From Bradyrhizobium erythrophlei (GTDB taxonomy: Bacteria; Pseudomonadota; Alphaproteobacteria; Rhizobiales; Xanthobacteraceae), in the NCBI RefSeq assembly GCF_900142985.1, contig NZ_LT670849.1:7394501-7458500 (forward strand): a stretch of 64,000 bases of DNA. Reading direction: 5' to 3'. Positions 1 to 64,000 of this stretch are shown here, in pieces; the first letter of the stretch is position 1; the number at the start of each line of letters is the position of its first letter. The notes below the pieces were generated by a model. It made no database searches, had not been told where the DNA came from, and worked only from the letters and a program-made list of their open reading frames with translations. The translations under genes were made by a program, and so were the position numbers.

Positions 1-22
1 CAGTTGACGCCGCGGCCCCTTC

Positions 23-1417
23 TCAGGGCTTAGGCGACTGAACGGTGAGCCGCAGAAAGCTCATGACGCTGCCGACGGCGGCAAATCCCGCACCCAGCGC
101 CAGCGCCACGGTCGCGCCCTCACGCCCGGCCAACGCAAAACATAATGCGGCAAGGGCTGCGCCCGTCGTCTGTCCGGTCAGGCGCGCGGTCGCGACAATG
201 CCGCTGGCGCCGCCGCTTCGGCCGGGCGGCGCGCTCGACATGATCGCGCGCAGGTTCGGCGTCTGGAAGAAGCCGAAGCCGACCCCGCAGATCGCCATGC
301 GCCAGACGATGTTGAGGATGCCCGGCGAAGGCGGCAACGTTGCCAGCAGCATCATGCCGATCCCGAGCAGGACGAGGCCGATGCCGCCGAGCAGGCCCAC
401 CGGATAACGGTCGCTCAAGCGGCCGGCGACGGGTGCCATGATCGCCACCACCAGCGGCCACGGCGTCATGAAGAAGCCGGTCTCGACCTGCGTCCGCAGC
501 AGAATGTCCTCGAAATAAAACGGCAGTGAAACGAAGGCGAGGCCCTGGATCGCAAACGAACACACCGACGTCGCCGCCGAAAGCGCAAACATCGGCCGGC
601 GAAACAGATCGATCGGCAGCATTGGCGCCGGATGATCGGCTTGCCGGCGGATCACCGCCAGACCGAGCACGATTCCGACGACAAGTTCGGCCGCAACCAC
701 GCCCGTCGCAGCCTTGTGCGCCGCGCTGCCGATGCCGAGAACCACAAGGCCGACGCACATCGCCGCCAGCAACGCGCCGAGAAAATCGAAGCCGTGTCCG
801 GCGCGCGGCGTCGCCGGCAGCGTCCGCATGCCGATCGCGATCGCCAGGATTCCGAAGGGAATATTGACCGCAAACAGCCACGGCCAGGGCTCGAAGGCGA
901 GAATGGCGGACGCCACCGTCGGCCCCAGCGTGAAGGCGGTGCCGACCACCATCGCGTTGTAGCCGAAACCGCGGCCGAGCATCCGGTTCGGATAGGCAAA
1001 CCGGATCAGCGCCGAATTCACAGCCATGAGGCCGCTGGCGCCGAGGCCTTGCAACGCGCGCGCAATCAACAGCGTTTCCAGCGACCAGGCGCAGGCGCAT
1101 CCGAGCGAGGCAATCGTGAACAGCAAGAGACCGCCGAGATAAATCCGCTTGTAACCGACGATCTCGCCAAGCGCGCCGAGCGGCAGCAGCGTGGCCACCA
1201 GCGCGATCTGATAGACGTTGACGACCCAGACGACGTCCGCCGGGCTGACCTTCAGGTCAGCGGCGATCGACGGCAGCGCGATGTTGGCAATCGCGGTGTC
1301 GAGCGAGGCCAATCCCACCGCGAGCGAAATCGCAACGACCGCCCAGATCCGGCGTTCGGGCGGCAAGCCGTCGCTGACGGGTGGCGATGACGCGCTGGTT
1401 TGCGATCGATCCAACAT
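23..1417 (-). CDS. MFS transporter, DHA2-like drug:H+ antiporter
   Basis: A 464-residue polytopic inner-membrane protein that probably exports a drug or metabolite in exchange for protons. Hydrophobic segments run the whole length. The N-terminal half has the MFS loop 2-3 pattern (GEIVGYKRIYLGG) and an antiporter motif C-like stretch (TFTLGPTVASAI), which points to the DHA2 branch. The start at 1417 leaves a short polar N-terminus before the first membrane segment. It lies downstream of guaB on the same strand but 270 bp away, across a repeat, so it is probably a separate transcription unit. The substrate cannot be told from sequence. Confidence 0.85.
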   Translation of the reverse strand: MLDRSQTSASSPPVSDGLPPERRIWAVVAISLAVGLASLDTAIANIALPSIAADLKVSPADVVWVVNVYQIALVATLLPLGALGEIVGYKRIYLGGLLLFTIASLGCACAWSLETLLIARALQGLGASGLMAVNSALIRFAYPNRMLGRGFGYNAMVVGTAFTLGPTVASAILAFEPWPWLFAVNIPFGILAIAIGMRTLPATPRAGHGFDFLGALLAAMCVGLVVLGIGSAAHKAATGVVAAELVVGIVLGLAVIRRQADHPAPMLPIDLFRRPMFALSAATSVCSFAIQGLAFVSLPFYFEDILLRTQVETGFFMTPWPLVVAIMAPVAGRLSDRYPVGLLGGIGLVLLGIGMMLLATLPPSPGILNIVWRMAICGVGFGFFQTPNLRAIMSSAPPGRSGGASGIVATARLTGQTTGAALAALCFALAGREGATVALALGAGFAAVGSVMSFLRLTVQSPKP

Positions 1418-1583
1418 CCGGCCGAATTCTTAGTCGCGGACAAAAGCGCCCGCATCCCGGCTGGATGTACACTGGATGGTCCGCCCACCCCATACGCCAT
1501 GTTGCATGATGCGTATGCAAGCGTGTCCCGGACGCGGTGCGGCGCCAAGAGCGCGTTTACGCGCGTCTTACACGCACTACGGC

Positions 1584-1686
1584 GACGCTCCGCAGAGCCG
1601 GGACCCAGCCAGTTGGAATGTGGACCCCGGATCAGCGACGCAACGCTTCGCTTCCGCTGCGCATTGCGCCGCGTCCGGGGAATGAG
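1584..1686 (-). repeat. Intergenic repeat R2, copy 1
   Basis: The minus strand here matches the plus strand of 9949-10083 over about 100 bp. Shared blocks include TTCCCCGGA, CTGATCCGGGGTCC and GGGTCCCGG followed by TCTGCGGAGC. The copies are in opposite orientation in two unrelated intergenic gaps, which is what a dispersed repeat family looks like. The rest of the 1418-1688 gap holds no gene that I can support. Confidence 0.75.
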
Positions 1687-1688
1687 AC

Positions 1689-3266
<1,578 letters not shown>

Positions 3267-3378
3267 TCAGGCCCATTAAGTAGGGTTGGCGGTGGTCGAT
3301 AGCACGCCACCGTGACGAATCAAAGGGGACAATCCGGCTTTAGGCGGCCGTCCCACAAGCATTGGCGTCACGGGCATG

Positions 3379-3417
3379 AAAAAGCCGCGGACGCGTCCAT
3401 GACGCAGCCCGCGGCTT
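3379..3417 (-). terminator. Rho-independent terminator of the small secreted-protein gene
   Basis: On the minus strand AAGCCGCGG pairs with CCGCGGCTT and is followed directly by a run of five T. It lies about 25 bp past the stop of the 81-residue gene and before guaB, so it should separate the two units. Confidence 0.75.
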
Positions 3418-3439
3418 CATATCTGGTTATTAGGCGAGT

Positions 3440-3685
3440 TTATTCAGCGTTTTTCTGAGCGGTGCGAACGCGCGATCCGCCGTCAAGGCAACGACGCGCG
3501 GCTTCGATTTCCGCATCGGTTGCACCCTTGCTGCGGGCATAGGCTTCCGCCATCGACGCGCTGTATTTGGCGACGTAATAACGGACAACGGAGCACGACG
3601 CGCGATGAAGAATGCCTTCAGCGGAAGCACTGACAGGAGCGAGACCGAAAACGATCGCGACAACAAAAAGCAAACGGAGCCCCAT
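3440..3685 (-). CDS. Small secreted protein of unknown function
   Basis: An 81-residue protein with a clear Sec signal peptide: MGLRLLFVVAIVFGLAPVSA, with cleavage likely near ASA|EG. The mature part of about 58 residues has two cysteines (in ASCSVV and RRCLDG) that could form a disulphide, and an amphipathic central helix. AGAAGGAAAACCCGG precedes the ATG and a terminator follows the stop, so the gene looks real and monocistronic. I do not recognise the family. Confidence 0.7.
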   Translation of the reverse strand: MGLRLLFVVAIVFGLAPVSASAEGILHRASCSVVRYYVAKYSASMAEAYARSKGATDAEIEAARRCLDGGSRVRTAQKNAE

Positions 3686-4004
3686 TCCGGGTTTTCCTTC
3701 TCTCTAAAAAATTTGGACAGGGAAATGAGCACCACGGCTCGGCTGTCATCTAGCTCTCACAATGTGCACCGCAGCGCAACCCCATATCAATCATGTTGCG
3801 CAGATTAGCTATGCACACGTGGGCGCGTTAAGGTTTCCGCACAATCTCGCCACAAATAAAGCACGCACTCACCTCGCAACATGTTGCGAGAAACCCTTGA
3901 AAATAAAGGCTATCTGATGGTGAATCCGCAAGCCTCGCACCATTCACCATGCCACAAATGCGGCAGTCGCCTCTCGAGTTCCCCGCTCATCACAAAAAAT
4001 CACA
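3686..4004. other. Divergent intergenic region upstream of the second MFS gene
   Basis: This 319-bp AT-richer gap lies between the small secreted-protein gene and the MFS gene at 4005, which are transcribed away from each other. It should hold both promoters. An 18-bp perfect palindrome at 3873-3890 is the only clear structure. A related CATGTTGCG half-site occurs near 3792. No ORF in it has a convincing start. Confidence 0.5.
3873..3890. promoter_or_regulatory. 18-bp perfect palindrome, candidate operator
   Basis: CTCGCAACATGTTGCGAG reads the same on both strands and lies 115 bp before the MFS start at 4005. A half-site (CATGTTGCG) occurs about 85 bp further upstream. The form suits a dimeric repressor site, but no regulator gene is adjacent and none can be named. 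Confidence 0.45.
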
Positions 4005-5480
4005 ATGGATAAACAGCGTCTCATTCCGCTCATCGTGGCCACTGCTCTGTTCATGGAGAACATGGATTCGACCGTTATTGCGACCTCGCTGCCGGCCATC
4101 GCAGGCGATATCGGCACGTCACCGCTGACGCTCAAGCTCGCGATCACCTCTTATCTTCTCTCGCTCGCTGTCTTCATCCCGGCGAGCGGATGGACCGCCG
4201 ACCGCTTCGGCGCACGATTGGTGTTTTCGGCCGCGATCGCGGTCTTCATGGCGGGCTCGATCGGCTGCGCGCTGTCGGGATCGGTGACGGACTTCGTGAT
4301 CGCGCGCACGCTGCAGGGCATCGGCGGCGCGATGATGACGCCGGTCGGCCGCCTCGTATTGTTGCGCACGATCGACAAGAGCGCGCTGGTGAACGCCATG
4401 GCCTGGGTCACCGTGCCGGCGCTGGTCGGCCCCGTGATCGGGCCGCCGCTCGGCGGCTTCATCACCACCTACTTTTCCTGGCACTGGATCTTCCTGATCA
4501 ATATCCCGATCGGCCTGCTCGGCATCTTCATGGCCCAGCGCTTCATCGACCCGATTCGAAGCGAAAACCCCGAACGGTTCGATCTCACCGGCATGATGCT
4601 GGCCGGCATCGGGTTGGCCGGCATCGCCTTCGGCCTTTCGGTCGCCGGCCTCAATCTCCTGCCCTGGAGCGTGGTCGCCTCGCTCGTCGCCATCGGTTCG
4701 ATCTCGATGACGCTCTATGTCATCCACGCCCGGCGCACCGCTTCGCCCGTGCTCGACTTCGGACTGCTTCGGTTGCCGACGATGCGCGCCAGCATTCTCG
4801 GCGGGTTTCTGTTCCGGCTCGGCATCGGCTCGATGCCGTTCCTGCTGCCGCTGTTGATGCAGATCGGCTTCGGCCTGTCGCCGTTCTCTTCCGGGCTTGT
4901 CACCTTCGGCACCGCCGCCGGCGCCATGGGCATGAAGACGCTGGCCGCGCGCATCATCCGCACCTTCGGCTTCCGCAACCTGATGACGATCAATGCCGTC
5001 ATCAGTTCGGTCTTCCTCGGCGCCTGCGCACTGTTCACGGTCACGACGCCATTGCTGCTGATCGTGATCATCCTCGTGGTCGGCGGTTTCTTCCGCTCGC
5101 TGGAATTCACCGCGATCAACACGGTGGCCTATGCCGAGGTCGAGCCGCCGCAGATGAGCCGCGCCACCACGCTCGTGAGCGTCAACCAGCAACTGGCGGT
5201 TTCGGCCGGCGTCGCGGTCGGCGCCTTCTGCGTCGAGACCACGCTATGGGCGCGTCACATGACCGAACTCACCGCCGACGCGTTCGCGCCTGCCTTCGTC
5301 GTGGTGAGCGTGATCTCGATGGTGTCGGCGTTCTTGTTCTGGCGGATGCCCGACGATGCCGGCCACGAAATATCCGGCCGCAAGGCGGTCGAGATTTCGA
5401 GCCGCAAGGGCGCAGCGATCGCCGCAACCAAGGTCGCAAGCGAGAGCACGCAGGACGCGCGGGATCAAAGGTTGGGGTAG
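4005..5480 (+). CDS. MFS transporter, DHA2-like
   Basis: A 491-residue inner-membrane exporter, probably proton-driven. It begins MDKQRLIPLIVATALFMENM and carries the MFS loop motif GWTADRFGARLVF and an antiporter motif C-like VGPVIGPPLGG. The C-terminus is a cytoplasmic tail of about 45 residues rich in charge and small residues, longer than in many relatives. The Shine-Dalgarno is weak. It is the only gene on this strand here and converges on rlmE across an R1 hairpin. Substrate unknown. Confidence 0.87.
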   Translation: MDKQRLIPLIVATALFMENMDSTVIATSLPAIAGDIGTSPLTLKLAITSYLLSLAVFIPASGWTADRFGARLVFSAAIAVFMAGSIGCALSGSVTDFVIARTLQGIGGAMMTPVGRLVLLRTIDKSALVNAMAWVTVPALVGPVIGPPLGGFITTYFSWHWIFLINIPIGLLGIFMAQRFIDPIRSENPERFDLTGMMLAGIGLAGIAFGLSVAGLNLLPWSVVASLVAIGSISMTLYVIHARRTASPVLDFGLLRLPTMRASILGGFLFRLGIGSMPFLLPLLMQIGFGLSPFSSGLVTFGTAAGAMGMKTLAARIIRTFGFRNLMTINAVISSVFLGACALFTVTTPLLLIVIILVVGGFFRSLEFTAINTVAYAEVEPPQMSRATTLVSVNQQLAVSAGVAVGAFCVETTLWARHMTELTADAFAPAFVVVSVISMVSAFLFWRMPDDAGHEISGRKAVEISSRKGAAIAATKVASESTQDARDQRLG

Positions 5481-5488
5481 TTGTGAGC

Positions 5489-5568
5489 CGTCATTACGAG
5501 CGAAGCGAAGCAATCCAGAGAAGTAAAGGAGCTGGATTGCGTCGTCGCTAACGCTCCTCGCAATGACG
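5489..5568. repeat. Hairpin repeat R1, copy 1
   Basis: An 80-bp inverted repeat: CGTCATTACGAG...GCAATCCAG pairs with CTGGATTGC...CTCGCAATGACG. The same element, with nearly identical ends, lies at 55971-56050, and a shortened relative is at 37643-37710. It fills the gap between the convergent MFS and rlmE genes. Confidence 0.85.
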
Positions 5569-5570
5569 AA

Positions 5571-6254
5571 TTACGCTTGGCTACCCCGAAACCCCGTCGC
5601 CAGCACATAACGCTCGGACGAATCCTGCCGGCTCGCGGCCGGCTTCACATGGCGAACGCTGGCATAGTCGCGTTTCAACTGAACCATCAGTTCGGCATCG
5701 GCGCCGCTCTGAAAGGCTTTCGCGAGAAACGTGCCGCCCGGCTTCAACACCTCGGCGGCAAAAGCCGCCGCCGTCTCCAATAGCCCCACCATGCGCAACT
5801 GGTCGGTCTTGCGATGGCCCGTGGTGTTGGCGGCCATGTCCGACATCACGATGTCGGCGCGGCCTTCCATCATCGCGATCAGGCGCTTTGGCGCATCGGG
5901 GCTAAGAAAATCGAGCTGTGCGAACGCGACGCCGGCGATCTCGGGCATCTCCAGGAGATCGATCGCGACCACCCGGCCCTTGCCGTTGGCAAGGCCGATC
6001 CGCTTGGCGGCGACCTGGCTCCAGCCGCCGGGCGCCGCGCCGAGATCGACCACCGTCATGCCGGACTTGAGCACATGATATTTGTCATCGATCTCGGTGA
6101 GCTTGAAAGCCGCGCGCGAACGAAAGCCCTCGCGTTTGGCCCGCGCGACATAGGGATCGTTGAGCTGGCGTTCCAGCCACAGTTTTGAGGACAGCTTGCG
6201 CTTGCCGCCGCTCTTGACGGTGACATGCAGCCGTCCAGTCGTATCCTTGGCCAT
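5571..6254 (-). CDS. rlmE: 23S rRNA (uridine-2'-O-)-methyltransferase RlmE/FtsJ
   Basis: Methylates the ribose of U2552 in 23S rRNA using S-adenosylmethionine, late in 50S assembly. The 227-residue protein has the SAM-binding motif VVDLGAAPGGWSQVA and the family K-D-K-E residues: the Asp in MSDMAANTTGH, the Lys in FLAKAFQSG and the Glu in SERYVLATGF. The ATG at 6254 is chosen because upstream in-frame sequence is arginine-rich shadow of ppx. It starts 17 bp after the ppx stop, so the two form an operon. Confidence 0.95.
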   Translation of the reverse strand: MAKDTTGRLHVTVKSGGKRKLSSKLWLERQLNDPYVARAKREGFRSRAAFKLTEIDDKYHVLKSGMTVVDLGAAPGGWSQVAAKRIGLANGKGRVVAIDLLEMPEIAGVAFAQLDFLSPDAPKRLIAMMEGRADIVMSDMAANTTGHRKTDQLRMVGLLETAAAFAAEVLKPGGTFLAKAFQSGADAELMVQLKRDYASVRHVKPAASRQDSSERYVLATGFRGSQA

Positions 6255-6271
6255 GTTGTGATGCCTGACGG

Positions 6272-7345
6272 TTATCGGCTGCCGCTCAGTGCGCCGTCTT
6301 CGCGCATCATCTCCACCAGCATGCCCTCGCGCAAACCGCGGTCGGCGACGCGCAGCCGCGGCAGCGGGAAGGCGTTGCGGATCGCATCGAGAATGGCGCA
6401 GCCGGCGAGCACGAGATCGGCGCGCTCGACGCTGATGCACTGGTTGGCGGCGCGCTCCCTGTAGCTCATGCGCAAGAGCCGCGCGATGGTCGTGGTGATT
6501 TCCGCATCGTTCATCCAGATGCCGTCGACCCGGCGGCGGTCGTAACGATGCAGGTTGAGATGGATGCCGGCGAGCGTGGTCACCGTGCCGGAGGTGCCGA
6601 GCAGATGCATCCTGTCGAGATCGCGGCTGTGTTCGGCCGCGAACGGCTCGACGTGCTTGGCGACTTCGGCGGTCATCGCGGCATAGGACTGCGGAGTGAC
6701 GTCGCGGCCGCCGAAATGCTCGGCGAGCGTGACCACGCCAAGCGGGATCGACATCCAGGCCTTGATGCGCGGTGTCGCCTCCGTTCCTTGCGGATCGCGC
6801 TCGATCCGGACCAGTTCGGTGGAACCGCCGCCGATATCGAACAGGATGGCGCCGCGGCCGTGCGGATCGACCAGCGGCGAGCAGCCGATGACCGCGAGTG
6901 CCGCCTCGGTCTCGCGGTCGATGACTTCAAGGCGGATGCCGGTCTCGGCGGCGACACGATTGCGAAAGCCTTCGGCGTTCGAGGCGGCGCGGCAGGCTTC
7001 GGTTGCGATCAGCCGCAGGCGCCGCGCCTTGCGCGATTTGATCTTGTCGCGGCAAACGCTCAAAGCGGCGATCGCGCGTTCGGTTGCCGCCTCGCTGATG
7101 CAGCCGGTGGCCGAAATGCCTTCGCCGAGGCGAACGATCCGCGAAAACGAATCGACCACCCGGAAGCCGCCTTCGGTGGGGCACGCGATCAGCAGGCGAC
7201 AATTATTGGTGCCGAGATCCAGCGCGGCATAGACCTCGGCGCTGGGAACCAACTTCGCCTCCGCGGCATCCGCCGCGACCGGTATTATCGAGCCTCCGCG
7301 CGACGCCGACGCGGCGTCGTCGCGAGCCCGCGTATCGTCCTTCAT
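6272..7345 (-). CDS. ppx: Ppx/GppA family exopolyphosphatase
   Basis: A cytosolic phosphatase of the ASKHA fold that acts on polyphosphate and/or pppGpp. Length is 357 residues, as for the short single-module Ppx/GppA proteins. The first phosphate-binding loop is ALDLGTNNCRLLI and the second DIGGGSTELV. A polar, low-complexity leader of about 40 residues precedes the domain, so the start could lie further in. GGGGAAAG lies upstream of the ATG at 7345. It is first in the ppx-rlmE operon. Confidence 0.88.
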   Translation of the reverse strand: MKDDTRARDDAASASRGGSIIPVAADAAEAKLVPSAEVYAALDLGTNNCRLLIACPTEGGFRVVDSFSRIVRLGEGISATGCISEAATERAIAALSVCRDKIKSRKARRLRLIATEACRAASNAEGFRNRVAAETGIRLEVIDRETEAALAVIGCSPLVDPHGRGAILFDIGGGSTELVRIERDPQGTEATPRIKAWMSIPLGVVTLAEHFGGRDVTPQSYAAMTAEVAKHVEPFAAEHSRDLDRMHLLGTSGTVTTLAGIHLNLHRYDRRRVDGIWMNDAEITTTIARLLRMSYRERAANQCISVERADLVLAGCAILDAIRNAFPLPRLRVADRGLREGMLVEMMREDGALSGSR

Positions 7346-7550
7346 TCAATGTCTTTCCCCGGGCTTTCGACCGCCCGACGAGGAATTTCTGTTTCGACGG
7401 CGACTCTAGCAGTGACGGGGCGAGTGGCAAGGGCGGTGCAGCAACTGACAGGCGACCATGCCCAATCAGACATTGTGGCCGGGGATACCGTGGTCTATCT
7501 GGGATAGAACGGCAAAACCTCCAAAAAACGGGCGATTTCGGGAAATTTCG

Positions 7551-9926
7551 ATGCAAGATCACACGTCCCCCACCTCCCTGGAAAACGCTATCGCACTGCA
7601 AAAATTCGGTGTCGGCCAGCCGGTCCGCCGGAAGGAGGACGACACGCTGGTCCGGGGCAAGGGCAAATATACCGACGATTTCCAGCTTCCCCGGCAGGTC
7701 TATGCCTGGATCGTCCGGTCCAGCCACGCCCACGGCACGATCCGGGGCATCGATACCTCGGCCGCCAAGACCATGCCCGGCGTGCTCGGGGTGTGGACCG
7801 GCGCCGATCTGGTGGCAGCCGGGTATGGCCCCTTCACCTGCGCGCTGCCGCTGAAGAGCCGCGACGGCACACCGCTGCACCAGACCAACCGCACCGCCCT
7901 GATGACCGACAAGGTGCGCTATGTCGGCGACGCGATCGCCTTCGTGGTTGCCGAGACGCTGGTGCAGGCCCGCGACGCCGCCGAGGCCGTGGAAGTCGAC
8001 ATCGATCCCCTGCCCTCGGTCACCGACCCCGAGGAAGCGGCGCAACCCGGCGCGCCGCAGCTTTACGATCACATCCCCAACAATGTCGCGCTCGACTACC
8101 ACTTCGGCGACGCCCAGAAGGTGGAAGAGGCGTTCAAGCGCGCCGCGCACATCACCAGGCTCGACATTCTGAACAACCGCGTGGCGGTGGTGGCGATGGA
8201 GCCGCGCGCGGCACTCGCCTCCTACGACAAGGCGACCGAGCGTTTTACGATTCAGGTGCCGACGCAGGGCGTCGCCGCCAACCGCGTCAATCTCGCCAAG
8301 AACGTTCTGAAAGTGCCGAACGACAAGGTGCATCTGCTGACCGCGAATGTCGGCGGTTCGTTCGGCATGAAGAACACCAGCTATCCCGAATATGTCTGCA
8401 TCCTGCACGCGGCGAAGGCTCTGGGACGGCCGGTGAAGTGGACCGACGAACGCTCGACCAGCTTCCTGTCGGACAGCCACGGCCGCGCACAGAAAATCCA
8501 TTGCGAGCTCGCGCTCGATGCCGACGGCAAATTCCTGGCGGTGAAGGTTTCCGGTTATGGCAACCTAGGCTCCTACATCACCGGTGTCGCGCCGCAACCG
8601 TTGTCGCTGAACATCGGCAAGAACCTTTCCAGCGTCTACCAGACGCCGCTGATGACCATCGATATCAAGACGGTGCTGACCAATACCTCGCACATGGGCG
8701 CCTATCGCGGCGCCGGACGGCCCGAGGCCAACTATTTCATGGAGCGGCTGATCGATCGCGCCGCCGACGAGATGGGCATCAATCGCCTGACCCTGCGCAA
8801 GCGCAACTTCATCAAGACGTCGCAGATCCCGTTCAACGCCTCGTCCGGCATGGTCTATGACAGCGGCGATTTCCAGGGCGTGTTCAACAAGGCGCTCGAG
8901 ATTTCCGATCACGCCAATTTCGCCAAACGCAAGAAAGAAAGCCGCAAGCGCGGCAAGCTTCGCGGCATCGCCGTCGGCTCCTATCTCGAAGTCACCGCGC
9001 CCCCCAGCGTCGAGCTCGGCAGGATCGTGTTCGAGAACGACGGCTCGGTGAAGATCATTACCGGCACGCTCGACTACGGCCAGGGCCACGCGAGCGCCTT
9101 CGCGCAAGTGCTGTCGGACCAGCTCGGCGTTCCCTTCGACCGCATCAAACTCGAACAGGGCGACAGCGACCTCGTGCATACCGGCAACGGCACCGGCGGC
9201 TCGCGCTCGATTACGGCCAGTGGCATGGCGATCGTCGAAGCGTCCAGGCTTGTCATCGAAAAAGGCAAGCGCGCCGCTGCGCACCTGATGGAAGCCGCCG
9301 AAGCCGACATCGAATTTGCCGACGGCCAGTTCACCATCGCCGGCACCGACCGATCGATCGACATCATGGAGCTGTCGCAGCGCCTGCGCGACGGCAAGAT
9401 GCCGGAAGACGTGCCCTCCTCGCTGGACGTCGACCACACGTCTGGGCCGGTGCCCTCCACCTTCCCCAATGGCTGCCACGTCGCCGAAGTCGAGGTCGAT
9501 CCGGACACCGGCATCGTCGAGATCGTGCGCTATACCGGCGTCAACGATTTCGGCACCGTCGTCAATCCGATGCTGGTCGCCGGTCAGTTGCACGGCGGCG
9601 TCGCGCAGGGCATCGGACAGGCGTTCATGGAGCACGTCAGCTACGACGGCAACGGCCAGCCGATCACCGGCTCGTTCATGGATTATGCGCTGCCGCGCGC
9701 CGAGGACATTCCCTTGATGCAGATCGGCGATCATCCGTCGCCGGCCACGTCCAATCCGCTGGGCACCAAGGGCTGTGGCGAAGCCGGCTGCGCCGGCTCG
9801 CTCTCGACCCTGATCAACGCGGTGCTGGATGCGCTGTCGGAACTTGGCATCACTGCGATCGATATGCCGCTGACGCCCGAGCGGGTCTGGCGCGCGATCC
9901 ATGATGCCAAGGCGAAGGTGGCGTAA
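7551..9926 (+). CDS. CoxL-like molybdenum hydroxylase large subunit, form II
   Basis: A 791-residue molybdopterin-cytosine-dinucleotide subunit of the xanthine oxidase/CO dehydrogenase family. The active-site loop at about residue 384 reads AYRGAGR. This is the form-II signature, not the AYXCSFR of true CO dehydrogenase, so the substrate is probably an aldehyde, purine or other heterocycle. The catalytic Glu lies in GCGEAG at about residue 744. The ATG at 7551 is chosen because QDHTSPTSL leads straight into the conserved GQPVRRKEDDTLVRGKGKY. No FAD (medium) or 2Fe-2S (small) subunit gene is adjacent on either side, so partner subunits must come from elsewhere. Confidence 0.9.
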   Translation: MQDHTSPTSLENAIALQKFGVGQPVRRKEDDTLVRGKGKYTDDFQLPRQVYAWIVRSSHAHGTIRGIDTSAAKTMPGVLGVWTGADLVAAGYGPFTCALPLKSRDGTPLHQTNRTALMTDKVRYVGDAIAFVVAETLVQARDAAEAVEVDIDPLPSVTDPEEAAQPGAPQLYDHIPNNVALDYHFGDAQKVEEAFKRAAHITRLDILNNRVAVVAMEPRAALASYDKATERFTIQVPTQGVAANRVNLAKNVLKVPNDKVHLLTANVGGSFGMKNTSYPEYVCILHAAKALGRPVKWTDERSTSFLSDSHGRAQKIHCELALDADGKFLAVKVSGYGNLGSYITGVAPQPLSLNIGKNLSSVYQTPLMTIDIKTVLTNTSHMGAYRGAGRPEANYFMERLIDRAADEMGINRLTLRKRNFIKTSQIPFNASSGMVYDSGDFQGVFNKALEISDHANFAKRKKESRKRGKLRGIAVGSYLEVTAPPSVELGRIVFENDGSVKIITGTLDYGQGHASAFAQVLSDQLGVPFDRIKLEQGDSDLVHTGNGTGGSRSITASGMAIVEASRLVIEKGKRAAAHLMEAAEADIEFADGQFTIAGTDRSIDIMELSQRLRDGKMPEDVPSSLDVDHTSGPVPSTFPNGCHVAEVEVDPDTGIVEIVRYTGVNDFGTVVNPMLVAGQLHGGVAQGIGQAFMEHVSYDGNGQPITGSFMDYALPRAEDIPLMQIGDHPSPATSNPLGTKGCGEAGCAGSLSTLINAVLDALSELGITAIDMPLTPERVWRAIHDAKAKVA

Positions 9927-9948
9927 GCGTTTACTCGCGATTATCGCG

Positions 9949-10083
9949 GCTCGTTCCCCGGATGCTGCGCAGCGCGGCGCTCAAGCGGCGTGGTGCGCTG
10001 CTGATCCGGGGTCCATAAATCTGTGGCTTGGGTCCCGGTTCTGCGGAGCAGCGTTGCACGCTGCGCCGCGTCCGGGACACGAA
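9949..10083 (+). repeat. Intergenic repeat R2, copy 2
   Basis: Homologous in inverted orientation to 1584-1686. It shares CTGATCCGGGGTCC and GGGTCCCGG, and ends in GCCGCGTCCGGGA. It fills most of the gap between the CoxL-like gene and the convergent hotdog-fold gene. Confidence 0.75.
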
Positions 10084-10085
10084 GA

Positions 10086-10886
10086 CTACGCCGCCGCCTG
10101 CTCGCGCGGCTGATAGATCGCCACATGCCGGCAATGGGCGAGCGGCGTCGTGTCGTTGCCGACGACCAGCGCATCGAGTTCGACGAAGCGATGGCCCTTC
10201 TTCTCATAGACGTCGGTAACTTTCGCGCGTGCGGTCAGTTCGTCGCCGCGGCGTGCGGCGGCTAGCAACTGCATCTGGCTGCCGACGTGAATCCACGGGC
10301 CCAAGATCGCGTTGTCGACCAGCACCTTGTTCATCACCCGCTGCAACAGGCCGGGATGACCGAGGCCTTCGCGAACGTAAATGCCATCGCACTCCCGCAC
10401 GTCGTCGAGATATTCGTCCGCCGCGTCGCCTGCCCAGGTACGCGGCATCGAGCCGAGCCATTGGCCGAGGCGGTAAGAAGCCGGGCTGACCGGCAGGCGC
10501 TCGGCAACCGGCGCGGTGGCCGGATAGTCGCGAAGCGAGAAGGAAGGCACGCCTGAAGGAAGCGAAGCGGTTCCGGTGGCGCAAAGCTCGCCACGGCTCT
10601 CGACCTCGATCGAAATCACTCCGTCTGTCTCATGGCCCCTGATCTCGGTGATCTCGCCGTCATAGACCGGTTTGACGAAGCGCGCCTCGATCAGGCCACG
10701 GTCGAGAAAGGCACGGCCCCATCTCGCGACCGGCACATGCATCATGTAGGCCATGACATCGACACCGGGCACCAGACCGCCGCTGAAGCCGAACCGGCGC
10801 GCCACAGAGTCGTCATGCATCTTGTTTTCGGACTGTTTGGCGGTGTTGTAGGCCTCGACGCGGTAGGTTTCGATCAGGCCTGTCAT
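10086..10886 (-). CDS. Hotdog-fold (MaoC-like) acyl-CoA dehydratase or thioesterase-like protein
   Basis: A 266-residue cytosolic protein that appears to carry two hotdog-like halves. The N-terminal half ([25 protein letters not shown]) resembles MaoC-type hydratases, with small-residue turns before the long helix. The C-terminal half has [28 protein letters not shown], a strand pattern typical of the fold. The ATG at 10886, behind GGGACGGGACG, is preferred over the upstream 10958. It is divergent from the yaiI-like gene and stands alone. Fold assignment is moderately sure; substrate and reaction are not. Confidence 0.65.
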
Positions 10887-11028
10887 CGTCCCGTCCCTGT
10901 TTGTCCATGATTTCGCGTCCGATGGTACGCCAAGGGAATGCCGTGGCAAGGGTCGCATTTTGGTGACCGATGGGGTACCACGCGCAATCGCAAATGCCCG
11001 GAGCGGTTCCTATCTATTCGATGGATCG

Positions 11029-11526
11029 ATGACAGCGCCCTCAAATCCGACCCGTATCTATGTCGATGCCGACGCCTGCCCGGTAAAGGACGATATTTAC
11101 CGGGTCGCGGCGCGGCACGCTCTCCCCGTGAGCGTGGTTGCAGGCCAGTTCATCCGGGTGCCGGCGGATCCGATGATCGAGCGGATTGCGGCGGGCTCCG
11201 CCATGGATGCCGCCGACGACTGGATTGCGGAGCGAGCCGGCCCCGGCGACATCGTGATCACCTCAGATATTCCGTTGGCGAGCCGCTGCGTGAAATCGGG
11301 CGCGGAGGTGATCGCGCCCAACGGCAAGCCGTTCACGGAGCAATCGATCGGGATGACGCTTGCGGTGCGCAATCTCATGACCGATCTGCGCTCGTCGGGC
11401 GAAGTCACCGGCGGCCCGCGGGGCTTCTCGCCGCGTGATCGCTCGGCCTTTCTGTCGGCGCTGGATCAAGCCATTCGCCGCATCCAGCGCCGGCGCGCTG
11501 ATGCGCCCGCATCTTCGCAAGGCTGA
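11029..11526 (+). CDS. YaiI/YqxD family (UPF0178) protein
   Basis: A 165-residue protein of the PIN-like UPF0178 family. It begins with the family hallmark [15 protein letters not shown], continues with [11 protein letters not shown], and ends with a basic tail. The conserved aspartates suggest metal-dependent nuclease chemistry, but no function is established for the family. The ATG at 11029 is used since this hallmark normally lies about ten residues from the N-terminus. It is first in a three-gene operon, 8 bp before uup. Confidence 0.9.
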
Positions 11527-11534
11527 ACCGAACG

Positions 11535-13358
11535 ATGGCGCCGCCGCTGATCCAGCTCAAAGACATCCGCCTTGCCTTTGGCGGCACGCCATTGCTGGCG
11601 GGCGTCGAACTGTCGGTATCGGCGGAAGAGCGCGTATGCCTGATCGGCCGCAACGGCTCCGGCAAGTCGACGCTCCTGAAGATTGCGGCCGGCCTTGTCG
11701 AGCCCGACCAGGGCAGCCGCTTCGTTCAGCCCGGCGCGACCATTCGCTATCTGCCGCAGGAGCCGGATTTTTCGGGCCACGCCTCCACGCTCGCTTATGT
11801 CGAGGCGGGATTGGGTCCCGGCGACGACCGTTACCCCGCGCGCTATGTGCTGGAGCAGCTCGGCCTTCACGGCGACGAAGACCCCGCAAACCTTTCCGGC
11901 GGCGAAGCGCGCCGCGCGGCGCTCGCCCGCGTGCTGGCGCCCTCGCCCGACATCCTGCTGCTCGACGAGCCGACCAACCATCTCGATCTCACCACCATCG
12001 AGTGGCTGGAAAGCGAGCTTGACGGCCGGCGCAGCGCGCTCGTCATGATCAGCCACGACCGCCGCTTTCTTTCCAACCTGTCGCGTTCAACCGCCTGGCT
12101 CGACCGCGGCAGAATCAAACAGATCGATCGCGGCTTTGCGGCTTTCGAGTCCTGGCGTGACGAGGTGCTGGCCGAGGAAGAGCGCGAGCAGCACAAGCTG
12201 GACCGCAGAATCGTCGACGAGGAGCATTGGTTGCGTTATGGCGTCTCCGGGCGCCGCAAACGCAACGTCAAGCGGCTCGGCAATCTGCACGCCTTGCGGC
12301 AGCAACGACGCGATTACCGCGGCACCGCCGGCAACGCCAATCTCGCCGCAGCAGAATCGGAAAAATCCGGGCGGCTGGTCATCGAGGCCAAGAACATCAG
12401 CCGCACCTATGGCGAGCGCAAGATCGTCGACAACTTCTCGATCCGCATCCAGCGTGGCGATCGCGTCGGTATCGTCGGTCCCAACGGCGCCGGCAAGACG
12501 ACCCTGATCGAAATGCTGACCGGCGCCAATCCGCCGGACAGCGGCAGCATCCGGTTCGGCGCCAATATCGAGATGGCGACGCTGGACCAGCATCGCGAAA
12601 GCCTCGATCCGAAATCGACGCTCGCCGAAGCGCTGACCGGCGGCCGCGGCGACCACGTCATGGTCGGCGGCAAGCCGAAGCACGTCATCGGCTACATGAA
12701 AGACTTCCTGTTCGGCGAAGAGCAGCGGCGTACGCCGCTGGAAGCGCTGTCCGGCGGCGAGCGTGGCCGGCTGATGCTGGCGCGCGCATTGGCAAAACCC
12801 TCGAACCTGCTGGTGCTCGACGAGCCGACCAACGATCTGGATCTGGAGACGCTGGACGTGCTCGAGGAGATGCTTGGCGACTATGAGGGCACGGTGATCC
12901 TGATCAGCCATGATCGCGACTTCCTCGACCGCGTCGTCACATCCGTGATCGTGCCCGAAGGCCAGGGGCGCTGGATCGAATATGCCGGCGGTTATACCGA
13001 CATGCTGGCGCAGCGCGGCGCGGACCTGAAGCGCGAGGCGACGAAGTCGCCCACGGCTGCCGAGAAGAAAGAAGGGGAGACAGAAACCAGAGTCGCCCCG
13101 CCATCAGCCGCGTCAAAGCGCCGGCTCTCGTTCAACGAGAAGCATGCGCTGGAAACGCTCCCGAAAACGATTGCAAAATTGCAGGCCGAGATCGAAAAAC
13201 AGCGCCTCGCGCTTGACGATCCCGATCTCTATGCCAAGGATCGCAAGAAATTCGACCAGGCCTCCGCGGCCATGACCAAGGCGCAGGAAGAATTGCAGGC
13301 GGCCGAGGACAAGTGGCTGGAACTTGAAGTGTTACGCGAAGAAATAGAACAAGCCTGA
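11535..13358 (+). CDS. uup: ABC-F family ATPase Uup
   Basis: A soluble ATPase of 607 residues with two ABC cassettes and no membrane segments. The first Walker A is GRNGSGKST (38-46) with signature LSGGE (about 120) and Walker B LLLDEPTNHLD. The second cassette has GPNGAGKTT, LSGGERGR and LVLDEPTNDLD. The last 100 residues form a charged coiled coil, the Uup-type C-terminal DNA-binding domain. Family members act at ribosomes and in suppressing transposon precise excision. It is the middle gene of the operon. Confidence 0.93.
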   Translation: MAPPLIQLKDIRLAFGGTPLLAGVELSVSAEERVCLIGRNGSGKSTLLKIAAGLVEPDQGSRFVQPGATIRYLPQEPDFSGHASTLAYVEAGLGPGDDRYPARYVLEQLGLHGDEDPANLSGGEARRAALARVLAPSPDILLLDEPTNHLDLTTIEWLESELDGRRSALVMISHDRRFLSNLSRSTAWLDRGRIKQIDRGFAAFESWRDEVLAEEEREQHKLDRRIVDEEHWLRYGVSGRRKRNVKRLGNLHALRQQRRDYRGTAGNANLAAAESEKSGRLVIEAKNISRTYGERKIVDNFSIRIQRGDRVGIVGPNGAGKTTLIEMLTGANPPDSGSIRFGANIEMATLDQHRESLDPKSTLAEALTGGRGDHVMVGGKPKHVIGYMKDFLFGEEQRRTPLEALSGGERGRLMLARALAKPSNLLVLDEPTNDLDLETLDVLEEMLGDYEGTVILISHDRDFLDRVVTSVIVPEGQGRWIEYAGGYTDMLAQRGADLKREATKSPTAAEKKEGETETRVAPPSAASKRRLSFNEKHALETLPKTIAKLQAEIEKQRLALDDPDLYAKDRKKFDQASAAMTKAQEELQAAEDKWLELEVLREEIEQA

Positions 13359-13377
13359 ACAAAAAGAGAAACGCACC

Positions 13378-14460
13378 ATGACCACGCCCCTCGCCGCCAG
13401 GATCGCCCGCGAATACGGCACGCCCGTTGCAGTCATCGACATGGACAAGGTCGAACGCAACATCGCACGCGTGCAGAAGGCTTGCGACGAGGCCGGCGTC
13501 GCCAATCGTCCACACATCAAGACGCACAAGAGCCCGATGCTGGCGAAAATGCAAATCGCGGCCGGCGCCCGAGGCATCACCTGCCAGAAGATCGGCGAAG
13601 CCGAGGTGATGGCGGAGGCCGGCATCGACAACATCCTGATCAGCTACAACCTGCTCGGCGAAGAAAAGATGGCGCGGCTCGGCGCGCTACAAAGCAAGGC
13701 GCACATGACGGTTGCCGCCGACAATCCGACCGTGGTGGCAAGCCTCACGCAGGCGGCCGCCGCCTCCGGGCGTCCGCTGTCGGTCGTGGTCGAATGCGAT
13801 ACCGGGCGCAAGCGCGCCGGGGTCGAGACACCGGCGGAGGCGATCGCGCTGGCGCGCAAGATTGCGGACTCGAAGGGTCTCGTCTTTGCCGGCTTCATGC
13901 TCTACCCCACCGAGACCGGCTGGGTGGAGGCACAGAAATTCTATGACGAGGCACTGGCCGGTGTGCGCGCGCACGGGCTCGATGCGACGATGGTCTCGAC
14001 CGGCGGCTCGCCCAATCTGAAGAATCTAGGCAAGCTTAAGGGCGCGACCGAACACCGGCCCGGCACCTACATCTATAACGACCGCATGCAGGTCGGCGCA
14101 GGCGTGGCGAGCTGGGACGACTGCGCGCTCAATATCTATTCGACGGTCGTGAGCCGCGCGGGCGCCGATCGCGGCATTCTCGACGCCGGGTCGAAAACGC
14201 TGACCTCCGATACCGGCGGCGGGCTCGACGGCCACGGGCTGATCCTCGAACATCCCGAAGCGCGAATTGCAAAATTCGCCGAGGAGCACGGCTTCCTCGA
14301 CCTCGCCCGCAGCAATACGCGGCCGGAGGTCGGCGACGTCGTGCGGATCGTACCCAATCACGTTTGCGTCGTCGTCAACATGATGGATGAAGTCGTGATG
14401 GTGCGCGGCGAGGAAATCGTAGGCCTGCTGCCGGTCGCGGCGCGGGGCAAGCTGCGCTGA
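13378..14460 (+). CDS. D-threonine aldolase / D-serine dehydratase-like PLP enzyme
   Basis: A 360-residue fold-type III PLP enzyme (alanine-racemase N-terminal barrel, DSD1-like C-terminal domain) acting on D-hydroxy amino acids. The PLP lysine is in RPHIKTHKSP, and the phosphate-binding region is VSTGGSPN. The C-terminal PNHVCVV supplies the His and Cys that bind the metal ion in this family. It follows uup by 19 bp with AAAGAGAAA before the ATG. A decayed copy of its 3' end lies at 17451-17552. Choice between aldolase and dehydratase is uncertain. Confidence 0.88.
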   Translation: MTTPLAARIAREYGTPVAVIDMDKVERNIARVQKACDEAGVANRPHIKTHKSPMLAKMQIAAGARGITCQKIGEAEVMAEAGIDNILISYNLLGEEKMARLGALQSKAHMTVAADNPTVVASLTQAAAASGRPLSVVVECDTGRKRAGVETPAEAIALARKIADSKGLVFAGFMLYPTETGWVEAQKFYDEALAGVRAHGLDATMVSTGGSPNLKNLGKLKGATEHRPGTYIYNDRMQVGAGVASWDDCALNIYSTVVSRAGADRGILDAGSKTLTSDTGGGLDGHGLILEHPEARIAKFAEEHGFLDLARSNTRPEVGDVVRIVPNHVCVVVNMMDEVVMVRGEEIVGLLPVAARGKLR

Positions 14461-14692
14461 TGCTCTGAAGCTGCTTCTGCTTTCAGCGTCATAACGGATC
14501 TGGTCAGATTTGCCGCTGGCTAAACCGGTCGCAGCAGCAATTGCTGCAGTGCATGAGTCTCTTCATGGCGCTTCCCGGATATTGCGCGGGGAAGCTCGTT
14601 CAGAATGGACTTGGCTCGCGATGGGATTAAAACTCTGGACAGGAGGAGATTAAGTCAGGGTTGCCCCACCGACATTACAACGGAGGTTCGTC

Positions 14693-14920
14693 ATGCCAGT
14701 TGCTCCTGAAATGAAGGATCACGTCTACAAGATCCTGGAACTCGTAGGATCTTCCGAAAAGAGTATCGATGATGCCATTCGGAATGCCTTGACCCGCGCA
14801 TCGAAGACCATTCGCGATATGAAATGGTTCGAAGTTGTGCAAACGAGAGGCCACATCGAAAATGGGTCTGTTGGCCATTATCAGGTGACCTTGCGAGTTG
14901 GATTTACATTGGAGGGGTGA
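14693..14920 (+). CDS. Dodecin family flavin-binding protein
   Basis: A 75-residue protein that should assemble into a hollow dodecamer storing flavins. The family pattern is clear: [19 protein letters not shown], a central [14 protein letters not shown] with the aromatic residue that stacks on flavin, and a final strand [19 protein letters not shown] lies 8 bp before the ATG. It stands just upstream of bacterioferritin in the same direction, with 142 bp between them. Confidence 0.93.
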
Positions 14921-15062
14921 AGTCGCAAGGCTGAAAACCTCTCGGGTGGATTCCCGAGCAACTCAGCGAGCCGGAACGCGGGCGGAGCCCGACCGGGCGA
15001 TCAAAATGAAACGGCACTGTCGGCGCTACGCATCGGCGGCGATCGGCAACAGGGAGTGATTC

Positions 15063-15542
15063 ATGAAAGGTAACCCCAAAGTTATCGACTACCTGAACAA
15101 GGCGCTGCGCCACGAGCTCACCGCAGTGAATCAATACTGGCTGCATTATCGCCTGCTGGACAATTGGGGCTACAAGGTGCTTGCCAAGCAATGGCGCAAG
15201 GAGTCTATCGAGGAAATGCAGCATGCGGACAAACTCATCGAGCGGATCATATTCCTCGAGGGCAATCCCAACATGCAGACCCTCGATTCCCTTCGTATCG
15301 GTCGAACGGTGAAGGAGGTGCTTGACCGCGATTTAAAGGCCGAAACGGAAGCGCGCAAGCTTTACGAAGAAGCGGCAACCCACTGTCACGGTGTGAAGGA
15401 CTATGTGACGCGCGGCCTGTTCGAGCAACTGATGCACGACGAGGAACATCATATCGATTTCCTCGAAACCCAAATCGACCTCGTCGCCACGCTTGGCCTT
15501 GAGCTCTACGCCCAACATCATATGGGCGAGCTCGAGAGCTGA
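15063..15542 (+). CDS. bfr: Bacterioferritin
   Basis: A cytosolic iron-storage 24-mer subunit of 159 residues. The di-iron ligands are all present: Glu18, Glu51 and His54, then Glu94, Glu127 and His130. Met52, the axial haem ligand, is present, so this is a true haem-binding Bfr, not a Dps or ferritin. CAGGGAG precedes the ATG. No Irr- or Fur-type box is obvious in the 140 bp upstream. Confidence 0.97.
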
Positions 15543-15610
15543 AGACGATTGCATCGCAATCGCCGGAGCGATGGATCGGAGACCGGCAGGTCTTCCGCCG
15601 GCCTGTGACG

Positions 15611-16021
15611 TCATGGAGAAACGGTGCCGGGCTCGCCGGGCCGGTTCACTGAAAAGACCAGGAATCGGCGAACGGCCTGCGCATCGGGGTTTCTCGCCAC
15701 GCGATGGGCGACATCGGCGGGCTCCGTCCAATGATCCCCGGCCCGAAAGCGCTTGACCGCTTCGTCGCCGTAAGCGCTTTCAGCCGTTCCCTCCAGCATG
15801 TAGACGAAGCCCTGCCCTGGATGATGGTGCAAAGGCGCGGAATAGCCCGGAGGCTGCGTAACCAGACTGAGCCGCATCTCGAAATCTGTCCCCGGGATAG
15901 GGCGACGTTCGAGTTCTACGTCGTCGCGTTGCCGCGCGCTGTTGCGGCTTCCGCCGCATGACAGCCGGCGACGACAAAAATGGAAGCGGCAAGCAACGCG
16001 GTGAGCCGCGCTCGCGTGCAC
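15611..16021 (-). CDS. Cupin-domain lipoprotein with an apparent frameshift near the N-terminus
   Basis: The frame given here encodes a cupin core from about residue 45 (RLSLVTQPPGYSAPLHHHPGQG, then GDHWTEPADVAHRV) with the metal-ligand histidines. Its first 40 residues are arginine-rich and look unreal. An ATG two bases upstream, at 16023, overlaps TAGCC of the preceding cupin gene. It encodes a textbook lipoprotein signal (LLAASIFVVAGC) that stops at 15916-15918. A one-base shift would join signal and cupin into one periplasmic lipoprotein of about 137 residues. So this is either a pseudogene or a sequence error. It pairs with the next cupin as an operon. Confidence 0.6.
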   Translation of the reverse strand: MHASAAHRVACRFHFCRRRLSCGGSRNSARQRDDVELERRPIPGTDFEMRLSLVTQPPGYSAPLHHHPGQGFVYMLEGTAESAYGDEAVKRFRAGDHWTEPADVAHRVARNPDAQAVRRFLVFSVNRPGEPGTVSP

Positions 16022-16025
16022 ATGG

Positions 16026-16439
16026 CTATTTCTGACCCAGCATTTCGATCAGCGGCCGGTCTTTTGTATCGGCGAGGAAGAAGGCAACGATCTCCGCAGG
16101 CTCGGTATCGGACGCATTGTCGAACCGCTCGGTAGCGACCCCTGCCGCCTCGAAGAAAGGTTCGCCAGCCTTGACCACTTTCTCCGGCTCACCTTCTTTT
16201 TTGATGATAAAGCTGCCCGCGGTCACCACGCCGACCACCGAAATCGGATGCCGATGAAGACCGGTCGGTTGCCGCGGAGCAAACCGGATGCGCGCACCCC
16301 GAACCAGCTTGACGGCCGGATTGGCCGACGGAACCGCCTCCTCCAACACCCGAACACGCTGCAAGGGCGGAAAGGCTTCGGCGATAGCTGCCGTCGAAAT
16401 GACTGACAATGCCGCGACGGCCATCAACGTCTGGTTCAT
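16026..16439 (-). CDS. Periplasmic cupin-domain protein
   Basis: 137 residues with a Sec signal peptide (MNQTLMAVAALSVISTAAIA, cleavage near AEA). A single cupin barrel follows: FAPRQPTGLHRHPISVVGVV has two metal-ligand histidines, then AGEPFFEAAGVATERFDNAS. Probably binds a small ligand or metal outside the cytoplasm; no reaction can be assigned. It is first of a two-cupin operon and diverges from a LysR gene at 16563, which is its likely regulator. Confidence 0.8.
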   Translation of the reverse strand: MNQTLMAVAALSVISTAAIAEAFPPLQRVRVLEEAVPSANPAVKLVRGARIRFAPRQPTGLHRHPISVVGVVTAGSFIIKKEGEPEKVVKAGEPFFEAAGVATERFDNASDTEPAEIVAFFLADTKDRPLIEMLGQK

Positions 16440-16520
16440 CTATTCGTCTCCCGTTTCGTCAACAGTCAGTGAGTGCTGCTCCGCAATCTTCTTCGCCCGT
16501 GGATCGGGCGGTGTAAAACG

Positions 16521-16541
16521 AGTAATTCTGTAGCCGTTACT
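16521..16541. promoter_or_regulatory. LysR-type box, AGTAA-N11-TTACT
   Basis: A perfect 5-bp inverted repeat with an 11-bp spacer, the T-N11-A geometry of LysR-family sites. It lies 21 bp upstream of the LysR ATG (16563) and 81 bp upstream of the divergent cupin start. That is the expected place for autorepression and activation of the cupin operon. Confidence 0.55.
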
Positions 16542-16562
16542 TGAGCAAAACCGAGGGATCAC

Positions 16563-17435
16563 ATGCAGACGCTGGATCTGGCCATTATGCGCACCCTGCT
16601 TGCGGTGGTCGAAAGCGGAAGTTTCGCCGGCGCAGCCCGGAGGATCGGACGATCCGAATCTGCCGTCAGCCTGCAACTGAAGCGGCTCGAGGAGCAGGTC
16701 GGCACGGCTCTCTTCCTGCGTACCGGCAAGCAGATGACGCTCACGAGCAGCGGCACCACATTGGTCGGATATGCCAGGCGGCTGCTTGAATTGAACGACG
16801 AAGCACTGTCTGCGACATCGCAAGGATCGATCGACGGGACAGTGACACTCGGCGTGCCGCACGATATCGCGGAGACATGGCTACCGGCGGTGATGGCGGG
16901 ATTTCGCCGCAGCCATCCCGCGGCGAACCTGAAAGTTGTCGAAAGCAGAAGTGCAATTCTTTTGAGCCGCCTCGCCGACGATCAGATCGACCTTGCGGTC
17001 GTCTTTTCAGCCACCAAGCCCGAAAGCGCGCTGTGGTCTGCCGCTCTTCCCATGGTTTGGATCGGCCGCAACGACTTTGCCCTGAAGAACAACGAGCCGC
17101 TCCGGCTGGCCGCGTTCGATCCGCCGTGTTTCTTCCGCGCTGCTGCCATCGCCTCGCTGGACGGCGCGGACATCGATTGGTCGATCGGCCATGCCAGCAG
17201 CACCCTCCCCGACCTCTGGAGCGCGGTGAATCTCGGCCTCGGCATCGCGGTCCGCACGCCCGCCGCGGTGCCGGCTGGCCTTGCCGTTCTGGACGGTGCT
17301 TGCGGCCTCCCAGATCTTCCTCCCTTGATCGTCTCGCTCTGCGGCCGCGCGGCTGGGTCGAAAAGGCCGATCATCGATCGCCTGCGAGCCATTCTGGAGG
17401 ATTGCCTCAGCGTCTCGATCCACGCCGCGACGTAG
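16563..17435 (+). CDS. LysR family transcriptional regulator
   Basis: 290 residues: winged helix-turn-helix at 5-62 (TLLAVVESGSFAGAARRIGRSESAVSLQLKRLEE) and a periplasmic-binding-fold effector domain from about 90. It diverges from the two-cupin operon and probably controls it through the inverted repeat at 16521-16541. The effector is unknown. The start is fixed by the standard distance to the helix-turn-helix. Confidence 0.92.
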   Translation: MQTLDLAIMRTLLAVVESGSFAGAARRIGRSESAVSLQLKRLEEQVGTALFLRTGKQMTLTSSGTTLVGYARRLLELNDEALSATSQGSIDGTVTLGVPHDIAETWLPAVMAGFRRSHPAANLKVVESRSAILLSRLADDQIDLAVVFSATKPESALWSAALPMVWIGRNDFALKNNEPLRLAAFDPPCFFRAAAIASLDGADIDWSIGHASSTLPDLWSAVNLGLGIAVRTPAAVPAGLAVLDGACGLPDLPPLIVSLCGRAAGSKRPIIDRLRAILEDCLSVSIHAAT

Positions 17436-17450
17436 CATCACGCCGCGATG

Positions 17451-17552
17451 CATCTGCGTCCTCGTCAACACGATGGACAAAGTCGTGATCATACGCGGCG
17501 AGGAAATTCTCGGTACGCCGCCGGTGGTGGCGCACGGGGCAAATTACGCTAA
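17451..17552 (+). pseudogene. Decayed 3' end of a D-threonine aldolase-like gene
   Basis: Reading forward gives ICVLVNTMDKVVIIRGEE followed by ILGTPPVVA. This lines up with the C-terminus of the gene at 13378-14460 (VCVVVNMMDEVVMVRGEE, then IVGLLPVAARGKLR). Near the end a two-base insertion shifts the frame, after which ARGKLR-stop reads correctly in the other frame. Only about 33 codons remain and no start or catalytic domain precedes them. The fragment sits between two convergent LysR genes and its stop overlaps that of the second. Confidence 0.75.
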
Positions 17553-18454
17553 CCCTGCGCAAACGCTTGCAGCTCCTGGTCCAGCCGATCGCGAAACGCC
17601 TTGATCGGCTTCGCGAGCCGGCCTGCGGGCGCGCGATGCACCAGCCAGGCCCGAACCTTGGGCTTGAAATCCCGCACCTTGACCGGCTTGAGCTGGCCGC
17701 GGAATGCACTGCGCTTCAATCCAACCGGCGTCACCAGGCTGATGCCGGCACCGCGCGCCACCAGCGACAGCCGAAGCTCGCTGTCCAGTGCTTCAATCGC
17801 GACATTGAATGGCAGGTGTGCCGCTTCGAAACGACGCCGCAGCGTGTCGCGAAATCCGCAGCCATCCTGGTTCAGGACCCAGGACAGATGAGAAAGACAC
17901 TCCAAATTCACCGTGCCCGCGATCTTCATGCTTCGAGCCACCACGAAGACGGCGGGCTGGAGACCAAGATCGTCGGCGACGAGATCGGCTGGTGGCAGGA
18001 GGCCGTCCGGCATGCAAATCGCAGCCGCATCGAGTTCGTTGCGGCCGATGCGCTCAAGCTGATGGGGCGACCAGCCGGAAACGAGGACCCGGACGGCCAG
18101 TTCAGGAAACTCGGCGCGAAGGGCATCGAGCGGCGCTGAGAGGCCGACGTCCGACAGAAATGGCGTGAAGCCGAGCCTGAACTCGCCGCGCACGGTGCCG
18201 TCGTCGGCGACGCCGGATTTGAGATCGTCGATCATCCGGAGCACGCGCCGGCCGTGCTCATAGGCGGCGTGCCCTGCCGAAGTCGGCTTCAGCGGTTTGG
18301 ACAAGCGGTCGAGTAGTTGAGCCCCCAACAACTCCTCGAGATTCTGGACACGCCGGGTCACGCCGGGCTGCGTCAGATTGAGCCGCGCCGAGGCCGCGAC
18401 GATCGAGCCGGTCTCCACCACCGCGACAAACGCCACAAGATCATGGGTATTCAT
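17549..18454 (-). CDS. LysR family transcriptional regulator
   Basis: 301 residues with an N-terminal winged helix (LVAFVAVVETGSIVAASARLNLTQPGVTRRVQNLEELLG) and a substrate-binding-like effector domain (about 90-300). The standard short N-terminus MNTHDLVAF fixes the start. It diverges from an MFS gene that starts 94 bp away and most likely regulates it. A pair of GCATATT direct repeats (18464, 18495) lies in that gap. Confidence 0.92.
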   Translation of the reverse strand: MNTHDLVAFVAVVETGSIVAASARLNLTQPGVTRRVQNLEELLGAQLLDRLSKPLKPTSAGHAAYEHGRRVLRMIDDLKSGVADDGTVRGEFRLGFTPFLSDVGLSAPLDALRAEFPELAVRVLVSGWSPHQLERIGRNELDAAAICMPDGLLPPADLVADDLGLQPAVFVVARSMKIAGTVNLECLSHLSWVLNQDGCGFRDTLRRRFEAAHLPFNVAIEALDSELRLSLVARGAGISLVTPVGLKRSAFRGQLKPVKVRDFKPKVRAWLVHRAPAGRLAKPIKAFRDRLDQELQAFAQG

Positions 18455-18463
18455 GACTATCTC

Positions 18464-18501
18464 GCATATTTCTGATCAGCTTTATTCAATTGTAGCATAT
18501 T
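18464..18501. promoter_or_regulatory. Divergent LysR/MFS control region
   Basis: An AT-rich stretch between the LysR start (18454) and MFS start (18549) contains GCATATT twice, 31 bp apart, flanking TGATCA. This is a plausible LysR binding and promoter region, but no clean T-N11-A repeat stands out. Confidence 0.3.
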
Positions 18502-18548
18502 ATCCCCCGCGGTTAAAGGGACCCCGGCAATCCAACCCCCGAGGTTCC

Positions 18549-19766
18549 ATGACCATCTCCGAAGCCGCCAAATTCACGCCCGCCAAACCGATCCCGGAAC
18601 GGGCGCTGATCTGGCTCGGCGCCATCACCACCGGCGTTGTTGTCACCAATCTCTTTGCGCCTCAGATTCTCGTTGGCCTGATCGGCCGGTCGCTCGAGAT
18701 GAGCGCCTCCCAAGCCGGCATGATCAGCACGCTGACGCTGTTCGGCTACGCACTCGGGATGTTGTTGCTGATGCCGCTGGTCGACCTCCTGGAAAACAAG
18801 CGCCTGATCCTGCGCACGCTGGCTTGCGCGATTATGGCCGCGCTCGGCACTGCGCTCGCACCGACACCTGCCCTGCTTCTTGTCGCGACCTTCATTCTCG
18901 GCATCTCCTGCGCCGCCATCCAAATGACGGTGCCGCTCGTCGCCTCGATGATCCCGCCGGCGCGGCGCGGGCAAGCGATCGGAGAAGTCGTCAGCGGCTT
19001 GATGTTCGGCATTCTGCTGTCGCGCCCCCTGGCGAGCCTGGTCGCCGACGCCTGGAACTGGCGCGCCTTCTATTTCCTGTCGGCCATCCTGATGACGGTG
19101 CTTCTCGGCGCGCTCGCCCGCTATCTGCCGACGTTGCAGCCGCAAGCCAAAACCAGCTATGGCGAGCTGCTGCTCTCGTTCCCGAAATTGCTGCGGGAAG
19201 AGCCTGTGTTGCGGGTTCGTAGCTGGACCGCGGCGCTGGCGATGGCGTCCTTCAGCGCGTTCTGGGCTGCGGTCGCGCTGCGGCTGCCCGATGCGCCGTT
19301 CAATCTCGACGCCAGAGGCATCGCCATCTTCGCGCTCATCGGCGTTGCGGGTGCGGCGGCGGCATCGCTCGCGGGCCGATGGGGCGATCGCGGCTGGACG
19401 AGGCGGCTACTCATCGCCGCGCATCTGTTGATCATCGCCTCCCTTGCGCTGTGTGCCTGGGGGGCCCTGTTGGATTCCCGTCTCGCGGCGCTGTTGATGC
19501 TCACGCTCGGCGCCATCGGCGTCGATTTCGGCATCACCACCGACCAGACACTCGGACGTCGCGCCATCAACCTCTTGCGCCCCGAGGCGCGCGGCCGCCT
19601 CAACGGCCTGTTCGTGGCGCTGTTCTTCCTTGGCGGCACGGTCGGTTCGGCGGCCGCTTCGTTTGCCTGGAGCCATAACGGCTGGCTCGCGGTCTGCGCC
19701 GTCGGGGCATTCTTTGGCGTGCTCGGTCTCATCACGGATATCGTGACCAGGACCGGCACGTCATGA
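18549..19766 (+). CDS. MFS transporter, DHA1-like
   Basis: A 405-residue inner-membrane carrier with about 12 hydrophobic segments, probably an efflux protein for a small metabolite. The ATG at 18549, behind GAGG, replaces an earlier in-frame start that would run into the LysR gene. The N-terminal half has the signature loop LVDLLENKRLILRTL and the second half RWGDRGWTRRLL. Its stop abuts that of the convergent flavoprotein gene with no gap. Likely target of the divergent LysR. Confidence 0.88.
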   Translation: MTISEAAKFTPAKPIPERALIWLGAITTGVVVTNLFAPQILVGLIGRSLEMSASQAGMISTLTLFGYALGMLLLMPLVDLLENKRLILRTLACAIMAALGTALAPTPALLLVATFILGISCAAIQMTVPLVASMIPPARRGQAIGEVVSGLMFGILLSRPLASLVADAWNWRAFYFLSAILMTVLLGALARYLPTLQPQAKTSYGELLLSFPKLLREEPVLRVRSWTAALAMASFSAFWAAVALRLPDAPFNLDARGIAIFALIGVAGAAAASLAGRWGDRGWTRRLLIAAHLLIIASLALCAWGALLDSRLAALLMLTLGAIGVDFGITTDQTLGRRAINLLRPEARGRLNGLFVALFFLGGTVGSAAASFAWSHNGWLAVCAVGAFFGVLGLITDIVTRTGTS

Positions 19767-20996
19767 AGAAGCCTGGACGAGCCATTTGGCCGCCCCCTGG
19801 CCTGCGGCAACACCGGTCGCAAAGCAGGCTTGTAACAGGTAGCCGCCGGTCGGCGCCTCCCAATCCAGCATCTCGCCGGCGACAAACACCCCCGGCAATC
19901 GACGCAGCATGAAGTCGGCGTCGATCTCGTCGAACGCGACGCCACCGGCAGTCGAGATGGCGCGGGCGATCGGGGCGATGCCGGCGAGTTGAAGCGGCAC
20001 GGCATTGATCAATTCAGCGAGCTTTTCCGCTGAACACGACGCGAGCGAGATCGAAGACGCGTGGGCCGCTTCCTGCAACAGGCCGATCGCCGCTGGCGGC
20101 AGTTGCGCGGCCTTGCGCAGCCAGTTCGAAAAGCTCTGCTTTGCGCGTGGCGAAGCCAAGCGTTTGACCAGATCGCCGTGAGAAATATCCGGCCGCAGCG
20201 CGACGTGCAGTGTTGCTGGCGGCGAGGTCAATATCGCGTCACGCAGCTCCGCCGACAGCGCGTAGACCGCGCCGCCTTCGAGACCAGCGCGCGTGATCAC
20301 GGCCTCGCCGCGAACGCTGCGATCGGCAAACGACAGCGCGATCCCCTTGAGCGGTTCGCCTTCAAAGCGATCGCGGAAGATGTCGGACCAGTTGACGGCA
20401 AACCCGCAATTGGCTGATTTGAGCGGGTTGATGCCTACTTCGCGAGAGCGAAGCGTTTCGACCCAACCGCCATCCGATCCGAGGCGCGGCCAGCTCGCAC
20501 CGCCGAGCGCTAGCACCGTGGCGTGCGCTTCGATGGCGCATCGTCCGTCCGGCGTCTCGAACAACAACCGCCCGTTATCGTCCCAACCGGTCCAGCGATG
20601 ACGCAAGGAAAATGAAACACCCGACGCGTCGAGCCGGCGCAGCCAGGCGCGCAACAATGGTGAAGCCTTCAAAGCCTTCGGAAATATGCGCCCGCTGGAA
20701 CCCACGAAGGTCGGCTGTCCCAACGCCTCGCACCATGCCCGCAGCCGATCCGGCGGAAAGGCTTCGATTGCAGAGGCGAGCTTTGGCGTAGCTTCACGAT
20801 ACCGCGCCACAAACGCATCCAGCGGTTCGCTGTGGGTGAGGTTGAGCCCACCGCGCCCCGCCATCAGGAATTTGCGCCCGGCGGACGGCATGGCGTCGAA
20901 AACGGTGACGCGAACGCCGGCTTGCGCCAGTGTCTCCGCCGCCATCAATCCGGCGGGACCGGCGCCGATGACGGCGACATGGCGCTGTGGTGCCAC
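19761..20996 (-). CDS. HI0933-like / TIGR03862-type NAD(P)/FAD-dependent oxidoreductase
   Basis: 411 residues with an N-terminal dinucleotide fold (VAVIGAGPAGLMAAE) and the family block GRKFLMAGRGGLNLTHSE. The C-terminal FAD motif reads GVFVAGEMLDWEAPTGGYLLQAC. It is a cytosolic flavoprotein of the BaiN/HI0933 family whose physiological substrate is generally unknown. It starts with GTG, and this GTG overlaps the TAG of the upstream SDR gene by one base, so it is translationally coupled as the last gene of the valine/acyl-CoA operon. Confidence 0.87.
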   Translation of the reverse strand: MAPQRHVAVIGAGPAGLMAAETLAQAGVRVTVFDAMPSAGRKFLMAGRGGLNLTHSEPLDAFVARYREATPKLASAIEAFPPDRLRAWCEALGQPTFVGSSGRIFPKALKASPLLRAWLRRLDASGVSFSLRHRWTGWDDNGRLLFETPDGRCAIEAHATVLALGGASWPRLGSDGGWVETLRSREVGINPLKSANCGFAVNWSDIFRDRFEGEPLKGIALSFADRSVRGEAVITRAGLEGGAVYALSAELRDAILTSPPATLHVALRPDISHGDLVKRLASPRAKQSFSNWLRKAAQLPPAAIGLLQEAAHASSISLASCSAEKLAELINAVPLQLAGIAPIARAISTAGGVAFDEIDADFMLRRLPGVFVAGEMLDWEAPTGGYLLQACFATGVAAGQGAAKWLVQASS

Positions 20997-21913
20997 TAAA
21001 GCTTTACGCCCGCCCGCTTGGCGGCCTGGCCGACATATTTGTTGGTCTGCTGAAACGCGTTTTCCAGCGCCTTGGCCGTGGACATATCGCCGATCTCGGC
21101 AAAACGCGACGCGATCGCCTCAGGCGTCCAGTCGGATGGCGCGAAATTGACGCCTTCGGTCTCCATGACCTTGATCACCGCGAAAGAACCGGCGCCGGCG
21201 CCCATGATCGTGCGGGTCGGCGCATCCTCGGCCAGAAGATAAAGAACAGCCGGCGTGATCGCTTCCGGCTTCATCAGCGCCAGCGCCTGCGGCGGCAGCA
21301 ACTCTTCCGTCATTCGCGTTGCCGCGGTCGGCGAGATCGTATTGACGCGAATATCGTTCTTGCGTCCCTCCTCCGCCAGCACGTTCATCAGGCCGACAAT
21401 GCCGGCTTTTGCCGCCCCGTAATTGGCCTGGCCGAAATTGCCGAACAGACCGGACGACGAGGTCGTGACGACGATACGGCCGTAGTTGCGCTCGCGCATG
21501 CCGTTCCACACAGCCTTGCAGCAGTAGAACGTACCGTTGAGATGCACGTCGATCACCTTGGCGAAATCGGCGACTTCCATCTTGGAAAAGGATTTGTCGC
21601 GCAGGATGCCGGCATTGGCGCACAGCAAATCGACGCTGCCCCATTCCCTGGTGGCGCGGTCGACCATCGCCTGGACCTGTTCGAAGTTGGAGACATCGGC
21701 GCCATCGGCCATCGCCACGCCGCCGGCTTTTCGAATCTCCTCGACCACCGCCTCCGCCGGCGTCAACGAACCGCCGGTGCCGTCGCGTGCGCCACCGAAA
21801 TCGTTGACCACGACCCTGGCGCCGCGGGCAGCTAACCCCAGCGCATGCGCGCGGCCAAGACCATTGCCCGCCCCGGTAACGATGGCGACGCGTCCGTCAA
21901 ACCTGGTTGTCAT
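20996..21913 (-). CDS. MFE2-like short-chain dehydrogenase
   Basis: 305 residues, NAD(P)-binding Rossmann fold. TGAGNGLGRA binds the cofactor, CANAG and the catalytic YGAAK follow. The insert VVNDFGGARDGTGGS is typical of the 3-hydroxyacyl-CoA dehydrogenase domain of peroxisomal multifunctional enzyme 2. It is therefore likely to oxidise a (3R)-hydroxyacyl-CoA. The MaoC hydratase gene directly upstream would make that substrate, a split version of the same two-step enzyme. Confidence 0.87.
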   Translation of the reverse strand: MTTRFDGRVAIVTGAGNGLGRAHALGLAARGARVVVNDFGGARDGTGGSLTPAEAVVEEIRKAGGVAMADGADVSNFEQVQAMVDRATREWGSVDLLCANAGILRDKSFSKMEVADFAKVIDVHLNGTFYCCKAVWNGMRERNYGRIVVTTSSSGLFGNFGQANYGAAKAGIVGLMNVLAEEGRKNDIRVNTISPTAATRMTEELLPPQALALMKPEAITPAVLYLLAEDAPTRTIMGAGAGSFAVIKVMETEGVNFAPSDWTPEAIASRFAEIGDMSTAKALENAFQQTNKYVGQAAKRAGVKL

Positions 21914-21931
21914 GCATGCATTTCCTGAAGT

Positions 21932-22411
21932 TCAAGCAAAATAGATCAAGCCGATCCAGTCGGCCACCAGCGCGGGCTTTTCCTCGCCCTCGATTTCCAC
22001 CGTGACATTGGTGCGCGACTGCAATTCTTTCGGCTTGCGCAGCTTGGCCTCCATCAGCGTGAACCGCCCGCGCACGCGCGAGCCCGATTTGACCGGCGAA
22101 ATGAAGCGAAGCTTGTCGAAGCCGTAGTTGACGCCCATCGTGGTCCCTTCGATCACCGGCATGACCTCGTAGGACATGATGCTGAGCAGCGACATGGTCA
22201 GAAAGCCATGTGCGACCGTTGCGCCGAAAGCGGTTTCGCGCTTGGCCCGTTCGGGATCGACGTGAATGAACTGATGGTCCTCGATGACATCGGCGTAGAG
22301 GTTAATCCGGCCCTGATCGACCAGATGCCAGGACGAAACACCGATCTCCTGCCCGACCATCGCCTGATACGCTTCGAGCGAAACCGGCGGCTTTTTCCAG
22401 ACCTCGTTCAT
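21932..22411 (-). CDS. MaoC/NodN-like (R)-specific enoyl-CoA hydratase
   Basis: 159 residues, single hotdog domain. The hydratase-2 motif is present as YADVIEDHQFIHVDPERA with the catalytic Asp/His pair, followed by AHGFLTMSLLS. It should hydrate a trans-2-enoyl-CoA. It lies between the acyl-CoA synthetase (3 bp gap) and the MFE2-like dehydrogenase, which fits a mini beta-oxidation unit. NodN of rhizobia belongs to the same family, but nothing here suggests nodulation. Confidence 0.88.
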   Translation of the reverse strand: MNEVWKKPPVSLEAYQAMVGQEIGVSSWHLVDQGRINLYADVIEDHQFIHVDPERAKRETAFGATVAHGFLTMSLLSIMSYEVMPVIEGTTMGVNYGFDKLRFISPVKSGSRVRGRFTLMEAKLRKPKELQSRTNVTVEIEGEEKPALVADWIGLIYFA

Positions 22412-22414
22412 GGG

Positions 22415-24139
22415 CTAATGGTCCGATTTCGTCTTCTGTAGTTCCGGAAAGTCTTCTTCGCGGAATTCCGCGCCGCGCAGCGAATCGCCTCTGTTATTAT
22501 CATGTTCGAGGCGGCGCAATTGCACACGGCGGATCTTGCCGGAAATTGTCTTCGGCAACTCGGTCACGAGTTCGATCCGGCGGATGCGCTTGAACGGCGC
22601 CAGGCGTTCGTGCAGATGCAGGAAAATCGAGCGCGCGGTGTCCGCAGATCGATCCGTGCCGGCGACTAGCAGCACATAAGCCTTGGGGATCGCGAGCCTG
22701 ATCGGGTCGGGGCTTGGGACGACCGCTGCTTCGGCGACGAGTTCGTGTTCGAGCAGAACGCTTTCGAGCTCAAACGGGCTGATGCGATAATCAGATGACT
22801 TGAACACGTCGTCGGAACGGCCGACGAACGTGAAATAGCCGTCCTCATCGACGAACACGACGTCGCCGCTGCGGTAGAAATCACCATCTGCGCCGGAAAG
22901 CTTGCCGTCGTCGCTCTGATAGCCCTGCATCAGCCCCGCGGGGCGATCAATGCCGAGCCGAAGCGTGATCTCGCCCTCACGAGTGGCGTTGCCGTCGGCG
23001 TCGGTGACCTCGACGCGATAGCCGGGCAGCGGCCGTCCCATCGATCCGACCTTGACCTTCTGGCCTGGCGAATTGCCGGCCAGCGCCGCGGTCTCGGTCT
23101 GGCCGTAGCCGTCGCGGATCGTCAGCCCCCAGGCGGCGCGCACCTGGTCGATCACTTCGGGGTTCAGCGGCTCGCCCGCGCCGCAGGCTTCGCGCAAGCG
23201 TACCTTGAAGTCGGCGAGCCGTTCCTGAATGAACAGCCGCCACACCGTCGGCGGCGCGCAGAGCGTGGTGACGCCGCAGCGGCCGATGGTGGCGAGCAGT
23301 CCCTTGGCATCGAACCGCGGCTGGTTGACCACGAACACGGTCGCGCCCGCATTCCATGGCGCAAAAAAGCAGCTCCAGGCGTGCTTGGCCCAGCCCGGCG
23401 AAGAAATGTTCAGGTGAACGTCGCCCGGCTGCAAACCCAGCCAATACATGGTCGAGAGATGGCCGACGGGATAGCTGCGCTGGCTGTGCCGCACCAGTTT
23501 CGGCTTTGCCGTGGTGCCGGAGGTGAAATAGAGCAGCATCGGATCGTTAGCCTGCGTCGGCCCGTCCGGCGTAAAGGTTTCCGGAAAATCCGCTGATGTT
23601 TCGAACGGAAGCCAGCCTTCCTGCGGCGAAGACGCATTGACGACCATGCGCACCAGTTTTTCGGCCCCAAGGCCAGCGAACTTGCCGATCTGATCTGGCG
23701 TCGAAACCACGGCGCGGGCGCGGCCGCGGTCGAGCCGGTCGCGCAATTCGTCCGGCGTCAGCAACGTCGTGGCCGGGATCACGACCACGCCGAGCTTCAT
23801 CGCCGCCAGCATGGTTTCCCAAAGCGGGACCACGTTGCCGAGCAGGAGCAGCAGGTGATCGCCACGCTTCAGGCCTTGCGCGCGTAAAAAGTTCGCAACC
23901 TGGTTGGAGCGCCGCGACAGCGCCGCAAAAGACAGCTTGGTCTCGCGGTGATTGCCGGCATCGACGATCCAGAGCGCCGGACGATCGCGGCTTTGCGGAT
24001 CACGCGCCAATTCCGCATCGAACCAGTCGAGCGCCCAGTTGAACGGAGCGGCGTCGGGCCAGCGAAAACCGGCGACGGCTTTGTCGTAATCCGTCCGATG
24101 CTTCAGGAGAAAGGCGCGCGCTTCCTGAAAGGTGGTCAT
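22415..24139 (-). CDS. Acyl-CoA synthetase (AMP-forming), medium-chain type
   Basis: Activates a carboxylic acid to its CoA thioester with ATP. 574 residues from the ATG at 24139 (TTFQEARAFLLKHR). The adenylation core is YFTSGTTAKPKLVRHS, then GYGQTET, and GDVVFVDEDGYFTFVGRSDD before the hinge. The C-terminal catalytic Lys is in LPKTISGKIRR. The pattern suits ACSM/medium-chain synthetases. It starts 7 bp after mmsB, within the operon. Confidence 0.9.
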   Translation of the reverse strand: MTTFQEARAFLLKHRTDYDKAVAGFRWPDAAPFNWALDWFDAELARDPQSRDRPALWIVDAGNHRETKLSFAALSRRSNQVANFLRAQGLKRGDHLLLLLGNVVPLWETMLAAMKLGVVVIPATTLLTPDELRDRLDRGRARAVVSTPDQIGKFAGLGAEKLVRMVVNASSPQEGWLPFETSADFPETFTPDGPTQANDPMLLYFTSGTTAKPKLVRHSQRSYPVGHLSTMYWLGLQPGDVHLNISSPGWAKHAWSCFFAPWNAGATVFVVNQPRFDAKGLLATIGRCGVTTLCAPPTVWRLFIQERLADFKVRLREACGAGEPLNPEVIDQVRAAWGLTIRDGYGQTETAALAGNSPGQKVKVGSMGRPLPGYRVEVTDADGNATREGEITLRLGIDRPAGLMQGYQSDDGKLSGADGDFYRSGDVVFVDEDGYFTFVGRSDDVFKSSDYRISPFELESVLLEHELVAEAAVVPSPDPIRLAIPKAYVLLVAGTDRSADTARSIFLHLHERLAPFKRIRRIELVTELPKTISGKIRRVQLRRLEHDNNRGDSLRGAEFREEDFPELQKTKSDH

Positions 24140-24146
24140 CGTTACT

Positions 24147-25034
24147 CTATTTACCCGCCAGTTTGCGGACGTGCTGGATGATGCCTGAGAAATCGACCGC
24201 GCCGTTTCCGGCCGCGTCGAACGCCTTGTAGATTTCCTGTGCGTGCTTACCGAGCGGCGTGGCCGCGCCGGCAGCATTCGCCGCGTCCTGCGCCAGGGTC
24301 AGATCTTTCACCATCAACACCGAGGCGAAGCCCGGCTTGTAATCGTTGTTGGCTGGAGACGCCGGCACCGGACCGGGCACCGGACAATAGGTCGTCAACG
24401 ACCAGCATTGCCCCGACGAGGTCGAGGCGACGTCAAACAACGCCTGATGGGACAATCCCAATTTTTCACCAAGCGCAAATGCTTCGCTGACCGCGATCAT
24501 GGAAATGCCAAGGATCATGTTGTTGCAGATCTTGGCCGCCTGCCCCGCGCCGCCGCCGCCGCAATGAACGATCTTCTTGCCCATTTTTTCCAGGACCGGC
24601 TTGCCGGCCGCGAACGCCTTGTCGTCGCCGCCGCACATGAAAGTGAGCGTCGCCCCCTTCGCGCCGCCAGTGCCGCCGGAGACCGGCGCATCGATCGAGC
24701 CGACGCCATGCTTTGCGGCGAGCGCATGCGCCTGCTTGGCGCTTTCGACATCGATCGTCGAGCAATCGATGATGAGCGTCCCCCTGGCCATGGCCGGCAA
24801 CACTTCCTGCCAGACCGAGAGCACGTGCCTGCCCGCCGGCAACATCGTGATCACGACGTCGGCGCCCTTGACCGAAGCGACCGAGCTCTCGGCGATATCG
24901 GCCCCATCCGCCCTGGCCTGATCGCGCGAGGCGGCGACAAGGTCGAAGGCGATCACCTTGTGGCCAGCCTTGACGAGATTGGCCGCCATCGGACCGCCCA
25001 TATTGCCGAGACCAATGAATGCGATGCTGGCCAT
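24147..25034 (-). CDS. mmsB: 3-hydroxyisobutyrate dehydrogenase
   Basis: Oxidises 3-hydroxyisobutyrate to methylmalonate semialdehyde with NAD+, in valine catabolism. The 295 residues begin with the Rossmann motif IAFIGLGNMGGPMA. The substrate motif is DAPVSGGTGGA, and the catalytic lysine is Lys168 in GAGQAAKICNNM. The ATG at 25034 is chosen because it gives the family's usual N-terminus; the longer frame is shadow of the upstream gene. mmsA and the matching CoA hydrolase and dehydrogenase lie in the same operon. Confidence 0.95.
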   Translation of the reverse strand: MASIAFIGLGNMGGPMAANLVKAGHKVIAFDLVAASRDQARADGADIAESSVASVKGADVVITMLPAGRHVLSVWQEVLPAMARGTLIIDCSTIDVESAKQAHALAAKHGVGSIDAPVSGGTGGAKGATLTFMCGGDDKAFAAGKPVLEKMGKKIVHCGGGGAGQAAKICNNMILGISMIAVSEAFALGEKLGLSHQALFDVASTSSGQCWSLTTYCPVPGPVPASPANNDYKPGFASVLMVKDLTLAQDAANAAGAATPLGKHAQEIYKAFDAAGNGAVDFSGIIQHVRKLAGK

Positions 25035-25063
25035 CTGAATCTCCTCCGCTCCGTTTCTTGTGT

Positions 25064-26143
25064 CTAGAATGTCAGTTCGTCGGCGCCGATCTCCTTGAAA
25101 TACGGCGCCAGCATTTCCGCCGTCACGTCCTCGACGCGTGGCGGCGACCATTTCGGGTTGCGGTCCTTGTCGATCACGGCCGCGCGCACGCCTTCGCGGA
25201 AATCGTCGCTGCGGAAGACCTCGAGCGCTGCGCGATATTCCCGCACCAGGCATTCTTCCAGCGACGCAGCGTTGCGTGCCAGTCGCAATAGTTTCAGCGT
25301 CACGACCATGCCGCGCGGCGATTTTTCGTTCAGCGTCTTGAGCGCTGCCTTCGCGAACTCCGAATCGTCGCGCGCGAGGCTTGCAAAAATATCTTCCATG
25401 CGATCATGCGCGAACCAGCGATCGATCGAAGCTTTCAGGGCCGCGACGGGACCTGCGCGCTCGCCGGTCGCAAAGCCCGCAGTGATCTTGTCAACTTCGC
25501 CTGAGGTGATGCCGGGCCGAACCGCCGTCAATGCTTCCCGCAATGCGGGCAATCTTGCCGAGGGCACGACCGCATCGGCAAAGCGCGCGAAGATCGCGTC
25601 CGGCCCGTTCATGGTCAGCCCAGTCAAGCCGAAGAACGCTCCGATATCGCCGGGCGATCGCGTTAGCAACCAGGTGCCGCCGACGTCGGGAAAAAACCCG
25701 AGCCCGACCTCGGGCATTGCAAGCTTGGTCTTCTCGGTGACGACGCGGTGGCGCGCGTGGCCGGAGAGCCCGACGCCGCCGCCCATCACCAGGCCATCCA
25801 TGAACGCGATATACGGTTTCGGATATTTTGATATCCGCGCATTCATGACGTATTCCTGCCGCCAGAATCGCTTGCCGAGATCGCCGCCGGCTTTTGAGCT
25901 CTCATAGAGCCCGCGGATGTCGCCGCCGGCACACAGGCCACGCTCGCCCGCGCCTTCCAGAATCACCACCGCAATGGCCGCGTCTTTCTCGAACCGATCG
26001 AGCGCCGCATCGATGCCCTGCGACATCTCATAGGTCATCGCGTTGATCGCCTTCGGCCGGTTCAGCCGGATGATTCCGGCCGCACCTTCGCGCCGCACGA
26101 TCAAATCACCTTCGGTCTCCGCAACCGCCGCCTGCGCCGTCAT
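25064..26143 (-). CDS. 3-hydroxyisobutyryl-CoA hydrolase (crotonase fold)
   Basis: Releases CoA from 3-hydroxyisobutyryl-CoA in valine breakdown. 359 residues. The family-specific features are AGGDIRGLYE, MDGLVMGGGVGLSGHAR and MPEVGLGFFPDVGG, which distinguish HIBCH from plain enoyl-CoA hydratases. The ATG at 26143 overlaps the stop of the DUF559 ORF as ATGA, and its GAGGG Shine-Dalgarno is part of the 15-bp direct repeat discussed at 26140-26154. Before the insertion this ATG must have overlapped the acyl-CoA dehydrogenase stop. Confidence 0.93.
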   Translation of the reverse strand: MTAQAAVAETEGDLIVRREGAAGIIRLNRPKAINAMTYEMSQGIDAALDRFEKDAAIAVVILEGAGERGLCAGGDIRGLYESSKAGGDLGKRFWRQEYVMNARISKYPKPYIAFMDGLVMGGGVGLSGHARHRVVTEKTKLAMPEVGLGFFPDVGGTWLLTRSPGDIGAFFGLTGLTMNGPDAIFARFADAVVPSARLPALREALTAVRPGITSGEVDKITAGFATGERAGPVAALKASIDRWFAHDRMEDIFASLARDDSEFAKAALKTLNEKSPRGMVVTLKLLRLARNAASLEECLVREYRAALEVFRSDDFREGVRAAVIDKDRNPKWSPPRVEDVTAEMLAPYFKEIGADELTF

Positions 26144-26154
26144 CGCGCACCCTC
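26140..26154. repeat. 15-bp direct repeat flanking the DUF559 insertion, right copy in gene order
   Basis: Minus strand GAGGGTGCGCGATGA is identical to 26628-26642. It contains a Shine-Dalgarno, the ATG of the hydrolase and a TGA stop. The bases on either side differ, so the identity is exactly 15 bp, as expected for a target-site duplication. Confidence 0.8.
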
Positions 26155-26631
26155 CGCTTTCTTCCCCTCTCCCCATGCGGGAGAGGGTGGCGTCGAGCGT
26201 GAGCGAGACGCCGGGTGAGGGGTATTCGCGAGTTCGGCCGCCAGGACGGTGAGAACTCCCTCCAGATTCGAAAGCACCTCATTGTTCCAGAAACGAACGA
26301 CCCGAAAATCGTTTTCCGCGAGCCAATGATCTCGCTTCATATCGCGCACGGAGTCGGCGTGCTGACCGCCATCCACTTCCACCACCAGCCGAGACCCATA
26401 GCTGAGAAAGTCCGCGACGTAAGGCCCAATTGGAACCTGACGCCGAAACTTGAATGACTGAAATCGGCGGTCCTTCAAGGCAAACCAGAGCTTCCTCTCG
26501 GCGTCGGTCATTTGCGACCGCAATTTACGCGCTGTCGTCGTGAGGGACCGAGCCCCCTCACCCGCCTCGCGCCTTTGGCGCTCGGCACCCTCTCCCGCAG
26601 GGGGAGAGGGAAAAGTAGAATGCGAGATCAT
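26140..26631 (-). CDS. DUF559 (Vsr-like) endonuclease-domain protein on an inserted cassette
   Basis: 163 residues. The DUF559 core runs from about 30 to 140: ARKLRSQMTDAERKLWFALKDRR, then FKFRRQVPIGPYVADFLSYG and VVEVDGGQH. The Asp and ExD spacing fits the PD-(D/E)xK/Vsr nuclease fold. Both protein ends (PSPPAGEGAERQRR and SPAWGEGKKAEGAR) are translated from the inverted R4 repeats. Start and stop each overlap a neighbouring gene as ATGA. Biological role is unknown for the family; small size and repeat flanks suggest a mobile or repeat-associated gene. Confidence 0.8.
   Translation of the reverse strand: MISHSTFPSPPAGEGAERQRREAGEGARSLTTTARKLRSQMTDAERKLWFALKDRRFQSFKFRRQVPIGPYVADFLSYGSRLVVEVDGGQHADSVRDMKRDHWLAENDFRVVRFWNNEVLSNLEGVLTVLAAELANTPHPASRSRSTPPSPAWGEGKKAEGAR
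26164..26222. repeat. Repeat R4, copy 1 (inverted pair flanking DUF559)
   Basis: Contains a hairpin CCCTCTCCCC/GGGAGAGGG followed by a second palindromic block GCGTCGAGCG...CGAGACGC and CGGGTGAGGGG. Its reverse complement matches 26554-26610, so the DUF559 core is enclosed by about 57-bp inverted repeats, each with internal stem-loops. Confidence 0.85.
26554..26610. repeat. Repeat R4, copy 2
   Basis: Inverted partner of 26164-26222: CCCTCACCCG, a degenerate middle block, then CACCCTCTCCCGCAGG and GGGAGAGGG. It encodes the N-terminal proline/glycine-rich stretch of the DUF559 ORF. Confidence 0.85.
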
Positions 26632-26642
26632 CGCGCACCCTC
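26628..26642. repeat. 15-bp direct repeat flanking the DUF559 insertion, left copy in gene order
   Basis: Minus strand GAGGGTGCGCGATGA, identical to 26140-26154. Here it encodes EGAR-stop of the acyl-CoA dehydrogenase and gives the DUF559 ORF its GAGGG and ATG. Confidence 0.8.
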
Positions 26643-27773
26643 GATCATCTTGCGCGCCACGATCAGCCGCATGATTTCGTTGGTGCCTTCGAGAATCTGG
26701 TGCACACGCAGGTCGCGCACGATTTTCTCGATGCCGTATTCGCTTAAGTAGCCGTAGCCGCCATGGAGTTGCAGCGCCTGGTTGGCGACCTCGAACCCGA
26801 CATCGGTGCCGAAGCGCTTGGCCATGGCGCAGAGCATGGTCGCGTCAGCGTCCTTGCGATCAAGCGCCGCAGCCGCGCGCCAGACAAAGGTGCGTGCCGC
26901 CTCGAGTTCGGTCGCCATGTCGGCGATACGGAACTGGAGCGCCTGGAACTCGTCGAGCCGCTTACCAAACGCCTTGCGATCCCTCATGTAGGCCAGCGCG
27001 CGGTCGAGCGCGTTCTGTGCCCCGCCGAGCGAACAGGCCGCGATGTTGATGCGCCCGCCGTCGAGGCCTGCCATCGCGATCTTGAAGCCGATGCCTTCGT
27101 CGCCGAGGCGGTTCGCGACCGGCACCCGCGCATTCTCGAAAATCACCGCGCGGGTCGGCTGTGCGTTCCAGCCCATCTTGCGCTCGTTGGCGCCGAGCGA
27201 CAGACCCGGCGTGTTGCCTTCGACCACGAGCGTGGAGATGCCGGCAGGCCCGCCTTCGCCGGTGCGCACCATGACGACGTAGAGATCGCCGCTCCCCGCA
27301 CCGGAGATGAACTGCTTCTGGCCGTTGAGGACGTAATGGTCGCCGTCGCGCACCGCGCGCGTCCGCAGCGCGGCCGCATCCGATCCCGAACCCGGCTCGG
27401 TCAGGCAATAGCTCGCCAGATAGTCCATCGTGCAGAGTTTCGGCAGCCACTGCTTGCGCTGGGTGTCGTTGCCATAGGCATCGATCATCCAGGCCGCCAT
27501 GTTGTGGATCGAGATGAAGGCCGCGACCGTCGGGCAACCCTGCGCCAGCGCCTCAAAGATCAGCGCAGCGTCGAACCGCGTCAGCCCGGTGCCGCCGACA
27601 TCGTCGCGGATATAGACGCCGCCAATGCCGAGCTTGGCGGCTTCGCGCATCACGTCGACCGGGAAATACTTCTCCTCATCCCATCGGATCGCGTGCGGCG
27701 CGATCTGCTCCGCGGCGAAATCCCGCGCCATGTCGCGAACCGCAATCTGGTCCTCGGTGAGTGCGAATTGCAT
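26628..27773 (-). CDS. Isobutyryl-CoA dehydrogenase-type acyl-CoA dehydrogenase
   Basis: FAD enzyme of 381 residues that should oxidise isobutyryl-CoA to methacrylyl-CoA, given its place between mmsA and the 3-hydroxyisobutyryl-CoA hydrolase. Typical domains: N-terminal helices, FAD-binding YCLTEPGSGSDAAALRTRA, and C-terminal QLHGGYGYLSEYGIEK. The catalytic base is Glu362 in LEGTNEIM, the position used by short/branched-chain members. GGAAGAA precedes the ATG. Its stop was probably coupled to the hydrolase start before the DUF559 insertion. Confidence 0.93.
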   Translation of the reverse strand: MQFALTEDQIAVRDMARDFAAEQIAPHAIRWDEEKYFPVDVMREAAKLGIGGVYIRDDVGGTGLTRFDAALIFEALAQGCPTVAAFISIHNMAAWMIDAYGNDTQRKQWLPKLCTMDYLASYCLTEPGSGSDAAALRTRAVRDGDHYVLNGQKQFISGAGSGDLYVVMVRTGEGGPAGISTLVVEGNTPGLSLGANERKMGWNAQPTRAVIFENARVPVANRLGDEGIGFKIAMAGLDGGRINIAACSLGGAQNALDRALAYMRDRKAFGKRLDEFQALQFRIADMATELEAARTFVWRAAAALDRKDADATMLCAMAKRFGTDVGFEVANQALQLHGGYGYLSEYGIEKIVRDLRVHQILEGTNEIMRLIVARKMIEGAR

Positions 27774-27810
27774 TTCTTCCCGGCGCCCTCCTCGAAGAGA
27801 TCGTTTGGCG

Positions 27811-29307
27811 TCAGTTCATGGTCGGGATCGAGAACTCCGCGCCTTCCTTGACACCGGACGGCCAGCGCGAGGTGACCGTCTTGGTCTTGGTGTAGAAGCG
27901 GATCGAATCCGGCCCGTGTTGGTTCAGATCGCCGAAGCCCGACTTCTTCCAGCCGCCGAAAGTGTAGTACGCAATCGGCACCGGGATCGGCACGTTGATG
28001 CCGACCATGCCGACATTGACCTTGGCGGCAAAATCGCGCGCGGCGTCGCCGTCGCGGGTGAAGATCGCAACGCCGTTGCCGTAATCATGATCCGACGGCA
28101 GCGCGAGCGCTTCCGCATAATCCTTGGCGCGGACCACCGACAACACCGGGCCAAAGATCTCTTCCTTGTAGATGCGCATGTCCTTGGTGACGTTGTCGAA
28201 TAGACAGCCGCCCATGTAGAAGCCTTTTTCGTAGCCCTGCATCTTGAAGCCACGGCCGTCGACGGCCAGCGTTGCGCCTTCCTTGATGCCGATCTCGACG
28301 TAATTCTTGACGCGCTCGACCGCTTCCCTCGTCACCAGCGGGCCGTAATCGGCCGACGGATCGATTGACGTGCCGATCTTCAGGCTTTCCACGCGCGGGA
28401 TCAGTTTTTCCATCAGCCGGTCGGCCGTGGTCTTGCCAACGGGAACCGCGACCGAGACCGCCATGCAGCGCTCGCCGGCCGAACCGTAGCCGGCGCCGAT
28501 CAGGGCATCGACCGCCTGATCCATGTCGGCGTCGGGCATCACGATGGCGTGGTTCTTGGCACCGCCAAAGCATTGCGCGCGTTTTCCAGTCGCGGCCGAA
28601 CGCTCATAGATATATTGCGCGATCGGCGAGGAGCCGACAAAGCCGACGGCCTTGATGTCGGGATCATCGAGGATCGCGTCCACCGCTTCCTTGTCGCCGT
28701 TGACGACATTGAGAATGCCTGCCGGCAGGCCCGCCTCGATCATCAGTTGCGCCAGCATCATCGGCACGCCGGGATCGCGCTCGGAAGGCTTCAGGATGAA
28801 GGCGTTGCCACAGGCGATTGCAGGCGCAAACTTCCACATCGGAATCATCGCCGGGAAATTGAACGGCGTGATGCCAGCGACCACTCCGAGCGGCTGGCGG
28901 AGCGAATAGATGTCGATGCCGGGACCGGCGCCCTCGGTATATTCGCCCTTCATCAGGTGCGGAATGCCGCAGGCAAATTCCACGACCTCAAGGCCGCGCT
29001 GAATGTCGCCCTTGGCGTCCGGAATGGTCTTGCCGTGTTCGCGCGCCAGCACGTCAGCGAGCTTGTCGTAATCGCGCTGGGCGAGTTCGAGGAACTTCAT
29101 CATCACGCGCGCCCGGCGCTGCGGATTGGTCGCGGCCCATTCGCCCTGGGCGGCGCGGGCGTTTTCGACGGCGGCGCGAACCTCGGGTTTTGAGGCCAGC
29201 GCGACCTTGGCCTGGACGTCACCGGTCATCGGCTCAAAAACATCAGCAGACCTGCCCGATTTGCCCGCGACCTCACGGCCGCCGATGAAGTGCCCGATCG
29301 TACGCAT
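27811..29307 (-). CDS. mmsA: Methylmalonate-semialdehyde dehydrogenase (CoA-acylating)
   Basis: Converts methylmalonate semialdehyde to propionyl-CoA with NAD+ and CoA, the last step of valine catabolism. 498 residues, aldehyde dehydrogenase fold. GVVAGITPFNFPAMIPMW is the MMSDH-type signature, and the catalytic cysteine is Cys281 in GSAGERCMAVS. GGAGGAACGC before the ATG is a strong Shine-Dalgarno. It is the first gene of the long operon that runs to about 19.8 kb. Confidence 0.96.
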   Translation of the reverse strand: MRTIGHFIGGREVAGKSGRSADVFEPMTGDVQAKVALASKPEVRAAVENARAAQGEWAATNPQRRARVMMKFLELAQRDYDKLADVLAREHGKTIPDAKGDIQRGLEVVEFACGIPHLMKGEYTEGAGPGIDIYSLRQPLGVVAGITPFNFPAMIPMWKFAPAIACGNAFILKPSERDPGVPMMLAQLMIEAGLPAGILNVVNGDKEAVDAILDDPDIKAVGFVGSSPIAQYIYERSAATGKRAQCFGGAKNHAIVMPDADMDQAVDALIGAGYGSAGERCMAVSVAVPVGKTTADRLMEKLIPRVESLKIGTSIDPSADYGPLVTREAVERVKNYVEIGIKEGATLAVDGRGFKMQGYEKGFYMGGCLFDNVTKDMRIYKEEIFGPVLSVVRAKDYAEALALPSDHDYGNGVAIFTRDGDAARDFAAKVNVGMVGINVPIPVPIAYYTFGGWKKSGFGDLNQHGPDSIRFYTKTKTVTSRWPSGVKEGAEFSIPTMN

Positions 29308-29526
29308 GCGTTCCTCCGGAAATCCTTAAGAGTTGGCCCGCTTTTAGCACCCGTTTTGGGGCTCGGCGAGGACGTGGGCCTGCGCGCCGATTTTCGTCAT
29401 CATGTTGCAGGCTTTACGCTGTTTGAAAAGGTGTTTTCAGCTTACGAGGAATGCGCGAAAACAACGACATGGCTGCCCTCCCACCGCCACTACGACGAAC
29501 GTCGAATGCGGTAATCGGGTTCAGCG
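29308..29526. other. Probable mmsA promoter region with a possible truncated ORF
   Basis: This part of the 383-bp gap between mmsA and the TetR gene should hold the mmsA promoter. No clean operator is visible. On the plus strand an ATG at 29451 behind GAGGA opens a 31-codon frame (MRENNDMAALPPPLRRTSNA...) that is stopped by the TGA inside the R3 hairpin. It may be the 5' stub of a gene cut by the repeat, or chance. Confidence 0.3.
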
Positions 29527-29694
29527 TAGTGGAGTGGATTTGACATTCGCTAGCTATTTGGCAGCGGGCGCGTCAAGCGAATGTCAAATCCAAAAACTCC
29601 ACTAGAAACCTATATTTGCTAGTGGTCCTTTGATTCTAACATTCGCAAAAGCGACCGCCGCGAAGGGATGCGAATGTTAGAATCGGACCACTAG
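29527..29694. repeat. Composite double-hairpin repeat R3, copy 1
   Basis: Two tandem long hairpins. The first (29527-29604) pairs TAGTGGAGTGGATTTGACAT with ATGTCAAATCC...CTCCACTA. The second (29619-29694) pairs CTAGTGGTCC...GATTCTAACATTCGCA with TGCGAATGTTAGAATC...GGACCACTAG. The spacer is AAACCTATATTTG. The reverse complement of 47134-47302 matches it in arms, spacer and order. The TAG stop of the TetR gene is supplied by the terminal CTAG. Confidence 0.9.
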
Positions 29695-30305
29695 GTGGCT
29701 GTCCGCTTGGCCGGCTTTTTCGCCGACGACCCCGCCCGCTCCAGCACGGCATCGCGGCCCGACTTCAGGATTTCATGGGACAGGTCGCTGTTGCCGCTCA
29801 CGCGAGCCATCACCAGCGAGCCCATCATGGTGGCGAGCGCCGCCATGGCCTGCTTCCGCGCCGCCTTGCGCGGCAAGCCCTCGTACTGGTCGGCAAGCAG
29901 GTCGATCAGCTGCTCCATCCGGCCAGCAAATACCCGCCGCGTCTTCGTGCTCTCGCGGGCAATTTCCGCCGCCAGCGCCGGCACCGCACAACCCTGGCCG
30001 GGATTGTCGCGATGATCGGTCCCGAGATAGCTGTTCACGATCTTTGACAGGCGCTTGTCGGGCGACGTTTCCGCCGACAGCTTGCGCCATTTCTCGGTCG
30101 AGCGGTCCATGGCATGCGTGACGGCCTCGATCACCAGCGAATCGCGCGAATCGAAATGCGCGTAGAACCCGCCATGCGTGAGCCCGGCTTCCTTCATGAG
30201 ATCGGCAACCCCGATACCATGGGCTCCCTTTTCGCGGAGCTTGACCGCAGCCCGTTTTACAATCCGGGCGTGCGTCTGAACTTTGTGCTCTTTGGAATAG
30301 CGCAT
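29691..30305 (-). CDS. TetR family transcriptional regulator
   Basis: 204 residues with an N-terminal TetR helix-turn-helix (GAHGIGVADLMKEAGLTHGGFYAHFDSRDSL, about 33-65) and a helical ligand domain that has the NPGQGCAVPALA stretch seen in TetR_C_16-like members. It diverges from a crotonase/thiolase pair. An inverted repeat at 30314-30334 starts 9 bp before its ATG, so autoregulation is likely. Ligand unknown; an acyl-CoA is a reasonable guess from context. Its stop codon lies within repeat R3. Confidence 0.92.
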   Translation of the reverse strand: MRYSKEHKVQTHARIVKRAAVKLREKGAHGIGVADLMKEAGLTHGGFYAHFDSRDSLVIEAVTHAMDRSTEKWRKLSAETSPDKRLSKIVNSYLGTDHRDNPGQGCAVPALAAEIARESTKTRRVFAGRMEQLIDLLADQYEGLPRKAARKQAMAALATMMGSLVMARVSGNSDLSHEILKSGRDAVLERAGSSAKKPAKRTAT

Positions 30306-30313
30306 GCGAGTCC

Positions 30314-30334
30314 TATGATATGTTCGAAATCATA
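30314..30334. promoter_or_regulatory. Candidate TetR operator
   Basis: TATGAT-N9-ATCATA, with TTCGAA inside the spacer, lies between the TetR ATG (30305) and the divergent crotonase gene (30464). The core TATGATAT recurs at 31322-31329 before the thiolase gene, so one regulator may control both. Confidence 0.6.
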
Positions 30335-30463
30335 TAATGACGCCGGGCTCCTTTTATCATCGGTCACCGCGAATTGCTGCAACTTATTTGTCTCTTGTTC
30401 GGGACTTGACAAAAACGACGTTTGCCCCGGAACTTGGCATTCTATCCCGGCTCGGAGGCTTCC

Positions 30464-31234
30464 ATGCAGCTGCTCAATTCGCATTGCGGCATCGATCGTG
30501 ATTCTCGCGGCGTGGTTCGTCTGACAATCTGCCAGGCCGGCCCGTTGAACATTCTGGGATCCGAAGCGATCAAGGCCGTCCGTGAAGGATTGGAAGCATT
30601 GGCGCCGGACAAACAAATCCGCGCCCTGATCCTCGCCGGCGAAAGCCAGAAAAGCATGATCGGCGGCGCCGACATCAAGGAGATGGCGCGGCTCGACCAG
30701 AAGTCAGCCGAGAAATTCATCACGGGATTGCGCGACCTCTGCGAGGCGGTCAGAATCTTCCCCGCGCCTGTCATTGCACGACTGCCCGGCTGGTGCCTCG
30801 GCGGCGGGCTCGAAGTCGCCGCCGCCTGCGATTTCCGCGTCGCGGCAAACGATTCGAAATTCGGCATGCCGGAGGTGCGCGTCGGCATTCCGAGCGTGAT
30901 TCACGCCGCTCTTCTGCCGCGCCTGATCGGCTTTGCTCGAACGCGCTGGCTGGTGATGACGGCGGAAAATATCGACGCCGCGACCGCTCTATCCTGGGGA
31001 TTGGTCGATGTCGTCGCGCCCGAAGGCGGCCTCGATGCCGCGGTCGAAAAGCTGGTCGATGTGCTGTTGAAGTGCGGCCCGGAGGCGCTACGCGCGCAAA
31101 AAACCCTGCTCCGACAATGGGAAGAACTGCCGCTGACGGAGGCGATCAACGCGAGCGTCGGCGTTTTCGGACGCTCGTTCCAGACCGACGAGCCGACACG
31201 GCTGATGCAGGCCTTCATCGACCGGAAGCGCTGA
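30464..31234 (+). CDS. Enoyl-CoA hydratase/isomerase family protein
   Basis: 256-residue crotonase. The oxyanion-hole residues lie in MIGGADIKEM and LPGWCLGGGLEVAAACDFRVA, and the second catalytic Glu position in FGMPEVRVGIPS. The ATG at 30464 follows CGGAGG, which decides between it and 30422. Likely hydrates a 2-enoyl-CoA. It lies between the TetR regulator and a thiolase, and both intergenic gaps carry the same ATCATA-type motif, so the two enzymes may form a regulated acyl-CoA module. Confidence 0.88.
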   Translation: MQLLNSHCGIDRDSRGVVRLTICQAGPLNILGSEAIKAVREGLEALAPDKQIRALILAGESQKSMIGGADIKEMARLDQKSAEKFITGLRDLCEAVRIFPAPVIARLPGWCLGGGLEVAAACDFRVAANDSKFGMPEVRVGIPSVIHAALLPRLIGFARTRWLVMTAENIDAATALSWGLVDVVAPEGGLDAAVEKLVDVLLKCGPEALRAQKTLLRQWEELPLTEAINASVGVFGRSFQTDEPTRLMQAFIDRKR

Positions 31235-31318
31235 AAACCCGCGGGCCTGCGCGTCGCATCCCGACATTTTGTCATTGGAAGCATGCGCAGTTGTCATCCG
31301 TTGCAATTTGCGCACTGC

Positions 31319-31328
31319 ATCATATGAT
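31319..31328. promoter_or_regulatory. ATCATATGAT palindrome before the thiolase gene
   Basis: A 10-bp perfect palindrome 42 bp upstream of the thiolase ATG. It shares the TATGATAT core with the inverted repeat at the TetR gene and is a likely second operator of the same regulator. Confidence 0.5.
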
Positions 31329-31370
31329 ATCTGTAATCCAACTAATCCCACTCCATGATGGAGGCCTCCC

Positions 31371-32567
31371 ATGGCCACGACCTCCGACCCCGTCGTCATC
31401 GTTTCCGCCGCCCGGACCCCGCTCGGCCGCTTCATGGGCGAGTTGTCTCCGTTCAGTGCCCATCAGCTCGGCTCCCATGTGATCGCAGCCTCCCTTGAAC
31501 GCGCGAAACTTTCGCCGGAACGCATCGATGAAGTCTTCATGGGCTGCGTGTTGCCGGCGGGACAAGGCCAGGCCCCGGCACGACAGGCCGCGCGCGGCGC
31601 AGGCCTGCCGGACGCCACCGGCGCCACCACCATCAACAAGGTCTGCGGCTCCGGCATGAAAGCGACCATGCTCGCCCATGACATCATTCATGCCGGCTCT
31701 GCCAACATCGTCGTATCCGGCGGCATGGAGAGCATGAGCAATGCACCCTATCTGCTGGCAAAAGCGCGCGGCGGATACCGCGCCGGTCATGACCGCATCA
31801 TCGATCACATGCTGCTCGATGGCCTTGAAGACGCCTATGAGGCCGGCCGCTCGATGGGCGATTTCGGCGAAGCCACCGCCGAGGCCTATCAGTTCACGAG
31901 GCAAGACCAGGACACCTATGCTATGGAGACGCTGACGCGCGCCCGCAAGGCGGTCGAAGGCGGCGCGTTCAAGGCGGAGATCGTTCCGCTCACCGTCAAG
32001 GAAAAGGCGGGCCCGCGCACCGTCGCTAACGACGAAATCCCGATGAAGGTCGATCCCGCCAAGATCCCCGGACTGAAGGCGGCGTTCCGTGCCAACGGCA
32101 CGATCACCCCGGCGGCCTCCTCCGCCAACGCGGACGGCGCCGCTGCACTCGTGCTCGCCAAGCGGTCGCTCGCCGATCGGGACGGCCTGCCGTCACTCGC
32201 CGAGATCAAGGCCCATGCCACCCACAGCCAGGAACCGCAATGGTTCACGACGGCGCCGATCCCGGCGATCCGCAAGGTGCTCGACAAGGCCGGCTGGAGC
32301 GTTGGCGATGTCGACCTGTTCGAGATCAATGAAGCGTTTGCCGTGGTGGCGATGGCCGCGCAACGCGACCTCGGAATTCCCCGTGACAAATTGAACATCA
32401 ATGGCGGCGCCTGCGCACTCGGTCATCCCATCGGCGCGACCGGCGCGCGACTGATCGTCACGCTGCTGCATGCGCTTGAAGCGCGTAATCTCAAACGCGG
32501 CGTTGCCGCGCTGTGTATCGGCGGAGGCGAGGCAACGGCTGTGGCGATCGAGCGCCTCGCTCACTGA
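31371..32567 (+). CDS. Acetyl-CoA acetyltransferase (thiolase II type)
   Basis: 398 residues. The nucleophilic cysteine is Cys92 in NKVCGSGMKA, with His352 in GHPIGATG and the acid/base cysteine Cys382 in CIGGGE, a complete thiolase active site. It makes or cleaves acetoacetyl-CoA. It could supply polyhydroxybutyrate synthesis or end a beta-oxidation route. No phaB lies next to it, and the crotonase upstream favours a catabolic role. TGGAGGCC precedes the ATG and a hairpin follows the stop. Confidence 0.94.
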   Translation: MATTSDPVVIVSAARTPLGRFMGELSPFSAHQLGSHVIAASLERAKLSPERIDEVFMGCVLPAGQGQAPARQAARGAGLPDATGATTINKVCGSGMKATMLAHDIIHAGSANIVVSGGMESMSNAPYLLAKARGGYRAGHDRIIDHMLLDGLEDAYEAGRSMGDFGEATAEAYQFTRQDQDTYAMETLTRARKAVEGGAFKAEIVPLTVKEKAGPRTVANDEIPMKVDPAKIPGLKAAFRANGTITPAASSANADGAAALVLAKRSLADRDGLPSLAEIKAHATHSQEPQWFTTAPIPAIRKVLDKAGWSVGDVDLFEINEAFAVVAMAAQRDLGIPRDKLNINGGACALGHPIGATGARLIVTLLHALEARNLKRGVAALCIGGGEATAVAIERLAH

Positions 32568-32603
32568 TTTTCGACGCGATTTTTGACTATATTCTTTGCG
32601 CGA

Positions 32604-32640
32604 TGATCGCGCCTTCCTCAGGCGCGATCATATTGTTCTC
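32604..32640 (+). terminator. Probable terminator of the thiolase gene
   Basis: TGATCGCGCC pairs perfectly with GGCGCGATCA across a 7-bp loop and is followed by a T-rich but interrupted tail (TATTGTTCT). It lies 37 bp after the thiolase stop. Confidence 0.55.
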
Positions 32641-32666
32641 CGTACAGACACCAAAGGAAGCTGCCC

Positions 32667-33956
32667 GTGATCTCGAATTGGCTGTCGTCTGCGCTTGCCC
32701 GCCATAATATTCACTACGGCTGGGTGATGGTCGGCGTCACCTTTTTCACCGCGCTGGTCACCGCCGGCGCCGTCGGAGCCCCCGGCGTCTTCATCGTGCC
32801 GTTGCAACGCGAATTCGGCTGGAGCACCGCGGAGATTTCCTCGGCGCTATCGATCCGCTTCATCCTGTTCGGGTTGATGGCGCCGTTCGCAGCGGCGCTG
32901 ATGAACCGATACGGCCTGCGCAACGTCGCGCTGTCGGCGCTGCTCATCGTGGCGTCTGCCCTGCTGGCTTCGCTCGCCATGACGAAAGTTTGGCATTTGC
33001 TGCTGTTGTGGGGCGTGGTGATCGGCATCGGCACCGGAATGACGGCGCTGGTGCTCGGCGCAACCGTCGCGGCGCGCTGGTTCAACGCCCGGCGCGGCCT
33101 CGTGGTCGGAATTCTCACCGCCAGCGTCGCCACCGGGCAACTGGTGTTCCTGCCGATGCTCGCCAGCGTTACCGAGCGTCTGGGCTGGCGCGTCGCGCTG
33201 TCGATCGTCTGTATCATGCTCGCCGTTGCCGCCTTCGCCGTGCTGATGGTGATGCGCGACCGGCCGAGCGATGTGAGCTTGCGTCCATTTGGCGATCAAG
33301 GCACCGAGCCGTTGCCGGCGCCGCCGCCGAATAACGCGCCGATCATGGCGGCGGCGCTCGGCACGCTGCGTGATGCCGCCCAGACACGCGCATTCTGGAT
33401 CCTGTTTGCGACCTTCTTCATCTGCGGCGCCTCGACCAATGGCCTGATCCAGGTGCATTTGATCCCGATGTGCCTCGATTTCGGCATTCCGCAGGTCCAG
33501 GCGGCGAGCCTGCTCGCCGCGATGGGTATCTTCGATTTCTTCGGCACCATCGTCTCGGGCTGGCTGTCGGACCGCTACGACAATCGCTGGCTGTTGTTCT
33601 GGTATTACGGCCTGCGCGGACTGTCGCTCTTGATGCTGCCGTTTACCGACTTCTCGTTCTACGGCCTGTCGCTGTTTGCGATGTTCTACGGCCTCGACTG
33701 GATCGCCACCGTGCCGCCGACCGTGCGCCTGACCGCGCAGCGCTTCGGCGCCGAGCGGGCCAATCTCGTGTTCGGCTGGATTTTCGCGGGCCACCAGGCC
33801 GGCGCGGCCTTTGCGGCGTTCGGCGCCGGATTGTCACGCACGGTGCTTGCGACCTATCTGCCGGCCTTCTTCTTTGCCGGCGCGCTCTGCGTCGTGGCCT
33901 CGCTGATCGTGCTTTTGATCTCGCGCGCGCCAAAGCCTGTCCTCGCTCGAGCGTAA
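32667..33956 (+). CDS. MFS transporter, monocarboxylate/OFA-like
   Basis: 429 residues, about 12 membrane segments, inner membrane. The N-terminus (IHYGWVMVGVTFFTALV, GVFIVPLQREFGWSTAEISSALSI) is typical of the OFA/MCT-like MFS branch that carries small carboxylates. It starts with GTG behind AAGGAAG. The loop between halves is proline-rich (TEPLPAPPPNNAP). It stands between thiolase and carboxyltransferase genes, so uptake of an organic acid fits, but the substrate is not shown by sequence. Confidence 0.87.
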   Translation: MISNWLSSALARHNIHYGWVMVGVTFFTALVTAGAVGAPGVFIVPLQREFGWSTAEISSALSIRFILFGLMAPFAAALMNRYGLRNVALSALLIVASALLASLAMTKVWHLLLLWGVVIGIGTGMTALVLGATVAARWFNARRGLVVGILTASVATGQLVFLPMLASVTERLGWRVALSIVCIMLAVAAFAVLMVMRDRPSDVSLRPFGDQGTEPLPAPPPNNAPIMAAALGTLRDAAQTRAFWILFATFFICGASTNGLIQVHLIPMCLDFGIPQVQAASLLAAMGIFDFFGTIVSGWLSDRYDNRWLLFWYYGLRGLSLLMLPFTDFSFYGLSLFAMFYGLDWIATVPPTVRLTAQRFGAERANLVFGWIFAGHQAGAAFAAFGAGLSRTVLATYLPAFFFAGALCVVASLIVLLISRAPKPVLARA

Positions 33957-33997
33957 GGCGCGTAACGCTAGGCAGTATCGTCGCTTGTCGTTTTGCG

Positions 33998-34041
33998 GAT
34001 GATCTTGCCGGAAAACCGCTTCACACTTTTCCGGATCATGC
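33998..34041. repeat. Repeat R5, GCATGATCCGGAAAAGTG type
   Basis: GATCTTGCCGGAAAACCG...TTTTCCGGATCATGC forms an imperfect hairpin of about 44 bp in the gap after the MFS gene and before the convergent carboxyltransferase gene. I recall this sequence type as a very common intergenic repeat of Bradyrhizobium and relatives. One copy was seen in the window. Confidence 0.7.
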
Positions 34042-34044
34042 GGC

Positions 34045-35604
34045 TCACGGCCTGATCGCCATATTCGTCACCGGGCCCGGCCTGCGCAGGGGCTCGGCAA
34101 GTCGCGCGAACTCGCACAACAACGAGCGGGTCTTGCGCGGGTCGATGATCTCCTCGACCCAGAACTTCTCCGCGGTACGGAACGGCGAGCGCAGCCGGTT
34201 GAGCCGATCCTCGATCTCTTCGAGCTTGGCCTGCGGATCCTCGGCCGCGTCGATGTCGGCGCGATAGGCGGCCTCGATCCCGCCTTCCAGCGGCAGCGAA
34301 CCCCAATAGGCCGAGGGCCACGCATAGCGCATCGAGAAGCGCCCCGCTGGCTGATGCACGACGCCGGCTACTCCAAACGAGTTGCGCACGATGACGGTGC
34401 ACCAGGGAACGGTGGTCTGGTTGACCGCGGCCATCGCGCGCACGCCATGGCGAATCGTGGCGGCCTTTTCTGCTTCAAGCCCGATCATGAAGCCCGGGCA
34501 ATCCATCAGGTAGACCACCGGCAAATGGAAGGTCTCGGCGAAGTCGACCCAACGGACGATCTTCTGGCAGGCGTCCGCTGTCCACGATCCACCGTAGTGG
34601 AAGGGATCGCTCGCCAGGATGAGCACCGCCCTGCCTTCCAGCCTCGCAAGTCCCGTGATCACCGGACGGCCGAAATTCGCGGCGACTTCGAAGAAGGAAT
34701 CCTTGTCGACGACGGCGTTGATGATCGGACGCATCTTGTAGACCTGGCGGCGGTCGCGCGGCACGGCCTTCAGCAGGGATTCCTCGGACCGTTCCGGATC
34801 GTCGTCGCATTTGACCGTCGGCGGCAGTTCGTAGACCGATTGCGGCAGGTACGACAGGAATCGCCGCGCACAGGCAAACGCCTCTTCCTCGGTCTCTACC
34901 GCCTGATCGATGCTGCCGGCGCGGGTCTGAATATCCGCACCACCGAGTTCCTGCTTGCCGAGGTCCTGACCCAGCCGCTTGACCACCGGAGGACCTGCAA
35001 CGAACATCGCGGAAGTTTTGGTCATGACCGAATAGTGGCTGGCGGCGAGCCGCGCCGCGCCGAGCCCCGCGACCGAGCCGAGCCCGAGCCCGATCACGGG
35101 CACACAAGCCAGGTTTGCAGTCGTGTACTCGTACCAGCGGGTGCCACCGATGCCGCCCGGCAGATTGGCGGCGCCCTTGGTCTCGATGGTCTTCACCGAG
35201 CCGCCGCCACCGGAACCTTCGATCAGGCGGATGATCGGCAAGCGAAAATCATGCGCCATTTCCTCGGCCATCAACGGCTTGGCCGAGATCGAGGCGTCGG
35301 CGGAGCCGCCGCGCACCGTAAAGTCATCGCCAACCACGACCACGGTGCGGCCGTCGATCTTGCCGCGGCCAAAGACGCAATTGGCCGGCGTGAGGTTCTT
35401 CAGCTCGCCCTTGTCATCGTATTCGGCGGTGCCGGACACCGCGCCGATTTCGTGGAAGCTGTCACGATCGAGCAGACGGTCGATGCGCTCGCGAACGGTC
35501 AACCGGCCCTGTTCGCGCTGACGTTTGATCTTGTCGGCGCCGCCCATCTGGCGGGCGAAGGCTTCGCGCCGGGCCAGTTCGTCGAGCTCCGGCTTCCAGT
35601 TCAT
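34045..35604 (-). CDS. Biotin-dependent acyl-CoA carboxylase, carboxyltransferase subunit
   Basis: 519 residues with two crotonase-like halves of a carboxyltransferase. The N half has IEGSGGGGSVKT and GLGLGSVAGLGAARLAASHYSVM; the C half has LMDCPGFMIGLEAEKAATIRHG and RNSFGVAGVVHQP. It transfers CO2 from biotin to a propionyl-, methylcrotonyl- or other acyl-CoA. No biotin carboxylase/carrier gene is adjacent, so the alpha subunit must be elsewhere. It lies 12 bp downstream of the IclR gene and is probably co-transcribed with it. Confidence 0.9.
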   Translation of the reverse strand: MNWKPELDELARREAFARQMGGADKIKRQREQGRLTVRERIDRLLDRDSFHEIGAVSGTAEYDDKGELKNLTPANCVFGRGKIDGRTVVVVGDDFTVRGGSADASISAKPLMAEEMAHDFRLPIIRLIEGSGGGGSVKTIETKGAANLPGGIGGTRWYEYTTANLACVPVIGLGLGSVAGLGAARLAASHYSVMTKTSAMFVAGPPVVKRLGQDLGKQELGGADIQTRAGSIDQAVETEEEAFACARRFLSYLPQSVYELPPTVKCDDDPERSEESLLKAVPRDRRQVYKMRPIINAVVDKDSFFEVAANFGRPVITGLARLEGRAVLILASDPFHYGGSWTADACQKIVRWVDFAETFHLPVVYLMDCPGFMIGLEAEKAATIRHGVRAMAAVNQTTVPWCTVIVRNSFGVAGVVHQPAGRFSMRYAWPSAYWGSLPLEGGIEAAYRADIDAAEDPQAKLEEIEDRLNRLRSPFRTAEKFWVEEIIDPRKTRSLLCEFARLAEPLRRPGPVTNMAIRP

Positions 35605-35616
35605 TGAGCGGGTCTC

Positions 35617-36477
35617 CTAATGGACCTCTGTTGGCACGCGCTGGGCAAACAGCGCGGTTTCACCATCCTGCAGCATAGCCCGAATGGAGACGCTCAATTC
35701 CAGAATTTTTGGCGCGACATCCCTGTGCAGCCGCATCTCGTCGTAGATGTTGGAAAGTAGCCCGATGGTGACGACCACGAAGGTCTGGTATTGCGGCGAC
35801 CAGAGCGGGACGGCCAGCCCGTTGATGTGCGGGCTCCAGAGACCACACACCGTGACATAGCCGCGCTCGCGCAGGGAATGGCGGTCGGCGTCGAGGCGCG
35901 GCCGCAGCAGTTTGGCGCTTTCCGGAATTTCCCGCTCCATGTCCGCAAGCAGGGATTCCGCGGCTTCCGGCGCCAGCGCCGCCGCATAGGCATGGCCCGC
36001 GGCGGTACTCGCGATCGATATCCGAGTCCCCGACGTCGACGACAGGCCGATGGCATTGGCGGCGCGGCCGACCTCGAGATAGACGAGATGGAAGCGATCC
36101 GGGATCACGAAACCGACCGTGCCCGGCAGTACTTCGGCGACCTCCTGCAAGCGCATGCGAATGAGGTGACGCAGTTGCAAACCGCGCATCATCGAGGTGC
36201 TCATCGCCACCGCGCTTGGACCGATGCGATATTTCTGATCGCGCGGCAAATAAACGAGTTGCCCCATGCGCGTCAGCGTGTGCGTCAGGCGGGAGACGGT
36301 CGAGCGGGGCAGACCGCAACGGCTCGAGATTTCCAGATTTCCCAATCTTGCTTCGTGGCCTTCGAAGCAGCGCAGAATGTCGAAGGCACGCGACACCACC
36401 TGGATGACATCGCCCTCGCCGGCAGCTTCGTGCGCAAGCGCTCCCTGCCTGCTCAGCCGCTCTGAGCGTCGCCCCAT
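35617..36477 (-). CDS. IclR family transcriptional regulator
   Basis: 286 residues: a leader of about 22, then the winged helix (VVSRAFDILRCFEGHEARLGNLEISSRCGLPRSTVSRLTHTL), a linker helix, and the GAF-like effector domain (about 100-270) with GLSSTSGTRISIASTAAGHAYAAAL. GGGAGGGACGGC precedes the ATG. Two IclR-type palindromes lie upstream, one only 15 bp before the ATG, which suggests autoregulation and control of the carboxyltransferase gene. The effector is unknown. Confidence 0.93.
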   Translation of the reverse strand: MGRRSERLSRQGALAHEAAGEGDVIQVVSRAFDILRCFEGHEARLGNLEISSRCGLPRSTVSRLTHTLTRMGQLVYLPRDQKYRIGPSAVAMSTSMMRGLQLRHLIRMRLQEVAEVLPGTVGFVIPDRFHLVYLEVGRAANAIGLSSTSGTRISIASTAAGHAYAAALAPEAAESLLADMEREIPESAKLLRPRLDADRHSLRERGYVTVCGLWSPHINGLAVPLWSPQYQTFVVVTIGLLSNIYDEMRLHRDVAPKILELSVSIRAMLQDGETALFAQRVPTEVH

Positions 36478-36492
36478 GCCGTCCCTCCCGTA

Positions 36493-36507
36493 TTCCGCAT
36501 AGCGGAA
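36493..36507. promoter_or_regulatory. IclR-type operator TTCCGC-ATA-GCGGAA
   Basis: Perfect 15-bp inverted repeat with a 3-bp centre, the form commonly bound by IclR-family dimers. It ends 15 bp upstream of the IclR start, over the expected promoter or leader. Confidence 0.65.
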
Positions 36508-36599
36508 CTAAATTTCACTTTGTACGGGAGGCTAGCTCAGGGAATTTGAAGCGACAACTGCGCGCCGGCAACACCGGTCCTTTTAAAACGCGCACGTCG

Positions 36600-36612
36600 T
36601 TCGCACAGCGAA
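36600..36612. promoter_or_regulatory. Second IclR-type palindrome TTCGC-ACA-GCGAA
   Basis: Same architecture as the site at 36493-36507, about 107 bp further upstream. Two related palindromes before one IclR gene are unlikely by chance and could allow looping or cooperative binding. Confidence 0.5.
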
Positions 36613-36666
36613 ACATGGAACCCGTCATCGCGAGCCGATGATCGCGACCTGGGACGCGCTTCGCGG

Positions 36667-37191
36667 CTACACCACCTGCTCGACCGGCTGCATGTCGATG
36701 TCGAAGGTTTCGAGAAACTTCGACGTCATAATGTAGAAGCCCACTGCCAGCTGCAATTCGACGAGCGCCGCCGGAGTAAGTTTTGCCGCGATCGCCTTGA
36801 ACGTCGCATCGCTCGGGCGGCGAAGCCGGATAATCTCGTCGGTGAAGGCGAGCGCTGCTCGCTGCACCTCGTTGAAGCAGGCCGCCGCTTCCCAATTCTC
36901 CAGCGCTTCGTTCTGCTCGTCGGTGACGCCGATATTTTTGCCGATGCGCTTGTGCGCCACGATCTCATACGGCGCCTCGCAAAGAATCCCGGTTCGGATG
37001 ATCGCGAGTTCGCGCACCACGGGATCGAGTTCGCCACGATGCCGGATCGCGCCGCCGAGCCGGCAGTACTGTTCGAAATAGCTCGGCGAGTGCGCCATCA
37101 TGCGAAAGAGGTTGGCGTTGCGATTCTTGCCGAGAATTTCCTTCGTGCGCTCGTTGGATTTCGATGTATCGCAATAGTCGATGCGGGCCAT
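36667..37191 (-). CDS. Carboxymuconolactone decarboxylase (AhpD-like) family protein
   Basis: 174 residues, all-helical CMD/AhpD fold. The core is LAIIRTGILCEAPYEIVAHKRIG: the Cys and His of the family are there, but the second Cys of the AhpD CxxC pair is replaced, so a peroxidase role is unlikely and a decarboxylase-like or unknown role is more probable. GAGGTGAGCC precedes the ATG. It lies in the acyl-CoA gene cluster, 189 bp upstream of the IclR start, and is probably its own unit. Confidence 0.85.
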   Translation of the reverse strand: MARIDYCDTSKSNERTKEILGKNRNANLFRMMAHSPSYFEQYCRLGGAIRHRGELDPVVRELAIIRTGILCEAPYEIVAHKRIGKNIGVTDEQNEALENWEAAACFNEVQRAALAFTDEIIRLRRPSDATFKAIAAKLTPAALVELQLAVGFYIMTSKFLETFDIDMQPVEQVV

Positions 37192-37511
37192 GGCTCACCT
37201 CGGGTGTTGCCTCAGGCCGCCCTTTCGAGATGGCGGCTTCGCAAAAGCGTAAAGCCGCTGTCTTGCGACCGCAACAAGCCGGCTCGCAAAATTCCTCAGC
37301 TTCCGCACAAACCCGCTACAGGCGGGCCAAAAAGCCGCCTCAATGCTAAACGACCTTACACCTGTCGATGTTCGCTGAGTGGGGACTCAATCAAAGCGAA
37401 TACTCGTCGTGGGGTGTTCCGAGTAAATCCAGTCGGTCATCGGGCCTTTCCGGGCCCCGATGAAACGCGCCCATATCCGGGTCACCCAGGCCCGAGTCTA
37501 GGGAGAACGGC
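37192..37511. other. Intergenic region upstream of the CMD gene
   Basis: Contains the promoter side of the CMD gene (minus strand) and, at its right end, the upstream region of a possible 33-residue membrane peptide gene. No palindrome or repeat stands out. Confidence 0.4.
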
Positions 37512-37613
37512 ATGAAGGACGCCACTAAAAGGGCGACCTCGGAGGCACTTGCGCAAATGATGGCAGTGACGGCCATGCTCGTCATCGCCAGCGTTGTCCT
37601 CTACGTGCGGTGA
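37512..37613 (+). CDS. Possible small single-span membrane protein (33 residues)
   Basis: The ATG at 37512 is preceded at ideal spacing by GGGAGAACGGC. The peptide begins MKDATKRATSEALAQMMA with a charged N-terminus, then one hydrophobic helix (VTAMLVIASVVLYV) ending in Arg-stop. This layout is typical of small bacterial membrane proteins. There is no homology evidence, and it is too short for a coding-bias test. It is the best candidate for a gene in an otherwise empty 550-bp gap. Confidence 0.4.
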   Translation: MKDATKRATSEALAQMMAVTAMLVIASVVLYVR

Positions 37614-37642
37614 AATCACCTAACCGCTAAGCGTGCGGGTGA

Positions 37643-37710
37643 GCGAATGCGACGAAGCAATCCGGGGCACTAGTTCCGCGTCGCCTGGGGGATTGCTTCG
37701 TTGCGTTCGC
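37643..37710. repeat. Hairpin repeat, shortened relative of R1
   Basis: GCGAATGCGACGAAGCAATC pairs with GATTGCTTCGTTGCGTTCGC across a 26-bp loop. The GAAGCAATCC core is the same as in the R1 copies at 5489 and 55971, but the outer CGTCATTGCGAG ends are absent. It lies just past the stop of the NDP-forming synthetase gene. Confidence 0.75.
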
Positions 37711-37740
37711 GATCGCCGATCACGTCATCGGCAAAACGCG

Positions 37741-39831
37741 CTATCCCTGAAACACCACGGCATCCACCACCACGCAGCCCTTGCCAGCGCTGTCGAGCAG
37801 CACCGGATTGAGATCGAGGCTCACCACTTTGGCCGTGGGGTCCATCATCAGGTCGCCGATTCGCATTACCGCATCGCACAGCGCCTCGATGTCCATCGGC
37901 GGTTCGCCGCGCACGCCCGCAAACAGCGGCGCAATCCTGAGTTTGTGAAGCGCCGCCTTCGCCTCCTCTTTCGAGAAAGGCGGCAACAGCAGCGCGGTAT
38001 CGCGGAAGATCTCGACATATTTGCCGCCGTCGCCGACCGCGACCACGGGACCGAATACGGGATCGCGATGCGCGCCGATCATGATCTCGCGCCGGCCGCC
38101 GGCCATCGCCGCCACGATGACGCCATCGAACCGCGAGCCATGCTTGCGGATGATCGCTTCCATCTGGGCCCAGACTTCACCCGCCTCCTCGCGGCTCGAA
38201 ACGCCGAGCTTGACCAGCCCGAGTTCGGACTTGTGGGCGATATCGGCCGAGCAGCCCTTGACCACGACCGGGCCGCCGATGGTCTCAAAAGCTGCAATTG
38301 CTTCGGCGCGGGACCGGCACAGCCGATACGGCACCACGGGGATGCCGCGTTCGGCCAACAAAGCCAGGCTATCGGCTTCATTGAGCATCGTGGTTGTCGC
38401 CGCCGGCACCCAGGGCGCGCGCGCGGCTTTCGCCTGACGTGCCTTGATGTGCGCCATCAATTCGCGATGCGCCAAAAACTGATGCAGCGCAGTCACCGCC
38501 TCGGTCTCGGTCGGGAAGACGGAGGAGCCCTCCGCGGCGAACTGATCGGCGACGCTCTTTTGCGTTGCGGCAATGACCAGCGGCTTGCCCGTCTGCTTGC
38601 CGAAGGCGGCCGCATCACGTGCAAAGGCCTCGACATCGTAGCCGGGACCGGCGACGGGGACACCGATCAGGAACGCGTCGGCGGCGGGGTCCTCGGCGAT
38701 GACGGGAAGGATGTCGCCGAACAGGCGGCTGTTCGACAACAACGCCGCGGTCAGATCGATCGGATTGGTGGTGGTGGCAAAGCTCGGCAGGATGCCTTTT
38801 AGCTTCTTGTCGGTTTCGGCGGAGAGTTTGGCCATCGGCATGCCCACATTCGTGGCCGCATCCGCCGTCATGACGCAGACCGCGCCGGAATTGGAGATGG
38901 CGACCAACCGCCTGCCTTTCGGCTTCCAGCCTTTCAGATAAAGCTCGGTCGCCTCCACGAGGCCGCGCATGTCGGGCGCACGCCAGATGCCGTGTTGTTC
39001 GAAGAAGGCATCGACGACGCGGTCTTCATTGGCGAGCGCGCCGGTGTGCGATTGTGCGGCCTGACGGCCGGCTTCCGAGCGGCCGGACTTCAGCGCGACG
39101 ATCGGCAGATCCCGCTTCAGCGCGACCGACGCAAGCTCCTCCAGGTATTTCGTGTCGGGAATGCTTTCGAGATACAGCAACAGCAGCTTGACTTCGGGGT
39201 CTTCGGCGACCGCAACCGCCAGTTCGCCGACCGTGATATCGGCATCGTTGCCGGTCGCATGGGTATGGCGCACGCCGATGCCGCGCTGGCGCAGGAATCC
39301 GACCGGGACCGAGGACAACGCGCCGCTCTGGCTCAGCATCGCGACAAGGCCCTGCCCTTCGGACGGCTCCATCTCCATGAACATGGTGGAAAAGCTTGCG
39401 ATGGTCCCGGTGCCAAAATTGGCAAGCCCCTGCGAATTCGGCCCGACGATGCGCATGCCGGCCTTATGCGCGGCCTCGACCATGCGCCGCTCTTTCGCCT
39501 TGCCGGCGACCGCGTCGACTTCACCGAAGCCCGACGCCATCACCACCGCGACCTTGACGCCGTGTGCAGCGCAATCTTCCACGGTGCCGATGGCGTTGTC
39601 GCCGGCAACCGCGACGATCGTCATGTCTGGCGCCTCGGGAAGGTCGGCGAGGCTCTTGTAGCATTTGTGGCCCTGCACCTCGGACCGGGACGGATTGATC
39701 GGGAAAATCTTGCCCTTGAACCCGAACTTGTCGAGGTAATGCACTGGCCGGCCGCCAACCTTGTTGGGGTTTTCCGAAGCGCCGATGATGGCGACGGAGC
39801 GCGGGTCGAGCGCGGCCTTGAGACGGGTCAT
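37741..39831 (-). CDS. NDP-forming acyl-CoA synthetase (acetate-CoA ligase family), single chain
   Basis: 696 residues with three parts: a CoA-binding Rossmann domain (1-130, SVAIIGASENPNKVGGRPVHYL), a succinyl-CoA-synthetase-like flavodoxin region (150-460, with AMLSQSGALSS and the phosphorylated-His motif QSHTGALANED), and a C-terminal ATP-grasp (about 480-696). Interconverts an acyl-CoA and its acid with ADP/ATP and phosphate. The fused layout matches bacterial pimeloyl/acetyl-CoA synthetase-like proteins. It follows an acyl-CoA dehydrogenase gene by 46 bp. Confidence 0.9.
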   Translation of the reverse strand: MTRLKAALDPRSVAIIGASENPNKVGGRPVHYLDKFGFKGKIFPINPSRSEVQGHKCYKSLADLPEAPDMTIVAVAGDNAIGTVEDCAAHGVKVAVVMASGFGEVDAVAGKAKERRMVEAAHKAGMRIVGPNSQGLANFGTGTIASFSTMFMEMEPSEGQGLVAMLSQSGALSSVPVGFLRQRGIGVRHTHATGNDADITVGELAVAVAEDPEVKLLLLYLESIPDTKYLEELASVALKRDLPIVALKSGRSEAGRQAAQSHTGALANEDRVVDAFFEQHGIWRAPDMRGLVEATELYLKGWKPKGRRLVAISNSGAVCVMTADAATNVGMPMAKLSAETDKKLKGILPSFATTTNPIDLTAALLSNSRLFGDILPVIAEDPAADAFLIGVPVAGPGYDVEAFARDAAAFGKQTGKPLVIAATQKSVADQFAAEGSSVFPTETEAVTALHQFLAHRELMAHIKARQAKAARAPWVPAATTTMLNEADSLALLAERGIPVVPYRLCRSRAEAIAAFETIGGPVVVKGCSADIAHKSELGLVKLGVSSREEAGEVWAQMEAIIRKHGSRFDGVIVAAMAGGRREIMIGAHRDPVFGPVVAVGDGGKYVEIFRDTALLLPPFSKEEAKAALHKLRIAPLFAGVRGEPPMDIEALCDAVMRIGDLMMDPTAKVVSLDLNPVLLDSAGKGCVVVDAVVFQG

Positions 39832-39877
39832 GGTCTATCCTTAGCGTGCACAGTGTTTTCCAGGGGAGATAGCCGCC

Positions 39878-41044
39878 TCAATACGACTTCGGCAAGCCCA
39901 GCACCTTTTCGGCAATGAAACTGAGGATGAGCTGCGGGCTGATCGGGGCGATGCGCGGGATCAAGGATTCGCGCAGGTAACGCTCGACGTGAAACTCCTT
40001 GGCATAGCCAAAGCCGCCATGGGTCATGACGGCCTGTTCGCAGGCGTGAAACCCGGCTTCTCCGGCCAGATATTTCGCGGCATTGGCCGCCGGTCCACAA
40101 GCCTGTCCTTCATCGTATTGCCAGGCGGCCTTGAGCGTCATCAGCCACGCTGCCTCCAGTTCCATCCAGTTTTCCGCCAGCGGATGCTGGATGGCCTGGT
40201 TCTTGCCGATCGGCCGGTTGAAGACGTTGCGTTCCTTGGCATAGGCCGCGGCGCGCGACAGCGCGAGCTGGCCGAGGCCGACCGCTTCGGCCGCAATCAG
40301 GATGCGCTCCGGATTCATGCCGTGCAGGATATATTCGAAACCCCGCCCCTCCTCGCCCAGGCGATCCGCCACCGGGATTTCGAAATCGGTAATGAAGAGC
40401 TCGTTGGAATCGACCGCCTTGCGGCCCATCTTCTCGATTTCCCGCGCTGAAATCCGGCTGCGGTCGAAATCCGTATAGAACAGGCTTAAGCCGTGGGTCG
40501 GGCTTTGGACCTCCTCAAGCGGCGTGGTGCGCGCCAGCAGCAGAATTTTCTCGGCGACCTGTGCGGTCGAAATCCAGACCTTCTGTCCGTTGACGATATA
40601 TTTGTCGCCTGAACGCACGGCCCGGGTCTTCAACTGCGTGGTGTTGAGGCCGGTATTGGGCTCGGTGACGGCAAAACAGGACCGGTGCTCGCCCGAGACG
40701 ATCGGCGGCAGCATCCTCTCGCATTGTTCCTTGGTGCCGAACACGACGACCGGGTTGAGCCCGAACACATTCATATGCACCGCGGATGCGCCCGACATAC
40801 CGGCGCCGGATCTCGCGATCGTATGCATCATGATCGCGGCATCCATAATGCCAAGACCCGAGCCGCCATATTCTTCGGGGATGCAGATGCCGAGCCAGCC
40901 GGCATCCGCCAGCGCACGGTGGAAATCCGAAGGGTAGCCGCCTTCCTTGTCCTTCTTCAGCCAATAGGCGTCGTCAAAGCGCGCGCAGGTTTTTGCAACG
41001 GCGTCGCGGATCGATTCCTGGTTGGCTGTCAGCGCAAAATCCAT
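39878..41044 (-). CDS. Acyl-CoA dehydrogenase
   Basis: FAD-dependent enzyme of 388 residues that introduces a 2,3-double bond into an acyl-CoA. It begins MDFALTANQESIRDAVAKTC, has the flavin-binding CFAVTEPNTGLNTTQLKTRA, and ends THGGFGYAKEFHVERYLRES. The usual C-terminal catalytic Glu position is not obvious; the segment after LIPRIAPISPQL lacks an EGTNE-like motif, so the base may lie elsewhere, as in the isovaleryl type. It begins 4 bp after the CoA transferase stop, in an operon with it. Confidence 0.9.
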   Translation of the reverse strand: MDFALTANQESIRDAVAKTCARFDDAYWLKKDKEGGYPSDFHRALADAGWLGICIPEEYGGSGLGIMDAAIMMHTIARSGAGMSGASAVHMNVFGLNPVVVFGTKEQCERMLPPIVSGEHRSCFAVTEPNTGLNTTQLKTRAVRSGDKYIVNGQKVWISTAQVAEKILLLARTTPLEEVQSPTHGLSLFYTDFDRSRISAREIEKMGRKAVDSNELFITDFEIPVADRLGEEGRGFEYILHGMNPERILIAAEAVGLGQLALSRAAAYAKERNVFNRPIGKNQAIQHPLAENWMELEAAWLMTLKAAWQYDEGQACGPAANAAKYLAGEAGFHACEQAVMTHGGFGYAKEFHVERYLRESLIPRIAPISPQLILSFIAEKVLGLPKSY

Positions 41045-41048
41045 GGCG

Positions 41049-42260
41049 TTACCTCGTGGCCGGGCCTTGCGCGCCGAGCGTTGCGCCCTCGCGCACCAGG
41101 CTCGCAATCTCTGCTTCCGAGAAACCGGCCGCTTGGAGGATTTCGCTGCCGTGCTCGTTCAGACGCGGCGCCAGCCGCGAGGGTTCGACCGGCGTTTCCG
41201 ACCATCGCGCCGACGCCTTCATGCTGCGGATCTTGCCCTCGCTCGGATGATCGACCACCGGAAAGAAACCGGTCGCGGCAAGGTGCGGGTCCTGCAAGAT
41301 GCTTTCGAGATCGTGCATCGGCATGACGGGAATATCGGCCCTGGTCAGCAGTTCAATCCATTCGGCCGTGGTTTTCGTCTCGAAGATGCGGGCAAGCTCG
41401 GCATAGACCGTGTCGATATTGGTGGCGCGGCCCGCAAAGGTCGAAAACACGGGATCGGCGCGCAGGTCGTCGCGGCCGGTGGCTTCAAAGAAGCTCGCCC
41501 ACTGCTTGTCGTTATAGACGATCACGCAGATATGGCCGTCAGCGGTCTTGTAGGGACGGCGGTCGCGCGACAGGTGCCGCGCATAGCCGCCCTTGTCGAG
41601 CGGCGGCTCATAGGTGAGACCGCCCATGTGGTCGCCCATGACGAAGCCTGCCATGGTCTCGAACATCGGAATATCCAGCCGCTGACCTTGGCCGGTGCGG
41701 TCGCGGTGCACGAGGCTTGCACAGATGGCCCCGACCGCGGTCAAGCCCACGATGCGGTCGACCAACGCGTTTGGCACATAGCGCGGCACGCCGTCGCCGG
41801 TCTGCGCCATCAGCGCCGGCAACGCGGTCGCGCCCTGGATCAGGTCGTCATAGGCAGGCTTGGTCGCATACGGGCCGTCCTGACCGAAACCGAACACGCC
41901 GGCATAGATCAGCCGCGGATTAACCTTGGAGACGACGTCGTAGCCGAGTTGCAGGCGGCTCATCGCCTGCGGCCGCACGTTGTAGATCAGGACATCGGCT
42001 GTCTTGAGCAGCCGCAGCACCGCGTCGCGGCCGCCCGGCTTTTTCAGATCGAGCGCGATCGAGCGCTTGCTGCGGTTGGTGTTGAGGAATACCGGCCCCA
42101 TACCGGGATGCCGCGCAGGTCCGATCAACCGCGTGACGTCGCCCTCGAGGCTCTCGACCTTGATGACATCGGCGCCGTAATCGCCGAGCATCTGGGCGGC
42201 ATAAGGTCCCATCAGCACGGTCGTCATGTCGATGACCTTGACGCCCTGAAGCGGCCCCAT
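41049..42260 (-). CDS. Family III CoA transferase (CaiB/BaiF type)
   Basis: 403 residues, interlocked-dimer fold. It begins PLQGVKVIDMTTVLMGPYAAQMLGDYGADVIKVE and continues with RSKRSIALDLKKPGGRDAV, both diagnostic. It moves CoA between an acyl donor and an organic acid. The ATG at 42260 lies only 2 bp from the end of an R3 hairpin, and its AGAGGG Shine-Dalgarno is inside the hairpin arm. It starts the minus-strand group CoA transferase - acyl-CoA dehydrogenase - acyl-CoA synthetase, which would activate and oxidise an unidentified acid. Confidence 0.92.
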   Translation of the reverse strand: MGPLQGVKVIDMTTVLMGPYAAQMLGDYGADVIKVESLEGDVTRLIGPARHPGMGPVFLNTNRSKRSIALDLKKPGGRDAVLRLLKTADVLIYNVRPQAMSRLQLGYDVVSKVNPRLIYAGVFGFGQDGPYATKPAYDDLIQGATALPALMAQTGDGVPRYVPNALVDRIVGLTAVGAICASLVHRDRTGQGQRLDIPMFETMAGFVMGDHMGGLTYEPPLDKGGYARHLSRDRRPYKTADGHICVIVYNDKQWASFFEATGRDDLRADPVFSTFAGRATNIDTVYAELARIFETKTTAEWIELLTRADIPVMPMHDLESILQDPHLAATGFFPVVDHPSEGKIRSMKASARWSETPVEPSRLAPRLNEHGSEILQAAGFSEAEIASLVREGATLGAQGPATR

Positions 42261-42261
42261 G

Positions 42262-42430
42262 GCTAGTGCCCTCTTTCCGAAGTTCGTTCCCGCCCCAGCG
42301 CCCACCTTTCACGAACTTCGGAAAGTTATGGGCACTAGCAAACTCTTTGATTCCAGTGCCGCTTTTCTATTTGAAGTTCCTGAGTCGGATTCGCCGCTTG
42401 TGGCGCAGGAACTTCAAATAGGCGGCACTG
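42262..42430. repeat. Composite double-hairpin repeat R3, copy 3 (divergent arms)
   Basis: Two tandem hairpins: 42262-42339 (GCTAGTGCCC...CCGAAGTTCGT with ACGAACTTCGG...GGGCACTAGC) and 42354-42430 (CAGTGCCGC...TATTTGAAGTTCCTG with CAGGAACTTCAAATA...GCGGCACTG). Architecture, size, CTAGTG ends and short AT-rich spacer (AACTCTTTGATT) match copies at 29527 and 47134, but the arm sequences differ. It occupies the 5' side of the CoA transferase gene. Confidence 0.85.
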
Positions 42431-43011
42431 CCGTTTCTCCCGAAAACCAAGAAATTTATGCTTGTGACGACCTAGTAACGACAGGCCGTCCGCAAGATCA
42501 AGGCTTGCCGCCGTATGGCCGCATGCGCTAGCCGATCCAAATCGGATTGAAATCCCTCGCGATTTTGCGACTGCGGCAAGTTCCTGCAACCGGCGGGCGA
42601 AGCGGCCTTGCCTGTCCGCCAATCGGTTGGTGGCGTGTGTTTGGAAGATGTCGCCGCGCGCGGCTGCGCATCAGAACGTTGTCCAAATCTCCCATCCGCC
42701 GCGCGATCAAGCTTCATCCTTGCCGGGATCAAAAATGCGCAGCGAAGCTGTGTCATGGCGCGTCATCGCGCCACAAGATTTCGACAGCTGTTGAAAAACA
42801 AAAAACGCGCACACTCCTTCGTTCGAATGAGAGCAGTTGTCAGGCGATTGAAATTCTTCCCGAAAGTTGAATCACGCGTGAGTTGCATCATCGCCGCATT
42901 CATATTCATGACTTGCAAACGTCACCGCGCCGTCAAGCCACCGAAACACGACGCAACATAAATCCCGCAGTCGGCAAACTTCGTTCATGCACCGACATCG
43001 GGAGATAGAGA
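42431..43011. other. Long intergenic region upstream of the secreted AP-superfamily gene
   Basis: About 580 bp without a supportable gene. It becomes AT-rich near 42780-42970, where the promoter of the downstream gene should lie. GGGAGATAGAG at the right end is that gene's Shine-Dalgarno. Short frames on both strands lack ribosome sites or recognisable domains. Confidence 0.5.
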
Positions 43012-45198
43012 ATGGAAAGATTGAAAGCCTGGTTGAGGGGAACCTCGATCGCATTTGTGCCGCAGCTGAAAAAGCCGCTGGCGACGACGCTCATTGCTGC
43101 CGCTGCCGCAGCTTTCGCCGCTAGCCCCGCGAAGGCCGACAAACCCGCCCCGGTTCAGGCGTCCTGCCATTTCCAATCGGCAGGTAACAAGATCAAGCGC
43201 GTTGTCTTTCTGACCTTTGATAACGTCCATTTGCGCCGTGACAATCCGAACGTGCCGTCGGATCTCGAGCAGATGCCGAATCTGCTCAACTTCCTGCAGG
43301 AGAACGGCACCGTGAGCGGCAATCACTTCACGCCGCTGATTTCGCACACCGCGCAGGACATCGTTTCGGTGCTGACCGGTCTCTATGGTGACCGCTTCGG
43401 CTGGACCGTCGCCAACAGCTACGGCTTCTTCCATGCTGACGGCTCCGTCGGCTTCCAGACCTCGTTCCTGTACTGGACCGGACTGAGCGCGGACGGCCTG
43501 CCGCAAATGATCAACGAAAAGGGCAAAACGGCTCCCGCGCCATGGGTCCCGTTCACCCGCGCCGGCTGCGACGTCGGCGGCTTCTCCACGGCCAATATCG
43601 AGTTCGAAAGCATCCCGGCCGACGTCAATACGGTGTTCGGCGCGACTTCTCCGGAAGGGATCGAAGCCAACACGGCGGCCACGAAAGCCCAGGCAATCGC
43701 GGACTTCGAAGGCATTGCGATCCACTGCGCGCAAAACAGCCCGCTTTGCGCCGGCAGCGCCCACGCCAAGCCCGACCTGCTGCCGGACGAACCGGGTGGC
43801 TATAACGGCTTCAACGCCCTCTACGGCAACAAGTACGTCGCGCCCGCGATCGTGGGCGGTCCGGTTGTGATGGATATGGATGGCAAGCCGATTACCGACA
43901 GCAGCACGCCTCCCAATCCCGGCTTCCCCGGCTTCGATCCGACCGCCTCGCAATCGCTTGGCTATGTCGCGTCCATGCTGGAAGCCGGCGTGCCCGTCGT
44001 CTACTTCTATATCTCCGACGTTCACGACAACCAGCTCGGCAAGTCGTTCAGCACCGAAAGCACGTTCGGTCCGGGCGAAGCCGGCTACGTCGCGCAGGTC
44101 AAGACCTATGACGCGGCGTTCGGAAAGTTCTTTGCGCGGCTCAAGGCAGACGGCATCACCAAGGAAAATACCCTGTTCGTCGTCACCGCTGACGAAAACG
44201 ATCATTTCGTCGGCAGTGCGCCAAGCCCGGCGAATTGCGATGGCATTCATGTGCCCTGCACCTACAGCCACGTCGGCGAAATCGACACCTCGATCGACCG
44301 TTTGTTGCTGACACAGCGGGGGAACAAGACGCTGTTCTCGGTTCACTCCGACGACGCGCCGACGGTCTACATCGCCGGCAACCCCGGTCCGACCGACACC
44401 GTGACGCGGACGATGGAGCATGACGTCGATGCCCTCACCGTCCTCAACCCGATCACCAACACCAACGACAAGCTGTCGGAGCTGCTCGCCGACCGGGCGG
44501 AAATGAAGCTTCTGCACATGGTTCCGAACGCTGCCGACCGCGTGCCGACCTTCACCATCTTCGCCAACGACAACTACTTCATCTCGGCGACGAGTGCCAC
44601 TTCGGCTGCGCACGGCAAGGACTGCACGCAGCCGCCCGCCTGTACCTCCGAGGAAACGGGCTTTGCCTGGAACCACGGCGACTTCCAGAAGGACATCACC
44701 CAGACCTGGTTCGGTTTGGCCGGCCCCGGCGTCGCGAAGCAAGGCCGGTTTGACGGCGTGTTCTCCGACCACACCGACCTGCGTCCGACCGTCATGGCCC
44801 TTCTTGGCCTGAAGGACTCCTATGTGCATGACGGCCGCGTGCTGGTCGAAAATCTCGAAGCCCATGCGTTGCCTGACTCACTGCGCGACAGTTCGTTCGC
44901 CTACACGGCTCTCGCTCAGTCCTACAAGGAGATCAACGCCACCAAGGGACCGCTCGGGGTCAAAAGTCTCGTCGCTGCCAATCACGCGATCACCGGCGAC
45001 GATGCGACCTACGGCAAGTTCCTGACCAAGATCGGTTCGATCACCGACGAGCGAAACGCGCTGGCCGGGCAGATGATCGAGCTGCTCGACGGCGCGGCGT
45101 TCAAGAACCAGCCGATCCGCTTCGACGGCACGACGCTGGAGCTGATCATCAAGGCGCAGCTGCTGAACGCGAAGGTTCAGAATCTGGCAGGCAACTAA
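43012..45198 (+). CDS. Secreted alkaline-phosphatase-superfamily protein
   Basis: 728 residues with a Sec signal peptide (hydrophobic stretch LATTLIAAAAAAFAA, cleavage likely at AKA|DK, residue 42). The mature protein resembles phosphodiesterase/sulfatase-like hydrolases. Metal-site candidates are Asp70 in FLTFDNVH, Asp/His in YISDVHDNQ (about 336), TADENDHF (about 395) and AWNHGDF (about 553). The LTGLYGDRFG block matches the TGLYPxxHG region after the nucleophile in type I phosphodiesterases. It probably cleaves phosphate or sulphate esters in the periplasm or outside. Monocistronic, with a strong terminator. Substrate unknown. Confidence 0.75.
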   Translation: MERLKAWLRGTSIAFVPQLKKPLATTLIAAAAAAFAASPAKADKPAPVQASCHFQSAGNKIKRVVFLTFDNVHLRRDNPNVPSDLEQMPNLLNFLQENGTVSGNHFTPLISHTAQDIVSVLTGLYGDRFGWTVANSYGFFHADGSVGFQTSFLYWTGLSADGLPQMINEKGKTAPAPWVPFTRAGCDVGGFSTANIEFESIPADVNTVFGATSPEGIEANTAATKAQAIADFEGIAIHCAQNSPLCAGSAHAKPDLLPDEPGGYNGFNALYGNKYVAPAIVGGPVVMDMDGKPITDSSTPPNPGFPGFDPTASQSLGYVASMLEAGVPVVYFYISDVHDNQLGKSFSTESTFGPGEAGYVAQVKTYDAAFGKFFARLKADGITKENTLFVVTADENDHFVGSAPSPANCDGIHVPCTYSHVGEIDTSIDRLLLTQRGNKTLFSVHSDDAPTVYIAGNPGPTDTVTRTMEHDVDALTVLNPITNTNDKLSELLADRAEMKLLHMVPNAADRVPTFTIFANDNYFISATSATSAAHGKDCTQPPACTSEETGFAWNHGDFQKDITQTWFGLAGPGVAKQGRFDGVFSDHTDLRPTVMALLGLKDSYVHDGRVLVENLEAHALPDSLRDSSFAYTALAQSYKEINATKGPLGVKSLVAANHAITGDDATYGKFLTKIGSITDERNALAGQMIELLDGAAFKNQPIRFDGTTLELIIKAQLLNAKVQNLAGN

Positions 45199-45221
45199 GC
45201 TCAGCCACTACTGAAACATCC

Positions 45222-45255
45222 GAAGCCCGGCGATCGTATCGCCGGGCTTCTTTCT
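45222..45255 (+). terminator. Rho-independent terminator
   Basis: GAAGCCCGGCGAT pairs perfectly with ATCGCCGGGCTTC across a 3-bp loop and is followed by TTTCT. It lies 24 bp after the stop of the secreted hydrolase gene. Confidence 0.85.
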
Positions 45256-45264
45256 ATTTCCGCG

Positions 45265-45477
45265 TCATGGACCCGGCGCGCGTCCCCACACCAACTCAAC
45301 AGCGCTGATGATCACCGCAGGTATTCCAACGGGTGCCGAGAAAAATGGGAGCATCCAGACGTCTAGGCTTGGACCGTGACACTGGTGTCCAAACCAAGGC
45401 ACAATCGAGCAGATCAGTTGGGCATAAACGATCGAAAGGATATAGAGGCTGGCTAAGATGAAGAAGAGTGTCTTCAC
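45265..45477 (-). CDS. Small membrane protein of unknown function
   Basis: 70 residues with two hydrophobic segments (MKTLFFILASLYILSIVYA and LPFFSAPVGIPAVIISAVEL) and a loop containing two cysteines (CSIVPWFGHQC). It starts with GTG preceded by GAGAGAAATC, a reasonable Shine-Dalgarno. It ends close to the convergent terminator. I do not recognise it. The membrane pattern and start signals make it more likely real than not. Confidence 0.5.
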   Translation of the reverse strand: MKTLFFILASLYILSIVYAQLICSIVPWFGHQCHGPSLDVWMLPFFSAPVGIPAVIISAVELVWGRAPGP

Positions 45478-45601
45478 GATTTCTCTCTGCCCAAAGTGAC
45501 GACGGTCAATAAAATCGACTTAGAGGCGATATTCGCCAATTAGTTGTAAATTATCCTTATCGCTAGCGAACTGTTTCGCTTTTGGCAAAAGGGTGCTCTC
45601 T

Positions 45602-47131
45602 TTATTTCCGCATCATCTGCCGCAATTCGGTCTTGAGCACCTTGCCGTAGTTGTTCTTCGGCAAGGCATCCAGATAGACATAGCGCTTGGGCCGCTTGAA
45701 GCGCGCGATCGACGCCAGACAATGTGCATCCAGTTTGGCGTCATCCCGTGTCGCGCCGTCTTCCAGCACCACGCAGGCCACGACGATCTCGCCCCAGTCG
45801 GGATCTGGTACCCCGATCGCCGAAACCTCGCGCACATCCGCATGCGTCAGCAGTGCTTCTTCCACCTCGCGCGGATAGATATTGGTGCCGCCGGAAATGA
45901 TCACGTCCTTGGAGCGGTCGGACAGCGTCAGGAAACCGTCCTCATCGAGGCGGCCGACGTCGCCAGTGCGCAACCAGCCGTCCTTCAGCGTTTCGGCATT
46001 GGCCTTCGGATTGTTCCAGTAGCCGAGCATGACAGCGGTGCCCTTGGCTTCGACTTCACCGGTCTCGCCTGTGGGCAACGGCCGGCCGTCTTTGTCCGTG
46101 ATACGGACCGACATCACGCTCTGCGCGGTGCCGACGGAAGCCAGCCGCTCCAGATATCGCGGGTGATCGGTCTTCGTATGCCATTCGCGGGTCAGCGACG
46201 TGATCGTCATCGGCGATTCACCCTGGCCGTAAATCTGCACGAAGCGCTGACCCATGACCGCAATCGCCTCGCGGATATCGGCGAGATACATCGGGCCGCC
46301 GCCATAGATGATGGTGCGGATGCCCTCGCCGTTCTCGCCGCGCCGCTTGGCGGCATCGACCAGCCGGCGGACCATGGTCGGCGCGCCGAACATCACGACG
46401 TTTTCGAGATTGCGCGCAAGATTGAGCACTTCGTCCGGATCGAACCCGCCGGATTCAGGCACCACATGCCGTCCACCCATGCGGGTGTGCGGGAAGTTAT
46501 AAAGCCCCGCGCCATGCGAGATCGGCGCGGCATAGAGCGAGGCATCCTTCGGCGTCGCCGGGTCGACATCGATGAGATAGCACGTCGAGGCCGCGACCAG
46601 ATTGCCGTGGCTGAGCATCACGCCTTTCGGCCGGCCGGTGGTGCCGGAGGTATAAAACAGCCAGGCGAGGTCATCGACATCGCGTGCCAGCGGTGCAGGT
46701 GTCCCTTCGCCTTCGCGCATCGCCCGGAAGGCATCGCTATCGAGCGACAGCATCGCCATCGCAGACGGCACGTCGCCCTTGGCCTCCAGCAGCGCCGCGG
46801 TCGTATCGTCGGAAACGAAGATAAGTTTTGCGCCGGCGTCGCTGCAAATCCAGGCGGCCTCGCGCCCGTGAAGCTTGGCATTGATCGGGATGGCCGCCGC
46901 GCCCATCCACCAGATGCCGTAAAGGCATTCGAGATATTGCGTGCAGTTGGAGGCAAACACCGCGACCCGATCGCCGGGCGCGATGGAGTGGTCACGCGCC
47001 AGCGCCGCGCCAATGGCCGAGGCGCGGCGTGCAAAGGTCCTGTAGTCCGCGTCGAGATCGAAGCCGGTGAGTAACGCCGGCGCATTCGGGCGAAGCCTGG
47101 CGGTCGAAGCGAGCCATTCGGCGATGTTCAT
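45602..47131 (-). CDS. Acyl-CoA synthetase (AMP-forming)
   Basis: 509 residues, adenylate-forming family. Core motifs are WLFYTSGTTGRPKGVMLSH, then YGQGESPMTI, the hinge LRTGDVGRLDEDGFLTLSDRSKD, and the catalytic Lys region KNNYGKVLKTELR at the C-terminus. It activates an unidentified carboxylic acid. The ATG at 47131 is 2 bp from the end of R3 copy 2, and the only purine-rich ribosome-binding candidate (GGA) is within the hairpin. The repeat separates it from the SCPx-type thiolase gene upstream on the same strand. Confidence 0.9.
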   Translation of the reverse strand: MNIAEWLASTARLRPNAPALLTGFDLDADYRTFARRASAIGAALARDHSIAPGDRVAVFASNCTQYLECLYGIWWMGAAAIPINAKLHGREAAWICSDAGAKLIFVSDDTTAALLEAKGDVPSAMAMLSLDSDAFRAMREGEGTPAPLARDVDDLAWLFYTSGTTGRPKGVMLSHGNLVAASTCYLIDVDPATPKDASLYAAPISHGAGLYNFPHTRMGGRHVVPESGGFDPDEVLNLARNLENVVMFGAPTMVRRLVDAAKRRGENGEGIRTIIYGGGPMYLADIREAIAVMGQRFVQIYGQGESPMTITSLTREWHTKTDHPRYLERLASVGTAQSVMSVRITDKDGRPLPTGETGEVEAKGTAVMLGYWNNPKANAETLKDGWLRTGDVGRLDEDGFLTLSDRSKDVIISGGTNIYPREVEEALLTHADVREVSAIGVPDPDWGEIVVACVVLEDGATRDDAKLDAHCLASIARFKRPKRYVYLDALPKNNYGKVLKTELRQMMRK

Positions 47132-47133
47132 CG

Positions 47134-47302
47134 CTAGTGGTCCGATTCTAACATTTGCATCCCTTCTCAGCAGTCACTTTTGCAAATGTTAGAATCAAAG
47201 GACCACCAGCAAATATAAGTTTCCAGTGGCGTTTTTGGATTTGACATTCGCTTTGAGAGTCTGCGGCGAGGCGGGGAGCGAATGTCAAATCCACTCCACT
47301 AG
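47134..47302. repeat. Composite double-hairpin repeat R3, copy 2
   Basis: Hairpin 47134-47209 (CTAGTGGTCCGATTCTAACA with TGCAAATGTTAGAATC...GGACCACCAG) and hairpin 47223-47302 (CCAGTGGC...GGATTTGACATTCGCT with AGCGAATGTCAAATCC...CTCCACTAG). The reverse complement aligns with 29527-29694 over arms and spacer, while the loops differ. It lies between the thiolase stop and the acyl-CoA synthetase start. Confidence 0.9.
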
Positions 47303-47310
47303 CGCCTCGC

Positions 47311-48480
47311 TTACTTCGCAGGCTCCAGGATCGAGACATAGTTGGCGACCGCAGCACCTCCCATGTTGAAGATGCCGCCGAGCTTGGCGTTGGCCAGTTG
47401 CATGCCTTCCGGCGCCTGGCCGGTCAACTGCATCGCGGTCATCACATGCATGGACACGCCAGTCGCGCCGATCGGATGGCCCTTGGCCTTCAACCCACCG
47501 GACGGGTTGACCGGCAGCTTGCCGTCCTTTTGCGTCCAGCCTTCTTTGATGGCGCGCGCGCCCTGCCCGCGCGGCGTCAGGCCCATCGCCTCGTACTCGA
47601 TCAATTCGGCGACCGTGAAGCAGTCATGCGTCTCGACAAAGGAAAGATCGGAAAGCTTGATACCTGCCCTCTGCAGCGCACGAGCCCAGGCCACGCTACA
47701 GCCCTCGAATTGCAGGATATCGCGCTTACTCATCGGCAGGAAATCCTGCGCGTGCGCGACGCTGCGGAAGTTCACCGCCTTGCCCATCTTCGTGGCGGTC
47801 TCGGCATCGGTGAGGACCAGCGCGGCCGCGCCGTCCGAGACCAGCGAGCAGTCGGTGCGCTTCAAAGGACCCGCGACATAGGGATTCTTTTCGCTTTCGG
47901 AGCGGCAGAATTCAAAGCCGAGATCCTTGCGCATCTGCGCGTAGGGGTTGGCGACGCCGTTCTTGTGATTCTTGGCCGCGATCATGGCGAGCGCATCGGA
48001 CTGATCGCCGTATTTCTGGAAGTAGCCTTGCGCGATCTTGCCGAACACGCCGGCGAAGCCGCCGGGGGTGTCGCCATCTTCCGGCAAATAGGACGCGCGC
48101 AACAGGTTGCGGCCGATCTCGGGACCGGGCGTGCGCGTCATCTGCTCGACGCCGACAACGAGCACGATTTTGGCCGCGCCCGAAGCGATAGCTCGAATGC
48201 CCTGATGCACCGCGGCCGATCCCGTGGCGCAGGCGTTCTCGACCCGGGTGGCCGGCTTGAAACGCAGATTCGGATCAGCCTGCAGAACCAACGCCGCGGT
48301 GAATTCCTGGGGCGAGAAGCCGGAGCCGAAATGCCCGAGCACGATTTCATCGACATCGGCCGCGGCAACGCCGGCATCGCTAAGGGCCTCATTGGCGACC
48401 TTGACCACCAGGCTCTCGACGGTCTCGGCGTCGAATTTGCCAAAGGGCGTATGCGCCCATCCGATGATGCTGGCTGTCAT
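47311..48480 (-). CDS. SCPx-type thiolase
   Basis: 389 residues. The nucleophile is Cys84 in ENACATGSAAVH, with the HDCF motif (VETHDCFTVAE) and GGLKAKGHPIGATG typical of the sterol-carrier-protein-x thiolase branch, which lacks the classical C-terminal CxG cysteine. It cleaves branched or unusual 3-ketoacyl-CoAs. The ATG at 48480 is preferred because upstream in-frame codons overlap the denD end. It lies 28 bp after denD on the same strand, so it may be transcribed with the sugar-acid operon although its chemistry differs. Confidence 0.88.
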   Translation of the reverse strand: MTASIIGWAHTPFGKFDAETVESLVVKVANEALSDAGVAAADVDEIVLGHFGSGFSPQEFTAALVLQADPNLRFKPATRVENACATGSAAVHQGIRAIASGAAKIVLVVGVEQMTRTPGPEIGRNLLRASYLPEDGDTPGGFAGVFGKIAQGYFQKYGDQSDALAMIAAKNHKNGVANPYAQMRKDLGFEFCRSESEKNPYVAGPLKRTDCSLVSDGAAALVLTDAETATKMGKAVNFRSVAHAQDFLPMSKRDILQFEGCSVAWARALQRAGIKLSDLSFVETHDCFTVAELIEYEAMGLTPRGQGARAIKEGWTQKDGKLPVNPSGGLKAKGHPIGATGVSMHVMTAMQLTGQAPEGMQLANAKLGGIFNMGGAAVANYVSILEPAK

Positions 48481-48508
48481 GGTCGTCCTCCCGCAGATTT
48501 CGAAAAAC

Positions 48509-49495
48509 TCAGGCGACGAACTTACCACCCAATTCGTCGTCGATGTGAATCCGGATGATATCGTCGAACGATTTTTCGGCCGTGGTGAAGCCGAGTTCAA
48601 GCGATCGCTTGGGATCAAAATTGCGCGGCCATCCCGCGACAATGCCGACAATGAACGGATCCGGCTCACGCTTGATGCGCGCGGCGACCTTCTCGCCCGC
48701 CACGCGTTTGAGGGCTGCGATCTGTTCGCCGACGGTTGCGGAAATGCCGGGCATGGTCAGGTTGCGCCGCGGACCGATCTTAGCTGTGTCCATGCTGCCG
48801 GCATGGACCAGGAAGCCGACCGCAGAGCGCGGCGAGGCATGCCAGTGCCGCACATCCTCCGATACCGGCAAAATGGCTTCCTTGCCCGCGAGCGGCTCAC
48901 GCAAGATGCCGGAGAAGAAGCCGGACGCCGCCTTGTTCGGAAGTCCGGGACGAATGTTGATGGTCGGCAGGCGAATGCCGACGCCGTCCATGAAGCCGCG
49001 GCGGGTGTAGTCGGCGAGCAGAAGTTCGCCGATCGTCTTCTGGGTGCCGTAGCTCAATAGCGGCGTGTTGAAGAATTCGTCGCCGATGGCGTCCGGGAAT
49101 GGCGCGCCGAACACCGCGATCGACGAGGTGAACACCACGCGCGGCTTGTAGCTGCCGCCGACCAGGCGGATGGCGTCGAACAGCATCCGCGTGCCGTCGA
49201 GGTTGATGCGATAGCCCTTGTCAAAGTCGAGCTCGGCTTCACCCGACACGATTGCCGCGAGATGAAAGACCACGTCGGGGCGGCCGGCGATCAGCTTCTC
49301 AGGCACGCCAGCTATCGCGAAGTCGCCGGACAACACCTCGACGGGAAAGCCGGCCTTTTCGGGCTGCTTCGGTGCCACCACGTCATGCAGCGTCATTTTG
49401 GTGATTTCGGCCTTGCCCAACCGGCCATCAGCGACGAGGCCATCCACCAATTTGCGGCCGACCATGCCGGCCGCACCCAGAACCAGAATATGCAA
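48509..49495 (-). CDS. denD: D-erythronate dehydrogenase-like NAD-dependent oxidoreductase
   Basis: 328 residues, extended SDR/epimerase fold. It has the N-terminal HILVLGAAGMVGRKL, HLAAIVSGEAE, and the catalytic SYGTQK (Tyr-x3-Lys). The pattern GIRLPTINIRPG...AASGFFSGILREPLAG is characteristic of DenD, which oxidises D-erythronate (a C4 sugar acid). The first codon appears to be TTG behind GGGAGTGG, since no ATG or GTG fits before the Rossmann motif. It follows the ABC permease genes, suggesting that the imported compound is a sugar acid. Confidence 0.88.
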   Translation of the reverse strand: MHILVLGAAGMVGRKLVDGLVADGRLGKAEITKMTLHDVVAPKQPEKAGFPVEVLSGDFAIAGVPEKLIAGRPDVVFHLAAIVSGEAELDFDKGYRINLDGTRMLFDAIRLVGGSYKPRVVFTSSIAVFGAPFPDAIGDEFFNTPLLSYGTQKTIGELLLADYTRRGFMDGVGIRLPTINIRPGLPNKAASGFFSGILREPLAGKEAILPVSEDVRHWHASPRSAVGFLVHAGSMDTAKIGPRRNLTMPGISATVGEQIAALKRVAGEKVAARIKREPDPFIVGIVAGWPRNFDPKRSLELGFTTAEKSFDDIIRIHIDDELGGKFVA

Positions 49496-49556
49496 GATTC
49501 CACTCCCGTTTTTTCTAGAGCGTTGTGGAGCGATTATAGGACGAACCGCTGGGCCG

Positions 49557-50462
49557 TCACTCTTTGACGGCGCCCGTCATCGCCGACACATAGTGCTCGA
49601 CGAAGAAAGCATAGAGGATCACGAGCGGCAGCGAACCGACCAAGGCGCCCGCCATCAGCGAGCCCCATTTGTAGATGTCGCCGTCGACGAATTCGTTGAC
49701 GATCGCGACCGGCACGGTCTTGTTCGGCGTCGATTGCAGGAACGTCAGCGCGTAGATGAACTCGTTCCAGCACAGCGTGAACGAGAAGATGAAGGCCGAG
49801 ATCAGGCCGGGAACGGCGAGCGGCACCACGATGCGGGTCAGGATCTGCCAGCGCGAGGCGCCGTCGATCAGCGCGCATTCCTCAAGCTCAAAGGGAATGG
49901 TCTTGAAGTATCCCATCAAGAGCCAGGTCGAGAACGGAATGAGCAGCGTCGGGTAGACCAAAATCAGCGACAGCGGCGAGTCGAACAGGCCGTAGGCCTG
50001 GATCACCGAGGCCAGCGGAATGAACAGGATCGACGGCGGCACCAGATAGGCAAAGAAGATCAGGACGCCGACGGTGTCCGCGCCCTTGAAGCGCAGGCGC
50101 ACGATGGCATAGGCCGCCAGCACGCTTGCGATGATCGAGAGCATGGTGGCGCCGACCGCGACATACATCGTGTTCCAGAGCCAGCGCGGATACTGCGTCT
50201 CGAACAGGAGCTTGTTGATGTGCTTGAGCGTCGGATGAACCACCCAGAACGGATTGTAGGTGTTCATGTCGATGAGCTGCTCGTCGGGCTTGATCGACGT
50301 CAGCGCCATCCAGTAGAACGGAAACAGCAGGATGATCAGGATCAACCCGAGCGGAATATAGAGCGTCACCACGCGCCGCGGCAGCGACTCCAGATAGCTC
50401 ATGCCCTCGCTGTCATCGCTGGCGGTAACGGGAGCTTTGGACGGAAGCGCGGAATCAGTCAT
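49557..50462 (-). CDS. ABC sugar importer permease, MalG/UgpE-like
   Basis: 301 residues with six membrane segments. The cytoplasmic EAA loop that docks to the ATPase reads ALIDGASRWQILTRIVVPLAVPG. It overlaps the other permease gene by 8 bp and is translationally coupled. Part of a CUT1-type carbohydrate importer with the ATPase, binding protein and second permease upstream. Confidence 0.93.
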   Translation of the reverse strand: MTDSALPSKAPVTASDDSEGMSYLESLPRRVVTLYIPLGLILIILLFPFYWMALTSIKPDEQLIDMNTYNPFWVVHPTLKHINKLLFETQYPRWLWNTMYVAVGATMLSIIASVLAAYAIVRLRFKGADTVGVLIFFAYLVPPSILFIPLASVIQAYGLFDSPLSLILVYPTLLIPFSTWLLMGYFKTIPFELEECALIDGASRWQILTRIVVPLAVPGLISAFIFSFTLCWNEFIYALTFLQSTPNKTVPVAIVNEFVDGDIYKWGSLMAGALVGSLPLVILYAFFVEHYVSAMTGAVKE

Positions 50463-51414
50463 TGGTCGATCCTTGCTGCCATTTGCGGCGCTGCATGCCG
50501 AACCACGAGATCGCGATCGCGGCCAGCAGGAACGGGATCATGGCGGTCGCAATCGCCGCGCCTTCGCCGAGACGCCCCGAAATGATGCCGCGTTGATAGC
50601 TCAAGGTCGCCATCAGGTGCGTGGCGTTGACCGGACCGCCGCGGGTCAGCGCCCAGATCAGCTGGAAGTCGGTGAAGGTGAACAGCACAGAGAAAGTCAT
50701 CACCACCGCGATGATCGGCGTCAGCAACGGATAAGTGATGAAGCGGAAGCGCTGCCAGTTGGTGGCACCGTCGAGTGTCGCCGCCTCATAGAGCGAGGGC
50801 GACACGGTTTGCAGGCCGGCCAGCAGCGTGATCGCGACGAAAGGCACGCCGCGCCAGATATTGGCGAAAATCACGCTGAAGCGCGCCCAACTGGAATCGC
50901 CGAGGAAGTTGATGTTGTGTTCGATCAGGCCAAGCTTGATCAGCGACCAGGAGATGATCGAGAACTGGGAATCGTAGATCCACCAGAACGCGATTGCGGA
51001 GAGCACCGTCGGCACGATGAAGGGAATCAGCACGATGGAGCGGATCATCGCCTTGAACGGCATGTTGCGGTTCAAGAGCAGCGCCAGATAAAGCCCGATT
51101 GCGAATTTGATGGCGCTCGCCACGATCGTATAGAGCAGCGTGTTGAACACCGAGAGCCAGAAGATGGTGTCATCCCACAGCCATTCGTAGTTCTCGAGGC
51201 CGACGAAAATGCCGCCGCGGCCGATGCGCTCGTCGGTGAAGCTCATCCAGACGCCGAGGCCGAGCGGATAGGCCAAAAACAGAATCAGGAACGCGGCCGC
51301 AGGCAGCATGAACCACAGTGCCATGAAGTTGCGGTTGAACTTCAACCGCGACCATAGCGACGGGGTCTCGATGCGCGCCGCCCTGATGGGGGCAGATGTC
51401 TGAAGGGTCGTCAT
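50455..51414 (-). CDS. ABC sugar importer permease, MalF/UgpA-like
   Basis: 319 residues with an N-terminal cytoplasmic arm of about 30 and six membrane segments. The EAA loop reads YEAATLDGATNWQRFRFITYPLL. It forms the membrane channel with the MalG-like partner. It lies 90 bp after the binding-protein gene. Confidence 0.93.
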   Translation of the reverse strand: MTTLQTSAPIRAARIETPSLWSRLKFNRNFMALWFMLPAAAFLILFLAYPLGLGVWMSFTDERIGRGGIFVGLENYEWLWDDTIFWLSVFNTLLYTIVASAIKFAIGLYLALLLNRNMPFKAMIRSIVLIPFIVPTVLSAIAFWWIYDSQFSIISWSLIKLGLIEHNINFLGDSSWARFSVIFANIWRGVPFVAITLLAGLQTVSPSLYEAATLDGATNWQRFRFITYPLLTPIIAVVMTFSVLFTFTDFQLIWALTRGGPVNATHLMATLSYQRGIISGRLGEGAAIATAMIPFLLAAIAISWFGMQRRKWQQGSTND

Positions 51415-51503
51415 CTCGCTCCAATTCCGTGCCGGACGAAATCCGGACCGTCAACAAAGAGTAAGGCCGGCGCCGCAGCTTCCGCGACACCGGCCTCGAT
51501 ATC

Positions 51504-52826
51504 CTAGCGGAAGATGCGCTTGGCGGAACGCTCCGCCGACGCCATCGCGGTCTTCACGTCCTCGCGACCGGTGCAGTAGTTCGCGAACATGTCGACCACG
51601 ACGAAGTCGGCAATCGCAGCCGCCGCGTTCTCGCCCATCTTGCCGATGCCGGCCGGAGTCAGCGAAACCTCGGCCACGTTGCGATACGGCGTGTTCTTGG
51701 GGTCGGCGGTCCAGATCGGATTTTTGGCAAAGCCGGCCAGGAATGGCGACAGATAGCCTTGCGCCGCCTCGACCCAGGGATTGAACTGCTCCGGTTCCAT
51801 CATGAAGGCGGTGAACGCCTTGCAGGCCTGCGGGAACTTGGTGAAGTTGAACACCAGGATCGGGAAACCGAGGTTCATTTCCCGGACCTTGCCGTCAACA
51901 CCCGCCGGCAGATCGGCGTGGTTCATGTCCTCGGCGATCTGCGGATTTTCCTTCTTCGCCGTGACGTAGATCGAGATGCCGTTGACGGTCAGATAAAGCT
52001 GGCCGGCCAGGAAGGCCTTGTTGTTGGAGCTGTCGTTCCAGGACGCGGTGCCCGGAATGAAGTTGTCATAGAGGCCCTTGACGTATTCGAGCGATTTCGC
52101 GGTCTCCGGCGAGTTGATGACGACCTTGTTGTTGGCGTCGATCAGGTTGCCGCCGTGCGCCCACAGCGCCCAGTGCAGCCAGGTGTTGGCATCGCCAGAG
52201 GCGTGTCCGACCGCCATGCCGGCCGGCGTGCCGTTCTTGTTGAGGCCCTTAACGAGATCGGCAAAGCTGGCGAGGTCCTTCGGAAACTCCTTGTGACCGG
52301 CCTTTTCCATCGCGGCGACGCGATAGTTCATCAGCGCGCCGGTGGCGGCGACGGGAATGCCGATCCATTTGCCGTCATATTTACCGTAGGCCTCACCCGA
52401 CTTGGTCCAGCCGCCGCCCTTCTGCGCCAGATAGTCGGCGACATCGGTCATGTCGGTGCATTTGTTCGGGAACAGGAACGGCAGCGAATAAAGGCCCCAC
52501 ACGATGTCGAGGCCCTGCCCCGTGTTGGCGGCGACCGAAGCCTTCGGCTGAAGGTCGTCGTAGGATTCGTTGGAGACGTTGACGGTGACGCCGGTCGCCT
52601 TCTGGAAGGCGTCGACAATCTTCATGAACGCAACATCTTCGGATTCGACAAAACGCTTCCAGCGCAACAGGTTGATCTTGGCGCCGGCTTCCGGCTTCCA
52701 CTGCGAGGCCTGCGCCCACGCCTTGGCGTAGCCGAGCAATTGTTCGGCCGACATGGTGGCCGCGGCCGCCAGCAGGCCGCCGCCCGCCTTCAGCAGCGAA
52801 CGCCGATCCGGTGTGAAACTATTCAT
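51504..52826 (-). CDS. ABC importer extracellular solute-binding protein
   Basis: 440 residues, family 1 solute-binding fold. The N-terminus has a twin-arginine-like signal (DRRSLLKAGGGLLAAAATMSA), so Tat export is likely. The mature region shows ALMNYRVAAMEKAGHKEFPKD and WLHWALWAHGGNLID, common in sugar-binding members. The ATG at 52826 is chosen so that the signal lies near the start. The ligand, presumably a sugar or sugar acid, is not readable from sequence. Confidence 0.92.
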   Translation of the reverse strand: MNSFTPDRRSLLKAGGGLLAAAATMSAEQLLGYAKAWAQASQWKPEAGAKINLLRWKRFVESEDVAFMKIVDAFQKATGVTVNVSNESYDDLQPKASVAANTGQGLDIVWGLYSLPFLFPNKCTDMTDVADYLAQKGGGWTKSGEAYGKYDGKWIGIPVAATGALMNYRVAAMEKAGHKEFPKDLASFADLVKGLNKNGTPAGMAVGHASGDANTWLHWALWAHGGNLIDANNKVVINSPETAKSLEYVKGLYDNFIPGTASWNDSSNNKAFLAGQLYLTVNGISIYVTAKKENPQIAEDMNHADLPAGVDGKVREMNLGFPILVFNFTKFPQACKAFTAFMMEPEQFNPWVEAAQGYLSPFLAGFAKNPIWTADPKNTPYRNVAEVSLTPAGIGKMGENAAAAIADFVVVDMFANYCTGREDVKTAMASAERSAKRIFR

Positions 52827-52876
52827 TGCCCTCTTCTCCCTCTTTATTTGGCTCTTTTGGCCAAGTTGCGCCGGCC

Positions 52877-53938
<1,062 letters not shown>

Positions 53939-53958
53939 CAATTTCCTCCCAGACAGGC

Positions 53959-54013
53959 TATCAGACCACGGTACATACCCGATGGGTCCGGATTTAAGGG
54001 CGTCATATCAGAC
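53959..54013. promoter_or_regulatory. Divergent control region with paired TATCAGAC
   Basis: The gap between the importer operon and the dehydratase gene has TATCAGAC twice in direct orientation (53959-53966 and 54006-54013), 47 bp start to start. They may be regulator half-sites. No regulator gene lies in the locus. Confidence 0.25.
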
Positions 54014-54155
54014 TTTTGCTGACGTGTCCTTGGATCAAAGTCGTAGACGAATGCCCTGGCGACCCGCCGTTGCGAAGCTCACCTCGACATGCGAAATTGC
54101 GAACCCACCTCAAGATAACGCACAAAAATAAGGCGTGTGCGCTGCGGGAGAAACC

Positions 54156-55964
54156 ATGAACAAGCCGCTAACCGGCGTCACCAGGCGCAAGCTCCGTTCC
54201 AGCGAATGGTTCAACAACCCCCATAACCCCGGGATGACCGCGCTCTACCTCGAGCGCTATCTCAATTACGGGCTGACGCGGGAAGAATTGCAGTCCGGCA
54301 AGCCGATTATCGGCATTGCCCAGACCGGTAACGATCTGTCGCCCTGCAACCGTCATCACATCGAATTGGCACATCGGGTCCGCGAAGGCATTCGCGCGGC
54401 CGGCGGCATCGCGATGGAATTCCCGATGCACCCGATCCAGGAAACCGGCAAGCGTCCGACTGCGGCATTGGACCGCAACCTTGCTTACCTCGGCCTGGTC
54501 GAAGTCCTGTTCGGCTACCCGCTGGACGGGGTGGCGCTGACCACCGGCTGCGACAAAACCACGCCGGCCTGCTTGATGGCGGCCGCCACCGTGAACCTGC
54601 CCGCGATCGTGCTGTCGGGCGGACCGATGCTCAACGGCTGGCACAACGGCCAGCGCACCGGCTCGGGAACCGTGGTCTGGAAGGCGCGCGAGCAATTGGC
54701 CGCCGGCGAGATCGACTACGAGGAGTTCATGACCATCGTGGCGTCGTCGGCGCCGTCGGTCGGCCACTGCAACACCATGGGCACGGCGTCGACGATGAAT
54801 GCGCTCGCCGAAGCGCTCGGCATGTCCCTGCCCGGCTGCGCCGCCATCCCCGCGCCGTATCGCGAGCGCGGCCAGATCGCCTATGAAACGGGAAAGCGCA
54901 TCGTCGGCATGGTCTGGGAGGATCTCAAGCCGTCCGACATCCTGACCCGACAGGCATTCGAGAACTGCATCGTCGTCAATTCGGCGATCGGCGGCTCGAC
55001 CAATGCGCCGATCCACATCAACGCACTCGCCCGCCACATCGGCGTGGAACTGTCGATCGACGATTGGCAAAAGGTCGGTCACGACGTCCCGCTGCTCGTC
55101 AACATGCAGCCGGCCGGCTTCTATCTCGGCGAGGAATTCCACCGCGCCGGCGGCGTGCCGGCGGTGGTGCGCGAATTGATGAAAGCCAAGCGAATTCACG
55201 AAGACGCCGTAACCGTCAACGGTCACAGCATGGGCGACAATTGCCGCGAGGCCGCCAAGCCCGATGGCGACGTGATCTACGCTTACGAAAAGCCGCTGGT
55301 GAAGGACGCAGGCTTCCTCGTGCTGCGCGGCAACCTCTTCGATTCAGCGATCATGAAGACCAGCGTCATCTCAAAGGAATTCCGCGAACGCTATCTGGAC
55401 AATCCGGAGGACCCGAACGCCTTCGAAGGCCGCGCCATCGTGTTCGAGGGGCCGGAGGACTATCACGAGCGGATCGACGATCCCTCGCTCAACATCGACG
55501 AGCATTGCATCCTGTTCGTGCGCGGCACCGGCCCGATCGGTTATCCCGGCGGCGCGGAGGTCGTGAACATGCAGCCGCCGGCGGCGCTGATCAAACGCGG
55601 CATCCTGTCCCTGCCCTGCATCGGCGACGGCCGGCAGTCCGGCACCTCAGGCTCGCCGTCGATCCTCAACGCCTCGCCGGAAGCCGCCGCCGACGGCGGC
55701 CTTGCGATCCTCAAGACCGGCGACAAGGTCCGCATCGACCTCAACAAGGGCAGCGCCAATATTCTGATCTCGGATGACGACGTGAAAAAGCGGCGCGCGG
55801 AATTGAAAGCCAAGGGCGGCTTCCCCTATCCGCCGAACCAGACCCCGTGGCAGGAAATCTACCGCTCGACGGTCGGCCAGCAGTCGACCGGCGCGTGCAT
55901 GGAGCTTGCCACGCGCTATCACAACGTCGCCGGCACGTTCGGCGTCGCGAGAGATAATCACTGA
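54156..55964 (+). CDS. IlvD/Edd family sugar-acid dehydratase
   Basis: 602 residues. The three Fe-S cluster cysteines are Cys64 (LSPCNRHH), Cys132 ([14 protein letters not shown]) and Cys205 ([12 protein letters not shown]). The N-terminal [25 protein letters not shown] and C-terminal [16 protein letters not shown] match the aldonate (xylonate/arabinonate-type) dehydratases rather than dihydroxy-acid dehydratase. It would convert an aldonate to a 2-keto-3-deoxy acid. GCGGGAG precedes the ATG. The divergent ABC importer and downstream SDRs support a sugar-acid route. Confidence 0.9.
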
Positions 55965-55970
55965 AGCGCT

Positions 55971-56050
55971 CGTCATTGCGAGGAACGAAATGACGAAGTA
56001 ATCCAGTCTTTCACTGACTCTGGATTGCTTCGCTTGCGCTCGCAATGACG
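55971..56050. repeat. Hairpin repeat R1, copy 2
   Basis: CGTCATTGCGAGG...AATCCAG pairs with CTGGATTGCTTCGC...CTCGCAATGACG. Same ends and size as 5489-5568. It lies inside the dehydratase-SDR gene string, so it would form a large stem in the transcript. Confidence 0.85.
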
Positions 56051-56075
56051 GACAAACAAGAAAAGGGAGAAAACC

Positions 56076-56810
56076 ATGTCTGACCGCCTGAAAGGCAAGC
56101 GCGCATTCGTCACCGCGGCCGCTGCCGGTATCGGCCGCGCCTCGGCGATTGCCTTTGCGCGTGAAGGTGCAAGCGTCTTTGCCACCGATATCGATGAAAA
56201 GGCATTGGCAGCGCTTGCCGCCGAGGGCGTGAAGGACGTTGCCCGCCTCGATGCGCGCGACAGTGCGGCGGTGGCCGCGATGGCCAAGCGCGTCGGAGGC
56301 GTCGATATCCTGCTGAATGCGGCCGGCTTCGTGCATCACGGCACCGTGCTCGAATGCTCGGATGAGGACTGGGACTTTTCCTTCGACCTCAACGTCAAAT
56401 CGATGCACCGGACGATCCGCAATTTCCTGCCGCTGATGCTGGAGCGCGGCGGCGGCTCGATCGTCAACATCTCGTCTGCTGCCGGCGTCTTCAAGGCCGC
56501 GCCCAACCGCTATGTCTATGGCGCGACCAAGGCCGCCGTGGCCGCGCTGACGCGTGCGGTCGCCGCCGATTTCATCACCAAGGGCATCCGCTGCAACTGT
56601 ATTTGTCCTGGCACCATCGAAACTCCCTCGATGCTCGGCCGCGCCGCGGCAGCAGGGCCCAGCGGACGCGAGATGTTTATCGCGCGGCAGCCGATGGGAC
56701 GGCTCGGCACCGCGGAAGAGATCGCTCTGCTCGCGCTTTATCTTGCGAGCGACGAGAGCGCGTTCACCACCGGCGTCGCGCACATCATCGATGGCGGCTG
56801 GACTCTGTAA
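56076..56810 (+). CDS. SDR family oxidoreductase, 2-keto-3-deoxy-sugar-acid dehydrogenase-like
   Basis: 244 residues, classical SDR. The cofactor motif is slightly altered (TAAAAGIGRA, Gly to Ala at the first position), then LLNAAGF, catalytic YVYGATK, and ICPGTIETPS. The overall pattern resembles 2-keto-3-deoxy-L-fuconate and 3-hydroxybutyrate (BDH2-like) dehydrogenases. Following an aldonate dehydratase, oxidation of a 2-keto-3-deoxy acid is the best guess. GGGAG precedes the ATG. Confidence 0.85.
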   Translation: MSDRLKGKRAFVTAAAAGIGRASAIAFAREGASVFATDIDEKALAALAAEGVKDVARLDARDSAAVAAMAKRVGGVDILLNAAGFVHHGTVLECSDEDWDFSFDLNVKSMHRTIRNFLPLMLERGGGSIVNISSAAGVFKAAPNRYVYGATKAAVAALTRAVAADFITKGIRCNCICPGTIETPSMLGRAAAAGPSGREMFIARQPMGRLGTAEEIALLALYLASDESAFTTGVAHIIDGGWTL

Positions 56811-56825
56811 TCAAGGAAAATTGCC

Positions 56826-57572
56826 ATGAACAAGATCGATCTGAATGGCCGTTGCGCGGTCGTCACCGGCGGCGCGCAAGGCTTTGGCCGCGCGATTACC
56901 GAACGCTTTGCAGCTTCCGGCGCCAAGGTCGCGATCTGGGATCACGATCAGCCGTTGGCCGAGAGGACCGCGAAGGAAGTCGGCAGCGGCACGATCGCCA
57001 TCAAGGTCGATGTATCCGACCTTGCTGCGGCAGAGAAAGCACGCGAGGAAACGCTGAAAGCCTTCGGCAAGATCGACATTTTCGTCAACAATGCCGGCAT
57101 TGCCGGCGTCAACAAGACGGTCTGGGAGACCGATTTCGACGAATGGCGCAAGGTGCTGCGCATCAATCTCGACGGCCCCTTCGTCTGCTGCAAGGCGATC
57201 GCGCCGGTCATGATCAAGCAGAACTACGGGCGGATCGTGAACATTGCTTCCATTGCCGGCAAGGAAGGCAATCCGAACGCCGCGCACTACTCGGCCTCGA
57301 AAGCCGGCCTGATCGCGCTGACGAAGTCGCTCGGCAAGGAGCTTGCGCAGTACAACATCATGGTCAATGCGGTGACGCCGGCCGCGGCGAAGACCGCGAT
57401 CTTCGACCAGATGACGCAGCAGCATATCGACTTCATGCTGTCGAAGATTCCGAAGAACCGCTTCGTGCTGGTCGAGGAACTCGCCGCGCTCGCATCCTGG
57501 CTCGCCTCTGAAGACTGCTCGTTCTCGACCGGAGCCGTGTTCGACATTTCCGGCGGCCGGGCAACTTACTAG
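56826..57572 (+). CDS. SDR family oxidoreductase
   Basis: 248 residues with TGGAQGFGRA, FVNNAGIAG and catalytic YSASK. The closing VFDISGGRATY is typical of classical SDRs acting on sugars or sugar acids. It starts 15 bp after the previous SDR with AAGGAAAATTGCC before the ATG, so both are in one transcript. It probably performs the first oxidation (for example sugar to lactone), but the substrate is not established. Confidence 0.88.
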   Translation: MNKIDLNGRCAVVTGGAQGFGRAITERFAASGAKVAIWDHDQPLAERTAKEVGSGTIAIKVDVSDLAAAEKAREETLKAFGKIDIFVNNAGIAGVNKTVWETDFDEWRKVLRINLDGPFVCCKAIAPVMIKQNYGRIVNIASIAGKEGNPNAAHYSASKAGLIALTKSLGKELAQYNIMVNAVTPAAAKTAIFDQMTQQHIDFMLSKIPKNRFVLVEELAALASWLASEDCSFSTGAVFDISGGRATY

Positions 57573-57580
57573 GACACGCT

Positions 57581-57970
57581 ATGACTCGCGAAGGTGGATG
57601 CCTCTGCGGCGCGGTTCGTTTCACTTGCGAGGGCGAGCCGATCAACGTGCGTATCTGCCACTGCCGCAATTGCCAGAAGGCGATGGGATCGCCGTTCTTT
57701 GCACGTGCGCTCTACGAGCAGCGCGCGATCACGGTCAACGGCGACACCGGCCGTTATCCGTCTTCCGATCACCTTGAGCGGGTTTTCTGCAAGCAGTGCG
57801 GAACGCGCGTATTTTCGTGGCGCCGCAATGGCACGGCGGCCGGCATCGCGCTTGCGACCTTCGACGACCGTAACGCGTTTGCGCCGACCGAGCACATCTG
57901 GGTTTCGGAAAAGATCGCCTGGGTCAGGCTGGACGACGGTCTGCCGCAATACCCGGAAGGCCCGGTTTAG
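57581..57970 (+). CDS. GFA family (Mss4-like) zinc protein
   Basis: 129 residues with the zinc-binding cysteines of the family: GGCLCGAVRFTC, CHCRNCQK and CKQCGTRVF. Related to glutathione-dependent formaldehyde-activating enzyme, though many members have no known reaction. It starts 8 bp after the SDR, so it belongs to the same transcript. A role in aldehyde handling in the sugar-acid route is possible but not shown. Confidence 0.9.
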   Translation: MTREGGCLCGAVRFTCEGEPINVRICHCRNCQKAMGSPFFARALYEQRAITVNGDTGRYPSSDHLERVFCKQCGTRVFSWRRNGTAAGIALATFDDRNAFAPTEHIWVSEKIAWVRLDDGLPQYPEGPV

Positions 57971-58047
57971 GTTCCGGTTAGGAACTTGTTTACTTCGGAA
58001 CGTGGTAGCGTGAAGGCGGAATCAGTCCGCCTCCCGGAAGCGCGCCC

Positions 58048-58728
58048 GTGAACATTACCCTCTACGACTTCTCCGTCTGGGTCTTGCCGCTCGTGATCGC
58101 CATCACCTTTCACGAGGCCGCGCATGGTTTCGTCGCCCATCGCCTTGGCGACGACACGGCCTACAATCTTGGCCGCGTCAGCTTCAATCCGATCCGGCAC
58201 ATCGACCCCTTCGGCACGCTAATGATGCCGGCGATCCTCCTGATGGCGCATTCGCCGTTCCTTTTCGGTTATGCGAAGCCGGTGCCGGTAAATTTCCGCC
58301 TCCTTCGAAACCCGCGGATCGGCATGGTGTTGGTCGCGCTGGCGGGGCCTGCCACCAACATCGCGCTGGCGCTGGTCGCGGCCGCGGCGCTGCATTTCCT
58401 AGGTCTCTTGCCCGCCAATGCCGCGCAATGGACGTTCGACAACTTGAAAAATGCGCTTGTGATCAACGTGATCCTGGCGATTTTCAACATGATGCCGATC
58501 CCGCCGCTGGACGGCGGCCGGGTCGCGGTCGGGCTGTTGCCAAGAGCGCTGGCGGCGCCGCTGTCGCGGCTGGAACCGTTCGGGATGTTGATCCTGATCG
58601 GCGTGTTGATCCTGCTCCCGCTGATCGGTTCCCAGTTCGGTCTAAATCTTGATGTTATTTCGGCGATCTTACGAACCGCGACCAGTTATGTGATCTGGCT
58701 GATTCTCGTCGTCACCGGAAACGGATAA
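58048..58728 (+). CDS. Site-2 protease family (M50) membrane metalloprotease
   Basis: 226 residues with about six membrane segments. The zinc site is HEAAH (His22-Glu23-His26) in the first segment, and the third ligand Asp is in NMMPIPPLDGGRV near residue 153. This compact form without PDZ or CBS domains belongs to the YwhC/Rv-type site-2 proteases, which cut membrane-bound regulators or peptides. Substrate unknown. The next gene starts 4 bp after its stop. Confidence 0.92.
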   Translation: MNITLYDFSVWVLPLVIAITFHEAAHGFVAHRLGDDTAYNLGRVSFNPIRHIDPFGTLMMPAILLMAHSPFLFGYAKPVPVNFRLLRNPRIGMVLVALAGPATNIALALVAAAALHFLGLLPANAAQWTFDNLKNALVINVILAIFNMMPIPPLDGGRVAVGLLPRALAAPLSRLEPFGMLILIGVLILLPLIGSQFGLNLDVISAILRTATSYVIWLILVVTGNG

Positions 58729-58732
58729 CCTG

Positions 58733-59203
58733 GTGGAGTGGGATGCGAGTAACCCGCCGCAAAGACCAGAGGCCATTTTGATCAAAGCAGCCGACATGAT
58801 GATCGCGCGACGCGCCGATACCAGGGCAAGAGCCGATTTCGCGACCTGGACCATGATGGCAAAGCTGAACGGTGCCTCTTCCCTGCCCCCGGCGGCGCAA
58901 GCCTTCCTCGAGCGCTACAAGGCATTGCGGAAGGAAAAGAGCGATGCGGACGCATCGGAGGCCATCATCCAGCTCATCTACCAGAGCTACTATGAGGAGA
59001 TGGGCGGCGCGGGCCAGGCCCCGGAAGTCAAACCCCGATCGACCGCAGATCAATCGAGCGGCAACGTTACGGCCTTCAAACGACCGCCGGCGCCGCGGCC
59101 GAAGGCGGCTGGCGGCTCGCAGCAGAAATCGAAACTGCCGGTTGCATTGATCTTTGCCTGCCTGGTCGTGGTCTACACGGCGTTTCGGTATTTCTGGCGC
59201 TAG
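58733..59203 (+). CDS. Hypothetical protein with C-terminal membrane anchor
   Basis: 156 residues starting at a GTG 4 bp after the site-2 protease stop. A helical N-terminal region (LIKAADMMIARRADTRARADFATW...) is followed by a low-complexity linker (TAFKRPPAPRPKAAGGSQQK) and a single C-terminal membrane span (LPVALIFACLVVVYTAFRYFW). A tail-anchored protein co-transcribed with an intramembrane protease could be its substrate or partner, but that is conjecture. I do not recognise the family. Confidence 0.65.
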   Translation: MEWDASNPPQRPEAILIKAADMMIARRADTRARADFATWTMMAKLNGASSLPPAAQAFLERYKALRKEKSDADASEAIIQLIYQSYYEEMGGAGQAPEVKPRSTADQSSGNVTAFKRPPAPRPKAAGGSQQKSKLPVALIFACLVVVYTAFRYFWR

Positions 59204-59248
59204 AGGCTTGCGGCAAACAAGCGCCGGCGGGATTACCGGCCGGCAGAT

Positions 59249-60037
59249 CTACTTCTTGCCGTTGAAATTCACATCCAGATTGTAGGCAAAGGTGTCGTCT
59301 GTCAGCGTCGCCGGCGGACGCGGCACGGGATCGGAGCGGCGGATCATATCGAGCGCGGCTTCGTCGAACAGCGGATCGCCCGACGTTTCCGCAACCGCCA
59401 GCGACACCACGTGGCCAAGCCGGTTGAGCACGAGGCTCACCTTGACCTTGGCGGCCTTGATCTTGTCGGTCTTCGGATAACGCTTGTGCAGCTCGAAATA
59501 GGCGCTGATCTGCTGCGCCCATTTCGCCGTGAGCATCATCTTGTCCTTGCCGATCCCGAGATTTGGTGCGGCCGCTGCATTGGCCTCGCGCGCACCTTCG
59601 ATGTGCTGCCGCGCGCTTGCTTCCTGCGCCACCGATTCCTGCGAGGCCGATGTCTGCACGGTCTCGGTCTTCGGATCGTCGTCCGTCGGCTTCTTCTGCT
59701 CGTTCTGGGTCACGACGCGATCGGGATCGTCGCTTTCCTTTGGCGTCTCTTTCGGCAAATCGGTCGGCTTGACCTCGGCCTTCTGCTCGGCGAGCGCGGG
59801 CGAGGCCACGGAGGCATCGGCGTCGGGACCTGGCGGCAGCTCGGTTTCTTCGGCCGAGGGAGATGTCAGCTCGACGCCGATCTCGGCGACATTGGTGCCA
59901 AGTCCGTCCGAGCCCTCGTCGGGCGTGAGGTGCGCCAACGCCAGTGCAGCGCCGGCAACGTGCAGGGAGAGCGCGGCCACCGCTGCCATCGTCCAGAGCC
60001 GCCAGGGCGGCCGTTGCTCCTGCGCAAACTCGCTCAT
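59249..60037 (-). CDS. tonB: TonB-family energy transducer
   Basis: 262 residues: N-terminal membrane anchor (WTMAAVAALSLHVAGAALALA), a long acidic, Glu/Asp/Lys/Pro-containing periplasmic spacer, and a TonB C-terminal domain (about 175-262) with YPKTDKIKAAKVKVSLVLNRLGHV and AALDMIRRSDPVPRPP. It transmits proton-motive energy to outer-membrane receptors. It is last in exbB-exbD-tonB with a 4-bp gap. No receptor gene is nearby. Confidence 0.9.
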   Translation of the reverse strand: MSEFAQEQRPPWRLWTMAAVAALSLHVAGAALALAHLTPDEGSDGLGTNVAEIGVELTSPSAEETELPPGPDADASVASPALAEQKAEVKPTDLPKETPKESDDPDRVVTQNEQKKPTDDDPKTETVQTSASQESVAQEASARQHIEGAREANAAAAPNLGIGKDKMMLTAKWAQQISAYFELHKRYPKTDKIKAAKVKVSLVLNRLGHVVSLAVAETSGDPLFDEAALDMIRRSDPVPRPPATLTDDTFAYNLDVNFNGKK

Positions 60038-60041
60038 CGCA

Positions 60042-60506
60042 TCAAGGCCTTGCCGCTCCAGCCGCAGGCGATGCCGTATCGGGCACGCCTTCCAGCGTCA
60101 CCAGCTTCATCCGGTAATTTCCTCGCCGCAACAGCTCGAGCACGTCCATCAGATCGCCATAGGCGACGCCGCGGTCGGCGCGGACGAAAACCAGCCGTTC
60201 CGGATTGGACTCGGCGCCGGCATCGAGCGCCGAGATCAGCTCGGCGCGCTTGACCTGCTTTTCGCCGATCGCCAGCGTCAGGTCAGGCTTGATGCTGACG
60301 TAAGTCGGCTTGTCCGGCTTTTTCTGCGGCGTCGCGGTCGACGACGGCAGATCGATCGGAAGATCCACGGTCGATAGCGGCGCCGCCACCATGAAGATGA
60401 TCAAGAGAACGAGCATGACGTCGATGAACGGCGTGACGTTGATTTCATGCGTCTCCGCGAAATCGGCGTCGTCATCCAAATCGTTGTCGGCGAGCGAGAT
60501 ACTCAT
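60042..60506 (-). CDS. exbD: Biopolymer transport protein ExbD
   Basis: 154 residues with one membrane span (FIDVMLVLLIIFMVAAPL) that carries the conserved proton-path Asp in the FIDVMLVLLIIF motif, and a periplasmic domain. Forms the TonB motor with ExbB. The 3-bp gap to exbB indicates translational coupling. Confidence 0.95.
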   Translation of the reverse strand: MSISLADNDLDDDADFAETHEINVTPFIDVMLVLLIIFMVAAPLSTVDLPIDLPSSTATPQKKPDKPTYVSIKPDLTLAIGEKQVKRAELISALDAGAESNPERLVFVRADRGVAYGDLMDVLELLRRGNYRMKLVTLEGVPDTASPAAGAARP

Positions 60507-60509
60507 GCC

Positions 60510-61415
60510 CTACTCCGCAGCGTGCGAGCCGACGCGGCCCACCGAACTGACATGGGTGCGGTCGAGATCGCGCGACAACAACCGGCCTGCCGCGCCCGAT
60601 GAACGGCCAACCAGCTCGAGATAGGCCTTCGTCACCCGCGCGAAGTGATTGTAGATGATGACCGCCGGAATGGCCGCGACGAGACCGATCGCGGTCGCCA
60701 GCAGTGCTTCGGCGATACCGGGGGCGACAACCGCCAGATTGGTCGTCTGCGACTTCGAAATGCCGATGAAGCTGTTCATGATGCCCCATACCGTGCCGAA
60801 CAGCCCGACGAAGGGCGAGGTCGCACCGATGGTGGCAAGCACGCCCATGCCGAGCCGGATGCGGCGAGATTCCGCCCGCACGATTTCGGCAAAGCTCGAT
60901 GCCGCGCGTTCCTTCACGCCCGCGTCGCTGGAAATGCCGGCCGACAGCCGCGCCTCGCGCATCGCCGCCGCCAGGAAGCGGGACAGGATGGTGCCGCTCG
61001 AACCGAGCGCGAACTGCGCTTCCGCCAGCGACCTTGAATCCGCGATCTTGCTTAGCGCGCCACGCAGCCGGCTTTGCACGACCGTCAACTCGACCATCTT
61101 TGCGATGAAGACCGTCCACGTCACCAGCGAGGCAAACGCAAGGCCGATCATGACGGCTTTGACGATGATGTCGGCCGAGAGGAACATCGACCAGGGCGAC
61201 AACTCGCGCAGGACGGGCTTCGACGCCTTCGCGTCAGTCGCCGCATTATCAGCGGGCGCCCACGTGGTCGCCACGGCAGCCGGCTGAACGGTCGACGCCA
61301 CCGGCGCGGCTGACACTTTCGGATCGGATCCCGCGGTCGTCTGCTGGGCGATCGCAATCGTCCCCATCGACACGAATGTCAGCACAACTGCGATTTTAAG
61401 AACGGTTTTGAACAT
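60510..61415 (-). CDS. exbB: TonB-system energizer ExbB
   Basis: 301 residues. A signal-like N-terminus (MFKTVLKIAVVLTFVSMGTIAIAQ) and an Ala/Thr/Pro-rich region precede three membrane spans. The MotA/ExbB core includes ATIGATSPFVGLFGTVWGIMNSF and APGIAEALLATAIGLVAAIPAV. The extra N-terminal segment is the long rhizobial-type ExbB. The ATG at 61415 puts the signal at the N-terminus; 61454 is possible. First gene of the operon. Confidence 0.93.
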   Translation of the reverse strand: MFKTVLKIAVVLTFVSMGTIAIAQQTTAGSDPKVSAAPVASTVQPAAVATTWAPADNAATDAKASKPVLRELSPWSMFLSADIIVKAVMIGLAFASLVTWTVFIAKMVELTVVQSRLRGALSKIADSRSLAEAQFALGSSGTILSRFLAAAMREARLSAGISSDAGVKERAASSFAEIVRAESRRIRLGMGVLATIGATSPFVGLFGTVWGIMNSFIGISKSQTTNLAVVAPGIAEALLATAIGLVAAIPAVIIYNHFARVTKAYLELVGRSSGAAGRLLSRDLDRTHVSSVGRVGSHAAE

Positions 61416-61600
61416 TTGTGCGACTTCCCGGATTTCGCTGGTAGCATGCATCAAAAAGCATTTCCGACGCGGCGACGTCGAGTAGCTAACGCGTGAGTTA
61501 GACGAATTCCATTTGGGTTTGGCCTTCTCGCATGCCGCGAGGACGCGGGATCATCCCGAAAAAACCGGGAAAAATCCCGCCACAATGGCAGCTATTGCCA

Positions 61601-62062
61601 TCACTTGGCGGCGATGCCGCCCGCCGGTTCGGCCAGCGTCTTGATCCGCTCCTTGACGTCGCGCAACGCCTTGAGGCTGGTCTCGACGGTGGCGGCCGGC
61701 ACCCCCTGCAACACGTCGGTTGCAATGGCGTCGCGCAGGCTATCGAGGTCGTCGGCGAGCTGACGCCCGGCCGCCGTCAGGAACAGGCGGTTGGCCCGCC
61801 GGTCCCTGGGGTCACTGCGGCGCTCGACCAATCCATGTTCGACCAGCCGGTCGAGCAGGCGCACCAGCGAGATCGGCTGCAGCTCCAGCACGTCGGCAAG
61901 GTCGACCTGTGACAGCCCCTCCTGCTCGCGCAGGCGAAACAGCACAATCCATTGCGCGCGCGTCGTGCCACGGGACTTCGCGCGATGATCGACGTAGTTG
62001 CGCAAAAACCGCGAACTTTCGATCAACTGGGTAATGAACTGCTTTTTGAGGTCGAGCGACAT
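61601..62062 (-). CDS. MarR family transcriptional regulator
   Basis: 153 residues, winged helix-turn-helix at about 40-110 (VLFRLREQEGLSQVDLADVLELQPISLVRLLDRLVEHGLVERRSDPRDRRANRLFLT). It diverges from an RND efflux operon and is very likely its repressor, through the inverted repeat at 62117-62128. The ATG at 62062 fits the family N-terminus better than 62092. Confidence 0.92.
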   Translation of the reverse strand: MSLDLKKQFITQLIESSRFLRNYVDHRAKSRGTTRAQWIVLFRLREQEGLSQVDLADVLELQPISLVRLLDRLVEHGLVERRSDPRDRRANRLFLTAAGRQLADDLDSLRDAIATDVLQGVPAATVETSLKALRDVKERIKTLAEPAGGIAAK

Positions 62063-62116
62063 TAGGGTGTGGAGCGGTCCCCGGATTGCCAATAGTTTAG
62101 GATTCTCAAGCTATAG

Positions 62117-62128
62117 TGTGTTTACACA
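62117..62128. promoter_or_regulatory. Candidate MarR operator TGTGT-TT-ACACA
   Basis: A 12-bp inverted repeat in the 153-bp gap between the MarR gene and the RND adaptor gene. A wider TATAGT...ACTATA pair (62112-62117 and 62143-62148) frames it in an AT-rich promoter-like region. Confidence 0.55.
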
Positions 62129-62215
62129 TTAAGTGCACGCATACTATATATATGATCTCTCTATGAACCCTAGGGAAGACTCGCTACTTATATTTTTTTG
62201 AATCTGAAGGCCGAC

Positions 62216-63388
62216 ATGAAGAAATCGCGGATAACGCGTTGGATTTTGCTGGCCTTGGTAATCGCAGGGGCTGGCTACTACGGCTGGCAGCGATTCCATG
62301 GCGAAAGTCACGAAACAGCGGCAAACGGTGCGCAAAAAGGCGCCCCTCGCAACCCGGTGCGGGTAAGCATCGCCACGGTCGAAAAGGCCGACTTTCCGGT
62401 CTACCAAACCAGCCTCGGGACCGTTCAGGCCTTCAACACCGTTCAGGTCCGCTCCCGGGTCGACGGCGAGATCGTCAAGATCGCCTTCACCGAAGGCCAG
62501 TTCGTCAATCAGGGCGACTTGCTGACCAAGATCGACCCCCGGCCCTATCAGGCCGCGCTCGATCAGGCGAAGGCCAAGAAGGAACAGGACGAAGCCAACC
62601 TCGCCAATATCAATCTGGACTTGCAGCGCTACATCAAGCTCGGCGAGTTCGCGACGCGCCAGCAACTCGATACCCAGCGCTCCAGCGTGTCGCAGTTGAC
62701 GGCGCAGATCGCGGCTGACGCGGCCGCCATCGACAATGCCCAGACGCAGCTCGACTACACCGACATCAAGGCGCCGATCTCAGGCGTTGTCGGCCTGCGC
62801 CAGGTCGACGTCGGCAATATCGTCAATGCTTCGGCCCAGACCGGGATCGTCTCGATTACCCAGGTTGAGCCGATTGCCGTGATCTTTACCTCGCCGGAAG
62901 ACCAGCTGCCCGACATCAAGGGCGCGCAAGGCGCGACGCCATTGAAGACCATTGCGATCACGACCGACGGAAAACGACCGCTCGCGGAGGGAACGCTGGC
63001 CGTGGTGAACAACCAGGTCGATTCAACCAGCGGCACCATCCGTCTCAAGGCCGTCTTCGACAACAAGGACCACGCGCTGTGGCCCGGCCAATCCGTCTCC
63101 ACCCGCCTTCTGGTCCGCACCATGAAGGGGGCGACGGTGGTTCCGGACGACGCTGTCCAGCACGGCACCGAAGGCCTCTACGCCTACACGGTCGACCAGA
63201 ACAACAAGGCCGAACTTCGCAAAGTCAAAGTTATTCAGTCGATCGACGGTCGCTCCGTGATCGAAAGCGGTCTGTCGCCCGGTGAACGCGTCATCGTCGC
63301 CGGCCAGTTCAAGGTTCAACCGGGCATCACCGTCAGTATCGCCGTGGCCAGTTCGGCCTCCGAGCCATCGAAGGTGAAGCCCGAATGA
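62216..63388 (+). CDS. RND efflux periplasmic adaptor (MdtA-like)
   Basis: 390 residues: N-terminal membrane anchor (WILLALVIAGAGYYGW), biotinyl-lipoyl-like halves around a short coiled coil (residues about 95-200, with LTKIDPRPYQAALDQAKAKKEQDEANLANI), beta-barrel and membrane-proximal domains (DYTDIKAPISGVVGLRQVDVGN). It joins the inner-membrane pump to an outer-membrane channel. AAGG before the ATG at 62216 decides the start over an upstream TTG. Its stop overlaps the pump start as ATGA. No outer-membrane channel gene is seen before the window ends. Confidence 0.93.
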   Translation: MKKSRITRWILLALVIAGAGYYGWQRFHGESHETAANGAQKGAPRNPVRVSIATVEKADFPVYQTSLGTVQAFNTVQVRSRVDGEIVKIAFTEGQFVNQGDLLTKIDPRPYQAALDQAKAKKEQDEANLANINLDLQRYIKLGEFATRQQLDTQRSSVSQLTAQIAADAAAIDNAQTQLDYTDIKAPISGVVGLRQVDVGNIVNASAQTGIVSITQVEPIAVIFTSPEDQLPDIKGAQGATPLKTIAITTDGKRPLAEGTLAVVNNQVDSTSGTIRLKAVFDNKDHALWPGQSVSTRLLVRTMKGATVVPDDAVQHGTEGLYAYTVDQNNKAELRKVKVIQSIDGRSVIESGLSPGERVIVAGQFKVQPGITVSIAVASSASEPSKVKPE

Positions 63389-64000
63389 GCGAGGGGATTC
63401 AGCAAGGGATTTCCGCGCCCTTTATCAGGTACCCGATCGGTACCTCGCTGATGATGGCCGGCATTCTGTTTGTCGGCCTCGTCGCCTATCCCCTGCTCCC
63501 GGTCGCCCCGCTGCCGCAGGTCGACTTCCCGACCATCCAGATCACCGCGCAATTGCCCGGCGCGAGCCCGGAGACCATGGCCTCGTCGGTGGCGCAGCCG
63601 CTGGAGCGCCAGTTCGCGCAGATTCCGGGCATCGCCCAGATGACGTCGACGAGTTACCTCGGCACGGCGTCCATCACCATCCAGTTTGACCTCAACCGCA
63701 ACATCGATGGCGCGGCCAACGACGTGTTGGCCGGCATCAACGGCGCCGGCGGCCAGTTGCCGAAAAACCTTCCGACCCCGCCGACCTATCGCAAGGTCAA
63801 CCCGGCGGACTCGCCGATCCTGTTGTTGTCGGCGACGTCGGACACCCTGCCGCTGACCACCGTCTCGGACTCCGTGGACGCCCAGCTCGCCCAGCAGATC
63901 AGCCAGATTTCCGGCGTGGCGCAGGTAACGATCGGCGGCCAGCAAAAGCCGTCGGTCCGCGTCCAGGTCGATCCGGCGAAGCTTGTCGCCAAGGGCCTCT
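63385..64000 (+). CDS. RND efflux pump permease, MdtB/C-like (5' part; runs off the window)
   Basis: Only the first 205 codons are present. It begins MSEGIQQGISAPFIRYPIGT, then the first membrane helix (SLMMAGILFVGLVAYPLLPVAPLP) and the porter-domain hallmark VDFPTIQITAQLPGASPETMASSVAQPLE, as in HAE-type pumps. The start codon overlaps the adaptor stop by ATGA. It should form a proton-driven multidrug pump in the inner membrane with the adaptor. Confidence 0.95.
   Translation, partial: MSEGIQQGISAPFIRYPIGTSLMMAGILFVGLVAYPLLPVAPLPQVDFPTIQITAQLPGASPETMASSVAQPLERQFAQIPGIAQMTSTSYLGTASITIQFDLNRNIDGAANDVLAGINGAGGQLPKNLPTPPTYRKVNPADSPILLLSATSDTLPLTTVSDSVDAQLAQQISQISGVAQVTIGGQQKPSVRVQVDPAKLVAKGL

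Follow-up and report, generated by a model that had tools for sequence, protein, structure and literature searches.

A gene for a Vsr-like nuclease of the DUF559 family is inserted, with duplication of 15 bp of its target, at the stop/start overlap between two genes of Bradyrhizobium erythrophlei, and is enclosed there by inverted, hairpin-forming palindromes. Most DUF559 genes sampled from other bacteria have similar flanks, and among alphaproteobacterial genomes such palindromes accompany DUF559. We consider it probable that the unit belongs, as the version that carries the nuclease, to a REP/REPIN-like family with a Vsr-type nuclease taking the part of the RAYT; this nuclease would move both the unit and nuclease-free pairs of repeats.

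The unit and its insertion point

In the window, i.e., the whole 64-kb stretch of DNA that was analysed, a perfect 15-bp direct repeat (GAGGGTGCGCGATGA on the minus strand) occupies positions 26140-26154 and 26628-26642, with starts 488 bp apart, and no other exact 15-mer direct repeat within 600 bp is found anywhere. All features described below lie on the minus strand, where the gene order is acyl-CoA dehydrogenase (26628-27773), DUF559 open reading frame (ORF; 26140-26631, 163 amino acids), and a hydrolase-type gene (25064-26143) assigned by Pfam to the ECH_2 family (enoyl-CoA hydratase/3-hydroxyisobutyryl-CoA hydrolase type). For the dehydrogenase, Pfam gives the superfamily only; isobutyryl-CoA dehydrogenase is the name used in an earlier, sequence-only reading of this DNA. 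The first copy of the repeat (26628-26642) contains the last codons and the stop of the dehydrogenase gene together with the start of the DUF559 ORF, which sits in an ATGA overlap with that stop. The second copy (26140-26154) contains the stop of the DUF559 ORF, a ribosome-binding-like GAGG and the start codon of the hydrolase gene, the TGA of the former overlapping the ATG of the latter. GAGG, a possible ribosome-binding site as read from the sequence, precedes the DUF559 start as well, and both host proteins are left intact.

The hydrolase was used as the query over 146 genomes of the genus, and the best 30 loci, that of B. erythrophlei and 29 others, were fetched. At all 29 other dehydrogenase/hydrolase junctions read among these best 30 loci the unit is absent, the 15-bp stretch occurs as a single copy, and there is one stop/start overlap, which is ATGA in 27 cases, GTGA in L055, and either GTGA or TGATG, both in frame, in L059. 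Because every other junction read lacks the unit and has a single overlap, the focal unit is, as judged from this comparison, an insertion that duplicated 15 bp of its target, dehydrogenase-specific codons included. The sequence-only reading had proposed a 488-bp unit bounded by the 15-bp repeat, inserted into a stop/start overlap without harm to either host protein, and an ORF that takes its start from the duplicated target and ends in a TGA overlapping the next ATG; it had also pointed to the orthologous junction of related genomes as the place to look for an empty site. All of this was borne out.

At the gathering threshold, no known RNA family was found in 26000-26800. A defence-system reading was dropped, with only a weak PADLOC match (DpdF, E value 0.031), and a phage origin was rejected, as 2 of 50,697 phage records match, both distantly.

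Structure of the ends and of the encoded protein

The two ends of the unit are built alike, from a palindrome of 23 nt (CCCTCTCCC-loop-GGGAGAGGG), then a second hairpin and, on the side of the gene, the G-rich tail GGGTGAGGGG. On the left, the palindrome (26588-26610; from folding and pattern) is followed by the second hairpin (26564-26586; from folding) and the inner tail GGGTGAGGGG (26554-26563; from sequence, the tail class being counted across loci). On the right, the same elements are found in inverted order, i.e., the inner tail as the inverted copy CCCCTCACCC (26213-26222), the second hairpin (26189-26212), and the palindrome (26165-26187), recognised by the same means. A repeat search returned inverted repeats with 31-nt arms of 90% complementarity. 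When folded as single-stranded DNA, the right end (z -2.7) and the left end (z -1.9) each give two hairpins, and the earlier reading described them fairly as inverted repeats of about 57 bp that contain internal hairpins. The repeat ends are also translated, as had been noted, the first and last stretches of the protein being encoded by them. Among 146 ends with a palindrome and a tail, collected across loci, 43 have a space of at most 8 nt, too short for a second hairpin. At least four pairs are formed in 68 of the 72 distinct longer segments, but also in 928 of 1440 shuffles; the mean energy of these segments, -7.4 versus -2.7 in shuffles, is a better sign of the second hairpin than the pair count.

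Based on Pfam, the focal ORF belongs to DUF559 (E value 2.7e-36). MTES_1575 falls below the cut-off, and no DDE, HUH or recombinase transposase domain was found in the ORF. The DUF559 domain (residues 30-133; 26233-26544), a Vsr-like PD-(D/E)XK nuclease by Pfam, conserved residues and fold, matches in its fold both Vsr and the EDxHD homing endonuclease I-Bth0305I; the confidence of the model is high for the domain and low for the repeat-encoded first and last stretches. Residues E45, D74, D87, H91, and D97 are invariant in 37 DUF559 sequences. They follow the order of the catalytic set of VsrA (E73, D102, D115, H119, and D124; PMC12907096), with the last spacing one residue longer.

The median dN/dS over 22 pairs of relatives is 0.08, which suggests that purifying selection acts on DUF559 in these relatives; the focal copy differs from its nearest fetched relative by a pS of 0.78, and the estimate thus concerns the relatives and not the focal copy. 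The focal protein has a match in 145 of the 146 genomes of the genus. Most genomes contain one to five DUF559 matches, with a maximum of 10. Low copy number, together with purifying selection in relatives, suggests a slow, vertically kept system like the RAYTs rather than an active insertion sequence.

Inverted palindromes around other DUF559 genes

The flanks of DUF559 were compared at 106 loci, 30 of the genus and 76 from named genomes of several phyla, after four had been dropped as too short. Six peptide patterns, two of them repeat-encoded (MISHSTFP and WGEGKKAE), were used to collect the latter, the best 80 of 286 being kept, and the threshold for inverted repeats was set at the 99th percentile of 203 control sites (score 29). 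The flanks are inverted above this threshold in 86 of the 106 loci (27 of 30 in the genus and 59 of 76 elsewhere), to be read with the fact that the genus query, too, included the repeat-encoded ends and that both samplings may favour repeat-flanked copies. A further 60 loci of the genus were picked by hand from the match list, mostly leaving out places beside recF; one was dropped as short, 54 of the remaining 59 exceeded the same score, and 46 of the 59 had palindromes on both sides. Since ends resemble each other from locus to locus, mismatched pairs of flanks score high too (75th percentile 30 versus the threshold of 29); what the score reveals is therefore that the inverted ends belong to one family, and not locus-specific matching. 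Of 107 loci, 79 have palindromes both upstream and downstream, whereas any palindrome at all occurs in 2 of 206 control windows, and the inner tail at the flanking palindromes is GGGTGAGGGG-like. Most DUF559 genes are thus enclosed between palindromes that are inverted, form hairpins and carry a tail of this kind.

The 20 loci below the threshold include the third DUF559 copy of B. erythrophlei (L003, 1501-1809). It is a divergent domain in an open frame of 403 codons that has no palindromic flanks and whose upstream part, by eye, resembles an RNA methyltransferase.

Other insertion sites

A close relative of the focal protein in genome G053 (L006; 67% identity over residues 64-162) adjoins the end of cysS. 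A 14-bp duplication (AGATCGCGCGATGA), corresponding to the cysS end, is present on both sides of this copy; it was read by eye, as the left end has decayed and the locus lay below the threshold of the direct-repeat test. The cysS end was recognised by pattern in 7 of 30 fetched loci, i.e., the G053 copy and six empty sites, the other 23 being unreadable by pattern. All six readable empty sites contain one copy of the duplicated stretch in the 130 nt shown, with TAA and not TGA in L162. Read by eye, five of the six empty sites show the cysS stop overlapping the following start, as ATGA in L176, L177, L183, and L187 and as TAATG in L162; the sixth is L160. In Rhodopseudomonas (L064 and L065), a unit is located at the same cysS end with its ORF start also in ATGA, and the right-hand duplication is not clear.

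The second DUF559 copy of B. erythrophlei is located at pheS-pheT. Among 30 loci fetched for this site, four hold the unit (B. erythrophlei included), three are empty with a GTGA overlap (L221, L225, and L242), nine have other content, and one has a palindrome without the gene; the pattern missed the pheS end in 15 of the 30, including L221 and L242, whose overlaps were read from the sequence. The 109-bp pheS-pheT junctions of L232 and L245 contain tail-like and palindrome-like pieces and are apparently decayed units. All three sites with a readable empty state (focal, cysS, and pheS-pheT) are stop/start overlaps, which may reflect either target choice or survival.

Of the 30 loci of the genus that were fetched at dnaN-recF, nine contain a DUF559 unit and three, B. 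erythrophlei included, a palindrome but no DUF559 gene; in six of the 30 a stretch of 700 bp was scanned in place of one bounded by the start of recF. The B. erythrophlei site (L150/L189) has a single left-type palindrome with its tail, which may be what is left of a unit or may have inserted by itself. A near-identical pair of copies within one genome (G011) adjoins two copies of recF, which points to a duplicated or doubly assembled stretch. Five other dnaN-recF loci (L202, L204, L208, L213, and L218) carry a different, GTCATGGCCGGGC-like repeat that may be akin to the CGTC family of PMC3733652.

Direct repeats of constant length, which the sequence-only reading had suggested looking for at other copies, are not the rule. 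A clear duplication is present at 1 of the 141 repeat-flanked loci tested (87 and 54), namely the focal one, to which the cysS copy is added by eye with 14 bp versus 15 bp. Among the 87 loci, five had a direct-repeat score of at least 9, versus a null of 1.4%, and apart from the focal locus the scores of 11 and 12 were doubtful; among the 54 additional loci of the genus, the corresponding values were one locus (L274), which reached 12 inside repeat sequence, and a null of 3.0%. A score of 12 was reached by none of 696 mismatched flank pairs. The doubtful scores of 11-12 belong to L116, where a 12-bp repeat borders what appears to be a different inverted repeat, to L108, where the repeat is imperfect, and to L274, where the match lies within the repeat itself. 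With only a slight excess over mismatched pairs, target duplication was rejected as a general hallmark. Most copies with R4-type flanks therefore lack direct repeats, several of them at genus-wide sites, a finding that the sequence-only reading had named as one that would speak against it. Because sites like dnaN-recF recur across the genus, such copies may be old.

In L116, from a Nitrosomonadales metagenome-assembled genome (2001-2387 and flanks), the DUF559 unit lies inside a longer inverted repeat that starts with GGGTGCATTCG and is adjoined by the 12-bp, or perhaps 8-bp, direct repeat. The sequence looks as if the unit had been captured by a second kind of element.

Repeats without the gene and their co-occurrence with DUF559

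The 7.5-Mb genome of B. erythrophlei contains 16 palindromes of the form CCCTCYCCC..GGGRGAGGG, or 25 by a looser pattern. Four of the 16 flank two DUF559 genes. Ten of the other 12 are arranged in inverted pairs 72-131 bp apart, as REPINs are, and two (L145 and L150) are solitary. The view of the unit as a miniature operon-tolerant mobile element stands as far as the tolerated insertion is concerned, but the unit is not a lone element, given these gene-free pairs and the many palindromes of other genomes.

In a survey of 289 alphaproteobacterial genomes (219 genera), DUF559 was counted by the Pfam domain alone and the palindrome as CCTCYCCC..GGGRGAGG. At least three palindromes are present in 67 of the 72 genomes with a strong DUF559 match (E value < 1e-20) versus 27 of the 217 without one (odds ratio 94, p 4e-37, uncorrected for phylogeny), and the median numbers of palindromes are 19.5 and 0, respectively. 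In place of a control for genome size, we used a subtraction of flanking copies, a contrast within families, and a comparison with the Y1 transposase. When two palindromes were subtracted for each DUF559 match, the counts became 60 of 72 versus 27 of 217. Of the 29 families holding both states, 25 have the higher mean number of palindromes in genomes with DUF559; the reverse is true of three, and one is tied. The Y1 transposase showed no link to the palindromes over the 289 genomes (20 of 59 versus 74 of 230, odds ratio 1.08). The exceptions are 17 genomes with at least five palindromes and no strong DUF559 match, and five with a strong match and fewer than three palindromes.

The type of repeat also tends to follow the type of the DUF559 flank, though not strictly. 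Among 25 genomes reached through loci, with flank types assigned by us, the median number of CCTTCTCCC-type palindromes is 23.5 in the six whose DUF559 has that flank type versus 0 in the 19 others (p 0.0012), and Chiayiivirga (G440) has 201 CCTTCTCCC palindromes though its DUF559 flank is of another type.

Proposed mechanism, related systems and alternative explanations

Two inverted ends, each with palindrome, second hairpin and G-rich tail, enclose the DUF559 gene, and in the mechanism that we propose the Vsr-type nuclease would most likely recognise its own hairpin ends. By analogy to REP/RAYT, the nuclease together with host repair would let the unit, and nuclease-free pairs in trans, insert at new places. 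For the focal copy, the 15-bp duplication would result if two nicks were made at the stop/start overlap, staggered by about 15 nt around GTGCGCGATGA, and the gaps were then filled in; it would leave both neighbours with a stop, a ribosome-binding site and a start. The suggestion that DUF559 is the mobilising nuclease has gained as to its candidacy from the empty sites, the flanks, the cysS duplication and the co-occurrence; its cutting and mobilisation of the repeats, like the staggered nicks, are steps that we infer.

RAYT systems comprise short palindromes, often in inverted pairs and in some lineages numerous in each genome, and a nuclease gene that is boxed by its own repeats and kept at low copy number. 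The present family shares the short, dispersed hairpin palindromes, their high numbers in some lineages, the inverted pairs, the boxed nuclease gene and the low copy number, whereas its enzyme is a Vsr-type PD-(D/E)XK nuclease and not an HUH Y1 enzyme. It would work like a REPIN system, yet the test that defines a RAYT comes out negative. With no match to PF01797 (Y1_Tnp) in the B. erythrophlei genome at E <= 0.001, mobilisation by a RAYT was rejected. The GGGTGAGGG-like inner tail of the present repeats is likewise unlike REP/REPIN-RAYT. According to PMC3733652, most REPs are sorted into GTAG and CGTC families, and the alphaproteobacterial CGTC families described there are not associated with transposase genes. 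Among 179 palindromes of the present kind, these tags occur once and seven times, respectively, in the 16 nt at the outer edge, no more than expected by chance.

Like MITEs and insertion sequences, the unit has inverted ends and nuclease-free derivatives, and its focal copy duplicated the target; it differs in having no known transposase or recombinase domain, in ends that are hairpins, and in duplications that are not general. RIME elements of Rhizobium are another named element group. To our knowledge, no enzyme has been assigned to the abundant palindromic repeats of alphaproteobacteria that have no RAYT link. A DUF559 protein that co-occurs with one repeat family and is boxed by it makes the question of the enzyme directly testable. 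An open-access search, mostly at the level of listings, found no literature linking DUF559 to palindromic repeats.

Three other explanations of the unit have to be weighed. A free-standing homing endonuclease would cut the allele without the unit and be copied in by double-strand-break repair, the palindromes being recognition or protection sequences. The fold of the catalytic domain, shared with I-Bth0305I, fits this explanation. Homing by gene conversion should not, however, duplicate its target, and the 14-15 bp duplications of the focal and cysS cases (there are none at most other sites) are not expected of it. Nuclease-free repeat pairs at unrelated sites that differ in sequence would also be left unexplained, and the present unit, unlike I-Bth0305I, has hairpin ends between two genes, with no intron or intein recognised. 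We regard homing as improbable. DUF559 might instead be cargo that lies between two repeats mobilised by other machinery. According to PMC2817692 and PMC8266576, TnpA-REP/RAYT enzymes presumably mobilise the REPs of other bacteria; the activity of DUF559 is here a predicted one, and our loci were sampled by a DUF559 query and not by what lies between the ends. The absence of PF01797 from the B. erythrophlei genome counts against a passenger role, as does an abundance of palindromes that tracks DUF559 and not Y1_Tnp, the sole transposase family compared, and we find such a role unlikely.

DUF559 could finally act in mismatch repair or in the processing of hairpins, as a nuclease comparable to Caulobacter VsrA, and persist because genomes rich in palindromes or 5-methylcytosine require it. 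According to PMC12907096, the DNA-damage response upon loss of a solitary cytosine methyltransferase depends on VsrA, itself a DUF559 protein. The focal protein has the Vsr-type fold, which is also that of mismatch-repair nucleases, and the catalytic E, D, D/H, H, and D residues; the residues corresponding to the active site of VsrA are invariant, and the relatives appear to be under purifying selection. A repair role leaves unexplained the boxing of the gene by inverted repeats and its insertion with duplication, in contrast to Vsr and VsrA the present gene being located between inverted repeats and inserted at new sites, and we judge it very unlikely. The direction of cause between DUF559 and palindrome load may run either way, but if an abundance of hairpins had led to the retention of a repair nuclease, this would not place the gene between its own repeats, which counts against the reverse direction.

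To return to the reading in which a Vsr-type nuclease replaces the RAYT, the tendency of this enzyme to occur with such repeats across many bacteria suggests that a nuclease and DNA repeats that spread form a partnership not described before. As a broader proposal, which we hold to be possible though short of probable, an undescribed mobile class would exist in which a Vsr/EDxHD-type nuclease recognises hairpin REP ends and spreads, by staggered cuts, its own gene and large nuclease-free palindrome populations in many bacterial lineages. Stop/start overlaps would be preferred or survived, and the duplicated target would give each cistron a start and a stop. If this is true, a single fold would connect Vsr-type repair nucleases with homing nucleases and with the dissemination of REPs. 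The focal unit would also be a clean example of an insertion tolerated inside a translationally coupled operon.

Plasmid-borne copies

Among plasmid records, 44 match. Eight stretches were fetched, five of which (Azospirillum brasilense/argentinense/TSH58) represent one locus, and no filled/empty pairs were obtained from the eight. On a plasmid of Sinorhizobium sp. K101 (L255), DUF559 is located between two gene-free palindrome pairs, the starts within a pair being 73-76 bp apart. At the shared Azospirillum locus, the left flank of L251 diverges from that of L252 and L256 just outside the palindromes, as if something else had been inserted beside the unit.
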